This document shows positions 1 through 64,000 of a stretch of DNA of 64,000 nucleotides, piece after piece (the first letter of the stretch is position 1; each line of letters opens with the position of its first letter). The notes under the pieces were generated by a model, which was not told the DNA's origin, ran no database searches, and was given only the letters and a program-made list of their open reading frames with translations. The DNA is from an uncultured Alphaproteobacteria bacterium (GTDB taxonomy: Bacteria > Pseudomonadota > Alphaproteobacteria > GCA-2731375): positions 124,001-188,000 of the forward strand of contig CATOSZ010000003.1 in NCBI GenBank assembly GCA_951812805.1. Reading direction: 5' to 3'. The position numbers were made by a program, and so were the translations under genes.

Positions 1-338
1 TCGCGGAACATGCGCGCGACCTGGCGGGCATAGGCCTCGTAGCCGGCGGCGTCTTTCCGGGCCATGTTGAAGACCCGGCCGACGTTCTTCATCTCCTCCG
101 GCGGGACATGGAAGACCTCTTTGAAGGCCTCCACCTCGTCCTCGGTGACGACGCCGTCCGCCTTCGCCATTTTGGCGCCGAGCGCGATCACGGCGATGGT
201 GAAGGCGACCTGATGGGTCCCCTCGCGCCCGGGCTCCGCCCGCCCGCCCCCACCGGCGAGCGCGCCCAACAGGTCGCCGATCGGCGTGTTGAGGGATAGA
301 TCGGCGGCCCCCTTCAGAATCCGAGACCAGATACTCAT
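1..338 (-). CDS. DjlA/TerB-type co-chaperone, N-terminal part (runs off the window)
   Basis: The reverse frame opens with ATG at 338 (MSIWSRILKGAAD) and continues to the window edge, giving 112 residues without a stop. The N-terminus has a short glycine-rich stretch (GDLLGALAGGGG), followed by an all-helical TerB-like segment with the acidic motif AKADGVVTEDEV and then FKEVFHVPPEE. This is the layout of alphaproteobacterial DjlA-like proteins, in which a TerB domain precedes a C-terminal DnaJ domain. The J domain would lie outside the window, so the co-chaperone role is inferred from family architecture. It is divergent from the cyclase gene, with about 100 bp between them. Confidence 0.72.
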   Translation of the reverse strand, partial: MSIWSRILKGAADLSLNTPIGDLLGALAGGGGRAEPGREGTHQVAFTIAVIALGAKMAKADGVVTEDEVEAFKEVFHVPPEEMKNVGRVFNMARKDAAGYEAYARQVARMFR

Positions 339-444
339 GTGTCGAGCCCATACATCGCCGGGCGACTGTACTCCCGGACGACGGTTATCGGAAGGGGCCG
401 TAACCGCTTGAGCGATGGGGCCGCGCGGCTACACTGTGCGCGCC

Positions 445-2271
445 ATGACGAACGCTTCCCGCCACAGGCTCGCTGCCATTCTCGCCGCCGACGTCGTCGG
501 CTACAGCCGCCTGATTTCCGCCGACGAGGCCGCGACCCTCGCCGCGATGCGCGCGCACCGGGCCGAACTGTGGGATCCCACGACGGAGGCCTTCGGCGGC
601 CGCCTGGTCGGCACCGCGGGCGACAGCCGCCTCGTCGAGTTTCCGAGCGCGGTGGCCGCGGTCGAATGCGCCGCCGTCATCCAGCGGGCGATGCTCGAAC
701 GCAACGCCGCCGTCCCCGAGGACCGGCGCATCCGGCTGCGCATCGGCGTCAACCTCGGCGAGGTCGTCGTCGACGGCGAGGATATCCACGGCGACGGCGT
801 CAACGTCGCCGCCCGGCTCGAGGGCGAGGCAGAGGCCGATGGTATCTGCATCTCCGACGACGTGATGCGCCAGGTGCGCGGCCGGCTGGATCTGGCCTTT
901 GTGGACGGCGGCACGCACCGGCTGAAGAATATCGATCGCGCCGTATCGCTCTGGCGGTGGCGGGAAGGTGGCGACGGGGCGGAAGACGGCGCACGACCGC
1001 GCGGCGAGGCAGAGGCCCCGGCCACCGACAGTGCCTTCGCCGCCCTGCTGGCCGCCATCACCCGACCGACGATCGCCGTGCTGCCGTTCACCAACATGAG
1101 CGCGAACCCGGAGCTCGACTTTTTCTGTGACGGTCTGACCGAGACACTGATCACCGACCTCTCCCGCTTGTCCCGGCTGGCGGTGGCGGCGCGCAATTCC
1201 AGCTTCGCCCTGAAGGGCCGGGCGCTCGATGCCCGCGAGGCGGGCGCCGCACTGTCCGTCCGCCATCTCATCGAAGGCGGCATCCAGGCCATGGGCAACC
1301 GCATCCGGGTCAACGTCCAGCTGATCGACACCACCAGCGGCGAGCATCTCTGGGCCGACCGGATCGACCGCGGCGCCGACGACCTGTTTTCCCTCCAGGA
1401 CGAGATCTGCAACCACGTCCTTGCCGAGGTCGATATCCTGATTTCCGCGGGCGAAACGGCGCGCGGACGCCACCGGGGCACCGACAACGCGGAGACCCGA
1501 AATCACCTCAACCGATCCGCGGTCGAGCACGCCATCTACAGCCCCGACAGCCTGGCCCGGGCGCAACAGCACACGGACAAGGCCGTCGCACTCGACCCGG
1601 ACTATCACGAGGCGATCAGCATGGCCGCCCTCATGCGGGCGGTCCGGGAACTGCACGGTTGGGCCGGCGAAGACGAAGACTTGTTGAACGAAGCGCTGGA
1701 CCTGGCGAATCGGGCGGTTCGCGCGCGGCCGGACGCGGGCAACGCGCGCGGCGTTCGGGGTTACGCGTACCTCGTGGCCGGCGCCTACGAGACGGCGATA
1801 TCCGACCTCGTCCGCGCCGTCGAGCTCGCCCCGAATTCAGGCGGCATCAGGGTAATTTATGCCCGCGCCCTGCTCGCCGTCGGGCGCATCGACGACGCCT
1901 ATGATCAGATCCTGCAGGCCGTCCGGATACAGCCCAACGTCTTTTCCTTTTCGCTGATCGTTCTGGGCGTCGTCTGCCTGGTGGGCGGGCGAACCGCCAA
2001 TGCGCTCGCCACCTTCGCGAAATGTCGGGACCTGGACATGCCGGAACAGCGCTACGGGCCATGGCTGGCCGCGGCCCACGTCGCCGGCGGCGATCTCGCC
2101 CGGGCCCGCGAAATCGTCGCCAACGTCCTCGAGGTTCATCCGAACTTGACCGCGAGCGACGTCGCCAAGCCCTATCCCATGACCGACGACGGCCATCGTC
2201 GACGCCTCGTCTCGTTGCTGGAGGAGGCCGGCCTGCCGCCCGGGCGGGAAGATCAGGCGCGGGCTTCGTAG
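445..2271 (+). CDS. Class III adenylate/guanylate cyclase with TolB-like and TPR regions
   Basis: This 608-residue protein is read from the ATG at 445; an upstream in-frame ATG at 415 is less likely, because the family begins close to the cyclase core. Residues about 9-180 form a class III nucleotide cyclase domain: LAADVVGYSRL carries the first metal aspartate (D16), AGDSRLVEF the second, and DGVNVAARLE the conserved Asn/Arg strand. Residues about 210-330 match the TolB-like 'PTIAVLPF' domain common in proteobacterial cyclase-TPR fusions, and the rest is TPR-like helices. The expected product is cAMP, but the substrate is not proven. Its 3' end overlaps the convergent acetyltransferase gene by 19 bp. 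A tail fragment of a relative lies at 47770-47973. Confidence 0.85.
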   Translation: MTNASRHRLAAILAADVVGYSRLISADEAATLAAMRAHRAELWDPTTEAFGGRLVGTAGDSRLVEFPSAVAAVECAAVIQRAMLERNAAVPEDRRIRLRIGVNLGEVVVDGEDIHGDGVNVAARLEGEAEADGICISDDVMRQVRGRLDLAFVDGGTHRLKNIDRAVSLWRWREGGDGAEDGARPRGEAEAPATDSAFAALLAAITRPTIAVLPFTNMSANPELDFFCDGLTETLITDLSRLSRLAVAARNSSFALKGRALDAREAGAALSVRHLIEGGIQAMGNRIRVNVQLIDTTSGEHLWADRIDRGADDLFSLQDEICNHVLAEVDILISAGETARGRHRGTDNAETRNHLNRSAVEHAIYSPDSLARAQQHTDKAVALDPDYHEAISMAALMRAVRELHGWAGEDEDLLNEALDLANRAVRARPDAGNARGVRGYAYLVAGAYETAISDLVRAVELAPNSGGIRVIYARALLAVGRIDDAYDQILQAVRIQPNVFSFSLIVLGVVCLVGGRTANALATFAKCRDLDMPEQRYGPWLAAAHVAGGDLARAREIVANVLEVHPNLTASDVAKPYPMTDDGHRRRLVSLLEEAGLPPGREDQARAS

Positions 2272-2759
2272 AACAGGCAATCGTCGACGCCGTAGACCCG
2301 GCGACGATCGACGAAGTTCATACCGATCGCCGACAGCACCGCCTGCGAGCGGGCATTCTCCGGCGCGGTGACCGCGACCACGCGGGGGAGGCCCAGGTCT
2401 TCGAAGCCGTGCGCCAGCAGCCGCGCCGTGGCCTCGCGCCCATAGCCCTGGCCCCAGTGCGCGCGGGCCAGCCGGTAGGCGATCTCCGGCGTTTCGCCCC
2501 CTTCCAGCGGCAGAAAACCGACCCAGCCGAGGAACGCCGCATCCAGGCGCCGGCGCACGGCGCGGGGGCCGAAGACCTTGCCGCTCTTCGCCGCGACCAG
2601 GCGGTAAGCCTCCGAGTCGGCCTCCGCCGGCGTGCGGACGCCGGAGCCGATGTAACGCATGACCTCGGCGTCCGAATGCAGATCGATGAGGCCGTCGACG
2701 TCGCGCAAGCGCAGCTGGCGAATGGTAAGGCGCGTCGTCGTCAGGATGGCTTTGCTCAT
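2253..2759 (-). CDS. GNAT-family N-acetyltransferase (RimJ/RimL type)
   Basis: A 168-residue single-domain protein. It begins LTTTRLTIRQLRLRDVDGL, the standard opening of RimJ/RimL-like acetyltransferases. It has the acetyl-CoA binding region HWGQGYGREATARLL and the C-terminal motif PENARSQAVLSAIGM. It would transfer an acetyl group from acetyl-CoA to an amine of unknown identity. The length is normal for the family. The ATG at 2759 is the first residue of the domain. Its last 19 bp overlap the end of the convergent cyclase gene. Confidence 0.9.
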   Translation of the reverse strand: MSKAILTTTRLTIRQLRLRDVDGLIDLHSDAEVMRYIGSGVRTPAEADSEAYRLVAAKSGKVFGPRAVRRRLDAAFLGWVGFLPLEGGETPEIAYRLARAHWGQGYGREATARLLAHGFEDLGLPRVVAVTAPENARSQAVLSAIGMNFVDRRRVYGVDDCLFYEARA

Positions 2760-2854
2760 GACCTCGCCCTCATCGTCGCGGCCGGTTGACGTGGCGGGCG
2801 CGGCAAGGCATGCCCGCGGAGGCGAAAACCTAACAAACCGACGGCGGGGACGAT

Positions 2855-5800
2855 ATGGGCAACGAACGGGCAGCCTGGCGCTTCTGGGTCGATCGCGGTG
2901 GGACCTTCACGGACATCGTCGCGCGCCGCCCCGACGGCGGTTTCGTCACGGCCAAGCTGCTCTCGGAAAATCCCGAGCGCTATGCCGATGCCGCGTTGCA
3001 GGGTATCGGCGAGCTGCTCGACCTCGGCCCCGGCGAGACGATCCCGGCCGAGGCCATCGCGCATGTGAAGATGGGCACCACCGTCGGCACCAACGCCCTG
3101 CTGGAGCGGGCCGGCGAGCGGCTGGTGCTGGCGACCACGCGGGGTTTCGCCGACGCGCTCCGTATCGGCTATCAGAACCGACCCGACCTCTTCGCCCTCG
3201 ACATTCAGTTGCCCGAGCTGCTGCACGAACGGGTGGTCGAAATCGACGAACGCCTCGGTGCGCGCGGCGAGGTGCTGCACGAACTCGACCTCGAGGCTGC
3301 CGAGCGGGGCCTCCGCGCCGCCTTCGACGACGGTATCCGCGCCGTCGCCATCCTGTTGCTGCACGGCTATCGCTACCCGGCGCATGAGCGGGCGCTGGCC
3401 GAGCTCGCGGGCCGCATCGGCTTCACCCAGATCTCCACCAGCCATCAGGTGAGCCCGCTGATGAAGCTGGTCGGCCGCGGCGATACCACCGTGGTCGACG
3501 CCTACCTCTCGCCGCTGCTGCGCCGCTATGTCGACGGGATCGCGGCGGCACTCGGCGATACGCGGCTGATGTTCATGCAGTCCTCCGGCGGCCTGACCGA
3601 CGCGCGGCTGTTCCAGGGCCGCGACTGCATCCTCTCCGGCCCGGCCGGCGGCGTGGTCGGCGCCGTGCGCACGGCGGCCGATGCGGGCCACGACAAGATC
3701 ATCGGCTTCGACATGGGCGGCACCTCGACCGACGTCTCGCACTATGCGGGCGAGTACGAGCGTGCCTTCGAGACCGAGGTCGCGGGCGTGCGCATGCGCG
3801 CACCGATGATGCACATCCACACCGTCGCGGCCGGCGGCGGCTCGATCCTCGGCTTTGACGGGCGACGCTTCCAGGTCGGCCCGGAAAGCGCCGGTGCCAA
3901 TCCGGGCCCGGCCTGCTACCGGCGCGGCGGCCCGCTGGCGGTGACCGACTGCAACGTCATGCTCGGCCGCCTGCAGCCCGCGCACTTCCCTCGGGTCTTC
4001 GGGCCGGGCGCGGACCAGCCGCTCGACACCGACGTGGTGCGGGAGAAGTTCGCCGCGCTCGCCGCCGAGATCGGCCAGGCCACCGGCCGCACGCCCGAGC
4101 CCGAGGCAGTGGCCGAAGGCTTCCTCACCATCGCGGTCGAGAACATGGCGAACGCCATCAAGAAGATCTCCATCGAGCGCGGCTACGACGTCACCGAATA
4201 CGTCCTGGTCTGCTTCGGTGGGGCCGGCGGCCAGCATGCCTGCCGGGTCGCCGACTCGCTCTCAATGACGCGGATCCTGATCCATCCCTTCGCCGGCGTG
4301 CTCTCGGCGCTCGGCATCGGCCTCGCCGACGTGGCGGCGATGCGGGAGGCCTCGGTGGAGGCGGAACTGACGGACGACCTGCTGGGCGAACTGGAAACCC
4401 GGCTCGACACGCTGGCCGAGGACGCCCGGGCGGAGGTGGTGGGCCAGGGCGTGACGGCGGCGGACATCCGCATCATGCGCCGGGTCCATCTGCGCTACGC
4501 CGGCACCGACACGGCGCTGGTGGTGCCGCACGGCACGCGGGCGGAAATCGTCGCCGCCTTCGAAACGGCGCATCGCGCACAGTTCGGCTTCGTCGATCCC
4601 GACCGCGCGCACCTGGTCGAGGCGATCAGCCTCGAGGCGGTCGGCGGCGGCGAGGCGCTGGCCGACGCCCCGCCGGTGTCGTCCAGCGACGACGCGACGC
4701 CGATCGCCGAAGCCGCGCTGCACATCGAAGGAAACTGGACGCCGGCACCGATCTTCGAGCGCGCCGACCTCGGGTCGGGTGCCGCGGTCGACGGCCCGGC
4801 GATCCTGAAGGAGGCGACCGGCACCACGGTGGTCGAGCCCGGCTGGCGCGCCCGCTGCCTCGCCGACGGCCAGTTGCTGTTGGAGCGTGTCGTTGCCCTG
4901 CCGAAGCGGGTCGCGATCGGCACCGACGTCGATCCGGTCATGCTGGAGATCTTCAACAACCTCTTCATGTCGATCGCCGAGCAGATGGGCGTGGTCCTCG
5001 CCAACACCTCCTACTCGGTCAACATCAAGGAGCGGCTGGACTTCTCCTGCGCCGTGTTCGACGGCGCGGGCGAGCTGATCGCCAACGCGCCGCACATCCC
5101 CGTCCACCTCGGCTCGATGAGCGAGAGCATCAAGTCGGTGATCCGCGACCATGGCGACGCGATGTATCCAGGCGACGTCTTCGTGCAGAACGCGCCCTAC
5201 AACGGCGGCACCCACCTGCCCGACGTGACGGTGATCCAGCCGGTGTTCGACGCGGCGGGCCGGCGCCTGTTCTATATCGGCGCGCGCGGTCACCATGCCG
5301 ACATCGGTGGCATCACGCCCGGCTCCATGCCGCCGTTCTCCAAAAGCGTCGAAGAAGAAGGCATCCTGTTCGACAACCTGCGCCTGGTCGACCGCGGCCG
5401 CTTCCTGGAGGCGGAGACCCGCGCCCACCTCGCCTCCGGCCCCTGGCCGAGCCGGGCGATCGACCACAACATCGCCGACCTCAAGGCGCAGATCGCCGCC
5501 TGCGAGAAGGGCCGGCGCGAGCTGCTGGCGATGGTAGAGACCTTCGGCCACGACGTCGTCGCCGCCTACATGGGCCATGTCCAGGACAACGCGGAGGAAT
5601 CCGTGCGCCGGGTGATCGACCGGCTCGGCGACGGGGACGCGGAACTGACGATGGACGACGGCTCCACCATCCGCGCCGCCGTCAGGATCAACCGGGCGGC
5701 CCGCGCGGCGACCATCGACTTCACCGGCACCTCGGCGCAGCTGAACAGCAACTACAATGCGCCGACAGCGGTCTGCCGGGCCGCCGTGCTGTTCGCCTTC

Positions 5801-6466
5801 CGCACGCTGGTGCAATCCGACATCCCGCTCAACGCCGGCTGCCTGAAGCCGATCCGCATCGTTATTCCCGAAGCCTCGATGCTGAACCCGCGCTATCCCG
5901 CCGCCGTCGTCGCCGGCAACGTCGAGACCTCGACGGTGATCACCGACTGTTTGTTCGCGGCGCTCGGCGTGCTGGCGGGCAGCCAGGGGACGATGAACAA
6001 CTTCACCTTCGGCGACGACCGGGTGCAGTACTACGAGACGATCTGCGGCGGTGCGGGGGCCGGGGCAGAGTTCGACGGCGCCTCCGCGGTGCACACCCAC
6101 ATGACCAACTCGCGCCTCACCGATCCCGAGGTGCTGGAATGGCGGTTTCCGGTGCGGCTCGAGGAATTCTCGATCCTGCACGGTGGCGGTGGTGCTGGCC
6201 GGCACCGGGGCGGCGACGGGGTGCGCCGGGTCATCCGATTCCTGGAGCCGATGACCGCCTCCATGCTGGCGAACCGCCGGGCCGTGGCGCCGCAGGGCCT
6301 CGCCGGCGGCGGGCCGGGCCGCGCCGGGCGCAACTGGGTCGAGCGGGTCGACGGCAGCCGGGTCGAGCTGGCCGCCCGCGACTCGGCCGAGGTCGGCGCG
6401 GGCGACCTCTTCGTCATCGAGACACCGGCCGGCGGCGGCTTCGGGCCGGCGGGCGAGGACGCGTGA
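2855..6466 (+). CDS. Fused hydantoinase A/B, 5-oxoprolinase-like (ATP-dependent)
   Basis: A 1203-residue protein. Residues about 1-690 are the HyuA half with its actin-like ATPase motifs ([17 protein letters not shown] near the start, then [15 protein letters not shown]). Residues about 690-1203 are the HyuB half ([35 protein letters not shown]). The fusion resembles 5-oxoprolinase, which opens 5-oxoproline to glutamate using ATP; related enzymes act on hydantoins or other cyclic amides, so the substrate is open. It is followed 10 bp later by a BASS-type transporter gene that may import the substrate or export the product. ATG 2855 is chosen because the ATPase motif starts about 10 residues later. 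Confidence 0.9.
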
Positions 6467-6476
6467 GGGCGCCGGC

Positions 6477-7442
6477 GTGGGCGGAATCGCGGGGGGCCTC
6501 GACTGGCTCGGCGGGCGGGCGACGCAGGTTTTAGCGGGCGGCGTGCTGATCGGCCTGGCGCTGCCCTGGCTGGCGGAGCTGCTGCGCCCGCTGCTGGTGC
6601 CCTGCATCATCGCGCCCTTCGCCCTCTCCCTGCTGCGCATCGACTATGGCCGGGTTCGCACGCAGCTCCGCCGGCCGGGCCCGCTCCTCGCCGTGCTGGC
6701 ATTTCTGCTGGCGGGCTCAGCGCTCGTCGCCTGGGCGCTGCTGGCGGTGCTGCCGCTGCCCGCCGGCCTCGGCCCGGCCATCGTCCTGATGACGCTGGCC
6801 CCGCCGATCACCACCGCCGCCGCCTTCGCGCAGATCCTCCGCCTCGACGCGGAGTTTTCGCTCGCCGCCATGGTCGGCGGCAACCTGCTGGTGCCGTTGA
6901 CGCTCCCCGCACTCGCGCTCGGCCTGGTCGGGCTCGAGCTCGACATCACGGCGGGCGACCTGATGGCCCGCCTGCTGCTGGTCGTCGGCGGCGCCTTCGC
7001 GCTCGCGCTGGCGGCCCGGCGCTGGTTCGTTTCGGCCGAGGCGCTCGACCGTCATTCCCGCCGCCTGGACGGGGCCATCGTCGCGGTGCTGATCCTCTTC
7101 GCCATCGGCGTGATGGACGGGGTGACGGCGGTGCTGCTGGCGCAGCCGGCGACGGTGCTGCTCTATCTCGCCTGCGCCTTCGCCGCCAACATCGCCCTGC
7201 AGGTCCTGGGCGCAGCGCTGTTCTGGTGGACCGGGCCGCGCACGGCGCTGACCATCGGCCACATGACCGGCAACTGCAACATGGCGATCGTCCTCGCCGC
7301 GCTCGCAGACCGCGCGCCGTTCGAGGTCTTCATGTACTTCGCGCTGGCGCAGTTCCCGATGTATATGCTGCCGGCCCTCTCGCTGCCGGTCTACCGCCGG
7401 ATCCTGGCGCGGGCCGGCGGCGAAGCGGATGCGGGTGGCTAG
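6477..7442 (+). CDS. BASS (bile acid:sodium symporter) family transporter
   Basis: A 321-residue, strongly hydrophobic protein with about nine to ten predicted membrane helices. Conserved BASS-like segments include LAPPITTAAAFAQIL in the middle and GHMTGNCNMAIVLAALAD near the end. Translation appears to start at GTG 6477, 10 bp after the hydantoinase stop, so the two are probably co-transcribed. The likely role is sodium-coupled transport of an organic acid related to the hydantoinase reaction (inference). Its TAG stop (7440-7442) lies in the CTAG at which an IS1182-type element is inserted, so the coding sequence is preserved. Confidence 0.75.
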   Translation: MGGIAGGLDWLGGRATQVLAGGVLIGLALPWLAELLRPLLVPCIIAPFALSLLRIDYGRVRTQLRRPGPLLAVLAFLLAGSALVAWALLAVLPLPAGLGPAIVLMTLAPPITTAAAFAQILRLDAEFSLAAMVGGNLLVPLTLPALALGLVGLELDITAGDLMARLLLVVGGAFALALAARRWFVSAEALDRHSRRLDGAIVAVLILFAIGVMDGVTAVLLAQPATVLLYLACAFAANIALQVLGAALFWWTGPRTALTIGHMTGNCNMAIVLAALADRAPFEVFMYFALAQFPMYMLPALSLPVYRRILARAGGEADAGG

Positions 7443-8990
7443 CAGCCTGTCGGACTTGAGCCGAGTTTCGAGATGAGATTCACTGTCACGGTCTGATTCT
7501 CTCCTGCGCGGTGATTTTGTGATGAGCAACTTTCGACAGGTTGACCGGGAGACCAGCTATCTTCTGCCGCCTTCGGTGGACGAATGGCTGCCTGATCGTC
7601 ATCTGGCGCGCTTCGTGGTCGATGTGCTGGAGCAGCTGGATCTCTCTGCGTTCGTGAAGGCCTATCGTGGTTCGGGCTCGGCGGCGCATCACCCGAGCGT
7701 CCTGCTGGGCCTGCTGATCTACGGCTACGCGACGGGGGTGCATTCCAGCCGGAAGCTGGAGCGGGCGAGCTATGATTCGGTGGCCTTCCGCTTCATCGCG
7801 GCAAACGACCACCCCGACCACGACACGATCGCCACGTTCCGCCGTCGCTTCCTGCCGCTGATCGAGGGGCTGTTCGTGCAGGTTCTGCTGCTGGCGCGGC
7901 AGGCCGGCATGCTGCAACTGGGCACGGTGGCGCTGGACGGGACGAAGATCCATGCCGACGCGAGCCGGCACAGCGCCCTGTCGTGGCAGCGTGCGGGCGA
8001 GATCGAAGCCCGGCTGCGGGCCGAGGTGGCGGAGTTGATGGCGTTGGCGGAAGCGGCGGACCGGTCCGAGGTTCCCGACGGCATGAGCGTGCCGGAGGAG
8101 CTGGCACGGCGCGAGGACCGGCTGGCGGCGATCGCCGCGGCGAAGGCGGAGATCGAGGCGCGGGCGGCCGAGCGTCATGCGCGGGAGCAGGCGGAGTACG
8201 AAGAGAAGCTGGCAGCCCGCGAGGCGAAGGAAACGCGGACCGGCCGCAAGCCGGGCGGGCGGCCACCGAAGCCGCCGGAGCCGGGGCCACGGGCGAAGGA
8301 CCAGGTCAACCTGACGGACCCGGACTCGCGCATCATGCCGGTGGCCGGCGGCGGCTTCGAGCAGTGCTACAACGCCCAGGCTGCGGTGGCCGCCGGCAGC
8401 CTGCTGGTGGTCAGCGCCGACGTGGTGCAGGCGGCGAACGACAAGCAGCAGATCGAACCGACGCTCGAAGCACTCGCCGGCCTGCCGGACGGGCTTGGCG
8501 AGGTCGAGACCCTGTTGGCGGACAGCGGCTACTTCAGCCAGGCCAACGTCGAGGCCTGCGGGGAAGCGGAGATCGCGCCGCTGATCGCGCTCGGCCGGGA
8601 GCACCACCATCTTTCCTGGCGGGACCGCTTCGCCGAGGCGCCGCCAGCGCCCGAGGATCCGACGCCGCTCGAGGCGATGTGCCATCGCCTGGCCACACCC
8701 GAGGGCCGGGCGCTCTACGCGCTTCGCAAGCAGACGCCGGAGCCGGTGTTCGGCATCATCAAATCGGTGATGGGCTTGCGTCAGTTCAGCCTGCGCGGCC
8801 TCGACAAGGCGAAGGGGGAATGGACCTTGGCCACGCTCTCCTGGAACATCAAGCGGATGTTCGTCCTCAGCCACGCCTGAACGGGCGGGCCAACCCGCGT
8901 TCGCAACTTCATGGGGGTAAATCCATGACATCGACGCCCGCCAAGCCAATCTTACCAATCCTTGCATGCCCGAGTCCGACAGGCTGCTAG
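7439..8990 (+). mobile_element. IS1182-family insertion sequence with inverted ends and CTAG flanks
   Basis: The element runs from 7443 to 8986 (1544 bp) and contains one transposase gene. The left end begins cagcctgtcggact and the right end is its exact reverse complement for 14 bp, with weaker matching for about 5 bp more. CTAG flanks both sides (7439-7442 and 8987-8990), as expected for a 4-bp target duplication; because CTAG is itself a palindrome it could instead be an extension of the inverted repeat. The ends and gene look intact, so the element may be active. Confidence 0.88.
7522..8880 (+). CDS. IS1182-family transposase
   Basis: A 452-residue transposase; GTG 7519 is an alternative start directly before ATG 7522. 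The N-terminus (YLLPPSVDEWLPDRHLARF, then VDVLEQLDLSAFVKAYRG) is the family hallmark. The catalytic segments include LGTVALDGTKIHADASRH (first acidic residue) and LLADSGYFSQANVEAC (second), with the last Glu in EPVFGIIKSVMGLRQF. A Lys/Arg/Glu-rich coiled insert occupies about residues 150-260. It mobilises the surrounding element by DDE chemistry. Length and motifs look intact. Confidence 0.92.
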   Translation: MSNFRQVDRETSYLLPPSVDEWLPDRHLARFVVDVLEQLDLSAFVKAYRGSGSAAHHPSVLLGLLIYGYATGVHSSRKLERASYDSVAFRFIAANDHPDHDTIATFRRRFLPLIEGLFVQVLLLARQAGMLQLGTVALDGTKIHADASRHSALSWQRAGEIEARLRAEVAELMALAEAADRSEVPDGMSVPEELARREDRLAAIAAAKAEIEARAAERHAREQAEYEEKLAAREAKETRTGRKPGGRPPKPPEPGPRAKDQVNLTDPDSRIMPVAGGGFEQCYNAQAAVAAGSLLVVSADVVQAANDKQQIEPTLEALAGLPDGLGEVETLLADSGYFSQANVEACGEAEIAPLIALGREHHHLSWRDRFAEAPPAPEDPTPLEAMCHRLATPEGRALYALRKQTPEPVFGIIKSVMGLRQFSLRGLDKAKGEWTLATLSWNIKRMFVLSHA

Positions 8991-8997
8991 GAATCCC

Positions 8998-9394
8998 ATG
9001 TATCGGATCGGCGGTATCGTCCACGTCGACGACAGTTTCCAGCGAGCCTACGCCTATGAAATCGCCGCCCCGCCGGGCGCGGACGTCGCCCCGGGCTTCG
9101 CGCCGCACTTCACGCCGGCGGAGCTGCCGAAGCTGGGCGTCTTCGAGGGCAAATACTGCAACGACTGCGGCGATGAACTGCCGGCGGCCTGGTTCGCCGA
9201 GGCCCGCACCGCCGCCCGCGCGGATCCGACCCTCGACCGTTTCGCCATCAAGAGCCGTCAGCCCCTCTCCCTCTGGCGTGAGAAGAACTGGATCGTCGGC
9301 CACGACCCGCGCCAACTGCGAGGCCGGCGACCTCGCCTGCCGCCCCCGCCAGCGCCAGGCCCTGCTGCACTGGTCGCACGACCCGTTCATTTGA
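8998..9394 (+). pseudogene. Conserved unknown protein with an internal deletion and frameshift
   Basis: The frame from ATG 8998 reads [18 protein letters not shown] and runs to WIVGHDPR near 9310. The continuing frame then turns into Arg/Pro-rich nonsense, while the next frame gives [20 protein letters not shown] and a natural stop at 9394. I recall a conserved family in which about 35-40 residues rich in Trp, Tyr and Arg lie between these two parts; if so, roughly 100 bp are missing here. Before the IS1182 insertion this gene began 7 bp after the transporter's stop, so it was probably the third gene of the hydantoinase operon. Its function is unknown. Confidence 0.6.
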
Positions 9395-9420
9395 AGCACC
9401 CTCAGGCATCGTCCCGCACT

Positions 9421-9482
9421 CCTCCATAGGGGTCAGGACTTGAATGTTGAATTCAACATTCAAGTCCTGACCCCTATGGAGG
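9421..9482. repeat. 62-bp perfect palindrome with a GGGGTCAGG core
   Basis: The 31-bp arms are exact reverse complements with no loop, centred on GAATTC. Each arm contains ggggtcaggacttg. The palindrome lies between the decayed gene and the muconolactone-isomerase-like gene. There is no run of T after it, so it is not a typical terminator. A related imperfect hairpin is at 52173-52235. The form recalls REP-like sequences associated with IS200-like (RAYT) transposases, but no such gene is in the window. Confidence 0.9.
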
Positions 9483-9565
9483 TTGATGAAGTGGCGATCG
9501 GGGGGCCGGTGGGGTACAAGCGTCGGGAACGGGCCTTGGAGAGGCCGCGCGAGGGGATCATCGCC

Positions 9566-9844
9566 ATGCTGTTTCTCGTCATCAGCCAACCACTGCCGAC
9601 CCGGCCGAGCGAGGCGCGGGGCCATCGCCAGCGCTATTGGGAGTGGATCCAGCCGCTGCTGGATGCGGGCGAGGTCCGCTCGGTTTATGGCCGGGCGGGG
9701 CGGGGTGCGGTTGCCATCATGGACGTCGAGTCCAACGAGCGACTGCACCAGCTGCTGAACGAGTGGGGCGACATCATCCCCGCCGAATACGAAATCCATC
9801 CCCTGCTCGATCCCGCTCAGATGCAGGACTTCCTCGCCCGCTGA
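9566..9844 (+). CDS. Muconolactone isomerase-like small protein
   Basis: A 92-residue protein. It starts MLFLVISQPLP and contains DVESNERLHQLLNEW, the signature of the muconolactone delta-isomerase fold, a small ferredoxin-like barrel that usually forms oligomers. ATG 9566 is preferred over upstream in-frame starts because the domain begins there and a GAGGGG ribosome-binding site lies about 9 bp upstream; the upstream starts would translate the palindrome. No other genes of the beta-ketoadipate pathway are nearby, so isomerase activity is not assured. Confidence 0.75.
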   Translation: MLFLVISQPLPTRPSEARGHRQRYWEWIQPLLDAGEVRSVYGRAGRGAVAIMDVESNERLHQLLNEWGDIIPAEYEIHPLLDPAQMQDFLAR

Positions 9845-9860
9845 TCCCCGCCCGCCGGCC

Positions 9861-10325
9861 TCAGCGGCCGGTTTCGCGGGTCAGCAGCATCGCCTCGCGC
9901 GAGGCGTCGAGGGCATCGTTCAGGCGAAGCTCACGGCTCTTCAGGAAGACCCGCTTGGTCACGCGGATGGCGTTCGCATCGTAGTCGAGCAGGACGTCCG
10001 CCATCCGCTCCGCCTCCGCCAACACCGCCTCGTCGGCGACCACGCGGTTGATCAGGCCGAGGGAGAGGGCCTTCTCGGCGGAGATGTCCTCGGCGAGCGT
10101 CAGCAGCTCGAACGCGGCCTTCGGCCCGATCCGATGCACCAGGCCGGGCGTCACCATCGTCGCGGCGAGGCCGCGCTTGACCTCGGGATAGCCGAAGACG
10201 GCGCCCTCCCCCGCTACCACCATGTCGCAGGCGATGGCGAGGTTGCAGCCGCCGCCGAGCGCATAGCCCCGCACCGCGGCGATCACCGGCTTGTCGGTCC
10301 GCGCGCCCAGTTTGCGGATTTCGGT
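9861..10325 (-). pseudogene. Enoyl-CoA hydratase, C-terminal fragment cut by an IS21 element
   Basis: About 152 residues of a crotonase-fold protein remain. RTDKPVIAAVRGYALGGG forms the oxyanion-hole strand and GAVFGYPEVKRGLAA contains the catalytic-type Glu; the natural C-terminus ends LTRETGR. The first ~100 residues, including the first oxyanion-hole loop, are absent. The reading frame runs on into IS21 end sequence. The missing N-terminal coding DNA is not found on the far side of the element, so a deletion must have accompanied or followed insertion. It is almost certainly non-functional. Confidence 0.85.
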
Positions 10326-10417
10326 AGTTCCGGACGGCGGTTTCAGTAAGTCCTGGCCACCGATTTCATAAAGTCCCGGCCGGTTCCGGGAGTTTGGCTT
10401 CGGGTGCCTTGTTGCCG

Positions 10418-11194
10418 TCAGTCGGGATTGTTTTCCGTTGTGGTTGGCTGGGTCAAGTCGGTCGTCGATTTCTTCTTTCGCATGCTGTCGCCTTTCAAGC
10501 CGATGCGGTGGGCGTTGTGGATGACGCGGTCGAGGATGGCGTCGGCGATGGTGGCCTCGCCGATCAGGTCGTGCCAGGCGGTCACGGGGATCTGCGCGGT
10601 GATGAGGGTTGAGCGTCGGTGGTATCGTTCCTCGCAGATTTCCAGGAGATCGAGGCGCTGGCGGTCGGTCAGGCCATGGGTTCCCCAGTCGTCGAGGACG
10701 AGCAGCTGGACCCGGGCGAGGCGGTCGATCAGGCGGGGCAGCCGGCCGTCGAGGCGGGCCATGGCGAGGTCCTCGAAGAGCCTGGGCATGCGGACGTAGA
10801 GGACGGAATGATCGAGCCTGGCGGCCTGATGGGCGATGGCACAGGCGAGCCATGTCTTGCCGGTTCCGGTCTGGCCGGTGACGATGAGGTTCTCGTGTGC
10901 CTTGAGCCAGACGCCCTGGGCGAGAGAGAGGACGGCGCGGCGGTCGAGGCCTCGTTCGGCGGCGAAGTCGATGTCCTCGATGCAGGCCTCGGGGAAGCGT
11001 AGCCTGGCCTGTCTGAGGCGGTTGGCGAGGCGCTTGTCGGCGCGGGTGGCGGCCTCGCGGTCGAGCATGAGGGCGAGCCAGTCCTCGCGGTTCAATTCCG
11101 ATGATTGGCCTCGCTCGGCCATGTCGCGGTAAGCCTCTGCCATGCCCTTGAAGCCGAGGGCCTGCATCTGGTCGAGGGTCGGGTGTGTCAGCAT
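10418..11194 (-). CDS. istB: IS21 helper ATPase IstB
   Basis: A 258-residue protein read from ATG 11194 ([17 protein letters not shown]), immediately downstream of istA. It has a Walker A motif in [17 protein letters not shown] and a Walker B motif in [14 protein letters not shown], as in DnaC-like AAA+ proteins. IstB helps the IstA transposase assemble and choose its target. Length is normal and the gene looks intact. Longer open reading upstream overlaps istA and is not coding. Confidence 0.93.
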
Positions 11195-11211
11195 GAGGTG
11201 TCTTCTCCTGG

Positions 11212-12765
11212 TTATCGGTAGTAGCCGGGGCCGCGGATGTTGGTGTGTGGCGGCAGCGGCAGAAGCGGTTCGCGCTCGGGGCGTGTGCGATCGAGGCCGG
11301 ACTTGAGGATGGCGGCGAGCGATGAGTAGCTGGTCGTGTTGATGGTGAGCGCGCGTGCGCAGGCGGCCTCGACGCGTTCCGGTTCGTATCGGCGGGCGAG
11401 CGACAAGACGCCCATGGCGCTGCGATAGCCTTGCTCGGGATGGGGCCGATCGCGGATCATCCGCTCGACCAGGAGGGCGGCGTTGGGGCCGATGCGGCTG
11501 GCCTGGTCGATCAGGCTTTGTGGCGTTCGCTCGGCATAGCGCTGGTGCGCCTTGGGCATGTGGGCCGGGATCGTGGCATGGCCGCCATGCGGTGAGCGGC
11601 GGAGATGGCTGGCGACGCGCTTGTGGTTGTGGAAGATCTCGACCGTGCGGTGAGTGAGCCGGACTTGGACCTTGCGGCCGATCAGGCCGTGCGGCACGGA
11701 GTAGAAGCTGCGCTCGACGTCGACGTGATAGTCGGAATGGACCTTGGCGGTCTTCCATTCGGCATATTCGAAGGGCGTCGTCGGCAGGGGTGCCAGGGCC
11801 TCGCGCTCGATGGCCTCGAACATCTGGCGCCGGCTCTTTCCAAGGTTGCGCATGGGCCGCTCGTTGAGCTCCTCGAGGAGGTCGCGGATCGCCCGGTTGA
11901 GCTGGTCGAGGGAGAAGAAGCGCGTATTGCGCAGTCTTGCCAGGATCCAGCGCTCGACGACCTGGACGGCGACTTCGACCTTGGCCTTGTCGCGCGGCTT
12001 GCGGACCCGGGTCGGCAGGACGGTGGTGTCGTAGTGCTCGGCGAGCGCGGCGAAGGTCGGGTTGAGGGTCGGCTCGAACCAGAGCGGCTTGGCGACGCCG
12101 GCCTTGAGGTTATCGCAGACGATGCTCTTGGGCACGCCGCCGAAGTAGGCGAGCGCCCGGCATTGTCCGGCGACCCAGTCGGGCAGGCGCTGGGTCAGGC
12201 TGGCGGTGGCGAAGGTGAGCGAGGAAGCGCCCAGCACGGCGACGAAGATCTGCGCGTCGTGCACCTCGCCGGTCTCGGGGTCGACGATGTCCACCGTCTG
12301 GCCGGCATAATCGGTCTGCATGACCGCACCGGCCTCGTGGCGGTTGCGCCAGGTGGCGCCGGTGCGCCGCTTGAACGCCGTGAAGGCTTCGCAGAACCAG
12401 GTGTAGCCGTAGCCATCGGGATGTGAGGCGCGGTATTCCTGCCAGAGCAGGGTCAGCGTCACCCCCTTGCGCTTCAGCTCGGCCGCGACCGTCGGCCAGT
12501 GCGGCTCGCACCTGTCGCGCGGGGGCCGGCCCATGCGGCGGAACAGCGTCTCTTGCAGGACCGCGTCGTCCTCGTATTCCGCCGGCAGCGGCCAGGCGGT
12601 AAGGCCGACCTCGCGGGCCCGCAGCAAATAGGTCGACACTGTCGTCTTGGAGACCTTCAGCCGTTCCGCCACCTCTCGCGCCGAGAGGCCTTGGTCATGC
12701 GTCAGCCGCAGGATCGTTCGTGCATCTCTCACCGTCGTTCGTCTCGTCTGCTTCCGTCTGGGCAT
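11212..12765 (-). CDS. istA: IS21 transposase IstA
   Basis: A 517-residue transposase. Start ATG 12765 ([10 protein letters not shown]) is preferred over the in-frame ATG 12780 because a strong GGGAGGGG ribosome-binding site lies just upstream. An N-terminal helix-turn-helix ([18 protein letters not shown]) is followed by a DDE integrase core: [21 protein letters not shown] and the Glu in [14 protein letters not shown]. The C-terminal half holds the Mu-like beta-barrel segment [15 protein letters not shown]. It acts with IstB, whose gene starts 17 bp downstream. Confidence 0.94.
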
Positions 12766-12996
12766 GTCCCCTCCCGGCAAAAGCCAAGAGGTAGACGCCG
12801 AGACGGCGCACCCGAAAGCTGAACTCAGATCGCCCCGTGATGCTGTCCGGGACTTTCCGGAATCACTGGCCGCGACTTACTGAAATCTCTGGCCAGGACT
12901 TTCCGTAATCGGTGTCCGGGACTTTCCGAAACGCGCAAACATGTCGCCGACACCCTATTCTGGCGCTCCGAACGACCGAATCTTGGAGTGCCGGTG

Positions 12997-13668
12997 ATGA
13001 GCGACAGCGTGACCTATACCCTCAAAGACAATATCGCGACGCTGACCATGGACGACGGCAAGGCCAACGCGATGGCCCCGGCGATGAGCGCGGCGCTGAA
13101 CGCCGGCCTCGACCGCGCCGCGCGGGAGGCCCGGGCGGTGGTGATCCGGGGCCGTGCGGGCGTCTTCTGCGGCGGCTTCGACCTGAAGATCATCCGGGGC
13201 GGGGACGAGACGGTGAAAGCGCAAATGCGCGACGCCGGCATGGCGCTGCTGCGCCGCCTCTATGTCTCACCGCAACCGATCGTCTTCGCCGTGACCGGTC
13301 ATGCCGTCGCCATGGGCGCGCTGTTGATCCTGGCGGGCGATGCCCGTGTCGGCCTCGAGGGCGATTTCCGCCTCGGCCTGAACGAGACGGGCATCGGCCT
13401 CTCCCTGCCCGTCACCGGGCTCGAGGTCGCACGCGACCGGCTGGCGCCGACCGTGTTCCAGCGCGCGACCATCAACGCCGAACTGTTCTCGCCCGAAGGC
13501 GCGGTATCGGCCGGCTATCTCGACCAGGCGGCCGGAGCGGAGGGTTTCGATGCGGCGGTCGATGCCGCTGCCACGTACCTGGCCGGCCTGGACGGCGGCG
13601 CCTTCTCCGAAACCAAGCAGCGCGTCCGCCAGCCCACCCTCGATAGGATCGACGCGCTGATGGGATGA
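12997..13668 (+). CDS. Crotonase/enoyl-CoA hydratase family protein (EchA3-like)
   Basis: A 223-residue crotonase-fold protein, shorter than typical enoyl-CoA hydratases (~255). ATG 12997 follows a GGAG at 12985; GTG 12988 is an alternative. The first oxyanion loop (GVFCGGFDLKII) and second (TGHAVAMGALLILAGD) are present. Where hydratases usually have the catalytic Glu after GxP, this protein reads FRLGLNETGIGLSLP, as in the short EchA3-like group. It would act on an acyl-CoA of unknown chain. It begins about 55 bp after the IS21 element, so its native upstream region may have been replaced. Confidence 0.85.
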   Translation: MSDSVTYTLKDNIATLTMDDGKANAMAPAMSAALNAGLDRAAREARAVVIRGRAGVFCGGFDLKIIRGGDETVKAQMRDAGMALLRRLYVSPQPIVFAVTGHAVAMGALLILAGDARVGLEGDFRLGLNETGIGLSLPVTGLEVARDRLAPTVFQRATINAELFSPEGAVSAGYLDQAAGAEGFDAAVDAAATYLAGLDGGAFSETKQRVRQPTLDRIDALMG

Positions 13669-13678
13669 GGCCGGCGGC

Positions 13679-14665
13679 TCAGGCGCCCCAGACGTCCTTC
13701 AGCACCCGCACCCAGTTCTCGCCGAGGATCTTGGCGATGCGGCCCTCGGGCCAGCCGCGGCGCTCGAAGGCGGCCGTCAGGTTCGGGTATTCGGCCAGCG
13801 TGCGAAAATTCTCCGGCATCGGCGCGGTCGTGCCGCGCCCGTCCATCAGCCAGCGGGCATAGCCCTTGTCGCGGCGCAGCCAGTCGAACCAGTCGGCGGA
13901 CTGGTTCTGCGTGAAGTCCGTGCCGATGCCGACGTTGTCTTCGCCGATCAGGTCGACGACATAGGCCATCGCGTCGACGCAATCCTCGAGCGTCGTCTCC
14001 GCGTCGCGCGGGAGGAACGGCGGGAAGGTCGCAAAGCCGACGAAACCGCCAGAATCGACGATGAAGCGCAACTGCTCGTCCGTCTTGTTGCGGGGATGGT
14101 CGCGCAAGCCCGCCGGACAGCAATGAGTATAGGCCACGGGCTTCTTCGAATGGCGGATCGCATCCTCGCTGGTCTTCGGCCCGACATGGGAGAGGTCGAC
14201 CAGGATGCCGAGGCGGTTCATCTCGTCGACCACCTCGCGGCCGAAGTCCGAGAGGCCGCCGTCGTTGCTGTCGAAACAGCCGGAACCGACGAAGTTCTGC
14301 GTGTTGTAGGTCAGCTGCATGACGCCGACGCCGAGGTCCTTGAAGCTGCGCAGGTGGCCGAGCTGGTCCTCGATGCCCGACGTGTTCTGCCAGCCGAGGA
14401 TGATGCCGACCTTGCCCTCGCGCTTGGCCCGGTGGATGTCCGCGGTGGTGTGCACCTGCAAGAGGATATCGTCGCACTCCTCGAACCAGCGTTTCCACTG
14501 CGCGACGTTGTCCATGGTGCCGCGAAAGCCTTCCCAGATGCTGCAGGTACAGTTGGCCGCCGTCAGGCCGCCGCGGTGCATGTCCTCGAAGACGGCACGG
14601 CTCCAGTTCGAGATCACCAGGCCGTCGATGACGATGGCGTCGCGGTGCAGGTTCGTGCTGCTCAT
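13679..14665 (-). CDS. Peptidase M19-fold protein ('membrane dipeptidase') with atypical metal site
   Basis: A 328-residue TIM-barrel protein of the renal dipeptidase family. It keeps the later metal-site histidines (LVDLSHVG with H160, AYTHCC with H181) and the acidic residue in GIGTDF (D250). The first ligands, normally His-x-Asp in a DGHND motif, are replaced by DGLVIS at residues 14-19. The bridging Glu motif, normally EGG, is also not evident (ILGWQN at 89-94). The usual two-zinc dipeptidase chemistry is therefore doubtful. It is the last gene of the TRAP transporter operon, 39 bp after dctM, so it probably acts on the imported solute. Confidence 0.82.
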   Translation of the reverse strand: MSSTNLHRDAIVIDGLVISNWSRAVFEDMHRGGLTAANCTCSIWEGFRGTMDNVAQWKRWFEECDDILLQVHTTADIHRAKREGKVGIILGWQNTSGIEDQLGHLRSFKDLGVGVMQLTYNTQNFVGSGCFDSNDGGLSDFGREVVDEMNRLGILVDLSHVGPKTSEDAIRHSKKPVAYTHCCPAGLRDHPRNKTDEQLRFIVDSGGFVGFATFPPFLPRDAETTLEDCVDAMAYVVDLIGEDNVGIGTDFTQNQSADWFDWLRRDKGYARWLMDGRGTTAPMPENFRTLAEYPNLTAAFERRGWPEGRIAKILGENWVRVLKDVWGA

Positions 14666-14704
14666 GGGTCTGTCCTCCGCTTGCCGGCCCGCTGTCGCCG
14701 GCTT

Positions 14705-16291
14705 CTATTCCCCGAATATCACTGTCGGCAGCCAGGTGGAGAGGCCCGGGAACGTCGCCACCACGCCGAGGGCGAGGACCTGGATGGCGACGAAGGGGAT
14801 GACGCCCTTGTAGATCTGCAAGGTCGTCACGCTCGGCGGCGCCACGCCGCGCAGGTAGAAGAGCGCGAAGCCGAAGGGCGGCGTGAGGAACGAGGTTTGC
14901 AGGTTGAGCGCGATCATCACGCCGAGCCAGACCGGGTTCAGGTCCATCTGCAAGAGGATCGGCGCGACGATCGGTACCACGACGAAGGTGATTTCGATGA
15001 AGTCGAGGAAGAAGCCCATGATGAACATCATGAACATCACCACCAGCATGGCACCGAAAGCGCCGCCCGGCAGCGAGGTCAGGAAGCCGTGCACCAGGTC
15101 GTCGCCGCCGAGGCCGCGGAACACGGCGGAGAACAGCTGGGCGCCGATGACGATGCCAAACACCATGGCGGCGACCCGGGTGGTCGAGCGCATCACCTCC
15201 TGCAGGCCGCCGGTGCCGTAGACCCGCGCGAGCGAGACCAGAATGCCCCAACCGAGCGCCAGGCAGCAGATGACGGCGACCAGGATGCCGATCAGGTCGG
15301 CGGTCGGGATCTCGTCGCGGGCGACGCGCAGGTCCATCATGCCGGTCAACACCAGGACCACGACCAGGCCCACCGTCGCCGCATAGATCGGCAGCCCGCG
15401 GTTCGGGTTCAGCCGCAGACCGCCCAACAGCGTCGCGCCGATCGCGCCGACGGAGGCTGCTTCCGTCGGCGTCGCGATCCCGGCCAGGATCGAGCCCAGC
15501 ACCGAGACGATCAGCACCACAGGTGCGACCAGGGCGCGGGCGACGCGGAACATGATCTCGCCCGTGCTCTGGCCGGCGGTCAGCTCGTCGCGCGGCACCG
15601 GCGGCGAGGACTCGGGCCGGATGACGGCGATGATCAACTGGTAGAGGATATACATGCCGACCAGCGCCAGGCCCGGCAGCAGGGCGCCGGCGAACAGGTC
15701 GCCGACCGAGACCGGATCGGGCGCGAAGTTGCCGAGCTTGCGCTGCGCTTCTTGGTAGGCATCGGAAATCTGATCGCCCAGCACCACCAGCACCAGCGAG
15801 GGCGGAATGATCTGGCCGAGCGTGCCCGACGCGCAGATCGAACCGCAGGCGAGCGCCGGGTCGTAGCCGCGCCGCAGCATGGTCGGCAGCGAGAGCAGGC
15901 CCATGGTCACCACCGTCGCGCCGACGATGCCGGTGGAGGCCGCGAGCAGCGCGCCGACGACGGAGACCGAGACGCCGAGCCCGCCCTTCAGCGAGCCGAA
16001 CAGCATCCCCATGGTTTCCAGCAGTTCTTCCGCCACCTTGGAGCGTTCCAGCATCACCCCCATGAAGACGAAGAGCGGCACGGCGACCAGGATCTCGCTG
16101 ACCATGGCGTTGCCGAAGACCCGGTTGGGGAAGATGCCGAGGAAGGCCGGATCGAAAAGGTCGAAGGCGAAGCTGATGCCGGCGAACATCAAGGCGACGC
16201 CGGCGAGCGAGAAGGCGACCGGGAAGCCGCCCATCAGCATGACGCAAACCCCGCCGAACATGGCGCAGACGATGATCTCGTTGCCGGTCAT
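14705..16291 (-). CDS. dctM: TRAP transporter large permease (DctM)
   Basis: A 528-residue membrane protein with many hydrophobic helices, typical of the DctM subunit that forms the transport path of TRAP systems. Recognisable segments include FVFMGVMLERSKVAEELL, SICASGTLGQIIPPSLVL and GFFLDFIEITFVVVPI. It uses ion gradients to move the solute delivered by the periplasmic DctP. ATG 16291 overlaps the end of dctQ by 4 bp (ATGA), which implies translational coupling. It is somewhat longer than average DctM, as seen for the keto-acid/mannitol subgroup. Confidence 0.93.
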   Translation of the reverse strand: MTGNEIIVCAMFGGVCVMLMGGFPVAFSLAGVALMFAGISFAFDLFDPAFLGIFPNRVFGNAMVSEILVAVPLFVFMGVMLERSKVAEELLETMGMLFGSLKGGLGVSVSVVGALLAASTGIVGATVVTMGLLSLPTMLRRGYDPALACGSICASGTLGQIIPPSLVLVVLGDQISDAYQEAQRKLGNFAPDPVSVGDLFAGALLPGLALVGMYILYQLIIAVIRPESSPPVPRDELTAGQSTGEIMFRVARALVAPVVLIVSVLGSILAGIATPTEAASVGAIGATLLGGLRLNPNRGLPIYAATVGLVVVLVLTGMMDLRVARDEIPTADLIGILVAVICCLALGWGILVSLARVYGTGGLQEVMRSTTRVAAMVFGIVIGAQLFSAVFRGLGGDDLVHGFLTSLPGGAFGAMLVVMFMMFIMGFFLDFIEITFVVVPIVAPILLQMDLNPVWLGVMIALNLQTSFLTPPFGFALFYLRGVAPPSVTTLQIYKGVIPFVAIQVLALGVVATFPGLSTWLPTVIFGE

Positions 16292-16599
16292 GGCCCCGCC
16301 TCCGCCTCGAGCGTCTCGGCCTCGGGCGGCGCCCGCCTGCCGGTCGCGACGAGGAACCCGTTGGTCGCCATGGAAATCCCCTGCAGGCCTAGCAACACGG
16401 GAAAGGCCAGCAGGAACAGCATCGAATGCATGAACAGGATCGATTCCTGCATCGGGATGAAGCCGAGCCCGAAGACGTAACGCAGCAGGACGACCGTGAA
16501 TTGCACCAGCACCATGATGAGGGCGAACCAGGCGACGATGCGCCCGACCCGCTCGTTCATGATGTCGATCGCGTTGGAAAGCGCTTGAACAGCACGCAC
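16288..16599 (-). CDS. dctQ: TRAP transporter small permease (DctQ), internally shortened
   Basis: A 103-residue protein read from GTG 16599, which follows GGAGTTGAGGA; the family opening is RAVQALSNAIDIMNERVGR. DctQ proteins usually have about 165-190 residues and four membrane helices. Here helix 1 (residues 22-43) is normal, helix 2 begins at MHSMLFLLA, and the sequence then passes directly to FPVLLGLQGISMA, which matches the end of helix 4. About 60-65 residues (rest of helix 2, helix 3, start of helix 4) appear to be missing in frame, with the join near 16405. Function is doubtful although the reading frame and overlap with dctM are intact. Confidence 0.78.
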   Translation of the reverse strand: MRAVQALSNAIDIMNERVGRIVAWFALIMVLVQFTVVLLRYVFGLGFIPMQESILFMHSMLFLLAFPVLLGLQGISMATNGFLVATGRRAPPEAETLEAEAGP

Positions 16600-16697
16600 G
16601 TCCTCAACTCCCGCAAGCGCGCGCACCCGGTTGGGGCCCGCACCACGTCAGGTACGGGCCCCGGTGCGCTGGGACCGGATCCTCGGGAAGGTACCGC

Positions 16698-17801
16698 CTA
16701 GCCGTACTTGAAGGGCAGCAGGCGGGCGTTCATGAAGCCCTGCTCGCCGATCTTGGCCCAGGTGATGGCCTGCTTGCGATAGTCGATGAAGCTGTCATAG
16801 ACCCTCTTCGCGATCGGGCTGGAGTTGCCGATGTCGGACACCACCTGGCCCGCGATATTGCCGATCTCGATCAGCATGTCGTCGGGATAGCGATGCATCT
16901 GCACCTTGTGCTTGTTCAGCAGCACGTTGAGTGAGCCGAGATTGCGGGCGTTGAACTCCGCACCCTGGATCTGCGCCTCGGCCTCGATGGCCATGGTGAC
17001 GATCAGCTGCTCGTCCTTGGTGAGCGAGTCCCAGAGCTTTTTGTTGATCGCGAAGCTGCCGCAGGTGCCCGGCTCGTGGAAGCCCGGATAGAAATAGTGC
17101 TTGGTGATCTTGTAGAAGCCGAAGGCGAGATCGTGCCAGGGGCCGACCCATTCCGCCGCGTCGATCGCGCCGGAGGCGAGCGAGGGATAGATCTCCGCCA
17201 CCGGCAGATTGACCACGGTGACGCCCAGCTCGCGCAGCACCTCGCCGCCGATGCCGGGCATGCGGAACTTCAGGCCCTTGAAATCGTCGAGCTTCTCGAT
17301 CGGCTTGCGGTACCAGCCGCCCATCTGGGTGCCGGTGCTGGCACCGAGGAAACCCTTGAGGCCGAAGTCCGCCGAGAGCTCGTCCCACAGCTCCTGCCCG
17401 CCGGCGTATTTCATCCAGGCGTGCGTCTCGAGGCCGGTCAGGCCATAGGGCACGGCGGTGAAGAAATTGAAGGCCTTGTGCTTGCCCTGCCAGTAGTATT
17501 CCGCCGACATGTACATGTCCGCATCGCCCGCGCTCACCGCGTCGAAGACGCCGAAGGCCGGCACCAGCTCGCCGCCGCCATAGACCTTGACGTCGATCTT
17601 GCCACCCGAAAGCTGGGTGATCCGCTTGGCCACCCGCTGGCCCGACGTGCCGAGGCCCGGCGCGTTCAGCGGCCAGGACATGGCGAGTTTCCACTGCTTG
17701 CGGCCCTGGCTGATCGCCGGTGCCGGAAAACTCGACGCGGCGGCGGCCGTGGCCGCGACGCCCGCGGTGGCGGCGCCCTTTACGAATGCACGACGTTTCA
17801 T
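16698..17801 (-). CDS. dctP: TRAP transporter periplasmic solute-binding protein (DctP)
   Basis: A 367-residue protein with a twin-arginine signal peptide (MKRRAFVKGAA, Ala-rich stretch, SFPAPAIS), so it is likely exported folded. The mature part shows the DctP fold of the 2-oxoacid/TakP-like group: MYMSAEYYWQGKHKAFNFF, LKFRMPGIGGEVL and AIDAAEWVGPWHDLAFG. It binds the solute in the periplasm and hands it to DctQM. It is first in the operon; ATG 17801 has GGAGAGCGGAG upstream. The ligand cannot be read from sequence, though this subgroup favours small 2-oxo or hydroxy carboxylates. Confidence 0.93.
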   Translation of the reverse strand: MKRRAFVKGAATAGVAATAAAASSFPAPAISQGRKQWKLAMSWPLNAPGLGTSGQRVAKRITQLSGGKIDVKVYGGGELVPAFGVFDAVSAGDADMYMSAEYYWQGKHKAFNFFTAVPYGLTGLETHAWMKYAGGQELWDELSADFGLKGFLGASTGTQMGGWYRKPIEKLDDFKGLKFRMPGIGGEVLRELGVTVVNLPVAEIYPSLASGAIDAAEWVGPWHDLAFGFYKITKHYFYPGFHEPGTCGSFAINKKLWDSLTKDEQLIVTMAIEAEAQIQGAEFNARNLGSLNVLLNKHKVQMHRYPDDMLIEIGNIAGQVVSDIGNSSPIAKRVYDSFIDYRKQAITWAKIGEQGFMNARLLPFKYG

Positions 17802-18029
17802 CTCCGCTCTCCCTGTTCGAGATGCTGGGACCCCGATACGCTGTCCCGGTCAGGGGGCGGCCCCCTTACACAATCGCCGCCAACCCCGAATTTCCCCATC
17901 TATTCGAAAACCTTAGAGCAGCAATTCGGGAGCCACAAGCAAGTTGCACGCCGGCACGTCGCCGCGGGGGCATTTGCCGCTTGCGCCCGTCACTGGGGAC
18001 CGGTTAGCTTCGGAGCGGGCCGAGGAGGT

Positions 18030-18401
18030 ATGTCTGTGCTGATTTCCAAGCGTATGTTCCTGGCCGCGAGCACGCTCGCCCTCGCCGTGGCGCTCACCGC
18101 GTGTTCCAACCAACCCAAGCGATGGGAGAAGGCCGGCGCCGACAAGGAGACCCGCTGGCTCGACGTCAATTCGTGCGGCAACTATGCCCGCGCCAAGCTG
18201 AACAGCCGCGACCTCCAGCGTGAGGAACGCTTCCATGGTCGCGCCATCGCGCTCGAACAGAACTACCGCAACAACGACGTCGCCGGCCTCCAGCGCATAG
18301 CCGAAGCGGACCATCTGCGCAGCCGCCAGCGGATTTTCGAGGATTGCATGGCGCTCAAGGGCTACCGCCCGAGCCAGGCGAAGCCCGCCACGGACGGCTA
18401 G
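18030..18401 (+). CDS. Small putative lipoprotein
   Basis: A 123-residue protein starting at ATG 18030 behind a strong GAGGAGG site. The N-terminus is a lipoprotein signal: SKRMFLAASTLALAVALTAC with the lipid-bearing Cys at residue 25. The remainder is charged and hydrophilic with a second Cys in DVNSCGNYARAK and another in FEDCMALKGYRP. I do not recognise the family. It lies divergent from dctP with a 228-bp gap that must hold both promoters. Its last 47 bp overlap the convergent hypothetical gene. Confidence 0.75.
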   Translation: MSVLISKRMFLAASTLALAVALTACSNQPKRWEKAGADKETRWLDVNSCGNYARAKLNSRDLQREERFHGRAIALEQNYRNNDVAGLQRIAEADHLRSRQRIFEDCMALKGYRPSQAKPATDG

Positions 18402-18786
18402 TTTCCCGCTCGCGAAACGCCTGCAGGCGCCGCACCAGCAGGCGGCGCGTCTTCCAAGGCTTCCAGAACGCAGGAAGCGTACTCAGCCAATGCCCGTGCT
18501 GGAAGCGCGGAAAACCCGCCTCCCGCGCCAGCTGCAGCGTCGTCGGCAGATGACGTTGGCCGAGCACGGCGATGGCGGAATCGATTTCCGCGAGGGAGGC
18601 GAAGACGAGCCGTCGGCCCCGGTAGGCGACGATGTAGATCGGCCAGCCGCGGCCAGGCACCGCGCGGGGCCGCGGCGGGTCGTGCGCCGAGGCGCTCGCC
18701 CACGTCTCGCCCTCCCGCGCCCGGTGCACCCAGAACGACAGTGGCGAGCACACCGGCTCGGAACGGTATTCTCGCCGGATCTGCAT
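18355..18786 (-). CDS. Hypothetical protein
   Basis: A 143-residue, Arg- and Trp-rich soluble protein from ATG 18786. The core reads VFASLAEIDSAIAVLGQRH, LPTTLQLAREAG and HWLSTLPAFWKPWKTR; similar short proteins with a 'HWLSRLP' motif occur as uncharacterised genes in related bacteria, as far as I recall. No signal peptide or membrane helix is seen. The 3' end overlaps the lipoprotein gene by 47 bp, so either gene may really end or start elsewhere. Function unknown. Confidence 0.55.
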   Translation of the reverse strand: MQIRREYRSEPVCSPLSFWVHRAREGETWASASAHDPPRPRAVPGRGWPIYIVAYRGRRLVFASLAEIDSAIAVLGQRHLPTTLQLAREAGFPRFQHGHWLSTLPAFWKPWKTRRLLVRRLQAFRERETSRPWRASPGSGGSP

Positions 18787-18809
18787 CGACGAATCGCCGC
18801 CGTCCGCCT

Positions 18810-19577
18810 TCAGGTCGCCGTATAGCCGCCGTCGACGACGAGATCACTCCCCGTCATGAAGCTGGAGGCCTCGCTCGCCAGGAACAGCGCCGCATGCGCG
18901 ATCTCCACCGGCAGGCCGAGGCGGCCGAGCAGATGCGCCGGCCCCAGCGCGTCGCGCGCCAGGCCCATGTCGCCGAAGCGCCGGGTCAGCCGCTCGGTCT
19001 CCACCGCGCCGGGCGAGAGGGTGTTGACCCGTACGTTCTCGCCCGCATGGTCGGCGGCGAGCGCCTTGGCGAACTGGATCAGCGCGCCCTTGGAAGCGCA
19101 ATAGACCGACCGGCGCGGTTGCCCGACGGAGCCGAGCTGCGAGGCGATCAGCACGATCGAGCCGCCGCCGCCCGCGATCATCACCGGCAGCGCGGCACGG
19201 CAGGCGAGGAAGGCGCCGGTGAGGTTGACCCGAATGACATCGTCCCAGTGCGCGAGCGACAGCTCGGTCACCGTCGCGCTCTCGTCGTGCATCGCGGCAC
19301 CATAAAGCAGCGCGTCGATCCCGCCATACGCCTCGGCCGCGGCCGCCATCAGCGCCGCTACCTGATCCTCCTGGCGCACGTCGACGGCCTCGGCCATGGC
19401 GCTGCCGCCCGCCTCGCGGATCATCTCCGCCGTCGCCTCGGCGCCGGCAGCGTCGATATCGGCGGTGACCACCTTCGCGCCCTGGGCCGCGAAGGCGAGG
19501 GCCGAGGCCCGGCCGATCCCGCCCGCCGCGGCAATCACCACCGCGCGGCGGCCCTCCATCGTGCAATTCACTGCCAT
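18810..19577 (-). CDS. Short-chain dehydrogenase/reductase (SDR)
   Basis: A 255-residue classical SDR. The cofactor loop is AAAGGIG (the common TGxxxGIG is altered at its first two residues). The catalytic Ser lies in IVLIASQLGS, and Tyr/Lys in YCASK. The C-terminal SSFMTGSDLVVDGGY is typical of the family. It probably oxidises or reduces an alcohol/ketone with NAD(P). It is divergent from the DUF4286-ECH-SDR-BVMO-RidA operon and shares an ~80-bp promoter region with it, which suggests a common pathway (inference). Confidence 0.9.
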   Translation of the reverse strand: MAVNCTMEGRRAVVIAAAGGIGRASALAFAAQGAKVVTADIDAAGAEATAEMIREAGGSAMAEAVDVRQEDQVAALMAAAAEAYGGIDALLYGAAMHDESATVTELSLAHWDDVIRVNLTGAFLACRAALPVMIAGGGGSIVLIASQLGSVGQPRRSVYCASKGALIQFAKALAADHAGENVRVNTLSPGAVETERLTRRFGDMGLARDALGPAHLLGRLGLPVEIAHAALFLASEASSFMTGSDLVVDGGYTAT

Positions 19578-19656
19578 GCCCGCCCCCGTCGTCCTCGGTT
19601 CCCCTGATATCGGCCGCTAGTGTAGTCTCGGCGGGCGCAAAACGGGAGGGAGCGCC

Positions 19657-20328
19657 ATGGCCGAAGGCATGTTGATCGTCTGGACGGATGTGGAAACCGG
19701 CCACGAGGACGACTTCGAGGAATGGTACAACCGCGAACACGTGAACGAACGGGCCGCCATCAAGGGTTTCCTCTCCGGGGCCCGCTATTCCGCGATCCGC
19801 GGCCAGCCGCGGTTTCTGGCGCTCTATGAAACGCGGACGCCGGCGGTGCTGTCGTCCAAGGCCTATTGCAGCGTGCTCGACGATTCGACCGGCTGGACCA
19901 AACGGGTGACCTCCAAGTTCCGCAACACGACCCGCGGCGTCTTCGAGGTTGCCGGCCGCGCCGGCGAGGGCCGCGGCGGCGTCGTCGCCACGCTGCGCAT
20001 CGCCCCGCCGGCGAAGGGCGCCGCCCGTCTCGCCCGTTGGCTCGCCGGGCCGGCGCTGCGCGAGGTCGTGAAGCGGCCGGGCATGGTCCGGGCCGAATTC
20101 TTCCAGGCCGTCGAGGTGACCGGGCCGCAGGGCACCGGCGACGACGACCGCGAGAATCGCGCGGGCGGGCTGTGGGCCGTGGTCATCGACGGCGCCGACG
20201 AGCGTTCCGTCGCCGCGGCGCTGGCCGAGGTGCTGCCGGCCGACGCCTTGCGCCAACGCGGTGCCGGTGCCGACGTCGCCCGCGGGCTCTATCGTCTGCG
20301 CTATGCCAAGGCCGCCGGTGGCCGCTAG
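19657..20328 (+). CDS. DUF4286-like protein (dimeric alpha/beta barrel)
   Basis: A 223-residue protein. The first half shows MLIVWTDVETGHEDDFEEWY, then NREHVNERAAIKGFLSGARY, a pattern of DUF4286/EthD-like ferredoxin folds (DWYxxEHxxxR); a second weaker copy follows, so the monomer may hold two fold units. Such proteins are often accessory to aromatic or polyketide-type degradation. It is the first gene of a co-directional run of five, 14 bp ahead of the enoyl-CoA hydratase. ATG 19657 has a GGGAGGGAG site upstream. Confidence 0.7.
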   Translation: MAEGMLIVWTDVETGHEDDFEEWYNREHVNERAAIKGFLSGARYSAIRGQPRFLALYETRTPAVLSSKAYCSVLDDSTGWTKRVTSKFRNTTRGVFEVAGRAGEGRGGVVATLRIAPPAKGAARLARWLAGPALREVVKRPGMVRAEFFQAVEVTGPQGTGDDDRENRAGGLWAVVIDGADERSVAAALAEVLPADALRQRGAGADVARGLYRLRYAKAAGGR

Positions 20329-20342
20329 GGAGATCGCGAATC

Positions 20343-21110
20343 ATGCCGACCCGTTTTGCCCGTGACGAGGAATTCGCCGTCATCACCCTCGACCGGCCGG
20401 AGGCGCTCAACGCCTTGAGCTTCGAGGTGGTGGCCGATATCGCCCGCTACATCGACGAGGCCGAGGCGAGCGACGCCCGCGCCCTCGTCATCACCGGCGC
20501 GGGCGAAAAATCGTTCTGCGCCGGCGCCGACATCTCGGAGCTGATGGGCCGCTCTATCGAAGACGAGAAGGCGGGCGCCGAGCGCGGCCAGCGCGCCTTC
20601 GCCAAGCTGGATACGCTGCGCATTCCCTCGCTCGCGCTCATCAACGGCTTCGCGCTCGGCGGCGGGCTGGAACTGGCGATGGCTTGTACCTTCCGGATCT
20701 GCGTGCCCCGCGCCCGCCTCGGCCTGCCGGAGATCAAGCTCGGCCTGATCCCGGGCTATGGCGGCACCCAGCGCCTGCCGCGCCTGGTCGGCGAGGCCCG
20801 CGCGCTGGAACTGGTGATGAGCGGGCGCATGGTCCAGGCGGAGGAGGCGCGCGACATCGGCCTGGTCAGCCAGATCGTCGAGGGCGAGGCGATGGATGAA
20901 GCCAAGGCCTTCATGCGCCAGTTCACCGGCTTCGGCCTGCCCGCACTGCGTTTCGCGCGGGAAGCGGTGCGCCGTGCCGGCACGACGACGCTGGCCGAAG
21001 GGTTGGCGATCGAGGCCGATCTCAACACGCTGGCCTTCGAGACCGAGGACGCCGCGGAAGGCACCGCCGCCTTCCTGGAAAAGCGCCCGCCCCTCTTCCG
21101 GGACCGCTGA
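20343..21110 (+). CDS. Enoyl-CoA hydratase/isomerase family protein
   Basis: A 255-residue crotonase. ATG 20343 (MPTRFARDEEFAVITLDRP) has GGGAGAT upstream. The oxyanion-hole loops are FCAGADISELM and NGFALGGGLELAMAC. The catalytic region GLPEIKLGLIPGYGGTQRLP contains the Glu typical of hydratases. It would hydrate a 2-enoyl-CoA, or perform a related crotonase reaction. It lies second in the operon, 1 bp before the following SDR. Confidence 0.92.
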   Translation: MPTRFARDEEFAVITLDRPEALNALSFEVVADIARYIDEAEASDARALVITGAGEKSFCAGADISELMGRSIEDEKAGAERGQRAFAKLDTLRIPSLALINGFALGGGLELAMACTFRICVPRARLGLPEIKLGLIPGYGGTQRLPRLVGEARALELVMSGRMVQAEEARDIGLVSQIVEGEAMDEAKAFMRQFTGFGLPALRFAREAVRRAGTTTLAEGLAIEADLNTLAFETEDAAEGTAAFLEKRPPLFRDR

Positions 21111-21111
21111 G

Positions 21112-21858
21112 ATGACGGAAAAGGGTGCCGTCGCCGTCACCGGAGCCAGCCGCGGCATCGGTGCCGCCATCGCGCTGGAGCTGGCGCGCCGCGGCTGGCG
21201 CGTCGGCTGCCTCAGCCGCAAGGGCATCGGGCCCGAGGATCGCCCCGTACCCGCGGACCTGGCGCCGCTGCTGGAATATCATGCCCTCGACGTCACCGAC
21301 GAAGTGGCGGCGCGCGCCGTTTTCGCCACGCTCGCCGAGGGGCCGGACGGCCTTCGCGGCCTGGTCAACAACGCCGGCGCACACGCCGAGGGACCGAGCC
21401 ATGAATTCGCGACCGAGGATTTCGCCCATGTGATGGCGGTGAACGTCACCGCGCCCTTCGCCCTCAGCCGCGAGGTCTTTCCGCACCTGCAGGCGGCGGG
21501 CGGCGGCACCATCATCAATCTCGGCTCCTTCTTCGACAAGCTGGGGGTGCGGTACTCGGCCGCCTACTGCGCCTCCAAGGCGGGCATCGCCGGCCTCACC
21601 CGGGCCCTGGCGGTGGAGTGGGCGAAACGCGGCATCCGCGTCCTCGACGTGGCACCCGGCTATGTCGAGACCGACCTCAACGCCGGCCACCGGGAGAACG
21701 ACGGCTTCAACCGCTTCCTCGAACAACGCATTCCGACCGGCGGCCCGACCGACGCGGAAGAGGTCGGCCGCCTCGTCGGCGTGCTGTTCGACGAGGACCT
21801 GCCCTTCCTCACGGGCGAAACGATCTACCTCGACGGCGGACAGTCGATCCAGCAATGA
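21112..21858 (+). CDS. Short-chain dehydrogenase/reductase (SDR)
   Basis: A 248-residue classical SDR with the cofactor motif TGASRGIG at the N-terminus, NNAG in LVNNAGAHAEG, the catalytic Ser in IINLGSFFDKLG and Tyr/Lys in YCASK. The C-terminal FLTGETIYLDGGQS is standard. ATG 21112 lies 1 bp after the hydratase stop, and its own stop overlaps the monooxygenase ATG (ATGA), so translation is probably coupled. It may generate or use the ketone acted on by the neighbouring monooxygenase (inference). Confidence 0.92.
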   Translation: MTEKGAVAVTGASRGIGAAIALELARRGWRVGCLSRKGIGPEDRPVPADLAPLLEYHALDVTDEVAARAVFATLAEGPDGLRGLVNNAGAHAEGPSHEFATEDFAHVMAVNVTAPFALSREVFPHLQAAGGGTIINLGSFFDKLGVRYSAAYCASKAGIAGLTRALAVEWAKRGIRVLDVAPGYVETDLNAGHRENDGFNRFLEQRIPTGGPTDAEEVGRLVGVLFDEDLPFLTGETIYLDGGQSIQQ

Positions 21859-23468
21859 GGGACGGCGCAGACATTCCGACCTATGAGGCCATCGTCGTCG
21901 GCGGTGGGATATCGGGCATGTACCTGACCCATCGCCTGCGCGAGCTGGGCGTGCATTTCCACGTCTTCGAAGCCGGGTCGGACGTCGGCGGAACCTGGTA
22001 CTGGTGCCGCTATCCAGGCGCGCGGTTCGATTCCGAAAGCTGGACCTACGGCTTCTTCTTCGACGAGGAACTGCTGCAGGAATGGGACTGGAAAGAACAC
22101 TTCTCCCCGCAGCCCGATACGCTGGAATACCTCAACCACGTCGCGGACAGGTTCGATTTTCGCCGCGACATGACCTTCGATGCTTCCGTCGCCGCCGCCA
22201 CCTTTGACGACGCGGCAAACCTTTGGACGGTGACGCTGGAAGACGGCCGCCAGGCTCGGGCGTCGCTCCTGATCACCGGCCTCGGTGTGCTGTCGGCGCC
22301 GACGCTGCCCAACATCCCGGGGCGGGACGACTTCGCGGGCCCGAAGTTTCATACCGCCCGCTGGCCGCACGAGCCCGTCGACTTCACCAGCAAGCGGGTC
22401 GGCATCATCGGCACCGGCGCGACGGCGATCCAGGCGATCCCGGAGATCGCCAAGACCGCCGGCCATCTGACGGTCTTCCAGCGGGCACCCAACTGGGCGG
22501 CGCCCCTGCACAACGCCGCGATCACCCCGGAGGAACAGAAGGACATCAAGGCGCGCTACAAGGAGATCTATGCACGGTGCTGGGAAACGGTCGCCTGCTT
22601 CATCCATCACCCCGATCCGCGCAGCGCGCTGGAGGTCTCGCCCGAGGACCGCGAGGCCTTCTGGGAAAAGCTCTATTCGGAGCCCGGCTTCGGCATCTGG
22701 CTCGGCAACTTCCGCGACGTGCTGACCGACGAGCGGGCGAACGCGCTCGCAACCGCATTCATGGCGCGCAAGATCCGCGAACGGGTCGATGACCCGGTGC
22801 TCGCCGACAAGCTGACACCGAAGAACCACGGCTTCGGGACCCGGCGCCTGCCGCTCGAAAGCGGCTATTTCGAGGCCTACAACCGACCCAACGTCCGCCT
22901 CGTCGACATCGCCGAGGCACCGATCGAGCGGATTACGCCCGACGGCGTCGTGACCACGGCGCAAGCGCACCGCTTCGACATTCTGATCTATGCCACCGGC
23001 TTCGACGGCGTCACCGGCCCCTACGACCGCATCGACATCCGCGGGCCGGGCGGCCGTCGCCTGCGGGACGAGTGGAAGGAACTGCCGCGCACGTTTCTCG
23101 GCGTCATCAACGACGGCTTTCCGAACATGTTGATGGTGCTCGGCCCGCACACGGCGCGCGGCAACATTCCCCGCAACATCGAAATGATCGTCGACTTCAA
23201 TATCGGCCTGATCCGCCACATGCGCGCGCACGGCCACAAACGGGTCGCGGCGCGCAGCGAGGAAGCGGAGAAATGGCTCGAACAGGTGAAAGCGGTCGAC
23301 GCCGGCCTGCTGTCCAGCAAGATCGCGAGCTGGCAAACCGGCGTCAACCGTAACGTCGAGGGCCGCCAGACGCCCCGCGTGCTCGGCTACAACGGCGGTG
23401 CCGTCCGCTATCGCAAGCTCATCGAAAAGATCGCGGCCGGCGGCTACAAAGAGTTCGAGTTCGGGTGA
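21855..23468 (+). CDS. Baeyer-Villiger-type flavin monooxygenase
   Basis: A 537-residue protein. The FAD-binding Rossmann motif GGGISGMYL is near residue 16, the second nucleotide site GIIGTGATA near 183-191 would bind NADPH. The Baeyer-Villiger fingerprint FxGxxxHxxxW is exact at residues 160-170 (FAGPKFHTARW). Such enzymes insert oxygen next to a ketone to give an ester or lactone. It resembles cyclohexanone/acetone-type monooxygenases in size. It is the fourth gene of the operon; ATG 21855 overlaps the SDR stop. Confidence 0.9.
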   Translation: MRDGADIPTYEAIVVGGGISGMYLTHRLRELGVHFHVFEAGSDVGGTWYWCRYPGARFDSESWTYGFFFDEELLQEWDWKEHFSPQPDTLEYLNHVADRFDFRRDMTFDASVAAATFDDAANLWTVTLEDGRQARASLLITGLGVLSAPTLPNIPGRDDFAGPKFHTARWPHEPVDFTSKRVGIIGTGATAIQAIPEIAKTAGHLTVFQRAPNWAAPLHNAAITPEEQKDIKARYKEIYARCWETVACFIHHPDPRSALEVSPEDREAFWEKLYSEPGFGIWLGNFRDVLTDERANALATAFMARKIRERVDDPVLADKLTPKNHGFGTRRLPLESGYFEAYNRPNVRLVDIAEAPIERITPDGVVTTAQAHRFDILIYATGFDGVTGPYDRIDIRGPGGRRLRDEWKELPRTFLGVINDGFPNMLMVLGPHTARGNIPRNIEMIVDFNIGLIRHMRAHGHKRVAARSEEAEKWLEQVKAVDAGLLSSKIASWQTGVNRNVEGRQTPRVLGYNGGAVRYRKLIEKIAAGGYKEFEFG

Positions 23469-23494
23469 AGCGACATCTCCGGGAGGACGTACCG

Positions 23495-24712
23495 ATGGCC
23501 GACAAACGTCGAATCAACGTGGCCTCGGGCCGCCCGCTGGAGCCTCTTGCGCATTATTCCCGCGCACTTCGCGTCGGCGATACGGTGCTGCAGTCGGGGA
23601 CGACGGCGATCGACACCGAGGGCAACGTGATCGGCGAGGGCGATGTCGCGAGCCAGGTCGACGCCATCCTCGACATCGCGGCCGACAGCATGGGCAAGGC
23701 CGGCGGGCGGCTCGACGACGTGGTCAGAAGCCGCGTCTACGTCACCGACATTGCGCTTGCGGACGCGGCGGGACGGGCACTGGCGCGGCATTTTCGCGAC
23801 GTCCGGCCGGCCACCACGCTGGTGCAGGTGAACCGCCTCGCCCGCCCGACCCAGCTGATCGAGATCGAATTCGATGCGATCGACGGCGCCCGCCAACGGG
23901 CCCGCCATGTCACCTCCGGCAGTCCCTCGGAAGACCTCTACGGCTATTCACGCGCGGTCCGGGTGGGCGAGCGGATCTTCGTCTCCGGCACCACGGCGCG
24001 AAACGAGGCGGGCGGCGTCGACGGCATCGACGATATGTACGCGCAGACCCGGCGCATCTTCGCGACCCTGGAAGCCGCGCTCGACGAGGCCGGCGGCAGC
24101 CTCGCCGACCTCGTCTACACCAAGACCTTCGCCACCCGGATGAGCGATGCGGACGCCGGCAGGCGGGCGCGGCTCGAGGCCTTGGGCGAGGTGCGGCCGA
24201 CGGCGACGCTGCTTGGCGTGCCGGCCGTGCTGCGCCCCGAAATGCTGGTCGAAATCGAGGCGGAAGCGATCGTCGGCGCGGCCGCGACACGGCACGACAT
24301 CTACACCGAGAATGAGCGCGAACGGGCGCGGGGCTATGCCCGTGCGGTCGCCGTCGGCGACGTCGTCCATGTCAGCGGCTGCACATCGATTGACGCGGAC
24401 GGCCGGGTGCAGGCGCCCGGCGACTGGGCCCGGCAGTACGACCTCTGCCACGAGGCCATTGGCCGGGCCCTGGCGGACGCCGGGCTGGTGCTTGACGACG
24501 TGGTCCGCCGGCGCATCTTCACGGTCGCTTCGGCAACACAGAACCGCCCTTACGGCGAGGGACCCGGCTGGTTCGCCGCCAGCCGTCCGGTCTCGATGGG
24601 TTGCCGGATCGCCGATCTGGCCTCGCCCGACATGCTAGTCGAGGTCGATGCCGTGGCGATCCGCGGCGCCCATGGCGACATCGAGTGGCGCGGACCCGCG
24701 GATACGACCTGA
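23495..24712 (+). CDS. RidA-family protein with three tandem RidA domains
   Basis: A 405-residue protein made of three RidA/YjgF-like repeats, at about residues 5-130, 138-262 and 270-392. Each repeat has the same landmarks: YSRALRVGD / YSRAVRVGE / YARAVAVGD, then a VxxSGTT-like strand, a DDVV or ADLV helix, and a closing IEIEFDAI / VEIEAEAI / VEVDAVAI. Ordinary RidA is about 130 residues and forms trimers, so this chain may be a covalent pseudo-trimer (inference). The position of the RidA catalytic Arg seems to be Thr in repeat 1 (RPATT), and no clear equivalent is seen in the others. It is last in the operon, with GGGAGGA before ATG 23495. Confidence 0.88.
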   Translation: MADKRRINVASGRPLEPLAHYSRALRVGDTVLQSGTTAIDTEGNVIGEGDVASQVDAILDIAADSMGKAGGRLDDVVRSRVYVTDIALADAAGRALARHFRDVRPATTLVQVNRLARPTQLIEIEFDAIDGARQRARHVTSGSPSEDLYGYSRAVRVGERIFVSGTTARNEAGGVDGIDDMYAQTRRIFATLEAALDEAGGSLADLVYTKTFATRMSDADAGRRARLEALGEVRPTATLLGVPAVLRPEMLVEIEAEAIVGAAATRHDIYTENERERARGYARAVAVGDVVHVSGCTSIDADGRVQAPGDWARQYDLCHEAIGRALADAGLVLDDVVRRRIFTVASATQNRPYGEGPGWFAASRPVSMGCRIADLASPDMLVEVDAVAIRGAHGDIEWRGPADTT

Positions 24713-24862
24713 CGGGACCATCCAGCGCTTCCATAGAATCGGACCGTGCTCTAGCATCTCCTCCCGCACTCGGCATTCGCCCGGGGACGATCCTGCCTAC
24801 AGTTCGGCACCATCGCCGCCAACGGAAACGCCTGCCGTCCGACTGGAGCATGAGCCGGCCCC

Positions 24863-26395
24863 ATGGTCGACAGCGCCGCGAGTCCCGACCTTCGAAGACC
24901 GGCGTTCCTGCAGCTGAACCGACAGCAATGGCTGATCCTGTTGATGATCCAGCTGTCGAACCTGCTGTTCAACATGACGATCACGGTGGCCAACCTCGTG
25001 CTGCCGCAGATGCGCGGTGCCCTGGCGGCGACACCCGACGAGATCTCCTGGGTGATCACGCTGAACCTGATCGCGACCGCGATCGTGACGCCGATGACCG
25101 GCTGGCTTGCCGGACGGCTCGGCTGGCGCAACATGATGCTGTGGACCGTCGGCGGCTTCACCCTCGCCTCGGCCTTCTGCGGCCTGGCGGGCAGCCTGGA
25201 GACGCTGATTCTGGCCCGCGTCATACAAGGCGGCTTCGGGGCGCCGATCGCGCCCTTAGGCCAGGCCATCCTGATCGCGACCTTTCCCCGCCACCTGCTG
25301 CCCTTCGCCCTCGTCATGTGGGGGGTCGGCGCGGTGTTCGGGCCGGTGTTGGGGCCGATCATCGGGGCGCTGGCGACCGAGGCGTGGAACTGGCGGGCCG
25401 CCTTCTTCATGATCGTGCCGCCGGGCATCCTCACCCTGGTTTGCATCTGGTTCGCGCTCGGGCGCGATACGACGCTCAGCCGGGTCCGCTTCGACTGGAT
25501 CGGCTTCCTCGCTCTCGCCTGCACCTTGATCTGCGCCCAGCTGATCTTCGATCGCGGCCACCGCTTCGACTGGTTCGATTCACCCCTGATCGTGGTTTGC
25601 GCCTTCCTCGGCCTCGTTTCGTTCTGGATTTTCGTCATCCAGTGCTCGACGGCGAAGAACCCGTTCCTCGACTTTGCCCTGCTGCGCGACCGCAACTTCA
25701 CCGTCGGCACCGTCATCGCCTTCGCCGTCGGCATGTTGAGCTTCACGAGCCTGGTGCTGTTTCCGACGCTGCTGCACGATCTCCGGGGCTATCCCGAAGA
25801 CGCCATCAGCACACTGATCGCCGCCCGCGGCCTCGGCAACTGGACGGCCTTCTTCTTCATCTCGACGCTAACGCGGCTGATACCGCGGCTCTGCATCGCC
25901 GCCGGCTTCGCGATCCAGGCGGTCAGTTGCCTGTGGATGACGAGTTTCGACATCAACGTCACCGACTTCGCCATTTTCTGGAGCCATTATCTCATGGGGC
26001 TCGGCAACAGCGTCGTCTTCACGCCGATGGTGGCCATGGCCTTTTCGACGTTGCCGCGGCACCGGATCACGGAAGGCGCGGCCGTCTTCACCATGATGCG
26101 GAACTTCGGCTCCAGCATGTTCGTATCGCTCACCGTGCTGGTCTTCCTGCGATCGCGCTCGATCAACGAGGCCGAGCTGTCGGAGCACATCAATCCGTTT
26201 CGCTCCCTGCCCGTCCATGCGGGCGCCGCCGATGTCTGGGATACGGGCACGACCCTCGGCCTGGCGCGAATCTCGGGCGAGGTCGGCCGGCAGGCGGCCA
26301 TGATCGGCTATATCAACGCCTTCACGATCATGGCCATCGCCGCCATCCTCGCCATACCGCTCGCCCTGCTGCTGCGCCGGCCGCCGGACGAGTAA
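24863..26395 (+). CDS. MFS transporter, DHA2 (EmrB/QacA) drug-exporter type
   Basis: A 510-residue membrane protein with about 14 hydrophobic segments. Motif A-like GWLAGRLGWRNMML follows helix 2, and GVGAVFGPVLGPIIGAL is the antiporter motif C of helix 5. It would exchange protons for a small organic compound, probably as an efflux pump. It lies 150 bp after the RidA-type gene on the same strand, so it could export a product or toxic intermediate of that pathway, but it may have its own promoter. It ends 21 bp before the convergent CLC gene. Confidence 0.9.
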   Translation: MVDSAASPDLRRPAFLQLNRQQWLILLMIQLSNLLFNMTITVANLVLPQMRGALAATPDEISWVITLNLIATAIVTPMTGWLAGRLGWRNMMLWTVGGFTLASAFCGLAGSLETLILARVIQGGFGAPIAPLGQAILIATFPRHLLPFALVMWGVGAVFGPVLGPIIGALATEAWNWRAAFFMIVPPGILTLVCIWFALGRDTTLSRVRFDWIGFLALACTLICAQLIFDRGHRFDWFDSPLIVVCAFLGLVSFWIFVIQCSTAKNPFLDFALLRDRNFTVGTVIAFAVGMLSFTSLVLFPTLLHDLRGYPEDAISTLIAARGLGNWTAFFFISTLTRLIPRLCIAAGFAIQAVSCLWMTSFDINVTDFAIFWSHYLMGLGNSVVFTPMVAMAFSTLPRHRITEGAAVFTMMRNFGSSMFVSLTVLVFLRSRSINEAELSEHINPFRSLPVHAGAADVWDTGTTLGLARISGEVGRQAAMIGYINAFTIMAIAAILAIPLALLLRRPPDE

Positions 26396-26416
26396 GCTTT
26401 GAATGTCGGTTGCAGG

Positions 26417-28192
26417 CTAACGTGCCGGCGCCTGGTCGTCGTGCTCCTCCGCCTGGACCTCCAGCAGCGCCTGGTTGAGGGCGCGGAGCACGTCCTTGTG
26501 GTGCACCACGCCCTGCACGCGGCGGTCTTCGGGCCCGGTCACCACGGCCAGCTGCTCCGCGCCGCCGAGATCCATGAGGGCGAGCGCATGCTCCAGCGTG
26601 TCGGCCGGGATTACCGCCGTGGTCCCGCCACGCACCACGTCGCGGGCGTTGATCAGGCTGTCGAGGCTGGGATCGAAGGCGACGTCCTTGACCTCCTGGA
26701 AGCCGAAGGTGCCGACCAGATTGCCCGCCTCGTCGGTGACGACGAACTCGGACGCCGGACCCTCGGCCAGCAGTCGCTTGATCTCGCCGATGCTGGTGCC
26801 CTCGGCGACGATGTGACACTCCCGGCTCAGGATATCGCCGACGTTCAGGGATTGCAGCAGATGGCGGGCCCGGCCGCCGCGCAGGTTCAGGCCGCGACGT
26901 TCCAGCTGCCAATGGAAGAAGCTGGTGCCCAGCACCTGGCGCACGACGAGGGAGGCGACCGAGGTCGCGACCATGACGGCGACGGTCATGGTGTAATCGC
27001 CGGTCAACTCGAAAACGATGAGGATGGTCGAGATCGGCGCGCCGAGCACGGCGGCGGCCACCGCGCTCATGCCGACGATGGCGTAGTCGCCGTGGCTGGA
27101 GGCGTATTCGGGAAACAGATAGGCCGCGACGATACCGAAGGCGCCGCCGGTCATCGCGCCGACATAGAGCGAGGGCGAAAAGACGCCGCCGCCGAAACGA
27201 CAGCCGAGCGTCACCGCCGTCATGACGGTCTTCAGGGCAATCAGCGCCACCAGCATGGAGAGCGGGAAGATGCCCTTCAGGGCACCGTCGGTCGGACCGT
27301 AGCCGACACCCAGGATCTGGGGAAACAACAGGGCGACCAGGCCGAGCGCCAGGCCGCCCGCCATCGGCTTGCTCCAATCCGGCATCGGCAGGCGCTCGAC
27401 GATCTCGTCCGCCTTCATGATGCTCCACATCAAGACGATGGCCATGGCCGCCGAGACGATGCCGAGCAGGAAGAAGGCCGGAAACTCCAGCACCGAGGTG
27501 ATCTGCGTCCAGGGCAGATCGAAGGCGGGCGCCTCGCCGAGGTGGGCACGGGCGACCAGGGTGCCGCCGACGCTGGCGATCACCACCGGCGCGAAGGCGG
27601 AGAGTGCGTAATGCCCGATCACCACCTCGAGGGCGAAGAACACGCCGGCGATCGGCGCGTTGAACGAGGCGGAGACCGCCGCCGCCACACCGCAGCCGAG
27701 GATCGTGCGCGAGAGGTTCTGCCCGAGGCTGAGGCGCTGCGCCAGCCAGGAGGAGAGAGTGGCGCCGAAATGCACCATCGGCCCCTCGCGCCCGGCACTG
27801 GCGCCGACACCGAGGGAGGTGGCGGAAACGGCGGCGGAGACCAGGCCTTCGCGCAGGCCCATGCGCCCGCCGTGCAGCGCGTTGGCCTCGATCACATGGG
27901 CGACCGCCTGGGCCCGCTTGCCCGGCATCAGGTATTCCAGCATCAAGCCGACGCCGAGACCGCCGAGCGTCGGCACCAACACCACCTGCCACCAGGGCAG
28001 CTCGGCGACGGCGAGATAGAGCGTATCCCCCGCCGTGCCGAAGCCGATCCATTCGACCGCATCGATCCAGATGCGAAAGCCGAGCGCCGCATAGGCGACG
28101 ACGATGCCAATGACCACCGCGACGGCGGTCAGCACGACCTGTTCATGGTGCGCCAGCCGATGCCAGATCCCTCGCGGTCCGGGAGATGCCAT
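26417..28192 (-). CDS. CLC-family chloride channel/transporter with C-terminal CBS pair
   Basis: A 591-residue protein. Residues about 15-440 form the CLC membrane domain, with the gating motif GREGP (Glu136) and the selectivity segment GGGVFSPSLYVGA. Residues about 450-590 hold two CBS domains that may sense nucleotides. The internal 'proton' glutamate of CLC antiporters aligns with Val190 (ALEVV), as in CLC channels, and the GSGIP anion motif is replaced by AQAVAHV (95-101). It is therefore more likely a passive anion channel or a divergent transporter (inference). Confidence 0.88.
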   Translation of the reverse strand: MASPGPRGIWHRLAHHEQVVLTAVAVVIGIVVAYAALGFRIWIDAVEWIGFGTAGDTLYLAVAELPWWQVVLVPTLGGLGVGLMLEYLMPGKRAQAVAHVIEANALHGGRMGLREGLVSAAVSATSLGVGASAGREGPMVHFGATLSSWLAQRLSLGQNLSRTILGCGVAAAVSASFNAPIAGVFFALEVVIGHYALSAFAPVVIASVGGTLVARAHLGEAPAFDLPWTQITSVLEFPAFFLLGIVSAAMAIVLMWSIMKADEIVERLPMPDWSKPMAGGLALGLVALLFPQILGVGYGPTDGALKGIFPLSMLVALIALKTVMTAVTLGCRFGGGVFSPSLYVGAMTGGAFGIVAAYLFPEYASSHGDYAIVGMSAVAAAVLGAPISTILIVFELTGDYTMTVAVMVATSVASLVVRQVLGTSFFHWQLERRGLNLRGGRARHLLQSLNVGDILSRECHIVAEGTSIGEIKRLLAEGPASEFVVTDEAGNLVGTFGFQEVKDVAFDPSLDSLINARDVVRGGTTAVIPADTLEHALALMDLGGAEQLAVVTGPEDRRVQGVVHHKDVLRALNQALLEVQAEEHDDQAPAR

Positions 28193-28238
28193 CGATCACG
28201 GGCCCTTCGTCGGTTGCGCGCCGGCCGGCGGCCGGGGT

Positions 28239-31200
28239 TCAGAAGTCGATTTTGCGCTTGGTAACGCCACCCCTGGCGAACAGGAAATCCGGTTGCTCCG
28301 CGAGCCAGGCCGGATCGAAAAGGGTGAAGGCCGCATCGATCACGCCGCCCCGCCGATCGACACGCAGATGGGCGACCACGACCGGGCCGCAATCCGCCCA
28401 ACGGCGATACTCCCGCGCAGACCCGCCAGGGCCGACGATCAGCGGTGCGCGCGCTTCGCCGCGCCGGCCGGCGGGCCACGACACCGACCAGCCTTCGCGG
28501 GGTTGGACGATCGCCGCCAATTCGCCGCAGAGTTCGGAATCGACGCCCTGGCTTCGCGGATGCCAGACATAGGCGCCCCGCCCGTCGCGCCAATCCGCCT
28601 TGCCGTATTTGTTCAACAGGCCCGCCTCGATATCGCCGGCGTCGGGACGGTCACGGCCGAAGTAGAGCCGTCGGCTGACGCCCGCGAGGCGCATGCCGGA
28701 GGCGGTCGCGAGCCAATAGGCCGCGATGCCGCGGGTGCCGCGTGAATCGACGGCCAGCTCGGCGGCATCGAACGGTCGCGGGTCGGCGAGCGTCGCGGTC
28801 TCGTTCGAGCCGGATCGATCAACCATGATGCGGCGCACCGCCTCGGGCGCCATGCCAAGACGCAGCGAAACGATGTCCGGCCCATACGCCCGGCGCGCCG
28901 GCCGGTCGGCGCAGGCCGCGAGCGCGCGGCGTCCGGCGCGGGATCCGGCACGCGGTAGCCACGACCTGGTATCGGCATCGTCGAAGCGCACGCGGCAATT
29001 CCGCTGGGCGGCCGAGTCGGCGGTCCGGCGCGATGCCGTCGCGGCACGGGCATCGCGCACCTTGGCACGGCATTCCCGCGCGGTATCCGCCATGCCACGC
29101 TGTGCCTCGACATAGCCGCACAGCCGCTCGGCACAGGCGAGCTTCTCGTCCCCATCGCGAAGCGCCGAACACTGTTCGCGCCGCCGGCGGATTTCCGCCA
29201 GAACCTGCTCCGGGTTGTCGGCCCTGGCGGGCGACGCGGGCGCGGCGGCGCGCGGCGCCTTGCCGTCGGCGCCGAGGCTGGCGAAGATTTGCCCATCGGG
29301 GGCGGCGAAATCCACACGAACGACCCGGCCCGTGAAGGCCGCGGCGAGGCGCTTCTCGTCCGGCCGCCGCGCCGGCGCCGCACCCGTCACCTCGACGGTG
29401 AGACGCGCGCGATACCAGCCCTCGCCCCGCGCCGGTGCGCGTTGGGGTCCGTCCTCCAACAGGCGTCGTGCCGCCCGCCGTCCCATGGCGATCCCTTCCA
29501 TGCGAAGCGGCGCGTCGAGGATCAGGGCCCGCGGCGTCGGCAGCAACTCGGCGACGTCGCGCCGCCATTCGACGACCGGCGCCAGCATATCGCCGAGGAT
29601 GTCGTTGTTGGGAAAGCCTGTACGCAGCGCCTCCCGGTCGTCGCCCGGCGGCGAGAGGTGATAGGCGTTCCGCCCCTTGGCCGACGCCGGCAACAGGAAA
29701 CGATCGCGGCTGCCGCGCTTTCGTTTGTTGCCGTAGACGGCACCCCGGATGGGCTTCAACAGGTCGAGCTGTTTCACGAACCTGGCATCGGACGCGACGA
29801 CGCCCGGCGTTTCATAGGCCGGGCGGGCGAAGCGAAGCTGCCGCCTTTCCCGGTCGTAGCCGATCGACGGCAGGCCGACCTCGAGCACCAGATAGGGCGT
29901 CTCGGCAGCGCGCTTGGCCGCCGCCTCCAGATGCTCGCGAACCAGGGGGTCGACGTCCGAGATCGGGCTCGAAGCGTCCCGCCGCTGGCTCTGGGCGCGG
30001 GAGAGGACGGTCGCGGTGACCAGGGCCGATTGTCCGCGACGCCAGTTCGGATGCCTGCGGACGAAGCCCCAGTCGTCGCCGGCATCGACGAAGGCGTCCA
30101 TCAAGGGGCCGTTGGCGAGGCCCGGATTGACTTCGGCGGTCCGCGACCATTCATAGATGAAGTGCTGGCGCTTGCGGTTGAGCTGGCGCCGTTTCCCCCT
30201 GTCGGCGAGGATGTCGTCGATTCCATCCCATTGCGCCGCCTCGGCGGCGACGCGCCGCCGGGCGAGTTCCGCCACCATCCGCTTGCGCAACAGACCCGGC
30301 GCCCGGCCGAGCGCGGCGAGCGCCAGGTTCGAGCCGGTGAAGTCGAGGACCTCCCCCGCATCGACGGCTTCGGGGGCCGCGGGCCCCGCATCGGTCGGCA
30401 CCGGTTTCGCTGCCGCCACCGTCGCGGCGGCCGGCGCGGTCAGGTCGTAGTCGTGCAGCAACCGGCCGTCCGCCGGGTTGAAGGCCTGGGCCTGCACGAT
30501 GCTTGCCTGGAAATCGAAACCGGCGGCACGGGCCCGCTTCGGTCGCGTCTCGATGATCGCTTCGATGCGGACCTTGCGCGGCTTGCCGGCGTTGCGCAGT
30601 CCGCGGACCAGCGCCTTCGCCTCGTCACCGGTCATCGGCAGCGTCGTCACCGCGCCGCCGCCCGTAATCGTAATGTAGCTACGGTCCGGCTCGCCCGGAA
30701 TGCCGATGCGGAAGCGTCCGCATCCGTTGCCGTCGCGGACCACGACATAGCGGCGGGTCAGCGGTGCGGCGAGTGGGAAGTAGCCTTTGTCGAAATCGAA
30801 GCGTTCGAGGCCGATATCGAATTTCAGGCGGAAACGGGTGCTGTCGGGCCAGTCCGCGGCGTCGGCGAGGTCGGCCGCATAGTCCCGTCGCGCATCGCGC
30901 AGCAACGCCGCGCGGCGGCGCTGGCTCTCGTAGCGGGCGCGGATCGCGCGACAAGCATCGCCCGTGGCGGCGCGCCGATCGTTCAGCTGGCGCACGAAAT
31001 AGGCATGATGCAGCAAAGCCGAGGCCTCGGCATCGGCGGCGACGTGACCGCCGTTCGCCAGCTTCAAGCGATAAAGCGCATCGAACGTCGGCGGGCCGAG
31101 CCGGCCACGCCGCGCCGGCGCCCCGGTCTCGCGCCCGACCGTCTCGCGGGTGGCCGGCCGGGTTTCGGTCACCGGCGCCGGTTTCGCCGCGGTCTCGGTC

Positions 31201-32177
31201 CTGGGCGCGGGCGCCGTCGCGGCGGGTGCCGGTGCGGGCGCCAGTCCGGCCGGTGCGACGTTCGGATCATCCCCCTCCGCCTCGCGCAGCAGGCGGACCA
31301 GGGCCTGAGTGACACGGCCGTCGACCGGCAGGTCCTCGTCGCTTTGGAAGGCGCGCACCGCTTCCGCGGTCTGCGCCGGTGCGCCGCCTTCGTCCGGTCC
31401 GGCGTCGTAGCCAAGGCGGTTCAAGCGCAGGCGCGCCTCCGCGTCGAGCGCGGCCTGGCCCGTCGGGGCGGCGGCCGTGGTCGTGGGTCTGGACGTGGTC
31501 GCGCGGGGTGCCTCCCGGCTCGTCGCGCGCGGCGCCGGGGCCGAGGTCGTCGTCGCGCGTGCGACGTCGCGCTCCTCCTCGACCTCGCGCGATCCGCGCC
31601 AGCTCGCCGTTTCACCATTGTCCGAGACGGCGCCGCGGTCGGTCGTCTCCGTGCCGGCGGCGCTCTCTCGCTCGGGCGCCGTCTCGCGCGGCGCAGGCGC
31701 GGTCTCGCGGCTTGCCGTCTCGCTCGCGCCGGCGTCGATGTCGCGCAAGGCCCGCATGACCCGCGGCGTCGGCAGACCGGTCACTTCCATGCCTTCGGCC
31801 CGCTCGAACGCGCGGATGGCGCCCCGCGTGCCCCGGCCGTACAGGCCGTCGACCGAACCGCCGAGATGACCGAGATCCTTGAGATAGCCCTGCATCTCGC
31901 GCACCCAGGGCCGGTCGTAGCGCGCCGGTTCCCCATCGATCGTCTCGCGCGAGGTCGTGCGGGGCTCTGACGTCGTAGAGGTCGTGGTGGCCGGCTCGCG
32001 GGACGGGGCCGGGCGTGGTGCCGGCTTCGTCGTATCGGAGCCGTCCTCCGTCTCCGCCCGTTCGCCGGCTTTTTTGATATCGCCCCAGATCTTGTCGAAA
32101 TCAATTTGCGCCACCGCGCCCGACGGCGCCAACAGCATGGCCGTCAGGGCGAAGGCGACCAGGCGTCCCATAACCAT
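28239..32177 (-). CDS. Large secreted protein with two peptidoglycan-binding domains
   Basis: A 1312-residue protein read from ATG 32177, preceded by GAGGGAGT. Residues 1-24 form a Sec signal peptide ending AVAQ. Two peptidoglycan_binding_1-like domains are seen at about 91-146 (MQGYLKDLGHLGGSVDGLYG) and 244-300 (RLNRLGYDAGPDEGG), joined by a ~90-residue Thr/Ser/Arg/Glu/Pro/Ala linker. The remaining ~1000 residues are a large soluble region that I cannot assign firmly; parts recall DUF4852. A Cys-rich helical segment lies near residues 990-1090, and the C-terminus ends VTKRKIDF. It is probably periplasmic and cell-wall associated. It sits alone, convergent with nothing and divergent from the aldolase gene. 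Confidence 0.8.
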   Translation of the reverse strand: MVMGRLVAFALTAMLLAPSGAVAQIDFDKIWGDIKKAGERAETEDGSDTTKPAPRPAPSREPATTTSTTSEPRTTSRETIDGEPARYDRPWVREMQGYLKDLGHLGGSVDGLYGRGTRGAIRAFERAEGMEVTGLPTPRVMRALRDIDAGASETASRETAPAPRETAPERESAAGTETTDRGAVSDNGETASWRGSREVEEERDVARATTTSAPAPRATSREAPRATTSRPTTTAAAPTGQAALDAEARLRLNRLGYDAGPDEGGAPAQTAEAVRAFQSDEDLPVDGRVTQALVRLLREAEGDDPNVAPAGLAPAPAPAATAPAPRTETAAKPAPVTETRPATRETVGRETGAPARRGRLGPPTFDALYRLKLANGGHVAADAEASALLHHAYFVRQLNDRRAATGDACRAIRARYESQRRRAALLRDARRDYAADLADAADWPDSTRFRLKFDIGLERFDFDKGYFPLAAPLTRRYVVVRDGNGCGRFRIGIPGEPDRSYITITGGGAVTTLPMTGDEAKALVRGLRNAGKPRKVRIEAIIETRPKRARAAGFDFQASIVQAQAFNPADGRLLHDYDLTAPAAATVAAAKPVPTDAGPAAPEAVDAGEVLDFTGSNLALAALGRAPGLLRKRMVAELARRRVAAEAAQWDGIDDILADRGKRRQLNRKRQHFIYEWSRTAEVNPGLANGPLMDAFVDAGDDWGFVRRHPNWRRGQSALVTATVLSRAQSQRRDASSPISDVDPLVREHLEAAAKRAAETPYLVLEVGLPSIGYDRERRQLRFARPAYETPGVVASDARFVKQLDLLKPIRGAVYGNKRKRGSRDRFLLPASAKGRNAYHLSPPGDDREALRTGFPNNDILGDMLAPVVEWRRDVAELLPTPRALILDAPLRMEGIAMGRRAARRLLEDGPQRAPARGEGWYRARLTVEVTGAAPARRPDEKRLAAAFTGRVVRVDFAAPDGQIFASLGADGKAPRAAAPASPARADNPEQVLAEIRRRREQCSALRDGDEKLACAERLCGYVEAQRGMADTARECRAKVRDARAATASRRTADSAAQRNCRVRFDDADTRSWLPRAGSRAGRRALAACADRPARRAYGPDIVSLRLGMAPEAVRRIMVDRSGSNETATLADPRPFDAAELAVDSRGTRGIAAYWLATASGMRLAGVSRRLYFGRDRPDAGDIEAGLLNKYGKADWRDGRGAYVWHPRSQGVDSELCGELAAIVQPREGWSVSWPAGRRGEARAPLIVGPGGSAREYRRWADCGPVVVAHLRVDRRGGVIDAAFTLFDPAWLAEQPDFLFARGGVTKRKIDF

Positions 32178-32327
32178 GGCCCCATACTCCCTCGATTCAC
32201 CGCCCCACGCGTAACCGACTATAGCGCGCTCCGTCGCAGGCGACCACGTCGCCCTTGATCCAAACCGCGCGGAGGGAGGATAGTGGCGCCGAAACGACAC
32301 GGGTGATGGGAAACGGAGAGCGAGACC

Positions 32328-33113
32328 ATGAGCGCGGTTGCGGAACACGAACGTCGAAACGAGGTCGGGCAGAGCGAGGCGGAGATCCGCGAGGAACTGG
32401 CGGCCTGTTATCGGATCTTCGACATGCTGGGCTGGACCGAGCTGATCTTCAACCACATCACCGCCAAGGTGCCGGGGCCGGAGGAACACTTCCTGATCAA
32501 CCCCTACGGCCTGATGTATTCCGAGGTCACCGCCTCCAACCTGGTGAAGATCGACCTCGACGGCAACGTCATCGGCAACAGCGACTGGCCGGTCAACCAG
32601 GCCGGCTACATCATTCATTCCGCCGTCCACCGGGCCCGCGAGGACGCGCACTGCATCATGCACACCCACACCACGAGCGGCCTGGCCGTCGCCTGCCTGG
32701 AGGAAGGTTTAACCCAGACCAATTTCTATTCCGCCTTCCTGCACGACAAGATCGCCTATCACGACTTCGAGGGCGTGACGACGCGGGACGACGAGTGTCC
32801 GCGCCTGGTCGCCAGCCTGGCCGACAAGAACCTGATGATCCTGCGCAGCCACGGCCTGCTGTCGTGCGGCACCTCGATTCCGGACGCCTTCCAGCGCTTG
32901 TGGACGTTGCAGCGGGCGTGCGACGTCCAGGTGGCCGCCGCCTCGGCCGCCGCCGCCACCGGTGGCAAAGTTCTGCCCGTGCCGGAAGCGGCCGCGCGCT
33001 ATTCGAGCGATGCCCGGGAGGACGAGTCGAACCACAGCGTCCAGGTCCGGGACGTGATCTTCGCCGCACTGCGCCGCCGTCTCGACGCCAAGGACCAAAG
33101 CTACAAGGATTGA
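32328..33113 (+). CDS. Class II aldolase/adducin family protein
   Basis: A 261-residue protein of the fuculose-phosphate aldolase/adducin family. The zinc-ligand motif HTHTTSGLAV (residues about 108-117) and the later His in RSHGLLSCG are present, along with the phosphate/substrate loop FNHITAKVPG. Such proteins catalyse retro-aldol cleavage, epimerisation or decarboxylation of sugar phosphates or related acids. The next gene, an FAD oxidoreductase, starts 4 bp downstream, so the two form an operon. ATG 32328 begins the conserved region. Confidence 0.88.
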   Translation: MSAVAEHERRNEVGQSEAEIREELAACYRIFDMLGWTELIFNHITAKVPGPEEHFLINPYGLMYSEVTASNLVKIDLDGNVIGNSDWPVNQAGYIIHSAVHRAREDAHCIMHTHTTSGLAVACLEEGLTQTNFYSAFLHDKIAYHDFEGVTTRDDECPRLVASLADKNLMILRSHGLLSCGTSIPDAFQRLWTLQRACDVQVAAASAAAATGGKVLPVPEAAARYSSDAREDESNHSVQVRDVIFAALRRRLDAKDQSYKD

Positions 33114-33117
33114 TCCG

Positions 33118-34398
33118 GTGAGTGAGCCCTTCGACGTCGTCGTCGGCGGCGCCGGCATCGCCGGCACGACCAGCGCCTACTATCTCGCCAAACGGGGCGC
33201 GCGGGTCTGCGTGCTGGAGAAGGGCGAGGTCGCGGGCGAGCAGTCGAGCCGCAACTGGGGCTTCGTCCGCCAGCAGGGCCGCGATCCGGCGGAAATCCCG
33301 CTGATGATGGAATCGAACAAGATCTGGCAGGGGCTGGAGCGGGAGCTGAACGCCGATATCGAATGGATCCAGGGCGGCAACCTGATCACCTTCGACACCG
33401 AGAAAGAACAGGCCGGCTGGGAACGCTGGGTGGCGACGGCGCGCGGCTTCGGGCTCGAGTCCCGTGTGTTGACCCGGGCGGAGATCGACGAGCTGGTCCC
33501 GGGCAACGCCTTCGAGTGCCGCGGCGCCGTGTGGACCGAAAGCGACGGCCAGGCCGAGCCGCGCAAGGTCACCGCCGCCTTCCGCCGCGCCGCCGAGGGC
33601 CGCGGCGTCGAGTTCCACACCGATTGTGCCGCCTTCGAGATTCTGACCGAGAGCGGCAAGGTCACCGGCGTCGCCGGCGAGCGGGGCGTCGTCCGCGCGC
33701 CCACCGTCGTGCTCGCCGCGGGCGTCTGGTCGAGCCGCATGCTCCGCGCCCTCGGCCTGAAGCTGCCGCAGAGCTGGATCCGCGGCTCCGTCGCGCGCAC
33801 GACGGCGGCCCCGATCCAGAGCCACGCCGCGACCTGGACCGGCGTCGCCTACCGGCAGCGGGGCGACGGCAGCATGAACGTCGCCACCCGCTCGGCCGAC
33901 CACGACCTGACGATCGACAGTTTAATGCTGTTCTCGCGCTATTGGCGGGAGTTTCGCGACAATCGCGGGGCGATTCAGTTGCACCTGAACCGATTGTTCC
34001 TCGACACCTTCTGGAGCCGCTTCACCCAGGCCGGGCTGGAGCGGGCTTTAACCCGGCACCGCACCTTCGACCCCGCACCGAACATGAAGACGCTGAACCG
34101 GGTCCTCGATCAGGTCCGCAGAACCGCCCCGGGTGCCCACGACGTCGAGATCGACTTCACCTGGGCCGGCTATATCGACATGACGCCCGACATGCTGCCG
34201 GTGCTCGACCGGCTGCGCGCGCCGGACGGCCTGGTCCTGGCGACGGGCTTCTCCGGCCACGGCTTCGGCATGGGCCCGATCATCGGCCGGCTGGTGAGCG
34301 AGCTGATCCTCGACCCCGAACCGTCCCTCGAGCTCCACCCCTTCCGCTTCGCCCGCTTCTCCGACGGCAGCACGCTGCGCCCGCACGCGATCGTTTGA
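33118..34398 (+). CDS. FAD-dependent oxidoreductase (DadA/glycine oxidase-like, DAO family)
   Basis: A 426-residue flavoprotein starting at GTG 33118. The FAD Rossmann motif is VVGGAGIAGTTSAYYLAKRG and the closing flavin motif is VLATGFSGHGFGMGP near residue 375. The 'EQSSRNWGFVRQQGRDP' stretch after the first motif occurs in a subgroup of DAO-family dehydrogenases. It would oxidise an amine or hydroxy acid. It is coupled to the class II aldolase gene 4 bp upstream, so the two may act in sequence on one substrate (inference). Confidence 0.9.
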   Translation: MSEPFDVVVGGAGIAGTTSAYYLAKRGARVCVLEKGEVAGEQSSRNWGFVRQQGRDPAEIPLMMESNKIWQGLERELNADIEWIQGGNLITFDTEKEQAGWERWVATARGFGLESRVLTRAEIDELVPGNAFECRGAVWTESDGQAEPRKVTAAFRRAAEGRGVEFHTDCAAFEILTESGKVTGVAGERGVVRAPTVVLAAGVWSSRMLRALGLKLPQSWIRGSVARTTAAPIQSHAATWTGVAYRQRGDGSMNVATRSADHDLTIDSLMLFSRYWREFRDNRGAIQLHLNRLFLDTFWSRFTQAGLERALTRHRTFDPAPNMKTLNRVLDQVRRTAPGAHDVEIDFTWAGYIDMTPDMLPVLDRLRAPDGLVLATGFSGHGFGMGPIIGRLVSELILDPEPSLELHPFRFARFSDGSTLRPHAIV

Positions 34399-34546
34399 GG
34401 GTGAGGGGACGCCGGGAAAGCCCCGTGACGCTCTCCGGTCCCTGCTGGTTGTCCGGGGGAGCGGCCTGGCCATGTGGCTCTGTCGATGAACCGCGATTGC
34501 CGGCCGAACGATGAGGGGTTGCGGGACGCTCGTGGCGAAAACGCAC

Positions 34547-34948
34547 TCAACAGGCGACAGGACTGCGAGTTGGGACCGAAATTGCACTGGACATCTTCGA
34601 TACGAGGTCTTCTACGCTAAACGGCTTCGGGACGGCTATGACATCGAGGCCGCGAACTTTGCCGATGTTGAAGGCCGCGTGGCTGTAGAGCGGGTCATAA
34701 CCGCTAACGATCAAGATTCGAGCCCTGCAATCCCGCGCGGCCAGCCATTGCAGCAGTTCGATACCATCTTCGTCCGGCATGACGACATCAATGGTTATCA
34801 CAGCGGGAGAGACTTCATCATGGGCCTCTTTGAAGGCCCTTGATGAATAGACGACCGTCGGTCGTAACCCGGCCCGGAGGGCACACTTCGAGATCAAGTC
34901 GCAGATACTCGCGTCGTCATCGACAATCAGCGCGTTATTCGATTGCAT
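34547..34948 (-). CDS. Stand-alone response-regulator receiver protein
   Basis: A 133-residue CheY-like receiver with no output domain. The acidic pocket is VDDDAS (D10-D12), the phospho-acceptor is Asp54 in ITIDVVMPDEDG, the Thr/Ser switch is VSG and the Lys is K108 in AVPKPF. No histidine kinase gene lies nearby, so the partner is unknown. The 5' context and base composition look less GC-rich than the flanks. It may act through protein contacts, or as a phosphate sink. Confidence 0.85.
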   Translation of the reverse strand: MQSNNALIVDDDASICDLISKCALRAGLRPTVVYSSRAFKEAHDEVSPAVITIDVVMPDEDGIELLQWLAARDCRARILIVSGYDPLYSHAAFNIGKVRGLDVIAVPKPFSVEDLVSKMSSAISVPTRSPVAC

Positions 34949-35034
34949 CAGTATTCTCCCGCTCCTCGCGCCTCACGAACCGGCCGCGCAATGCGGTCGT
35001 GGCCCCAATCGATCGCGAAACGGACTTTCAAGCG

Positions 35035-36045
35035 CTACGCTTCAAGCGCTGGCAGGCATTCCGTCTTCTGCAGAATTGCCCGAGTCCTTTCGGCAGCATC
35101 ACCCTGTAGATCCGCAAGGCCTTGGCGCAGTAGCGCTAGGCATTTCGCCTGATACCGGAAGGGCGGCTGTGTGAACGTCCCGTCGGGGAAGTCGACGACG
35201 ACTTCCTCCGCCGCCGTCTCGATCGCCGATGCATTCGCTACTAGGAAAGGCAGGTAGAGGCTTCCGGCAAGACGCAAGAGTGCCTCGACCATCGGGTCCG
35301 GGTCCTGCGGTTCCGCCCATTCGCCTTCAACTCCCGACGTGTCTTCCAGACGGCGAATCCAGTGTTCGAGTTTCGGTGCCTCGGTCCGGATGATCGCCAT
35401 CGGCGTCGGATCCGTCGCCATCGTCTTGAGTTGTCCGAAGAGACCGAAGTCGGCGAGCGAAGGTCGGCTCCCGAAGAGGAACCGTCCCGTTCCCACGCCA
35501 CTCTCCAGAATATTCAGAAGCCGATGAAAGCTGGCGTCGAGTATCGGAGCATTGGCCAGCGTCGCACCGACGAGCGGCATACGATCGATCTGGCGCTCTC
35601 GCCAAGCTTCTACCGCTGTTTCGAGCTCCGTCCCTTCCAGATCGGCGCGCAGATCGCCGACGACCCACGTGGCGGCATATCCCTGGTCGACGACGAGGCG
35701 AAAGCGGTACAGGAACAATACCTTCGGGAACCACTCATCGGCCATGTCCTCGATCAAACGACACAGAAACGCCTGGCCAGGATCATCGGGCAGCACGGAA
35801 CGATGGCCAGGATGACGACGCTCCAGTTCGAAAATGATCGGAGTGGAATCCGTGTGACAGGAACCGTCGTCGGGATACCGGATCACCGGCACCAAGGCCG
35901 GCCTGACGTGCGCAATCTCGGCGCACGTCGCCGGCGATCCAATGACCCAGACGTGAGGCAAGCGGCGATACCGCAGGACCGCCCGTACCTTCGCCGAATA
36001 GGGTGATGCATCCATTCCATAGAGCCGATAGGGATCTTGCGTCAT
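35035..36045 (-). CDS. Glutathione S-transferase-like protein
   Basis: A 336-residue protein, longer than common GSTs (~200-230). The N-terminal thioredoxin-like domain opens YRLYGMDASPYSAKVRAVLR and has the glutathione contact motif LVPVIRYPDDGSCHTDSTP; a Ser rather than Tyr may be catalytic. The helical domain with FLFGSRPSLADFGLFGQL is typical, and about 90 extra C-terminal residues follow. It is the third gene of the TetR-enolase-GST operon, 36 bp after the enolase gene. It may conjugate or isomerise an intermediate of that pathway (inference). Confidence 0.85.
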   Translation of the reverse strand: MTQDPYRLYGMDASPYSAKVRAVLRYRRLPHVWVIGSPATCAEIAHVRPALVPVIRYPDDGSCHTDSTPIIFELERRHPGHRSVLPDDPGQAFLCRLIEDMADEWFPKVLFLYRFRLVVDQGYAATWVVGDLRADLEGTELETAVEAWRERQIDRMPLVGATLANAPILDASFHRLLNILESGVGTGRFLFGSRPSLADFGLFGQLKTMATDPTPMAIIRTEAPKLEHWIRRLEDTSGVEGEWAEPQDPDPMVEALLRLAGSLYLPFLVANASAIETAAEEVVVDFPDGTFTQPPFRYQAKCLALLRQGLADLQGDAAERTRAILQKTECLPALEA

Positions 36046-36081
36046 CGATCTTGCCTCGCCGTCGTGGGTTCTCGAACGCCT

Positions 36082-37278
36082 CTACGCCAAATCGTGGTCC
36101 AGCATGTCGCCAATGGCATCCATGTTCGGCTCAATGCCGATGCCGGGCGTATCGTCCAGATGTATCGATCCGTCGTATTCGACCCGGTCCTTGTCCGGGA
36201 ACAGGCCGCTCTCATCCAGAAACTGGCCCCCGTTCAAAGCCGCGGATTCCGTGCAACCGTAGGCACTGGCGAGCTGGGAACCCGTCATCCGGTTGAGCAA
36301 GGTCTCGCAGAGACCGCTCAGGATAAGGCCTTGTCGGGCTGCGAGCGCGACGCCCAGCTGCTGCACGGACGGCCAGATCCCACCGGAGCGGTTCACCTTG
36401 ATGACCAGGTAGTCGATCAATCCTTCGGCGACGTAGCGATAGTAGTCCGTCGCCGACACGCAGGCCTCGTCGAGAGTCAGCGGTAGAATCGTCGCCTGAC
36501 GCAACTGGGCCATGGCATGCTGCGCATCTCCAATCAGCGGCTGCTCCAAGAGATTGACGCCCGCCTCCTCCAGGCCACGGGCTAGATAGCGTGCCTGGTC
36601 GACGCGAAGCGACTGATTCGCATCCGCCCAGACAAAGGCCTCCGAGCCGGCAGCATCGCGAACGGCGGCACCGACCGCGATGTCTTCGACATTCCGGTTG
36701 CTGGTCTTGAAGTTGAAGTGCCGGTACCCGGCGGCGCGCTGCTTGGTTACGCTCTCACTCGCTTCCTCGGCGACATGGTCGGTCAAAGTGTAGGAGAGTG
36801 TGACGTCGACCGGATCCGTAGTGCCGCCGAGAAATGCGCGAAGCGGTAAATTGGCCCGCTTGGCCAGGAGGTCATGGACCGCGACATCGATGGCGGAACG
36901 GGCGATCGGCTGCCCTGTCGGGTGACCACCCAGCGCCCGGTCGAGGCGCGCATGCATCTGAAAGCGATCGTGAACCGGGAGGCCGCGCAGCGCCGGGGTC
37001 ACATGGTGGCGCAGGGTCGACGTCACCGTTTCAATCGTCTCCGACGACCAGCCGGGACATGGTCGCCCCTCACCCCAACCTTGGGCGCCCTCGCTATCGG
37101 TCACACGGACATAGACATGTGGCGTCGTACCACCGGCCTCGGCAAGGGTGCCACCGGCAAACTTGAAGGTATGCAGGGCCGGCACGCGCACCGGAAAGAC
37201 CTCGATTTCGGCAATCGTGGGCGATTGCGCATTGTGGCCCCGCTCGGCACCACTCATCGTTCCCATTTGCTCCGCCAT
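36082..37278 (-). CDS. Enolase-superfamily mandelate racemase/muconate cycloisomerase-like enzyme
   Basis: A 398-residue protein. ATG 37278 (MAEQMGTMSGAERG) is chosen because AGGAGG lies 8 bp upstream; the in-frame ATG 37359 would reach into tetR. Metal ligands are visible in FVWADANQSL (Asp), VNLLEQPL (Glu) and LTLDEACVS (Asp), and the catalytic Lys in YLVIKVNRSGG; another Lys lies in HFNFKTSN. The Asp/Glu/Asp ligand set with a Lys on each side is the muconate-cycloisomerase pattern. It should abstract a proton alpha to a carboxylate. The substrate is unknown. It is between tetR and the GST gene. Confidence 0.88.
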   Translation of the reverse strand: MAEQMGTMSGAERGHNAQSPTIAEIEVFPVRVPALHTFKFAGGTLAEAGGTTPHVYVRVTDSEGAQGWGEGRPCPGWSSETIETVTSTLRHHVTPALRGLPVHDRFQMHARLDRALGGHPTGQPIARSAIDVAVHDLLAKRANLPLRAFLGGTTDPVDVTLSYTLTDHVAEEASESVTKQRAAGYRHFNFKTSNRNVEDIAVGAAVRDAAGSEAFVWADANQSLRVDQARYLARGLEEAGVNLLEQPLIGDAQHAMAQLRQATILPLTLDEACVSATDYYRYVAEGLIDYLVIKVNRSGGIWPSVQQLGVALAARQGLILSGLCETLLNRMTGSQLASAYGCTESAALNGGQFLDESGLFPDKDRVEYDGSIHLDDTPGIGIEPNMDAIGDMLDHDLA

Positions 37279-37294
37279 GTCCTGTTCCTCCTGT

Positions 37295-37879
37295 CTATTT
37301 GGATTTGGAATTCGCCGCAGCGGCCAGCAGTGCTTCGGCGGCCTGCTTCGCATCGACAACTGCCGTCAGATCTTTCTCCGCCAACATGCGGGCGTTGGCG
37401 CCTTCCACCAGCAAATGAAGCTGCGAGGCTAGAACGGCAGGTGACCGGGCATTCATCTCGGCCACCAGATCGGCCAGAATCCCCCGGAACCAAGTCTTGT
37501 GCCTCAGAACAACCTGGGTGGCAGCCTCATTGCTCTGCTCACCCAATTCGACGGAGGCGTTGACGAACGGGCAACCACGTTGCCAATCGCCATGCTGCTG
37601 GGCCTCGACCCAATCGAAGATCGAGAGCAAGCGCTTCTCGGTGGGCAAGGCAGTGCGGACGAAGAGATGCGCGATCAAAGACTCGCGACGGAGGGCGTGC
37701 TGGTGCTCGAGCACCGCGACAACCAAACCATCCTTGTCGGAGAAGTGGGCATAGAGGGTCGGCTTGGAAACCTTCGCCTCCGCGGCGATCGTGTCGACAC
37801 CGCTTGCCGTAATGCCACGTTCATAGAAAAGGCGCGTCGCCGTCGTGATCAGCTTTTCAGCAGCAGGGGTTAAGGCCAT
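37295..37879 (-). CDS. TetR-family transcriptional regulator
   Basis: A 194-residue repressor-type protein. The N-terminal helix-turn-helix reads TASGVDTIAAEAKVSKPTLY followed by AHFSDKDGL, the TetR signature. The C-terminal domain includes GCPFVNASVELGEQSNEA, seen in one TetR subgroup. It is the first gene of the operon and lies 16 bp before the enolase ATG, so it probably represses its own operon until an inducer is bound. A plausible promoter is at 37900-37929. Confidence 0.92.
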   Translation of the reverse strand: MALTPAAEKLITTATRLFYERGITASGVDTIAAEAKVSKPTLYAHFSDKDGLVVAVLEHQHALRRESLIAHLFVRTALPTEKRLLSIFDWVEAQQHGDWQRGCPFVNASVELGEQSNEAATQVVLRHKTWFRGILADLVAEMNARSPAVLASQLHLLVEGANARMLAEKDLTAVVDAKQAAEALLAAAANSKSK

Positions 37880-37899
37880 GAAGCAACTCCATTTACTGA

Positions 37900-37929
37900 A
37901 TTGTTAATCTATTCTTTCAGACTTGTAAA
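37900..37929 (-). promoter_or_regulatory. Possible promoter of the tetR-enolase-GST operon
   Basis: On the minus strand TTTACA (37929-37924) is followed after 18 bp by AACAAT (37905-37900), giving 5/6 and 4/6 matches to sigma-70 boxes. The transcription start would fall near 37893, and a GGAG (37890-37887) precedes the tetR ATG. The region is strikingly AT-rich for this genome. Loose symmetry (ttactgaa ... ttcagacttgtaa) could be a TetR operator. The call is by eye only. Confidence 0.35.
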
Positions 37930-38062
37930 GTTTTGGAGTAAGAATTACGCCCTGGCGACATCCCACGCCAGTCGGCCAATTGGTGAGGCCTCGGCCCGCC
38001 CCCTGACGCCGGACGTTCCCGTCTGATACAAAGCCGACACCCGAGGAACGGCGAGGACGGTC

Positions 38063-39271
38063 ATGAAAGTCGCGGAGATCGAGACCCTGCATTGCGATGC
38101 CGGCTGGCGGAACTATCACTTCGTCAAGTTGACGACCGAGGACGGCATCGTCGGCTGGAGCGAGTTCGACGAGGGGTTCGGCTCGCCCGGCGTCACCCAG
38201 GTGATCGAGCGGATGCGCGAACGCGTCGTCGGCCACGAGGTCGGCGAGCACGAACGGGTCTATGCCGAACTCTATTGCTTCACCCGGCCCGCCGCCGGCG
38301 GCGTGGTGGCCGAGGGCCTGGGCGCGATCGAGAACGCCATGCTGGACGCCAAGGCCAAGACGCTCGGCGTGCCCTGCTACGAGCTGCTGGGCGGCAAGGT
38401 GCGCGACCGTATCCGCCTCTACTGGTCCCATTGCGCGACCTGGCGGATCAACCACCCGACCTACTACCAGCCGGCGATCACCGACCTCGACGGGGTCAAG
38501 GCGCTGGGTGCCGAGGTGCGGGAGAAGGGCTTCGGCGCGCTGAAGACCAACATCTTCCTCTATGGCGAGGACGGCCGGCCGCAGGGCTGGCGGCCCGGTT
38601 TCGGCGCGCCGTTCCAGCCCGCGCTCAACGTCGAGAAGGACGTGCTGCGCAACCTGCGCACGCATCTGGAGGCGTTTCGCGACGGCGCCGGGCCGGACAT
38701 GGACATCCTGCTGGACCTGAACTTCAACGCCAAGACCGAGGGCTATGTGAAGATCCTGCGGTCGATCGCCGACCTCGACATGTTCTGGATCGAGATCGAC
38801 AGCTACAACGCCGACGCGCTCGCCTATGTCCGCCAGCAGAGCCCACATCCGATCAGCTCCTGCGAGACGCTGCTGGGATTGCGCGAGTTCCTGCCCTATT
38901 TCCGGGCGCAGTCGATGGACGTGGCGATCGTCGACGCGGTGTGGAACGGGGTCTGGCAGTCGATGAAGATCGCCGCCGCGGCCGAGGCCTTCGAGGTCAA
39001 CGTGGCGCCGCACAATTTCTACGGCCACCTCTGCACCATGATGAACGCCCACTTCGCCGCGGCCGTGCCGAACCTCAGGATCATGGAGATCGACATCGAC
39101 CGCCTGCCCTGGGACCACGAGCTGTTCACCGCGCTGCCGCCGATCGAGGACGGCCACCTGGTCATCCCCGACACGCCGGGCTGGGGCACCGAACCGAACG
39201 AAGAGGCCATTCGCGCCCGCCCCGCGACCGGCGGCACCGGCCTGTTGCACTACGGACAGAAGAAGATTTAG
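38063..39271 (+). CDS. Enolase-superfamily mandelate racemase-type enzyme (sugar-acid dehydratase-like)
   Basis: A 402-residue protein. Metal ligands are Asp in [11 protein letters not shown], Glu in FWIEIDSYN and Glu in SSCETLLGL; a catalytic-type His lies in [10 protein letters not shown]. This Asp/Glu/Glu plus His arrangement is that of the mandelate racemase subgroup, which includes many sugar-acid dehydratases. The candidate base Lys is in GALKTNIF. It is followed, after a strong hairpin, by an SDR gene on the same strand; the pair could dehydrate and oxidise or reduce the same acid (inference). Confidence 0.88.
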
Positions 39272-39295
39272 TTGACGCCATCATGAATGATGGCG

Positions 39296-39381
39296 GACCC
39301 GGCCGGCCCGCGCCCCCGTCCCAGCCACCCCAAGGGTACACTCCACGGGTGGTTGGGACGGGGGCGCGGGCCGGCCGGGTC
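39296..39381. repeat. 35-bp-stem hairpin between enolase and SDR genes
   Basis: The arms 39296-39330 and 39347-39381 are inverted repeats matching at 34 of 35 positions, with a 16-nt loop. Both arms are extremely GC-rich (start gacccggccggcccg). No T-run follows, so it is not a classical intrinsic terminator, but an RNA of this strength would probably attenuate or protect the transcript. A small 8-bp-stem hairpin (cgccatca/tgatggcg) lies just upstream at about 39276-39295. Confidence 0.9.
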
Positions 39382-39411
39382 TTCCCCAGGAACGAAGAGG
39401 AGTCATTCGCT

Positions 39412-40170
39412 ATGAGCGGAGAGGGTAAAATCGCCGTCGTCACGGGCGCCGGCAGTGGCGTCGGCCGCGGCGCGGCGCTGGCACTGGCGGCGGACGGCTG
39501 GACGATCGCGATCGCCGGACGGCGTGAGGAGGCGCTGGCCGAGACGATTGCACTGGCGGGGGAGAACGCGGGCCGGCTGATGAGCGTGCCGACCGACGTT
39601 TCGAGCGATGAGTCGGTTGCCGCGCTGTTCGCCGCGACCGTCGCGGCGCATGGCCGGGTCGACCTGCTGTTCAACAACGCCGGCGGCAACGTGCCCTCGA
39701 CCAGCCTGGAGGAGATGACGCCCGAACAATGGCGCGGTGTCGTCGACGTCAACCTGACCGGCGTCTTCCTCTGCACCCGGGAAGCCATGCTGATCATGCG
39801 CGAGCAGGACCCGAAGGGCGGGCGGATCATCAACAACGGCTCGATCTCGGCGCACACCCCGCGCCCGGGCTCGGCGGCCTATACCTCGACCAAGCACGCG
39901 ATCACCGGCCTTACCAAGTCGACGGCGCTCGACGGACGCAAGCACGACATCGCCTGCGGCCAGATCGACATCGGCAACGCGGCGACCCCGATGACCGCCC
40001 GCATGGCCGGCGGCGTGCCGCAGGCCGACGGCACCTCCAAGTCCGAACCGACGATGGACATCGACAACGTCTCCAACGCGGTCGTCTACATGGCGAGCCT
40101 GCCCTTGGACGCCAACGTGCTGTTCATGACGGTGATGGCAACGAAGATGCCCTTCGTCGGGCGGGGGTAG
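39412..40170 (+). CDS. Short-chain dehydrogenase/reductase (SDR)
   Basis: A 252-residue classical [13 protein letters not shown] cofactor loop, NNAGG in [12 protein letters not shown], catalytic Ser in [11 protein letters not shown], and Tyr/Lys in [10 protein letters not shown]. The C-terminus ([18 protein letters not shown]) differs from the common DGG ending and matches a subgroup that lacks it. GAAGAGGAG precedes ATG 39412. It abuts the convergent ligase gene with no intergenic DNA. Confidence 0.92.
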
Positions 40171-41685
40171 CTAGGCCTCCTCGTACTCCCCCGCCAGCAG
40201 CTTGCGCCGCAGGATCTTGCCGACCGGGGATTTCGGGATTTCCCGGACGAAGACATAGGCGCGGGGACGCTTGAAGTTGGCCAGCGTCGAGGCGCGGCAA
40301 TGGACATCCAGCGTCTCGGCGTCGACCTCGGCGACGCGGGTGACGAAGGCGGTCACCTGCTGGCCGAGCCGTTCGTCCGGGAGACCGGCGACCGCGACCT
40401 CGCCGACGGCCGGATGCAGGGACAGCACGCTCTCGATCTCGACGGGCAGCACGTTCTCGCCGCCGGTGATGATCATGTCGTCGGTGCGGCCGGTGACGAA
40501 CAGGTCGCCGTCTGCATCGAAATGGCCGACGTCGCCGGTGAAATACCAGCCGTCGATCAGCGCCCGCGCGTCCGCATCGGGCCGGTTGTGATAGCCCTCG
40601 AAGGACTCGTCGCCCGCGAGGTCGGCGATGATCTGCCCCTCCTCCCCCGCTGCCGCCAACGAATTCGGATCGTTCGAGTTCAGCTCGATCACGCGGATAC
40701 GCTGGTTCAATCCGGCCTTGCCGGCGGAGCCGGGCTTGGCCGCCGCGCGCTGGTCGATCGTGAAGGTGTAGACCTCGGACGAGCCATAGTGGTTGACGAA
40801 CAGGTCCGGGCGGAACGCGGCGTCGAGCCGCTGTAGCAGCCCGTCGGTCATCGCGGCGCCGGCGAAGCCGAGCTTGCGCACGCTCGAAACGTCGGCGCCG
40901 GCGAATTCGGGTGCGGCCAGCAGGTCGTGATAGAGGGTCGGCACGAGATAGAGGTTGGTCACCCGCTCCGCCGCGATCAGCGCCAGCGCGCGGGCCGCAT
41001 CGAAGCGCGGCAGGCAGACGAAGACCCCGTTCACCAGCGCCATCGCCAGCAGCGAGCGCACCCCCATCGTGTGATAGAGCGGCATCACGCCCAAAGTCCG
41101 CTCGCCGAAGCGGTAGAGGTTCTGCGCGACATGCGCCAGCGCCGCCGCGCGCTCGACCCGGTGGCGGCGCGGCACGCCCTTGCCCTGCCCCGTCGTGCCG
41201 GAGGTATAGAGCATGAGGGAAAGATCCTCGGCACCGGCCCGCGGGCGGGCCTCGGCCCCGGCCGGCGACAGCAGGTCTTCGAACGGCGTATCCGCCCCGC
41301 CGCCGACCATCACGCGGGCGATGCCGGCGCTTTCGGGTGCCGCCCCTACCGCCGCGGCCGAGACGTCCTGGTAGACGACGGCGCGGGCGGCGGAATCGCG
41401 CAGCACGTGGCCGACCTCGCCCGCGTCGGCCCGCCAGTTGAGCGGCGTGGCGACGATACCGGCGAGCTGGCAGGCCCAATGCAGGCTCGCCATCTCCCAA
41501 TTGTTCTGCAGCAACAATGCAAGGTGGTCGCCCTTGGCGAGGCCCAGGCGGCCGAGCCCCTCGGCCAGGCCGGCGACCTCCGCCAGCCATTCGCCGTAGC
41601 TCTGGCGACGTGCGCCGTCGACGATCGCCAAGGCGTCGGGATCCCGTTCCGCCGCCTGGATCAATGTCCGCCCGAGGTCCAGCAC
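40171..41685 (-). CDS. AMP-forming acyl-CoA synthetase/ligase
   Basis: A 504-residue ANL-superfamily enzyme. The P-loop-like motif is LMLYTSGTTGQGKGVP, the A5 motif NHYGSSEVYTF, the A7 motif DGWYFTGDVGHFD, and the A10 lysine motif is KSPVGKILRRKL. It would activate a carboxylic acid with ATP and CoA; its size resembles aryl- or short-acid-CoA ligases. Its stop directly follows the stop of the convergent SDR gene. The divergent or upstream GST gene is transcribed in the same direction 43 bp before its start. Confidence 0.92.
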   Translation of the reverse strand: MLDLGRTLIQAAERDPDALAIVDGARRQSYGEWLAEVAGLAEGLGRLGLAKGDHLALLLQNNWEMASLHWACQLAGIVATPLNWRADAGEVGHVLRDSAARAVVYQDVSAAAVGAAPESAGIARVMVGGGADTPFEDLLSPAGAEARPRAGAEDLSLMLYTSGTTGQGKGVPRRHRVERAAALAHVAQNLYRFGERTLGVMPLYHTMGVRSLLAMALVNGVFVCLPRFDAARALALIAAERVTNLYLVPTLYHDLLAAPEFAGADVSSVRKLGFAGAAMTDGLLQRLDAAFRPDLFVNHYGSSEVYTFTIDQRAAAKPGSAGKAGLNQRIRVIELNSNDPNSLAAAGEEGQIIADLAGDESFEGYHNRPDADARALIDGWYFTGDVGHFDADGDLFVTGRTDDMIITGGENVLPVEIESVLSLHPAVGEVAVAGLPDERLGQQVTAFVTRVAEVDAETLDVHCRASTLANFKRPRAYVFVREIPKSPVGKILRRKLLAGEYEEA

Positions 41686-41728
41686 GTCGTCATCCTCCCC
41701 CGCCCCTGAACGCGGGGCGCAAGATAGC

Positions 41729-42376
41729 TCAAGGATCCTCGATCACCCAAGGTTCAACGCGCGCCTCGCCGACCCATTCCGCCATCGCCGGCCAGTCCCA
41801 GAGGGCGTCCATATAGTCGCGCGCCGCGCCCTCGACCGGCACTCGGTAGGTGCGAAAGCGGCCGACGACGGGCGCATACATCGCATCGGCGATGGTGAAG
41901 GCGCCGAAGAGAAAGGGCCCGCCCGCCGGGCGGCGCGCGCGGCACTCACACCAGATCTCCTGAATACGCCGGATATCGGCCGCGACGTCGTCGCCCCAGA
42001 CCGTGCCGGGCCGGTCCGCCCGCAGGTCCATCGGAAGGCCGTCGCGCAACGCCCCGAAGCCCGCATGCATCTCGTTCGCAACCGCCCGGGCCAGCGCCCG
42101 CTCGTGCATGTCTGCGGGCCAGAGCCCGGACTCGGGCGCCAGGTCCGCCAGATACTCGGCGATCGCCAGGGATTCCCATAGCCGAAATTCCCCCTGCTTC
42201 AACACCGGCACCCGCCCGCTCGGCGAATGGGCGTCGAGGTCGACGGTCCGGTTCGGCGGCCCGAGCGGCACGAGTTCCACCGCGAAATCCAATCCTGAGG
42301 CCCGCGCCGCCAGCCAGGCCCTGAGCGACCAGGAGGAATAGTTCCGATTGCCGATGACGAGGGTGATTTCGGTCAT
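41729..42376 (-). CDS. Glutathione S-transferase family protein
   Basis: A 215-residue GST read from ATG 42376 (MTEITLVIGNRNYSSWSLRA). The open frame extends upstream to 42517, but the family begins at this Met. The Ser-rich NYSSWSLR motif and PSGRVPVLKQGEFRLWES are typical of the GST subgroup often named after YfcF/BphK-like enzymes. The helical domain ends with FLFGAFTIADAMYAPVVGRF. It is the first gene before the CoA ligase on the minus strand, so the two may be co-transcribed. Confidence 0.88.
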   Translation of the reverse strand: MTEITLVIGNRNYSSWSLRAWLAARASGLDFAVELVPLGPPNRTVDLDAHSPSGRVPVLKQGEFRLWESLAIAEYLADLAPESGLWPADMHERALARAVANEMHAGFGALRDGLPMDLRADRPGTVWGDDVAADIRRIQEIWCECRARRPAGGPFLFGAFTIADAMYAPVVGRFRTYRVPVEGAARDYMDALWDWPAMAEWVGEARVEPWVIEDP

Positions 42377-42439
42377 GTTCGATGCCACATGCCTTTTTGC
42401 AGATGATCCCCAACGGATGACTACAGTACAATACGACGA

Positions 42440-42526
42440 GGGCGATCCATCGGCTGGTCCGAGTGCGTAGGCACCCACGGCGAATACGACCGGATAGATG
42501 CCGCAACGGTGGAGCATCGACGATGA
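42440..42526 (+). pseudogene. HigB-like toxin remnant
   Basis: The frame ending at TGA 42524-42526 reads VGTHGEYDRIDAATVEHRR, a clear match to the C-terminal end of HigB-type mRNA interferases (FVGTHxEYDxIDA). Just upstream, in a different frame, HRLV resembles the preceding HigB strand, which suggests a small internal deletion with frameshift. The stop overlaps the ATG of the antitoxin-like gene (ATGA), as in intact higBA operons. No complete toxin could be made. Confidence 0.6.
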
Positions 42527-42714
42527 ACGTCAAACCTATCAAGTCCGAGGCCGACTACGATGCCGCGCTGGACCGGCTCGAAGTGATCTGGGATGCCGGA
42601 CCGGGCACGGAGGAGGAGGAGGATGATGAACTGAAACTGCTGGTCCGGCTGATCGAGGGTTATGAATCCCACCATCATCCCCTAGACCCGCCCGATGCTC
42701 CAATCCAGGAATGA
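42523..42714 (+). CDS. HigA-like antitoxin, truncated to its N-terminal part
   Basis: A 63-residue protein from ATG 42523 (MNVKPIKSEADYDAALDRLE). This and the following LIEGYESHHHPLDPPDAP match the N-terminal segment of HigA-type antitoxins, which normally continue with about 60 residues of helix-turn-helix. Here a stop follows PIQE, so the DNA-binding part is missing. GGAG lies about 8 bp upstream. It is probably a relic of a toxin-antitoxin module, although a small toxin-neutralising fragment might still be made. Confidence 0.62.
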   Translation: MNVKPIKSEADYDAALDRLEVIWDAGPGTEEEEDDELKLLVRLIEGYESHHHPLDPPDAPIQE

Positions 42715-42778
42715 CGCTTGACCCGCTTTGGCGGAAACGGTCTTTTCCACCATCGCCATCGAGCCCGGAGTGCCGCCC

Positions 42779-43894
42779 GTGACCGAAACACCCTATCTGC
42801 TTACCCCCGGCCCGCTGACGACGTCGGCGGCGACGAAGGCGGCGATGTTGCGCGACTGGGGCAGCCGGGATGCTGCCTTCATCGAACTGAACGCGCGGGT
42901 GCGGGCGCGGCTGGTGGAGATCGCCGGCGTCGTCGACAGCCACGTCGCCGTGCCGGTACAGGGCAGCGGCACCTTCGCCGTGGAGGCGATGCTCGGCAGT
43001 TTCGTGCCGGCGGGCGGGGTCTGTCTGGTCTTGCGCAACGGCGCCTATGGCGCGCGGATGGTGGACATCTTGACCCGTGCCGGACGCGAGGTCCGCGAGA
43101 TCGTCGAGCCGGAGAACCGGCCCATCGACCCAGCGGCGGTCGACGCCCGCCTTGCGGCCGAGGCGGAGATCGGCCATGTCGCCGTCGTCCAGTGCGAGAC
43201 CACGTCCGGCATCCTCAATCCCGTCGAGGGAATCGGCGAGGTGGTGGCACGGCACGGCCGGTCCTACCTGATCGATGCGATGAGCGCTTTCGGCGCCCTG
43301 CCCCTCGGCCAGGGCCAGGTCGCGTTCGACGCGCTGGCCGCCTCGTCGAACAAATGTCTCGAAGGCGTGCCGGGCTTCGGCTTCGTGCTCTGCCGCGAGG
43401 CGGCACTCGCCGGCTGCGCGGGGCGGGCCCATTCCCTCAGCCTCGACCTCCACGACCAGTGGCGCGGCTTCGAGGGCAACGCGCAATGGCGCTTCACCCC
43501 GCCGACCCATGTGCTGGCCGCCTTCGACCAGGCCCTCACCGAGCACGCGGCGGAAGGCGGCGTGCAGGGCCGCGGTGGGCGATATGGCGAGAACTGTCGC
43601 ATTCTGGTCGACGGCATGCGCCGGCTCGGCTTCGAAACCCTGCTGCCCGATGGCTTGCAGGCCCCGATCATCGTCACTTTCCTGATGCCGGGAGATCCGC
43701 GTTTCGTCTTCGCGGAGTTCTATAACCGCCTCGGCGACAAGGGATTTTTGATCTACCCCGGCAAGCTGACCGTGGCCGACAGCTTCCGCATCGGCTGTAT
43801 CGGCCATCTCGGCGCGGCGGAAATGCGGGCGGCACTGGCCGCAATCGAGGAAACCCTCGCCGAAATGGGCGTCGAGAACGGCTCACCCGCCTAA
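42779..43894 (+). CDS. phnW: 2-aminoethylphosphonate-pyruvate transaminase-like PLP enzyme
   Basis: A 371-residue fold-type I aminotransferase. GTG 42779 (TETPYLLTPGPLTTS follows) is chosen because GGAG lies 8 bp upstream; a TTG at 42728 would add 17 atypical residues. The PLP Asp is in YLIDAMSAFGALPL and the Schiff-base Lys in ASSNKCLEGVPGFGF, both as in PhnW. The reaction would convert 2-aminoethylphosphonate and pyruvate to phosphonoacetaldehyde and alanine. No phosphonatase or phnA/phnY gene is next to it, so other small amines remain possible. Confidence 0.8.
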   Translation: MTETPYLLTPGPLTTSAATKAAMLRDWGSRDAAFIELNARVRARLVEIAGVVDSHVAVPVQGSGTFAVEAMLGSFVPAGGVCLVLRNGAYGARMVDILTRAGREVREIVEPENRPIDPAAVDARLAAEAEIGHVAVVQCETTSGILNPVEGIGEVVARHGRSYLIDAMSAFGALPLGQGQVAFDALAASSNKCLEGVPGFGFVLCREAALAGCAGRAHSLSLDLHDQWRGFEGNAQWRFTPPTHVLAAFDQALTEHAAEGGVQGRGGRYGENCRILVDGMRRLGFETLLPDGLQAPIIVTFLMPGDPRFVFAEFYNRLGDKGFLIYPGKLTVADSFRIGCIGHLGAAEMRAALAAIEETLAEMGVENGSPA

Positions 43895-44039
43895 ACGCAG
43901 GATCGGGTGGAATTCATACCCATGTGAGGGATGTCACTGCGGCGTCCCGCGTTCATGTTTATCTCTTGAACACGCGCGCCCGGTCGGCCGATCCTTCGGC
44001 CGCCTCTCCCCGGGAAACGCGCGGGCGAAGGAGACGTGG

Positions 44040-44792
44040 ATGTTTGGATGGTCGAACCGGCTCGCGGCGGCCGCCGCGGTGTTTCTGTTGGCGGGCGCCT
44101 CTCTCGCCGAAGCGCAGACCGTCACCCGTGGCCCCTATCTGCAAATGGTCGGCCCGGACGAGATCACAGTGCGCTGGCGCACCGATACCGCGACGCAATC
44201 CACCGTGCGGTTCGGTACCGCCAACGGCAGCTATCCCGACAGTGAAACCGTGTCCGACACGCGGACGGAGCATATCGTCACCCTCACGGGGCTGGGCGCG
44301 CGCGCGACCTATTTCTATACCGTGGGCGACGACGGCGGCGCGCTCGCCGGCCAGGGCGACGCCACCTTCACCTTCACCACGGCGCCGGCCGTCGCCTCGG
44401 GCACGCCGACGCGGATCTGGGTGATCGGCGATTCCGGGACCAAGGACGGCAACGCCCGGGCCGTGCGCAATGCTTACAAGGACTATGCCGGCAGCCTGGG
44501 TGCCAAGCCCGCCGATCTCTGGCTGATGCTGGGCGACAACGCCTACAACGACGGCACCGACACGGAATACCAGGCCGCCGTCTTCGACATGTACCCCGAA
44601 GTGCTGCGCCGCACGCCGCTGTTCTCCACCCTCGGCAACCACGATGGTCACCAGGCGGACTCCGCGACCCAGAGCGGGCCCTACTACGACATCTTCACGT
44701 TCCCGACCGGAGGCGAACTCGGCGGCCTGACGTCGGGGACGGAGGCCTACTACTCCTTCGACTACGCCAACATCCATTTCATCAGCCTGGAT
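44040..44792 (+). pseudogene. Purple acid phosphatase-like metallophosphoesterase, 3' end lost to IS21
   Basis: About 250 residues remain. The sequence has a signal peptide (LAAAAAVFLLAGASLAEAQ), a fibronectin-like domain (GPYLQMVGPDEITVRWRTD) and the start of the phosphoesterase core with metal motifs WVIGDSGT, MLGDNAYND and LGNHDGH. It breaks after HFISLD, where IS21 element B begins; the frame then reads 18 foreign residues to a stop at 44849. The C-terminal histidine motifs (VxxHHP, GHxHxYER) are absent, and no remainder is seen on the other side of the element. It is probably inactive. Confidence 0.85.
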
Positions 44793-44908
44793 TGTGAATC
44801 GGCATGCAAAACTGACCCACTTTGGTGGGTTATGAGCGGTAAGAATTGACCCACCTGGAACGCTAGCATCCGCACGGAACAGTGCGGAGGAAAGAGCAGG
44901 TGGTATTG

Positions 44909-46408
44909 ATGGAAAGCGTATTGAAGATCCGACGTTGGATATTACGGGAGGGTCGGAGTATCCGATCTGTATCTCGTCAGACTGGTTTGTCGCGGAACAC
45001 GATTAAGAAGTATCTGAAGGACGGCGATCCACCGAGCTATCAGCGGCGCGTTTCACCCGTCCGGCGTAAGCTTAGCGATGGCTTCGCCAGCCGGCTTCGG
45101 GCGCTCTTTGAGCAGGACCTGGGGCGCCCGCGCCGTGAGCGCCGGACGGCCAAGAAGCTTTATGAGCAGCTTGTGTCGGAAGGCTATAGCGGATCCTACT
45201 CGACGGTTCAGAGGTTTGTCCGCGACCTGAAGCGTTCTGGCGCCGGATCGGGGGATGCGTTCATTCCGTTGCACTTTACGGCAGGTGACGCGCTCCAGTT
45301 TGACTGGAGCACGGAATACGCTGTCCTGGGCGGTGTCGAGCAGAAGGTAAAGGTTGCCCACTTCCGCCTATGTCATAGCCGCAAGCCCTTTGTTGTTGCC
45401 TATCCCAGCGAATCTCAGGAGATGGTGCTGGACGCCTTTGCACGGGCGATGTCTTTCTATGGCGGCGTACCGCGCCGGGTGATCATCGACAACCCCAAGA
45501 CGATGGTAACCTATGTTTCGCGCTCTAAGGACCGTGTGTTCCATCCGCGCTTTCTGGCGTTGATGAACCACTATGTGATGGAACCGGTTGCTTGCACACC
45601 CGCGGCGGGGTGGGAGAAGGGTCAGATTGAGAACCAGGTTGGGTTCCTGCGGGGACAGCTGTTTGCGCCCAAGCCCGCCTTTGACGATCTGGATGCGCTG
45701 AACGGCTGGTTGCGTCTGCGCTGCGAGGAATTGGCGAATCGCGCCCACCCCGAACAATCGGATCGCAAGATCTCGGACGTGTTCGCAGACGAGTGCGCCG
45801 AACTGCGTCCCCTGGGCCGGGCTTTTGACGGCTATGTTGAGAAGGCCGCTCGTGTCCGCTCTACCTGTCTGGTCCAATATGCCACCAATCGCTATAGCGT
45901 CCCCTCCCGGTTCGCCGGGGAGCTTGTCTCTCTGCGCGCCTATGCGGACCGGATCGTGGTTGTGTCAGGGCAGAATGTGATTGCCGAGCACAAGCGCCGC
46001 TTTACCCGCAACGCCAGCTATTTCGAGCCCTGGCATTACCTGCCCCTACTCGACCGCAAGCCCGGCGCGCTGAGAGATGGCGCGCCCTTTGTGGGTTGGC
46101 AATTGCCTGAGGCGATGCACCGGGTCAGGGCGCATTACATGGCCGGCAAAGGCGGGGACCGGGAGTTTGTCGATCTGCTCCTGCTGGCCCAGGATCACGG
46201 GATCGAGGTGGTCGAGATAGCCTGTGAACTGGCCGTGGAGCAGAACACGCTGCGCCTTCCGGCCATCATCAATCTGATCAACCAACTGGTGGAGCCGGTC
46301 ATCGCGCCATGGGGCGAGAGCCACGCCTATCCGCAACTGACCTTGCGGCCCGAAGCGGACTGCAAGCGCTATGAGACGCTGTGCGTTGCCGGGGAGGCCG
46401 TCGCATGA
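44909..46408 (+). CDS. istA: IS21 transposase IstA
   Basis: A 499-residue transposase, clearly different from the one at 11212-12765. ATG 44909 ([15 protein letters not shown]) is preferred over GTG 44882. The helix-turn-helix is [20 protein letters not shown], followed by a DDE core: [25 protein letters not shown] and the Glu in [16 protein letters not shown]. The C-terminal segment [20 protein letters not shown] is the family's beta-barrel region. Codons are visibly less GC-biased than the neighbours, consistent with recent arrival. Its stop overlaps the istB start. Confidence 0.94.
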
Positions 46409-47136
46409 AAGCTTTGATAGACCAACTGATCGCCCTGAGGCTGTATGGAATGGCGGCTTGCGCCGAAGCTTTGCTGGCCGCGCGCAAGCCGCCAAGTCTG
46501 ACCACTGCGATAAAGCAACTGATCGACGCCGAGACTGTAGAGCGCCGGGTGCGCTCTATCCAGCACCAAATGCGGGCCTCGAAGTTCCCCCACCATAAGG
46601 ACTTCGCCACTTTCGATTACGGCCTAGCCGCCGTCACCCAAGCGCAAATCGACCCCTTCTGCTCAGGGCAGTTCACCCAGGAGGCCCACAACCTCATTCT
46701 GGTGGGCGGAACCGGTACGGGCAAAACCCACATCGCCATTGCTCTGGGGACGCTGTTGATCAATCAGGGAAAGAAGGTCCGTTTCTTCAACGCCGTCGAT
46801 CTGATCAATGCGCTGATCAAGGAACAGGCCGAAGGCAACGCCGGCAAGATCATCCGGCAACTGACGGCCATGGATTGCGTCATCATCGACGAACTGGGCT
46901 ATATCCCATTCCCCAAATCCGGCGGTGCGCTCTTGTTCCACCTGATCAGCAAACTCTATGAGAAGACCAGCGTCATCATCACCACCAATCTGGAGTTCGG
47001 GGAATGGGTCTCCGTCTTCGGAGATGCAAAAATGACAACCGCGTTGCTGGATCGTGTAACGCATCACTGCGCAATCATCGAAACAGGCAACATGTCTTAC
47101 CGCTTCGCACAAAGCAAACAGCGACGACAAAAGTAG
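46405..47136 (+). CDS. istB: IS21 helper ATPase IstB
   Basis: A 243-residue AAA+ protein. ATG 46405 overlaps the istA stop (ATGA). Walker A is [17 protein letters not shown] and Walker B is [13 protein letters not shown]; the sensor region [17 protein letters not shown] is also present. It stimulates IstA transposition. The gene is complete and followed by a terminator-like hairpin at 47151-47197. Confidence 0.94.
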
Positions 47137-47150
47137 CCGCCCTGTAAGCA

Positions 47151-47197
47151 AAGCCCCAGGCTGATCCGCTATATGGAGCCAATCAGCCTGGGGGCTT
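47151..47197 (+). terminator. Terminator-like hairpin after istB
   Basis: The stem aagccccaggctgat pairs with atcagcctgggggctt across a 16-nt loop (one bulged G), and three T follow. It lies 15 bp after the istB stop, in the place expected for a rho-independent terminator, although the T-run is short. Confidence 0.55.
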
Positions 47198-47284
47198 TCA
47201 TCGCAAAGGCGGGCAAATCAAAACGGGTCCTGTACAGATTGTTCTGCAAAAGGGGTTTCGTAGCTGGGGCACAAGTCCGGGCCG

Positions 47285-47422
47285 ATGGGGTGGATGAGCT
47301 GCCTCCGGCTGGTCCGGGCTCTCGCGATCGAAATCCATGAGGACTGGCTGGATGCCAACCGCTAGCTCAACATGATCCATCTCAAGGAGAGCAAAAGCGA
47401 ACGCATCCAGAAAGCCGCCTGA
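47285..47422 (+). pseudogene. C-terminal remnant of an IS256-type transposase
   Basis: The frame reads CLRLVRALAIEIHEDWLDAN, then an in-frame TAG at 47363, then LNMIHLKESKSERIQKAA and TGA. A terminal helix with an H-E/D-DW pattern followed by RYLN-like residues is typical of the end of IS256-family transposases, as I recall them. The internal stop and lack of upstream coding show a dead fragment. It lies inside the right part of IS21 element B. Confidence 0.4.
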
Positions 47423-47431
47423 CGGCGGCTC

Positions 47432-47479
47432 GGCATGCCTGGCGCTCCGAGCAATCGAAATCTCCGCGCCAGGCATGCC
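47432..47479. repeat. 14-bp inverted repeat just after the transposase remnant
   Basis: ggcatgcctggcgc (47432-47445) is exactly complementary to gcgccaggcatgcc (47466-47479), with a 20-nt loop. It starts 9 bp after the remnant's stop, so it may be its former terminator or end repeat. No T-run follows. Confidence 0.7.
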
Positions 47480-47591
47480 GGTGGCCCTCATCGGCAGCCA
47501 TGACAAACTTGCAGAACAGTCTGGACACTACTTCAAAAGCTCATTGCCACTTCAAGAACCCCACCTGATCCCCACGTTCCGCCGCCGGCCC

Positions 47592-47698
47592 GGTTGTCCC
47601 GGTGGGCCCACAGGCCCCTCCCACGCGGCTTCGCTCCGCGTAACGCAAAGCGCTACACGAAGCCGCGCGGGGCCCTCCCGTGGACTACCGGGACAACC
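47592..47698. repeat. Long imperfect inverted repeat in element debris
   Basis: The outer 12 bp (ggttgtcccggt) pair perfectly apart from the last position or two, and the inner 10 bp (cgcggcttcg) pair perfectly, with a mismatched middle; the arms are about 42 nt and the central loop about 24 nt. It is followed by an 11-base run of G (47712-47722) and the right end of IS21 element B. Between 47480 and 47591 I see no coding sequence. Its origin is unknown. Confidence 0.6.
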
Positions 47699-47769
47699 TC
47701 CGTCGAAGCAAGGGGGGGGGGGTCAATTTTGCACGCCGATAGGGGGTCAGAATTAAATGCTGATTGACA

Positions 47770-47973
47770 CCCTACACCACGCTCGCCGCCCTCTATGCCC
47801 TGTGTGGGCGCGACGACGAGGCGGCGGCGAGGCTGGAGACCGCCCGAGGCATGGAGCCGGGCCTTTCTCTCGCGCTCATGGCAAAGGTCTACGGCGCCAA
47901 CGCGAGCCGCCCCGGCAGCCGCAGCGCCCGCCTGATCGACGCCCTGCGTGGCCTGGGCCTGCCGGAAGGTTGA
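47770..47973 (+). pseudogene. C-terminal fragment of a cyclase/TPR protein
   Basis: About 68 residues directly after the IS21 end read YTTLAALYALCGRDDEAAAR, MEPGLSLALMAKVYGAN and RLIDALRGLGLPEG before a natural stop. This matches the closing TPR and tail of cyclase-TPR proteins like the one at 445-2271 (tail RRRLVSLLEEAGLPPG). The start is missing, with no promoter or start codon of its own, so it is a relic of a second cyclase gene lost by rearrangement at the insertion sequence. Confidence 0.7.
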
Positions 47974-47982
47974 GCGCGGCGC

Positions 47983-49362
47983 TCAGAAGCTCAGGTTCTC
48001 GAAACTTTCCGGCGCCCGCGAGATCACCTTGAAGCCGTCCGGCCGGATCTCCATCACCGCCAGACCGCGCTCACCCACGCCGTCGGGGCGGAAGCGGAAA
48101 ATGCCGTCGTTGCCGGCAAAGCCACTCGGCGCGGCAAGCGTCCGCGCGTCGAAGCGCGGCGGTCCCTCGCCGCCACCCAGCACCGCGGCGAGTGCGGCGG
48201 CGTCGTAGGCCAGGCTGGCGATGCGCGCCGGCCGGCGGCCGAAGACCTCCCGGAAGCGCTCGACGAAACGCACCCGGGCATCGGGTGCCGGTGCGGCGAA
48301 CCAGCCGCCGGTCAGCGCCGGTTCGCGCAGCAGGGCGGGATCGTCCCACAGGCCGGTGCCGATGATGCGCAACTCGCCCGGACCGAGATCGTAGTAGGGC
48401 AGCAAGGGCGCGACCAGGCGCAGGACCTCGCCGCCCTCCGGCAGCAGCAAGGCATCGAAACGCAGATCGGACTCGGCATCCTTTTCCTGGATCTTGCCCT
48501 TGTTGACGGCCCCGCCGAGGCGCTGGATCGCCGCTTCCGCGCCGCTGCCGTCGGCGGCGTAGTATTCCACCTGCACGACCTCGGCGCCGAAATCGAGGGC
48601 CGCCGTCTGCAACGCCTGGACGACCGCGCGGCCATAGGCCCCGTTCGGCACCAGCGCGCCGAAGCGCCATAACCCTTGCTCCGTCGCATGAGCGACCACG
48701 CGCTCGATCTGCTGTTCGGGCGTGAAGCCCATGAGGAAGGTATCCGGCTCGGCCACGGTGAGGTCGGTCGAGAAGGCGATCAGGTTGACGCCCCGCGCCC
48801 GGGCCGGGCCTTTGGCGGCGTCGACCGCGTCGCGGAAGAGCGGCCCGAGGATCAGGCTCGCCCCCTCCGCCAGGACCTGTTCGGCGGCCGCCTCCGCCCC
48901 GTCCGCCGTACCTTGGGTGTCGATCGGCAGCAGCACGACGCGGTCGGTGCCGAGTTCGAACAACGCCATCAAGGCCGCGTCCCGCAAGGCCCGTCCGACC
49001 TCGCCCGCCGGGCCCGTGAGGGGCAGCAGCAGGCCCACCTTCACCGGGTCGGCGACCACGGGCGGCACCAGGCGCGTCTCGTCGACCCGCGGGGTCGGCA
49101 GCGGGCGAGCCTCCACCTCGGGCTTGGCCGGTTCCGCCCGGGCCAGCGGCGCGCCGGTCACCACGGGCTCCGCCGCTTCCTGAACCACCGCAGGCGCCGG
49201 CGGTGGCGCCTCCGCCTGTTTCGGAGGTACGCTGGTCGTCTGGCAACCGACGACGAGCAGAAGGGCCGGGGCGAGCGATGTCAGCCAGGCGGCGGGACGG
49301 CGAGCGAAAGACAAAGGGCGGCGGGCGGCGGGGCGACCCGCCTCGTGCGTCCAGTTCTGCAT
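47983..49362 (-). CDS. LpoA-like penicillin-binding-protein activator (periplasmic-binding-protein fold lipoprotein)
   Basis: A 459-residue lipoprotein from ATG 49362 (GGAGAAGG upstream). After an Arg-rich lead, LTSLAPALLLVVGC supplies the lipobox with Cys40. A Pro/Ala/Glu-rich tether (about 40-105) leads to a type I periplasmic-binding-protein fold: VKVGLLLPLTGPAGEVGRAL, ASLILGPLFRDAV and ARIASLAYDAAALAAVL. It corresponds to the domain of E. coli LpoA (YraM) that activates PBP1a, and it sits next to rsmI, yraN and a BON lipoprotein as in E. coli. It is divergent from rsmI, with overlapping 5' ends. Confidence 0.85.
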   Translation of the reverse strand: MQNWTHEAGRPAARRPLSFARRPAAWLTSLAPALLLVVGCQTTSVPPKQAEAPPPAPAVVQEAAEPVVTGAPLARAEPAKPEVEARPLPTPRVDETRLVPPVVADPVKVGLLLPLTGPAGEVGRALRDAALMALFELGTDRVVLLPIDTQGTADGAEAAAEQVLAEGASLILGPLFRDAVDAAKGPARARGVNLIAFSTDLTVAEPDTFLMGFTPEQQIERVVAHATEQGLWRFGALVPNGAYGRAVVQALQTAALDFGAEVVQVEYYAADGSGAEAAIQRLGGAVNKGKIQEKDAESDLRFDALLLPEGGEVLRLVAPLLPYYDLGPGELRIIGTGLWDDPALLREPALTGGWFAAPAPDARVRFVERFREVFGRRPARIASLAYDAAALAAVLGGGEGPPRFDARTLAAPSGFAGNDGIFRFRPDGVGERGLAVMEIRPDGFKVISRAPESFENLSF

Positions 49363-50255
49363 CCGAGCCTTCTCCCTCTCCCGCCTCATCGTCCGAGGCC
49401 GACGCGGCGAACGGGCCGCCTCGGCCGGCCCCGGGGCTTTACCTCGTCGCCACCCCGATTGGCAACGCCCGCGACGTGACGCTTCGCGCCCTGGACCTGC
49501 TCGGCGCCGCGGATGTGATCGCCTGCGAGGATACGCGCGTTACCTCCCGCCTGCTGGCGATCCACGACATCCGCGCGCCCCTCGTCGCCTATCACGATCA
49601 CAACGCCGCCAGTGCCGGCCCAAAGCTGATCGAACGCCTCAAAAGCGGCGAAATCGTGGCGCTGGTGAGCGACGCGGGCACGCCGCTGGTCTCCGACCCG
49701 GGCTACCGGCTGGTCCGCGAGGCGATCGAGGCCGGCATCGACATCATACCGCTGCCGGGCGCCTCCAGCCTGCTCGCCGGCCTCGTCGCCTCCGGCCTGC
49801 CGACGGACCGGGTCCTGTTCGCCGGTTTCCCACCGCCCAAGTCCGTCGCGCGCCGGCGCATGCTCGACGAGCTGAAGGGTATCGAGGCCAGCCTCGTGCT
49901 GCTGGAATCGCCCCATCGCCTCGCCGCGTCCCTCGCCGACATGGCAGAGGTGCTGGGACCGCGCCCGGCCGTCGTCGGACGCGAACTCACCAAGCGTTTC
50001 GAGGAGGTCGTGCGCGACGACCTGGCGGGCCTCGCCGCCCATTTCGCGGCGGAGCCCGCGCGCGGCGAGGTCGTCGTCGTGATCGGCCCGCCGCCCGCCG
50101 CCGAGGGACCGAACGATGCCGCCGTCGACACCGCGCTGGAGGCGGCCCTCGGCGAGTTGGGCGCCAAAAGCGCGTCGGCGCTGGTCGCGGCGCTGACCGG
50201 TCGGCCGCGGCGCGAGCTCTATGCCCGCGCGCTCGCGCTTGGCCGGCGGCGCTGA
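49278..50255 (+). CDS. rsmI: 16S rRNA (cytidine-2'-O)-methyltransferase RsmI
   Basis: A 325-residue protein, including a long Ser/Pro/Arg-rich lead of about 50 residues from ATG 49278. The enzyme core begins PGLYLVATPIGNARDVTLRA and includes DVIACEDTR, IVALVSDAGTPLVSDPGYRL and LPLPGASSLLAGL, all RsmI hallmarks. It methylates the ribose of C1402 in 16S rRNA with SAM. The only good start lies within the opposite-strand lpoA-like gene, giving an ~85-bp divergent overlap; a non-ATG start nearer the core cannot be excluded. Confidence 0.93.
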   Translation: MSARRRDGERKTKGGGRRGDPPRASSSASEPSPSPASSSEADAANGPPRPAPGLYLVATPIGNARDVTLRALDLLGAADVIACEDTRVTSRLLAIHDIRAPLVAYHDHNAASAGPKLIERLKSGEIVALVSDAGTPLVSDPGYRLVREAIEAGIDIIPLPGASSLLAGLVASGLPTDRVLFAGFPPPKSVARRRMLDELKGIEASLVLLESPHRLAASLADMAEVLGPRPAVVGRELTKRFEEVVRDDLAGLAAHFAAEPARGEVVVVIGPPPAAEGPNDAAVDTALEAALGELGAKSASALVAALTGRPRRELYARALALGRRR

Positions 50256-50262
50256 GGCCCCG

Positions 50263-50616
50263 GTGAACCGGGAGCGTGCCTATCGTTCCGGCCGCCGGGC
50301 CGAAAGGCTCGCCGCCTGGTGGCTCCGCGCCAAGGGCTACCGGATTTTGGCCCGCGACTTCCGCGTACCGGTCGGCGAGATCGACCTCATCGCCGAGCGC
50401 GGCGGCCTCCTCGCCATCGTCGAGGTGAAACGGCGCGAGCGCCTGGCCGAGGCCCTCGAAGCGGTCACCCCTCGCCAGCAGCGCCGGATCGAGCGCGCGA
50501 CGGAAGCCTATCTCGCGCGCGAGCGGCGCGGGGCGGAGACACGAGTCCGCTTCGACGTCATCGTCATCCGACCACGTCGCTTGCCGCTGCATCTGGCCGA
50601 TGCCTGGCGGCCTTGA
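50263..50616 (+). CDS. yraN: YraN/UPF0102 family endonuclease-like protein
   Basis: A 117-residue protein from GTG 50263 (NRERAYRSGRRAERLAAWWL follows); ATG 50221 would add 14 residues overlapping rsmI. The PD-(D/E)xK-like core is GEIDLIAERGGLLAIVEVKR, with Glu-Ile-Asp and Glu-x-Lys. Length matches UPF0102. Its biochemical role is not established, but the gene often follows rsmI as it does here, 7 bp downstream. Confidence 0.9.
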   Translation: MNRERAYRSGRRAERLAAWWLRAKGYRILARDFRVPVGEIDLIAERGGLLAIVEVKRRERLAEALEAVTPRQQRRIERATEAYLARERRGAETRVRFDVIVIRPRRLPLHLADAWRP

Positions 50617-50702
50617 GTGAACAAGCCCGGGCCCTGCCCCTGTTACCCGGATTTCCGCATCCTATAATAGAGACACTAATCGTCGATTCGTCGGAGATAG
50701 CC

Positions 50703-51317
50703 GTGGTGGACGCTCGCTCGCCTTTCCGTTTCCTGATCATCGCCGGCCTGCTGGCGGGCGTGGCCTTGACGCAATCGGGTTGCGGCAGCCTATTGGTCGG
50801 GGCCGCCGCCGGCGCCGGCGTGGCCGTGGCGCAGGAACGTTCCATCGGCGACGCGGTCGACGACGCATCGATCCGCTTCCAGGTCAATGCCGAGCTGCTG
50901 CGCTACGACGAGGCGGTGTTCCGCCGCATCGACGTGAAGTCGGTGGAAGGACGCGTGGTGTTGACCGGCACCGTACCGCGCCCGGAAGACCGCCTGGAGG
51001 CCGCGCGCCTCGTCTGGCAGGTAGAGGCGGTCAAATCGCTCGCCAACGAATTGATCGTGCAGGACGAGACCAGCGTCGTGGACTTCGCCAAGGACAGCTG
51101 GATCACCGCCCAGCTGCGCACCCGCATGCTGGGCGACGTCGAAGTCCTCGACATCAACTTCACGGTGGAGACGGTGAACGGCATCGTCTATCTGCTGGGC
51201 ATCGCCCAGGATGTCGCCGAACTCGACCGCATCACCCGTCACGCCCGCGCCATCCGCGGCGTGGAACGGGTGATCAGTCACGTCAGGCTGAAGACGGATC
51301 CGGTTCGCCGGTCATGA
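50703..51317 (+). CDS. BON-domain lipoprotein (DolP/OsmY-like)
   Basis: A 204-residue protein from GTG 50703 (GTG 50706 is equally possible; GGAG at 50693). The signal FLIIAGLLAGVALTQSGC gives a lipobox with Cys27. Two BON domains follow: about 48-115 (IRFQVNAELLRYDEAVFRRI, VEGRVVLTGTVPRPEDRLEA) and 120-195 (ITAQLRTRMLGDVEVLDIN, VNGIVYLLGIAQDVAEL). The E. coli homologue DolP supports outer-membrane integrity. It is in the lpoA-rsmI-yraN neighbourhood known from other proteobacteria and overlaps the next gene. Confidence 0.88.
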   Translation: MVDARSPFRFLIIAGLLAGVALTQSGCGSLLVGAAAGAGVAVAQERSIGDAVDDASIRFQVNAELLRYDEAVFRRIDVKSVEGRVVLTGTVPRPEDRLEAARLVWQVEAVKSLANELIVQDETSVVDFAKDSWITAQLRTRMLGDVEVLDINFTVETVNGIVYLLGIAQDVAELDRITRHARAIRGVERVISHVRLKTDPVRRS

Positions 51318-52132
51318 CCGAACGGGCGGCTCTGGAACGCGCGCTGGAAGCGATCGGCCAGGCACCCGACGACGCTATCGAACTCGGCGAAGCGGCCTTG
51401 CTGTTGGCCGCCCTGGATCAACCGGGTACAGCGCTGGAGCGCTACCGCGAGCTGCTGGCGGACCTGGCCGGAGAGGTCGCGGTGCTGGTACCGGCGGCTG
51501 GCGTCACCGCGGCGCTCTCGGAGGTGCTCGCGGCGCGGCATGGCTTCGCGGGCGACACCCAGACCTACGACGATCCGCAGAACGCGAACCTGATTCGGGT
51601 CCTCGACCGCAAGCGGGGCCTGCCGGTCGCCCTCGGCATTCTCTATATCGACGTCGCCCGGCGCGCCGGCCTCGACGCCGAGGGGATCAACTTCCCCGCC
51701 CATTTCCTCGTCCGCGTCGGCGACGGGGCGGTGCGCACTATCGTCGATCCCTTCGATTCCGGTCTTCCCCGCAACAGCGCCGAGCTCAGAGGCCTCGTCA
51801 AACGCTTCGGCGGGGAGGCGGCGGAACTCTCGCCGGATCATACCGAACGGGTCGAGGATCGCGGCATCCTGCTCCGCCTGCTGAACAATCTGCGCGGCCG
51901 GGCCCTGCAGGCGCGCGACGTCGCCCGCGGCTACGAGATCGCCCGGCGCATGGTCATGCTCTCGCCACTCACACCCCTGCTCAACCGCGAGCTGGCGCTG
52001 ATCGCCGCCGGCGCCGACGCCATGGACGACGCCCTGCAGGCGGCCGAGCGCTACCTGCTGTTGGCCGAGGGCGAACAGCAGTCCCACGACGCCGCCAGCC
52101 TCCTCCAACGCCTCCGCCAACAACGGAACTGA
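51314..52132 (+). CDS. SirB1-like transglutaminase-fold/TPR protein
   Basis: A 272-residue protein whose ATG 51314 overlaps the BON gene stop (ATGA). The core shows NANLIRVLDRKRGLPVALGI, LYIDVARRAGLDAEGINFPA and HFLVRVGD, the SirB1/YchA signature in which the papain-like transglutaminase fold has usually lost its Cys. The C-terminus holds TPR-like helices (LSPLTPLLNRELALIAAG). Its function is unknown even in model bacteria. It ends the + strand block before the convergent ppdK. Confidence 0.87.
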   Translation: MTERAALERALEAIGQAPDDAIELGEAALLLAALDQPGTALERYRELLADLAGEVAVLVPAAGVTAALSEVLAARHGFAGDTQTYDDPQNANLIRVLDRKRGLPVALGILYIDVARRAGLDAEGINFPAHFLVRVGDGAVRTIVDPFDSGLPRNSAELRGLVKRFGGEAAELSPDHTERVEDRGILLRLLNNLRGRALQARDVARGYEIARRMVMLSPLTPLLNRELALIAAGADAMDDALQAAERYLLLAEGEQQSHDAASLLQRLRQQRN

Positions 52133-52172
52133 ACGAAGGACCTCGAACGCCTCTTCGGCCGAGGCCTCAATT

Positions 52173-52235
52173 GGGGTCAGGTCTTGTTTCTTGCCTTCAT
52201 TAGTTATTTCTAGGCAGAAAACAAGACCTGACCCC
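52173..52235. repeat. Hairpin with GGGGTCAGG core, related to the 9421-9482 palindrome
   Basis: ggggtcaggtcttgttt at 52173-52189 pairs exactly with aaacaagacctgacccc ending at 52235, and weaker pairing (cttgcc/ggcaga) extends inward to an AT-rich loop of about 10 nt. It shares ggggtcagg-n-cttg with the palindrome at 9421-9482. It lies between the convergent sirB1-like and ppdK genes, so it could also stop transcription from both sides. Confidence 0.85.
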
Positions 52236-52316
52236 TTTGGAAGACTGACGAAGGACGGGTGTTCGGATCGGCTGGCCGCGGCGCTCGGGCCGGGGCATGT
52301 AACGGGCAGTGGGGGG

Positions 52317-55001
52317 TCAGCCGTCTTCGCCCTCGACCGCGCCTTCGCCGAGGGCGGCGCGAGCGGCGGCGAGGCGGGCGATGGGGACGCGGAAGGGCGA
52401 GCAGGAGACATAGTCGAGGCCCAGCGTCTCGCAGAAGGCGATCGAGGCGGGATCGCCGCCGTGTTCGCCGCAGATGCCGAGCTTGATGTCGGGGCGGGTC
52501 TCCCGACCGCGCCGCGTGGCGATCTCGATCAGCTCGCCGACACCCTCGGCGTCGAGCGATACGAAAGGATCGACGTTCAAGATGCCGGCCCGGCGGTAAT
52601 CGTCGAGGAAACTACCGGAATCGTCCCGGCTGATGCCATAGGTGGTCTGCGTGAGGTCGTTGGTGCCGAAGGAGAAGAAGCGCGCCTCCCCGGCGATGTC
52701 GCCGGCCCGAAGCGCGGCGCGCGGCAGCTCGATCATCGTGCCGACGAGATAGTCGATGCGGGCGCCGCGCTCCGCCATCACCTCTTCGGCGATCCGGTCG
52801 ACCAGCTCGCGCAGGATCTCGAACTCGCGGACCGTGGCGATCAGCGGCAGCATGACCTCCGGCAGGACGGCATCGCCCCCTTCGCCGGCGACGGTGAGCG
52901 CCGCCTCGAAGATCGCCCGGGTCTGCATTTCGTAGATCTCCGGATAGCTGATCGCCAGCCGGCAGCCGCGATGGCCGAGCATCGGATTGAACTCGCGCAG
53001 GCGACCGACCCGGCGGCGCAGCGTGGCGACCTCGATACCGCTGCTGGCGGCAAGGTCGGCAAGGTCGTCTTCCCCCTCGGGCAGGAACTCGTGCAACGGC
53101 GGGTCGAGCAGGCGGATGGTCACCGGCAGGCCGGCCATGGCGCGGAACAGCGCGATGAAATCGCCGCGCTGCATCGGCAGGATGCGGGCCAGCGCCGCCC
53201 GCCTGCCGGCCTCGTCGCCGGCCAGGATCATCTCGCGTACGGCGGAGATGCGATCGGCCTCGAAGAACATATGCTCCGTCCGGCAGAGGCCGATGCCCTC
53301 GGCACCGAAGCGCCGCGCGGTTTCGGCGTCGCCCGGTGTCTCCGCGTTGGCGCGGATGCCGAGCCGTCGGACCTCGTCGGCCCAGCTCATCAGCTCGCCG
53401 AACTCGCCTGCCAGTTCCGGCTCGATCGTGTCGACCTCGCCGACCATGATCTCGCCCGAGCCGCCATCGAGCGTCAGCACCTCACCCTTCGAAATCACGC
53501 GGCCGCCGGCGCTCACCGTCTCCGTCTCGTAATCGACCTGGATTGCTGTCGCGCCGGAGACGCAGGGCCGGCCCATGCCGCGGGCGACCACGGCGGCGTG
53601 GCTGGTCATGCCGCCGCGCGCCGTCAGGATGCCCTTGGCGGCGTGCATGCCGTGGATGTCCTCGGGGCTGGTCTCGACCCGGACGAGGATGACCGGCTCG
53701 CCCTGCGTCGACAGGGTGACCGCTTCGTCGGCGTTGAACACGACCCGCCCGCAGGCCGCACCCGGGCTCGCCGGCAGGCCGCTGGCGATCACCTGACGCT
53801 CGGCGGCGGGATCCAACGTCGGATGCAGCAACTGGTCGAGCGAGGCCGGGTCGATACGCCGGACCGCCTCCGCCCTGTCGATCAGACCCTCCTTGGCCAT
53901 GTCGACGGCGATTCGCATCGCCGCCTTGGCGGTCCGCTTGCCGGCGCGGGTCTGCAGCAGATACAGCCGGCCCTGCTGTACCGTGAACTCGATGTCCTGC
54001 ATATCGCGGTAGTGCGCTTCGAGCCGCTGGTAGACGGCTTCCAGCTCGGCGAAGACCTCCGGCATCGTCTCTTCGAGGGCGGGCTTGTCGTCGCCCGCCG
54101 CCGTGCGGGCGCGGCGGGTGAGGTGCTGCGGCGTGCGGATGCCGGCGACCACGTCCTCGCCCTGGGCGTTCAACAGATACTCGCCGTAGAACACCTTCTC
54201 GCCGGTCGCGGGGTCGCGGGTGAAGGCAACGCCCGTCGCGGAGTCCTCGCCCATGTTGCCGAACACCATGGCCTGGACGTTGACCGCGGTGCCCCACTCC
54301 TCCGGGATCGCATGCAGGCGGCGATAGGTCTTGGCCCTCTCGTTCATCCAGGAGCCAAAGACGGCGCCGATCGCGCCCCAGAGCTGGGCGCGGGGATCCT
54401 GGGGAAAGGGCTCGCCGCGCTCCTCCTCGACGAGGCGCAGGAACAGCTCGGTCAGCTCCTCCAGGTCGTCGCTGTCGAGCTCGGTGTCGAGGATGACGCC
54501 CTTGTCGAGCTTGCGGGTTTCCAGGATGTCCTCGAAATAGGAATGATCGACATCGAGGACGACGTCGGAATACATCTGGATGAAACGGCGATAGCTGTCG
54601 TAGGCGAAGCGGCGGTCGCCGGACCGGGCGGCCAGGCCCGCCACGGTCGCGTCGTTCAGGCCGAGGTTCAGCACCGTGTCCATCATGCCCGGCATGGAGG
54701 CCCGCGCGCCCGAACGCACCGAGACCAGCAGCGGCGCCTCGGCGTCGCCGAAGCGGGCACCGACGCTCGCCTCGATGGCCGCGAGCGAGGCGTCGACCTC
54801 GCCCGCCAGCTCAGGCGGATAGCTGTCGTCGTTCCGGTAGTAATGGGTGCAGAGATCCGTCGTCAGCGTGAAGCCCGGCGGCACCGGCAGGCCGAGCTTG
54901 CTCATCTCCGCCAGATTAGCGCCCTTGCCGCCCAGCAGGTTGCGCATCTCGCGCCCACCCCGGGTGCGGTCGTCACCGAAATCGTAGACCCACATGCCCA
55001 T
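52317..55001 (-). CDS. ppdK: Pyruvate, phosphate dikinase
   Basis: An 894-residue PPDK, normal length. The N-terminal ATP-grasp domain begins GGREMRNLLGGKGANLAEMS; the swivelling domain carries the phospho-acceptor His in GGMTSHAAVVARGMGRPCV; and the C-terminal PEP-binding barrel has FFSFGTNDLTQTTYGISRDD and CGEHGGDPAS. It interconverts ATP, phosphate and pyruvate with AMP, diphosphate and PEP. It is third in a glyQ-glyS-ppdK run, starting 9 bp after the glyS stop. No PPDK regulatory protein gene is seen nearby. Confidence 0.97.
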   Translation of the reverse strand: MGMWVYDFGDDRTRGGREMRNLLGGKGANLAEMSKLGLPVPPGFTLTTDLCTHYYRNDDSYPPELAGEVDASLAAIEASVGARFGDAEAPLLVSVRSGARASMPGMMDTVLNLGLNDATVAGLAARSGDRRFAYDSYRRFIQMYSDVVLDVDHSYFEDILETRKLDKGVILDTELDSDDLEELTELFLRLVEEERGEPFPQDPRAQLWGAIGAVFGSWMNERAKTYRRLHAIPEEWGTAVNVQAMVFGNMGEDSATGVAFTRDPATGEKVFYGEYLLNAQGEDVVAGIRTPQHLTRRARTAAGDDKPALEETMPEVFAELEAVYQRLEAHYRDMQDIEFTVQQGRLYLLQTRAGKRTAKAAMRIAVDMAKEGLIDRAEAVRRIDPASLDQLLHPTLDPAAERQVIASGLPASPGAACGRVVFNADEAVTLSTQGEPVILVRVETSPEDIHGMHAAKGILTARGGMTSHAAVVARGMGRPCVSGATAIQVDYETETVSAGGRVISKGEVLTLDGGSGEIMVGEVDTIEPELAGEFGELMSWADEVRRLGIRANAETPGDAETARRFGAEGIGLCRTEHMFFEADRISAVREMILAGDEAGRRAALARILPMQRGDFIALFRAMAGLPVTIRLLDPPLHEFLPEGEDDLADLAASSGIEVATLRRRVGRLREFNPMLGHRGCRLAISYPEIYEMQTRAIFEAALTVAGEGGDAVLPEVMLPLIATVREFEILRELVDRIAEEVMAERGARIDYLVGTMIELPRAALRAGDIAGEARFFSFGTNDLTQTTYGISRDDSGSFLDDYRRAGILNVDPFVSLDAEGVGELIEIATRRGRETRPDIKLGICGEHGGDPASIAFCETLGLDYVSCSPFRVPIARLAAARAALGEGAVEGEDG

Positions 55002-55010
55002 ATCGTCCGC

Positions 55011-57077
55011 CTAACCTTCGAGCGCCGAGAAATCGGCGACCTTGTGAAGTGTGCCTCGAATTCTCGCCAGCAGGCGCAGGCGGTTCTCGCGCAAAGCCGT
55101 ATCCTCCGCATTGACCGTCACACTGTCGAAAAAGGCGTCGACGGGGCCCCGCAGTGCCGCGAGCGCCGCCATCGCCGCCTCGAAATCCTCCGCCGCCAGG
55201 GCCGCACCGCTGGCCGCGTCCGCGGCTTCCAGCGCCGCGGCGAGGGCCCGTTCGTCCGCTTCGACCAGGCGCTCCGCCTCGAGGGGCCCGTCATGGGCCC
55301 GCCCGTCCTTGCCCTCCTCGATGCGCACGATGTTGACGGCGCGGCGGTAGGCGGTCAGCAGATTGGCGCCGTCCTCGCTCTCGACGAAGCGAGCGAGCGC
55401 GCCGACCCGGGCGATCAGACGATGCAGATCGTCCTCGCCGCCGAGCGCGAACACCGCCTGGATCAAATCATGACGCACGCCGTCGCCGCGCAGATGCACC
55501 TTCAGCCGGTCGGCGAGGAAATCCAGCAGCGCCGCCGCGACAGTCTCACCGGCCGCATCGACCTTGTCGCCATAGGCGGCGACCGCCCGAGCGAAGATCG
55601 GGCCGAGGGCGAGGCGCAACTCGTTCTCCAGCACCATGCGAATGACGCCGAGCCCGGCACGGCGCAGGCCGAAGGGATCGCGACTGCCGGTCGGCGTCTC
55701 ACCCATGGCGAAGAAGCCCGCCAGAGTGTCGATCTTATCGGCGAGCGCCACGGCCAGCGATTCCGGCGCCCGGGGGCAGGCATCGTTCGGACCGGCCGGC
55801 GAATAGTGCTGGCCGATGGCGTCGGCCACCGCCGCGCTCTCCCCCTGGGCCAACGCGTAGTAGCGCCCCATCAGGCCCTGGAGATCGGGAAACTCGCCGA
55901 CCATCTCGCTCACCAGGTCGGCCTTGGCGAGGCGGGCGGCGAGGACGGCGTCCGCACGCTCGGCGCCGAGGGGCCCGGCGAGGTCCGCCGCCAACGCCTC
56001 GATCCGCGCGACCTTCTCGCCGAGGCTGCCGAGCCGGGCGTGAAAGACGACGCGGTCGAGCGCCGCCACCCGTTCGCCGAGCGGGCGCTCCAGATCGGTT
56101 CGCCAGAAGAACTCGGCGTCGGCGAGACGGGCGGTCAGCACCCGCTCGTTGCCGGCGATAATCGCCGCGCCGCCGTCGCGCGCCGTCAGGTTGGCGACGA
56201 CGACGAACCGGGGCGCCAGCGCGCCCGATGCATCTTCCAGCGCGAGGTAGCGCTGGTGCGCGCGCATGGCGCTGACCAGCACCTCGCGCGGCAGCTCGAG
56301 AAACCGTTCGTCCATCCGGCCCATCAACACGACGGGCCATTCGACCAGGCCGGCGACCTCGTCGAGCAGACCCTCGTCCGGGACCAGGCGCAAGCCCTCT
56401 TCCTCGGCGAGGCGATGGGCCGCTTCGGCGATCTCCGCCCGGCGCCGGGCCCCATCCCACATCACCTTGGCCCCGTCGAGCCCGTCGCGGTAGGCGGCGA
56501 GGCCAGCGACGGTGAAGCTCTCGGGTGCGAGAAAGCGATGCCCCCGGGTTTCCGCGCCGGTGGCAATGCCGGCGAATTCGAACGGCACGACCCGGCCGGC
56601 GAACAGACAGAGAAGCGAGAGCATCGGGCGAACCCAGCGCGCATCGCTCGCCCCCCAGCGCATGCTCTTCGGCCAGGGGACGGCGGCCAGCGCCTCCGGC
56701 AGCAGCTCCGCCAGTACGTCGGCCGTCGGTCGGCCCTTGCGCTCGATCACGGCGAAGAGGAACCTGCCCTTCTCGCTCTCCCGGGCTTCGCACTGTTCCA
56801 ACGTCAGGCCGTTGCCGCGCAGAAAGCCCTCAATCGCCTTTTCCGGGGCGTCGGCACGGGGACCGCGGCGTTCCTCCCGCGTGTCGGGCTGGCTTTCGGC
56901 GAGGCCTGTAATGCTCAATCCCAGACGGCGCGGGGTGACCCAGGTCTCGGCCCCGTCATGGGGGAGGCCGGCGGCCTTCAGGCCGTCGAGCACCCGGCGC
57001 TCCAGCGCCGCCAGCGCCGGGCGCTGCATGCGGGCCGGGATCTCCTCGGACAGCACTTCGAGCAGCAGATCCGCCAT
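55011..57077 (-). CDS. glyS: Glycyl-tRNA synthetase beta subunit
   Basis: A 688-residue protein from ATG 57077 (MADLLLEVLSEEIPARMQRP), the standard GlyS opening; the longer open frame to 57155 overlaps glyQ. Typical segments are WVTPRRLGLSITGLAE, EWPVVLMGRMDERFLELP and the HD-like region AVALADKIDTLAGFFAMGET, with the tRNA-binding C-terminal helices at the end. It joins GlyQ in the alpha2-beta2 enzyme that charges tRNA-Gly. Its start is 1 bp after the glyQ stop. Confidence 0.97.
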   Translation of the reverse strand: MADLLLEVLSEEIPARMQRPALAALERRVLDGLKAAGLPHDGAETWVTPRRLGLSITGLAESQPDTREERRGPRADAPEKAIEGFLRGNGLTLEQCEARESEKGRFLFAVIERKGRPTADVLAELLPEALAAVPWPKSMRWGASDARWVRPMLSLLCLFAGRVVPFEFAGIATGAETRGHRFLAPESFTVAGLAAYRDGLDGAKVMWDGARRRAEIAEAAHRLAEEEGLRLVPDEGLLDEVAGLVEWPVVLMGRMDERFLELPREVLVSAMRAHQRYLALEDASGALAPRFVVVANLTARDGGAAIIAGNERVLTARLADAEFFWRTDLERPLGERVAALDRVVFHARLGSLGEKVARIEALAADLAGPLGAERADAVLAARLAKADLVSEMVGEFPDLQGLMGRYYALAQGESAAVADAIGQHYSPAGPNDACPRAPESLAVALADKIDTLAGFFAMGETPTGSRDPFGLRRAGLGVIRMVLENELRLALGPIFARAVAAYGDKVDAAGETVAAALLDFLADRLKVHLRGDGVRHDLIQAVFALGGEDDLHRLIARVGALARFVESEDGANLLTAYRRAVNIVRIEEGKDGRAHDGPLEAERLVEADERALAAALEAADAASGAALAAEDFEAAMAALAALRGPVDAFFDSVTVNAEDTALRENRLRLLARIRGTLHKVADFSALEG

Positions 57078-57078
57078 C

Positions 57079-57972
57079 TCACGCCTCCTCGTCCGGCGCT
57101 TCGCCCTGGGAGACGAGCCAGGCCCGGGCCGAGGCGCGGGCGAGGGCTCGGACACGACCGATATAGGCCTGACGCTCGGTCACCGAAATCACGCCACGTG
57201 CATCCAGCAGGTTGAACAGATGGCTCGCCTTGATGCACTGGTCGTAGGCGGGCAGCGCCAGCGCCACCGCCACCAAACGGTCGCATTCGGCTTCCGCGTC
57301 GGCGAAGTGGCGGAACAGGATCTCGGTATCGGCGTGCTCGAAATTGTAGGCCGAGAACTCCTTCTCGGACTGCAGATAGACGTCGCCGTAACTGACGCCC
57401 GCATCGTTCCAGGCGAGGTCGTAGACATTGTCGACGCCCTGCACATACATCGCCAGCCGTTCCAACCCGTAGGTCAGCTCGCCCGAAACGGGCCGGCAGT
57501 CGTAGCCGCCGACCTGCTGGAAATAGGTGAACTGGCTGACCTCCATGCCGTCACACCAGACCTCCCAGCCGAGCCCCCAGGCGCCGAGCGTCGGGCTTTC
57601 CCAGTCGTCCTCGACGAAGCGGATGTCGTGCAACGCCGGATCGATGCCGATGGCATAGAGGGAGCCGAGATACAGCTCCTGGAAATCGGGCGGCGAGGGC
57701 TTCATCAGCACCTGGAATTGGTAGTAGTGCTGCAACCGATTCGGATTGTCGCCGTAGCGTCCGTCGGTCGGACGGCGCGAGGGCTGCACATAGGCGACGT
57801 TCCAGGGCGCGGCGCCGAGCGAGCGCAGCGTCGTCGCCCAATGAAAGGTACCGGCGCCGACCTCCATGTCGTAGGGCTGCAGCAGCACGCAACCCCGGCC
57901 GCTCCAATAGGTCTGCAACGTCAGTATGAGGTCCTGAAAAGACAGGGCTTTCGCCGCCGAGTCCGCTGCCAT
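57079..57972 (-). CDS. glyQ: Glycyl-tRNA synthetase alpha subunit
   Basis: A 297-residue class II synthetase subunit from ATG 57972 ([20 protein letters not shown]). Highly conserved stretches include [38 protein letters not shown] and [20 protein letters not shown]. It holds the catalytic site for glycine activation. The open frame extends to 58071 but the protein family starts here. It is the first gene of the glyQ-glyS-ppdK operon. Confidence 0.98.
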
Positions 57973-58157
57973 GTCCGCCACCGATTGTCGCCGAGGGGGG
58001 CGTGCCGGATCGCAACGTCGCACCCCGATTTTTGTGCGGCGCACACTAGCGATGCCCCCCTCGTTGGTCAACCGAACGACACCGAAGATCGACCCTGGCG
58101 TCGGCCCGGAGGATGGGGCTAGTTTGCCCGCCAGGCAACGGTGCGGGAGAGGACGTC

Positions 58158-59746
58158 ATGACCCTGTTGCGCGAGCTGAAGGCACAAGCCCGGGCCTTGG
58201 CCCAGGAGTTGGTCCGCGAGGGCGACGTCGCCGTGTTCCGCCAGACCAACGCCTTCATATCGGAGCACCCCCAGACGGCGATCACCGCCTGGAAGAGGCG
58301 GTGAAGGCCGCATCGCGCAAGAAGCCGGACGAAGCGCTGGTGGAGGCCTTTGCGATCATGTTCTCCATGGGGTTGGAGAACCTGCGCTACGCCATGGAAG
58401 CCGGCGACGAACATGCCGCGATCCTGGTCGAGGTCAGCCTGGAGGTCCTGGAAGAACTCGTCACCGAGGATGCCGTCCAGCCGGAGCTGCAGATGCGCCT
58501 GCTCAATGCCTATATGCACGCGGGCCTCGACCCGGGCGACGAGTTGCGCGAGCTGCTCGGCGACAGCATGGCGGAACAGGTGGAGGCGGAGCCCTCGTCC
58601 TTTGCGGACATCGTGGAAGGCTTCGAGGAGATCGCCGCCGGCCTCGACGACGATCCCTTCGCGATCAAGGAAATGCTGGACGAAAGCGGCCAGGTCCTGC
58701 CCGCGGATTATCGAACGCGAATGCTCGAGGTCATCGCCGAGGCGGGTTACGCGGCGCTCAGGGATACGGTGGCGCTCTATCTGCTCGATTCCGCGGCCGA
58801 GGTCCGGATCGCGGCCGTCCATCATCTCGGCAACGCGATGCGGACGGGCACGCTTTCGCCGGTGACCTTGCGGCGGATGATCGCCATCCGGAATTGGCTG
58901 CCCGACAGCGAGCGGCCGGCGCTCGACCAGATCGTGCGCGAGGCCCGGCGCCTCGGCGTCGAATGCGCAACCTGGCCCGAACGCCAGATCGAGAAGCTGA
59001 CGGCGACCACGGTCGACGGCGCCGGCGCGCGCAGTCTCGTCGCCATCGTCGCCGAGGGCCGCAAGCGGTTGATCACCGGCCTGCTGTTGAAGGAAAGCGT
59101 CGGGATCGCCGACTCCTGGTTCCAGCCTGACCAGTCGCCCCGCAAGGTCAAGGAGTTCCTCGCCTACTACGAGGCCGAAGTCGGCTCACGCGACATCGGG
59201 CACGCGTTCTTCGGCACCCTGATATCGCACTTCATCGCCGTCGGCCGCGAGAGAGGCGGCATGCCGACCAGTGGTTTCCTCGGCTTCATCGAGGCCGTCG
59301 GCATGGCCGAATGGCAACCCCGGGCGCTCGACGCCGACGACCTGATCGACGCGCTATCGGAAGGCTTGCCGCCGGCCCGCCTCGGGCCGGGCGCGGTGGA
59401 GGCCGCCTTGAAGGCGAGTGGCGACTGGCCGGAAAGCCACGACTTCCTCGATTCCTGGTTCGAAACCGGACCGGATGTCGAGTTCGCCATCGATGCGGGC
59501 GCCGATGCCGGCGACAAGGACCTGATCAAAGCGCTCCTCGACGAGGTCGTGGAGGAACGCCGCGACGTTTGGGCCGAGCGGCTGCTCTGGAACGCCCTCT
59601 GGCTGCGCGAGGGGGCCGACCTGGTCAATCCCTGGGTCGACGTCTTCCTCGTCGGCCGCGAGCTGCAGCGGGGCCGCCCTCTGGCGGAGATCCCGCTGAT
59701 GGCCGCAATCGCGCTCGCCAGCATCGAGTATGCCCTCGACGAATGA
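58158..59746 (+). pseudogene. Large protein of unknown function with an apparent frameshift near its start
   Basis: ATG 58158 follows GGGAGAGGA and opens a frame MTLLRELKAQARALAQELVR that stops at 58304. A second frame, overlapping from about 58285, carries RLEEAVKAASRKKPDEALVE and continues about 480 residues to 59746. The parts look like one protein broken by a frameshift or small deletion around 58270-58300. The body is acidic and helical, with a HEAT-like segment (ALYLLDSAAEVRIAAVHHLG). I do not recognise a family. If the shift is real, translation could restart at GTG 58301 or ATG 58358. Confidence 0.6.
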
Positions 59747-59755
59747 CGTCCGCGC

Positions 59756-59950
59756 TCACGCCCCCAGCTTGCGCAACAACCAGACGGCAGCGACCCCGAT
59801 CACTGCGGCGATGGCGCCGCCGGTGCGCAGCGTTTCCATCGGCTGCGAAAGGGCGAAGGCCATCGCCCGTTTCATGGTCTCGGGGAACAACGCATAGAGC
59901 GCGCCCTCGATCACCAGCACCAGCGCGAGCGCCGTGAACAGGTCCAGCAT
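59756..59950 (-). CDS. DUF2065 small membrane protein (YjeT-like)
   Basis: A 64-residue protein with two hydrophobic helices (LFTALALVLVIEGALYALF and GGAIAAVIGVAAVWLL) around a short basic loop containing PETMKRAM, the DUF2065 pattern. The gene typically follows hflC, as here 19 bp downstream. Function is unknown; a link with the HflKC membrane complex is inferred from position only. Confidence 0.88.
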   Translation of the reverse strand: MLDLFTALALVLVIEGALYALFPETMKRAMAFALSQPMETLRTGGAIAAVIGVAAVWLLRKLGA

Positions 59951-59969
59951 TGCCGACCGGGTCCACCGC

Positions 59970-60848
59970 CTACTTCGGCGCGGCCGTCACCCCCGACATA
60001 TTCCCGAAGTAGCGGAAGAAGTCGCTGTTCGGTGAGAGCACCAGGGTCGTATCGCTGGCGTCCATGGCCTTGCGGTAGGCCTCGAGCGAGCGATAGAAGC
60101 TGAAGAACTCGGGATCCTTTTCATAGGCCTCGGCGTAGATCCGGTTCCGCGTCGCGTCCCCCTCACCACGCAGGATCTCGGCCGTACGCCGGGCTTCCGC
60201 CAGCATCACGGCCTTCTGCCGGTCGGCATCGGCCTTGATCTTCTGGCTTTCCTCGGCGCCGCGGGCGCGGAACTCCTTGGCCTCACGCTCACGTTCGGCG
60301 TTCATCCGCCGGTAGATCGCCTGGGAGTTTTCCTGCGGCAGGTCGGCCCGCTTGATGCGGACGTCGACGATCTCGATGCCGAACTTCTCCGCTTCCGTGT
60401 TCACCGAGTCGGTGATCCGGCGCATCAACTCGCGCCGCTCACCCGAGAGAACGGTCTGCAACTCCACCGTCGCCAGCACACCACGCAACGTCGAGTTGAT
60501 GATGGTGGCGAGCCGGGTACGCGCACCGTTCTCGCTGCCGACACGGGTGTAGAACTGCAGCGGATCGACGATCCGGTAGCGCGAGTAGGCGTCGACCACG
60601 ATCCGCTTCTTGTCGGAGGCGATGACCTCTTCCTTCGGCGCGTCGAAATCGAGGATGCGCCGCTCGACGTAAATCACGTTCTGCAAGACCGGCACCTTGA
60701 ACTGGATGCCCGGCGTGGTGATCTGCCGGCGCGGCTCGCCGAACTGCAGGACGATCGCCTGTTCCGTCTCGCTGACCGTGAAGATCGAACCCCAACCGAC
60801 GATGCCGAGGCCGACAAGGATGATGATTCCAATTAATCTCGCCATCAC
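59970..60848 (-). CDS. hflC: Protease modulator HflC
   Basis: A 292-residue SPFH/band-7 protein. One N-terminal membrane helix (LIGIIILVGLGIVGWGSIF) is followed by the band-7 domain (ETEQAIVLQFGEPRRQITTP, NAEREREAKEFRARGAEES). HflC pairs with HflK to form a large membrane assembly that surrounds and modulates FtsH. ATG 60848 overlaps the hflK stop by 4 bp. Confidence 0.96.
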   Translation of the reverse strand: MMARLIGIIILVGLGIVGWGSIFTVSETEQAIVLQFGEPRRQITTPGIQFKVPVLQNVIYVERRILDFDAPKEEVIASDKKRIVVDAYSRYRIVDPLQFYTRVGSENGARTRLATIINSTLRGVLATVELQTVLSGERRELMRRITDSVNTEAEKFGIEIVDVRIKRADLPQENSQAIYRRMNAEREREAKEFRARGAEESQKIKADADRQKAVMLAEARRTAEILRGEGDATRNRIYAEAYEKDPEFFSFYRSLEAYRKAMDASDTTLVLSPNSDFFRYFGNMSGVTAAPK

Positions 60849-61975
60849 TGGTTGCCTCCCTGCCCGGTCACGCGTTTCTGGATCTCCGGCAGCGGCAGAT
60901 AGGGCACGACCCCGCTCTGCCCGCCCTCGCTGTCGATGACCACCTTGTTCATGCCCGAAAGCACTTCTTCCATGGTCTCCAGATACATCCGCTGCCGGGT
61001 GACGTTTTTGGCGATGGAATATTCGTTGTAGATCGAGACGAAGCGCGCGCTCGCACCCTCGGCGTCGGCGACCACACGCTCCTTGTAGCCCTCGGCCTGG
61101 AGGCGGATCATTTCCGATTCACCGCGCGCCCTCGGGATCACGTCGTTGGCGTAGGACTGCGCCTCGTTCCGCATGCGCTCGAGGTCGGCACGGGCCGCCT
61201 GGACGTCGCGGAACGCGGCGATGACCGCTTCGGGCGGATCGGCCTTTTCCATCTTCACACGGATGACCTCGATGCCGGACTGGTAGTCGTCGAGGGTTTC
61301 CTGAACGATCTTGTGCGCGTCGGTCTCGACCGTGGCACGATTTTCCGTCACCACGTCGTCGATCTTGGAGCGTCCGACCACTTCACGCATCGCACTCTCG
61401 GCGATCGCCTTCACGGTCTGGTCGGGATTGCGGATACGGAAGAGATAGTCGCCCGCGTCCTTGATCCGCCAGAACACGGCGAAGTCGATGTCGACGATGT
61501 TCTCGTCGCCGGTCAGCATCAGGCTCTCGGCCGGGACGTCGCGCTTGGCGCTGGTCCGGCCCGTGGCCGAGGTATCGACGAAGCCGATATTGACCTGGTT
61601 TTCCCGGGTCACCTTCGGCGTCAGGTGCTGCTGGATCGGGTTCGGAAAGCGGAAGTGCAGACCCGGCTGGGTCGTCACGTGAAACTTGCCGAACAGCAGC
61701 TCCACCCCCTGCTCGTCCGGGCCAACCCGGTAGACCCCGGTCGCGCCCCAGAAGCCGAGCACGACGAGTGCAACGATCAGCAGTCCGATGCCACCGCCGA
61801 GCTTGCCGCCCGGCAGGCCGCCGCGAAGCTTGTCCTGCCCCTTGCGCAGCAACTCCTCCAGGTTCGGCGGCTGAGGGCCACCGCCACCGCCGCCACTGCC
61901 GCCACCCCAGGGGCCCTGGCCACCGCCGCCGCCCCACGGGCCGCCGCCGCCGCCTCCTTGATTATTCCAAGGCAT
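60845..61975 (-). CDS. hflK: Protease modulator HflK
   Basis: A 376-residue protein from ATG 61975 (MPWNNQGGGGGGPWGG), with the Gly-rich cytoplasmic lead typical of HflK. A single membrane helix (GIGLLIVALVVLGFWGATGV) and the SPFH domain (VGPDEQGVELLFGKFHVTTQ) follow. It partners with HflC around FtsH. It is divergent from mrp, with 174 bp between the starts. Translation upstream to 62041 is possible but not family-like. Confidence 0.95.
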   Translation of the reverse strand: MPWNNQGGGGGGPWGGGGGQGPWGGGSGGGGGGPQPPNLEELLRKGQDKLRGGLPGGKLGGGIGLLIVALVVLGFWGATGVYRVGPDEQGVELLFGKFHVTTQPGLHFRFPNPIQQHLTPKVTRENQVNIGFVDTSATGRTSAKRDVPAESLMLTGDENIVDIDFAVFWRIKDAGDYLFRIRNPDQTVKAIAESAMREVVGRSKIDDVVTENRATVETDAHKIVQETLDDYQSGIEVIRVKMEKADPPEAVIAAFRDVQAARADLERMRNEAQSYANDVIPRARGESEMIRLQAEGYKERVVADAEGASARFVSIYNEYSIAKNVTRQRMYLETMEEVLSGMNKVVIDSEGGQSGVVPYLPLPEIQKRVTGQGGNQ

Positions 61976-62149
61976 CGCGTTGATCCTCGCTCTGTTGCAC
62001 GTCCGGGGATTTCGGGTCCGGGAGGCGTTTGCGTGCGCCACCCACTTTGCGCCCCAGGTTCGCGCGGGTTATATGACAACCGCCGGGACCGCGCAATGAA
62101 ACCGATCGCCGCCGACACTCGGCCACCACCATATGGAAAGCCCCCTATC

Positions 62150-63277
62150 ATGGCACAAGTCGAAGAACAAACGGTCCTGGACGCGCTTGCCCGGATCCGC
62201 CATCCGAGCCGCGAGGGCGATCTGGTCTCCCTCGGCATGGTGAGCGGCCTGGTCGTGCGCGACGGCAACGTCGGTTTCGCCCTGGAAATCGATCCCGCCG
62301 AAGCGCAAGCGATGGAGCCGGTGCGCCGCGCCGCCGAGGCCGCCGTCGACGCGATTGCGGGCGTGGTCTCGGTGACCGCCGCCCTCACCGCCCACAGCCA
62401 GCCGCCGGCCGCGGCGCCACCCCCGCAAGCCCGGCCGGCGCCACAACAACCCCAGCAACCCCAACAGCAGCAGCAGACCCAGCTTCTGCCCGACGTGGGC
62501 GCCATCGTCGCCGTCGCCTCCGGCAAGGGCGGTGTCGGCAAGTCGACGACGGCGGTCAATCTCGCCTGCGGGCTCGCCCGCCTCGGGCAGCGGGTCGGGC
62601 TGCTCGACGCGGACATCTACGGCCCCTCGATCCCGCGCATGCTGGGCCTTTCCGGCCGACCGCCGACGGACGGGCGCACGTTGCAGCCGATGCGGGCGCA
62701 CGGCATCGCCTGCATGTCGATCGGCTTTCTGGTCGAGGAGGACACGCCGATGATCTGGCGTGGCCCGATGGTAATGGGCGCGCTGGAGCAGCTGATGCGC
62801 GACGTCGCCTGGGGCCCGCTCGACGTCATGGTCGTCGACATGCCGCCCGGCACCGGCGATGCCCAGCTCACCATGGCGCAGCGCGTGCCGCTGGCCGGTG
62901 CGGTCATCGTCTCGACCCCGCAGGACATTGCCCTGATCGACGCGCGCAAGGGCCTGAACATGTTCCGCAAGGTCGATGTCCCGGTGCTTGGCCTGATCGA
63001 GAACATGAGCTACTTCGCCTGCCCGAAGTGCGGCGAGCGGACGGAGATCTTCGGCCACGGCGGCGCCCGGAAGACGGCAGCGGAGATGGGCATGGACTTC
63101 CTCGGCGAAGTGCCGCTGGAACTGGCGGTGCGCGAAATGGCCGACGCCGGCACGCCGATCGTCGCCTGCAAGCCGGACGGCCCGGAGGCGGCGGCCTACA
63201 TGGCCATCGCCGAGGCCGTGGCGGCCCGCATCGGCGGCGGGCCCGGCCGCGCCGCACCGCGCATTACGATCTCCTGA
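62150..63277 (+). CDS. mrp: Mrp/ApbC-type iron-sulfur cluster carrier ATPase
   Basis: A 375-residue P-loop ATPase. Residues about 5-85 are the MIP18/DUF59-like domain, followed by a Pro/Gln-rich linker. The deviant Walker A motif is VASGKGGVGKSTTAVNLA near residue 124, and the cluster-binding CxxC is YFACPKCGERTE near residue 290. It binds and transfers Fe-S clusters to apoproteins. ATG 62150 is preferred as the start of the DUF59 domain. The MBL-fold gene follows 13 bp downstream. Confidence 0.95.
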   Translation: MAQVEEQTVLDALARIRHPSREGDLVSLGMVSGLVVRDGNVGFALEIDPAEAQAMEPVRRAAEAAVDAIAGVVSVTAALTAHSQPPAAAPPPQARPAPQQPQQPQQQQQTQLLPDVGAIVAVASGKGGVGKSTTAVNLACGLARLGQRVGLLDADIYGPSIPRMLGLSGRPPTDGRTLQPMRAHGIACMSIGFLVEEDTPMIWRGPMVMGALEQLMRDVAWGPLDVMVVDMPPGTGDAQLTMAQRVPLAGAVIVSTPQDIALIDARKGLNMFRKVDVPVLGLIENMSYFACPKCGERTEIFGHGGARKTAAEMGMDFLGEVPLELAVREMADAGTPIVACKPDGPEAAAYMAIAEAVAARIGGGPGRAAPRITIS

Positions 63278-63290
63278 GGAGGACCGAGGG

Positions 63291-64000
63291 GTGGAAAAAC
63301 TCAATTTCGGCGCGGCCACGGTCGAACGCCTGGTCGAGGCGGAGGGGCCGAGTTTCTTTCCCGCCTTCATCCTGCCCGACAGCACCGAGGACGGAATCGC
63401 GCGCGAGATGGACTGGCTGCTGCCGCATTTCCATCACCCCGAGACCGGCCGCTTCTGGATGAGCGTGCACAGCTACATCGTGCGCACCGCCCATCACACC
63501 ATCCTGGTCGACACCTGTGTCGGCAACGACAAGGAACGGCCCTCGACCAAGCCCTGGCATCGCATGCAGACGCCGTGGCTGGACAATCTCGCCACGATGG
63601 GCGTCGCCCCGGAAGAGGTCGACTTCGTATGCTGCACCCATCTGCACGTCGACCATGTCGGCTGGAATACCCGCCTGCTCGACGGCCGCTGGGTGCCGAC
63701 CTTTCCGAACGCCCGCTACCTCTTTTCCAAGGCCGAATACGCCCACTGGGAAGCCGAATCGGGTGCCGAGGCCGAGGCGGCGGCGGGCCATTCGGGTGCG
63801 GTCGACGACTGCTTCGCCGACAGCGTGCTGCCGGTGGTGGAGGCCGGCCAGGTGCACTTCGTCGACGACGGCCACGCGGTCGACGACCAGCTGGTGATCG
63901 AAGCCTCGCCCGGCCACACGCCCGGCCACATCTGCTTGAACCTCGAAGGCGGGGACCGCCGCGCGGTGTTCAGCGGCGATCTGATGCACCATCCCGTGCA
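63291..64000 (+). CDS. MBL-fold metallo-hydrolase, 5' part (runs off the window)
   Basis: GTG 63291, preceded by GAGGAGGACCGAGG, opens a frame that continues to the window edge (236 residues, VEKLNFGAATVERLVEAEGP). The metallo-beta-lactamase motif THLHVDHVGWN supplies the first zinc site, and EASPGHTPGH and VFSGDLMHHP supply later ligands. It belongs to the broad lactonase/hydrolase group acting on esters or lactones; the substrate is unknown. The position 13 bp after mrp suggests co-transcription. Confidence 0.9.
   Translation, partial: MEKLNFGAATVERLVEAEGPSFFPAFILPDSTEDGIAREMDWLLPHFHHPETGRFWMSVHSYIVRTAHHTILVDTCVGNDKERPSTKPWHRMQTPWLDNLATMGVAPEEVDFVCCTHLHVDHVGWNTRLLDGRWVPTFPNARYLFSKAEYAHWEAESGAEAEAAAGHSGAVDDCFADSVLPVVEAGQVHFVDDGHAVDDQLVIEASPGHTPGHICLNLEGGDRRAVFSGDLMHHPV

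Follow-up and report, generated by a model that had tools for sequence, protein, structure and literature searches.

According to Niehaus et al. (2015; PMC4433059), the Rid superfamily has been divided by the presence of an arginine residue, and proteins termed '3x-RidA', such as EF_0115 from Enterococcus faecalis, have been proposed to be covalently linked trimers and were counted as a subset of RidA, with rare two- and four-domain forms also known. This arginine, Arg105, has been supported as the determinant and predictor of deaminase activity in a 2017 study (PMC5619798). Rid7, a member without this residue, showed no activity toward the imines tested (PMC5619798, PMC4433059). Rid-fold deaminases of catabolic pathways, including RutC (TIGR03610, PDB 3v4d) and the 2-aminomuconate deaminase AmnE (PDB 6izh), retain this residue, as part of a PARF motif in RutC and as Arg117 in AmnE (PMC6742747). 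Rv2704 from Mycobacterium tuberculosis (PDB 3i7t), by contrast, is a Rid protein known to lack this arginine and has no assigned role (PMC5038272).

We analyzed a window of 64,000 nucleotides from the genome of an uncultured alphaproteobacterium, in which an open reading frame of 405 residues, uninterrupted by stop codons and preceded by a ribosome-binding-like AGGA 5' of its ATG, encodes a protein hereafter called 3xRid (Table 1). Pfam identifies three PF01042 (Ribonuc_L-PSP) domains: the full-length protein scores 196 bits, and repeats 1, 2 and 3, when scanned separately, reach 79.5, 70 and 55.9 bits (cut-off 27.3). The repeats share 42% (repeats 1 and 2), 37% (1 and 3) and 31% (2 and 3) identity, with E-values from 5e-28 to 4e-12, a likeness far beyond chance. 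The initial annotation, which had described a chain of three diverged RidA-type repeats, is thus confirmed on this point, while the motifs it assigned to all of them, YSRAxRVG at the start and VEIE at the end, fit repeats 1 (YSRALRVG, although ending in LIEIE) and 2 (YSRAVRVG, LVEIE) well and repeat 3 (YARAVAVG, LVEVD) only loosely. Like 3x-RidA, 3xRid contains three Rid domains in tandem on a single polypeptide. Since covalent trimers were already proposed in PMC4433059, neither the triple-Rid architecture nor the idea of a pseudo-trimer, described since 2015, is new. What is new is the loss of the arginine in all repeats, the text consulted in PMC4433059 giving no Arg105 state for 3x-RidA, together with a conserved motif in repeat 3 and signs of repeated triplication.

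Table 1. Coordinates of 3xRid, its repeats and neighboring genes, and of related fusion proteins (positions in the window unless a locus is given).
Feature	Coordinates	Strand	Remarks
Enoyl-CoA hydratase domain gene	20370..21110	+	same operon; gene start not fixed
Short-chain dehydrogenase/reductase (SDR)	21112..21858	+	same operon
Baeyer-Villiger monooxygenase-like (BVMO) flavin monooxygenase gene	21855..23468	+	signature FAGPKFHTARW
3xRid gene, three tandem PF01042 (Rid) domains, 405 aa	23495..24712	+	Pfam domain hits; AF2 pTM 0.92
Rid domain 1, ~residues 15-131	23537..23887	+	Arg105 position = T107; Tyr17 = Y21; Gly31 = G35; Glu120 = E123
Rid domain 2, ~residues 145-261	23927..24277	+	Arg105 position = A237; Y151; G165; E253
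Rid domain 3, ~residues 275-391	24317..24667	+	Arg105 position = S367; Y281; E383
EmrB-type DHA2 MFS exporter	24863..26395	+	operon membership uncertain
Aldo/keto reductase with C-terminal single Rid domain	L124:421-1878		
Aldo/keto reductase with C-terminal single Rid domain	L126:382-1872		
Aldo/keto reductase with C-terminal single Rid domain	L130:424-1881		

The fold of 3xRid was predicted with AlphaFold2. With the sequences of seven 3x orthologues, a pLDDT of 77.3 and a pTM of 0.84 were obtained, and with 37 sequences, after the addition of 30 single-domain relatives, these values were 93.3 and 0.92, supporting a confident relative placement of the three repeats, which are all predicted to adopt the Rid fold and to pack together. 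When the whole chain was compared to the PDB using Foldseek, three chorismatase structures (5a3k, 5ag3 and 4bps) ranked first, over 365-381 columns, with TMt values of 0.58-0.61, E-values of 6e-14 to 2e-12 and 17-19% identity. The moderate TM-scores (about 0.5-0.6) are explained in part by the difference in chain length. The next matches were single Rid proteins covering one repeat, among which Rv2704 reached a TMt of 0.96; with a sequence match of 5.7e-20, it is also the closest solved single Rid domain and, as judged by alignment, it shares the absence of Arg105 with 3xRid (see also PMC5038272), from which it differs by having one domain per chain. RutC and AmnE are likewise single-domain chains and, unlike 3xRid, have kept the arginine. 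Collectively, the whole-chain match to chorismatases and the match of one repeat to Rv2704 make it well supported, at the level of predicted structure, that 3xRid is an intramolecular pseudo-trimer, in which one chain takes the place of the usual homotrimer and which thereby resembles the covalent trimer unit proposed for 3x-RidA. The suggestion that one molecule might form a whole trimer with three unlike sites is supported by this model and by the differing residues at the three sites. In BFVD, the top whole-chain match was a predicted YjgF-like protein from Pandoravirus.

The resemblance to chorismatases, which are single chains with the same whole-chain Rid-like arrangement, opens a first alternative for the function of 3xRid. 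In chorismatases, the Rid barrel serves to hydrolyze an enol ether. Similarly, 3xRid might act as a non-nitrogen hydrolase or tautomerase with one working cleft, its substrate being an enol, an enol ether or a beta-keto compound such as a product of the BVMO or enoyl-CoA enzymes. That chorismatases are the closest whole-chain fold match speaks for this alternative, while the low identity and the lack of any match of 3xRid to a chorismatase family in Pfam or NCBIfam speak against it. Chorismatases also differ by a shorter chain and have no family model in common with 3xRid.

To assess the active sites, the residues of Escherichia coli RidA were mapped onto the three repeats by HMM alignment. 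Tyr17, Gly31 and Glu120 have equivalents in all three repeats, and no repeat contains an arginine at position 105, which is occupied by T107, A237 and S367, in agreement with the earlier remark that the typical catalytic arginine is not evident. An arginine found in an R-P-x-T sequence was considered as a shifted catalytic residue and rejected, as it precedes the conserved proline instead of following it by two residues. Two single-domain paralogs from the same genome (L002 and L008) contain a P-A-R motif lying one column off in the alignment, which we read as an alignment shift; since both keep this motif, canonical-type Rid proteins are probably encoded elsewhere in this genome. The genome (7.4 Mb) contains a large Rid set, with 23 PF01042 matches.

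Given that Arg105 is considered the determinant of deaminase activity and that Rid7 did not act on the imines tested, the chemistry of 3xRid may not be deamination at all, and altered chemistry is plausible. A classical enamine/imine (2-aminoacrylate) deaminase, in which covalent trimerization would be incidental, is accordingly the least probable of the functions considered here, and highly improbable in our view. The Rid fold and the retained tyrosine, glycine and glutamate residues would suit such an enzyme. Likewise, TIGR00004 ('Rid family detoxifying hydrolase') is matched with 113 bits for a cut-off of 106.25, but this score is reached only by summing the repeats, which individually score 56, 34.7 and 30.6 bits, all far below the cut-off. 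In addition to the missing arginine, no PLP enzyme or amine oxidase was found adjoining the 3xRid gene. The RutC model TIGR03610 is also among the best NCBIfam matches, with 112.6 bits, which is below its equivalog cut-off of 169.1.

Within one genus (g3) of the same family, six of the 11 sampled genomes encode orthologs of 3xRid with 69-72% identity. Named orthologs come from Rhodospirillaceae and other alphaproteobacterial metagenome-assembled genomes (MAGs) and, with 62-64% identity, from two Rokubacteria MAGs. Across these two phyla, the pocket tyrosine, glycine and glutamate residues are invariant or nearly so. This conservation argues against a third possibility, namely that 3xRid is a non-catalytic binding or regulatory protein whose pocket residues are kept for ligand sensing, as do the tight position of its gene in an operon of enzymes and, at locus L030, directly after HyuB. 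The loss of the arginine and the variable genomic neighbors would be consistent with such a role, and non-enzymatic functions, including chaperone activity, have been reported for some Rid-fold proteins (PMC4433059); we nevertheless judge it improbable.

In repeats 1 and 2 of about nine distinct orthologs, position 105 varies among small residues, with a leucine in one instance. In repeat 3, the motif P-[VA]-S-[ML]-G-C-R-[IV] is kept in every one of them, with S367 invariant and, four residues later at RidA position 109, R371 also invariant. If the strand is regular, R371 would lie on the same face as position 105. Repeat 3 also contains a diverged loop (N350-R351...G356-P357).

The initial annotation had further suggested that 3xRid might carry out a step specific to the operon around it. 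The gene organization is indeed compact: the SDR gene begins one base after the enoyl-CoA hydratase gene, the start of the BVMO gene overlaps the SDR stop codon (ATGA), 3xRid starts 26 bases past the BVMO stop codon and the MFS exporter gene follows 150 bases downstream of 3xRid. However, tblastn searches and gene calls at nine ortholog loci (62-72% identity) found none of the enoyl-CoA hydratase, SDR, BVMO and MFS genes adjacent to 3xRid, the nearest case being an SDR of 34% identity located ~3 kb away in L033. An operon-dedicated step is thus not supported, and a role tied to this operon was discarded. Neighbors were left out at some GC-rich loci (e.g., L027, L145 and L146), where open reading frames were called on the wrong strand.

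At these loci, the orthologs are flanked by different genes. In L030, HyuA and HyuB immediately precede the ortholog and an aldo/keto reductase lies downstream; HyuA is also present in L024. A Zn-alcohol dehydrogenase is encoded immediately upstream in L028 and, according to gene calls, in L021 and L022. An M20 peptidase and an amidohydrolase are found in L032, while in L033 the opposite strand encodes a metallo-beta-lactamase-fold protein. The neighbors of other 3x families include creatininase, amidohydrolase, amidase, polysaccharide-deacetylase-like, AMP-ligase, SDR (in L142) and ferredoxin-reductase genes. In a raw tally of neighbors, functions in carbonyl redox and C-N hydrolysis recur, a pattern which we regard as a lead. 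Single Rid domains close to the 3xRid family also occur as C-terminal fusions to aldo/keto reductases (Table 1); this arrangement is recurrent in Alphaproteobacteria, and no description of it was found in the literature searched. These neighborhoods bear on the chorismatase-like alternative in two ways. The enoyl-CoA hydratase, SDR and BVMO genes of the window would suit it, as would the lost Arg105 and the fusion of another 3x array from the same genome to an acyl-CoA synthetase-like AMP-ligase, while the hydantoinase and amidohydrolase genes next to orthologs suggest C-N chemistry instead. On balance, we consider it possible but unlikely.

The reading we favor, and hold to be probable, is that 3xRid is a Rid hydrolase of pseudo-trimeric build, whose substrate is a reactive imine, enamine or enol intermediate lacking the alpha-carboxylate that Arg105 reads in RidA. 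Three tandem domains, each with a full Rid fold, are strongly predicted to pack into a one-polypeptide trimer. All three repeats lack the arginine that serves as the alpha-carboxylate clamp for RidA substrates, while the pocket tyrosine, glycine and glutamate residues remain. A small reactive compound would still be bound in the clefts between repeats and be hydrolyzed or tautomerized there; an imine/enamine, or a related enol, devoid of the alpha-carboxylate is the most likely candidate. The resulting carbonyl product could be used by a neighboring dehydrogenase or reductase, and such partners are recurrent: an SDR in the window and in L142, the Zn-alcohol dehydrogenase of L028, the aldo/keto reductase by HyuA/HyuB in L030 and the aldo/keto reductase-Rid fusions. 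The cleft built around the strand of repeat 3, where Ser-x-Gly-Cys-Arg is invariant, may be the specialized catalytic site, as suggested by about nine orthologs and by position counting, the other two clefts serving in part as scaffold. 3xRid would then be a portable module found beside differing C-N or carbonyl pathways and not bound to the local BVMO operon, with the caveats that neighbors vary among orthologs and that reductases are common neighbors of any gene.

A search for other triple-RidA proteins, proposed with the initial annotation, retrieved, besides the orthologs, more full-length 3x proteins in Alphaproteobacteria when a seven-row profile was used. A plasmid search returned no 3x protein and only partial matches to single domains. 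All multi-domain proteins detected at the retrieved loci contain three Rid domains, neither more nor fewer, a count that the triple-length query may favor, and by HMM alignment none of the domains of the retrieved 3x proteins has Arg105. In a maximum-likelihood tree of 91 domains and 138 columns, the three repeats of the 3xRid family cluster with arginine-less single-domain Rid proteins (96/91). Two other alphaproteobacterial sets of 3x proteins, one a family (100/98) and one a large group (98/97), are placed separately, and each has its own repeat-specific clades. The separate placement of the three groups suggests that triplication arose independently at least three times, a suggestion kept short of proof by long branches and the small number of columns. 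If correct, covalent linking would be an easy and recurrent route of symmetry breaking for an enzyme with interfacial sites. A more far-reaching and rather doubtful extension is that several independent triplications freed the clefts of arginine-less single-chain Rid barrels to diverge, and that the repeat-3 cleft gained a new substrate along with the relocated invariant R371 (RidA position 109). 3xRid would then be an asymmetric Rid enzyme in which a single active site is new and performs chemistry so far undescribed in the superfamily. No function is known for Rid4-7-like proteins without the catalytic arginine, and 3xRid offers a practical handle on them, because a covalent trimer allows each site to be mutated separately, which is impossible in a homotrimer.

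Other arrangements were observed along the way. Two triple-Rid genes are adjacent, for a total of six Rid domains in two proteins, in three genomes of one genus (L027:6697-9257, L138:5804-8357 and L125:126-2667). L009:6965-9754(-), which corresponds to C9:344967-347753 of the same genome as 3xRid, encodes a 929-residue protein in which an AMP-dependent acyl-CoA synthetase-like ligase is fused to three Rid domains. In relatives, the triple-Rid part (63-75% identical) is encoded by a gene of its own, and in four of five loci a more distant AMP-ligase (about 31%) is encoded no more than a few kb away. The window itself also encodes a fused hydantoinase A/B (oxoprolinase-type) protein of 1203 residues (2855-6466, + strand), a Mu/rve-type transposase (11212-12780, - strand) and an open frame of 1476 residues (28239-32669, - strand) whose sole Pfam matches are peptidoglycan-binding domains.
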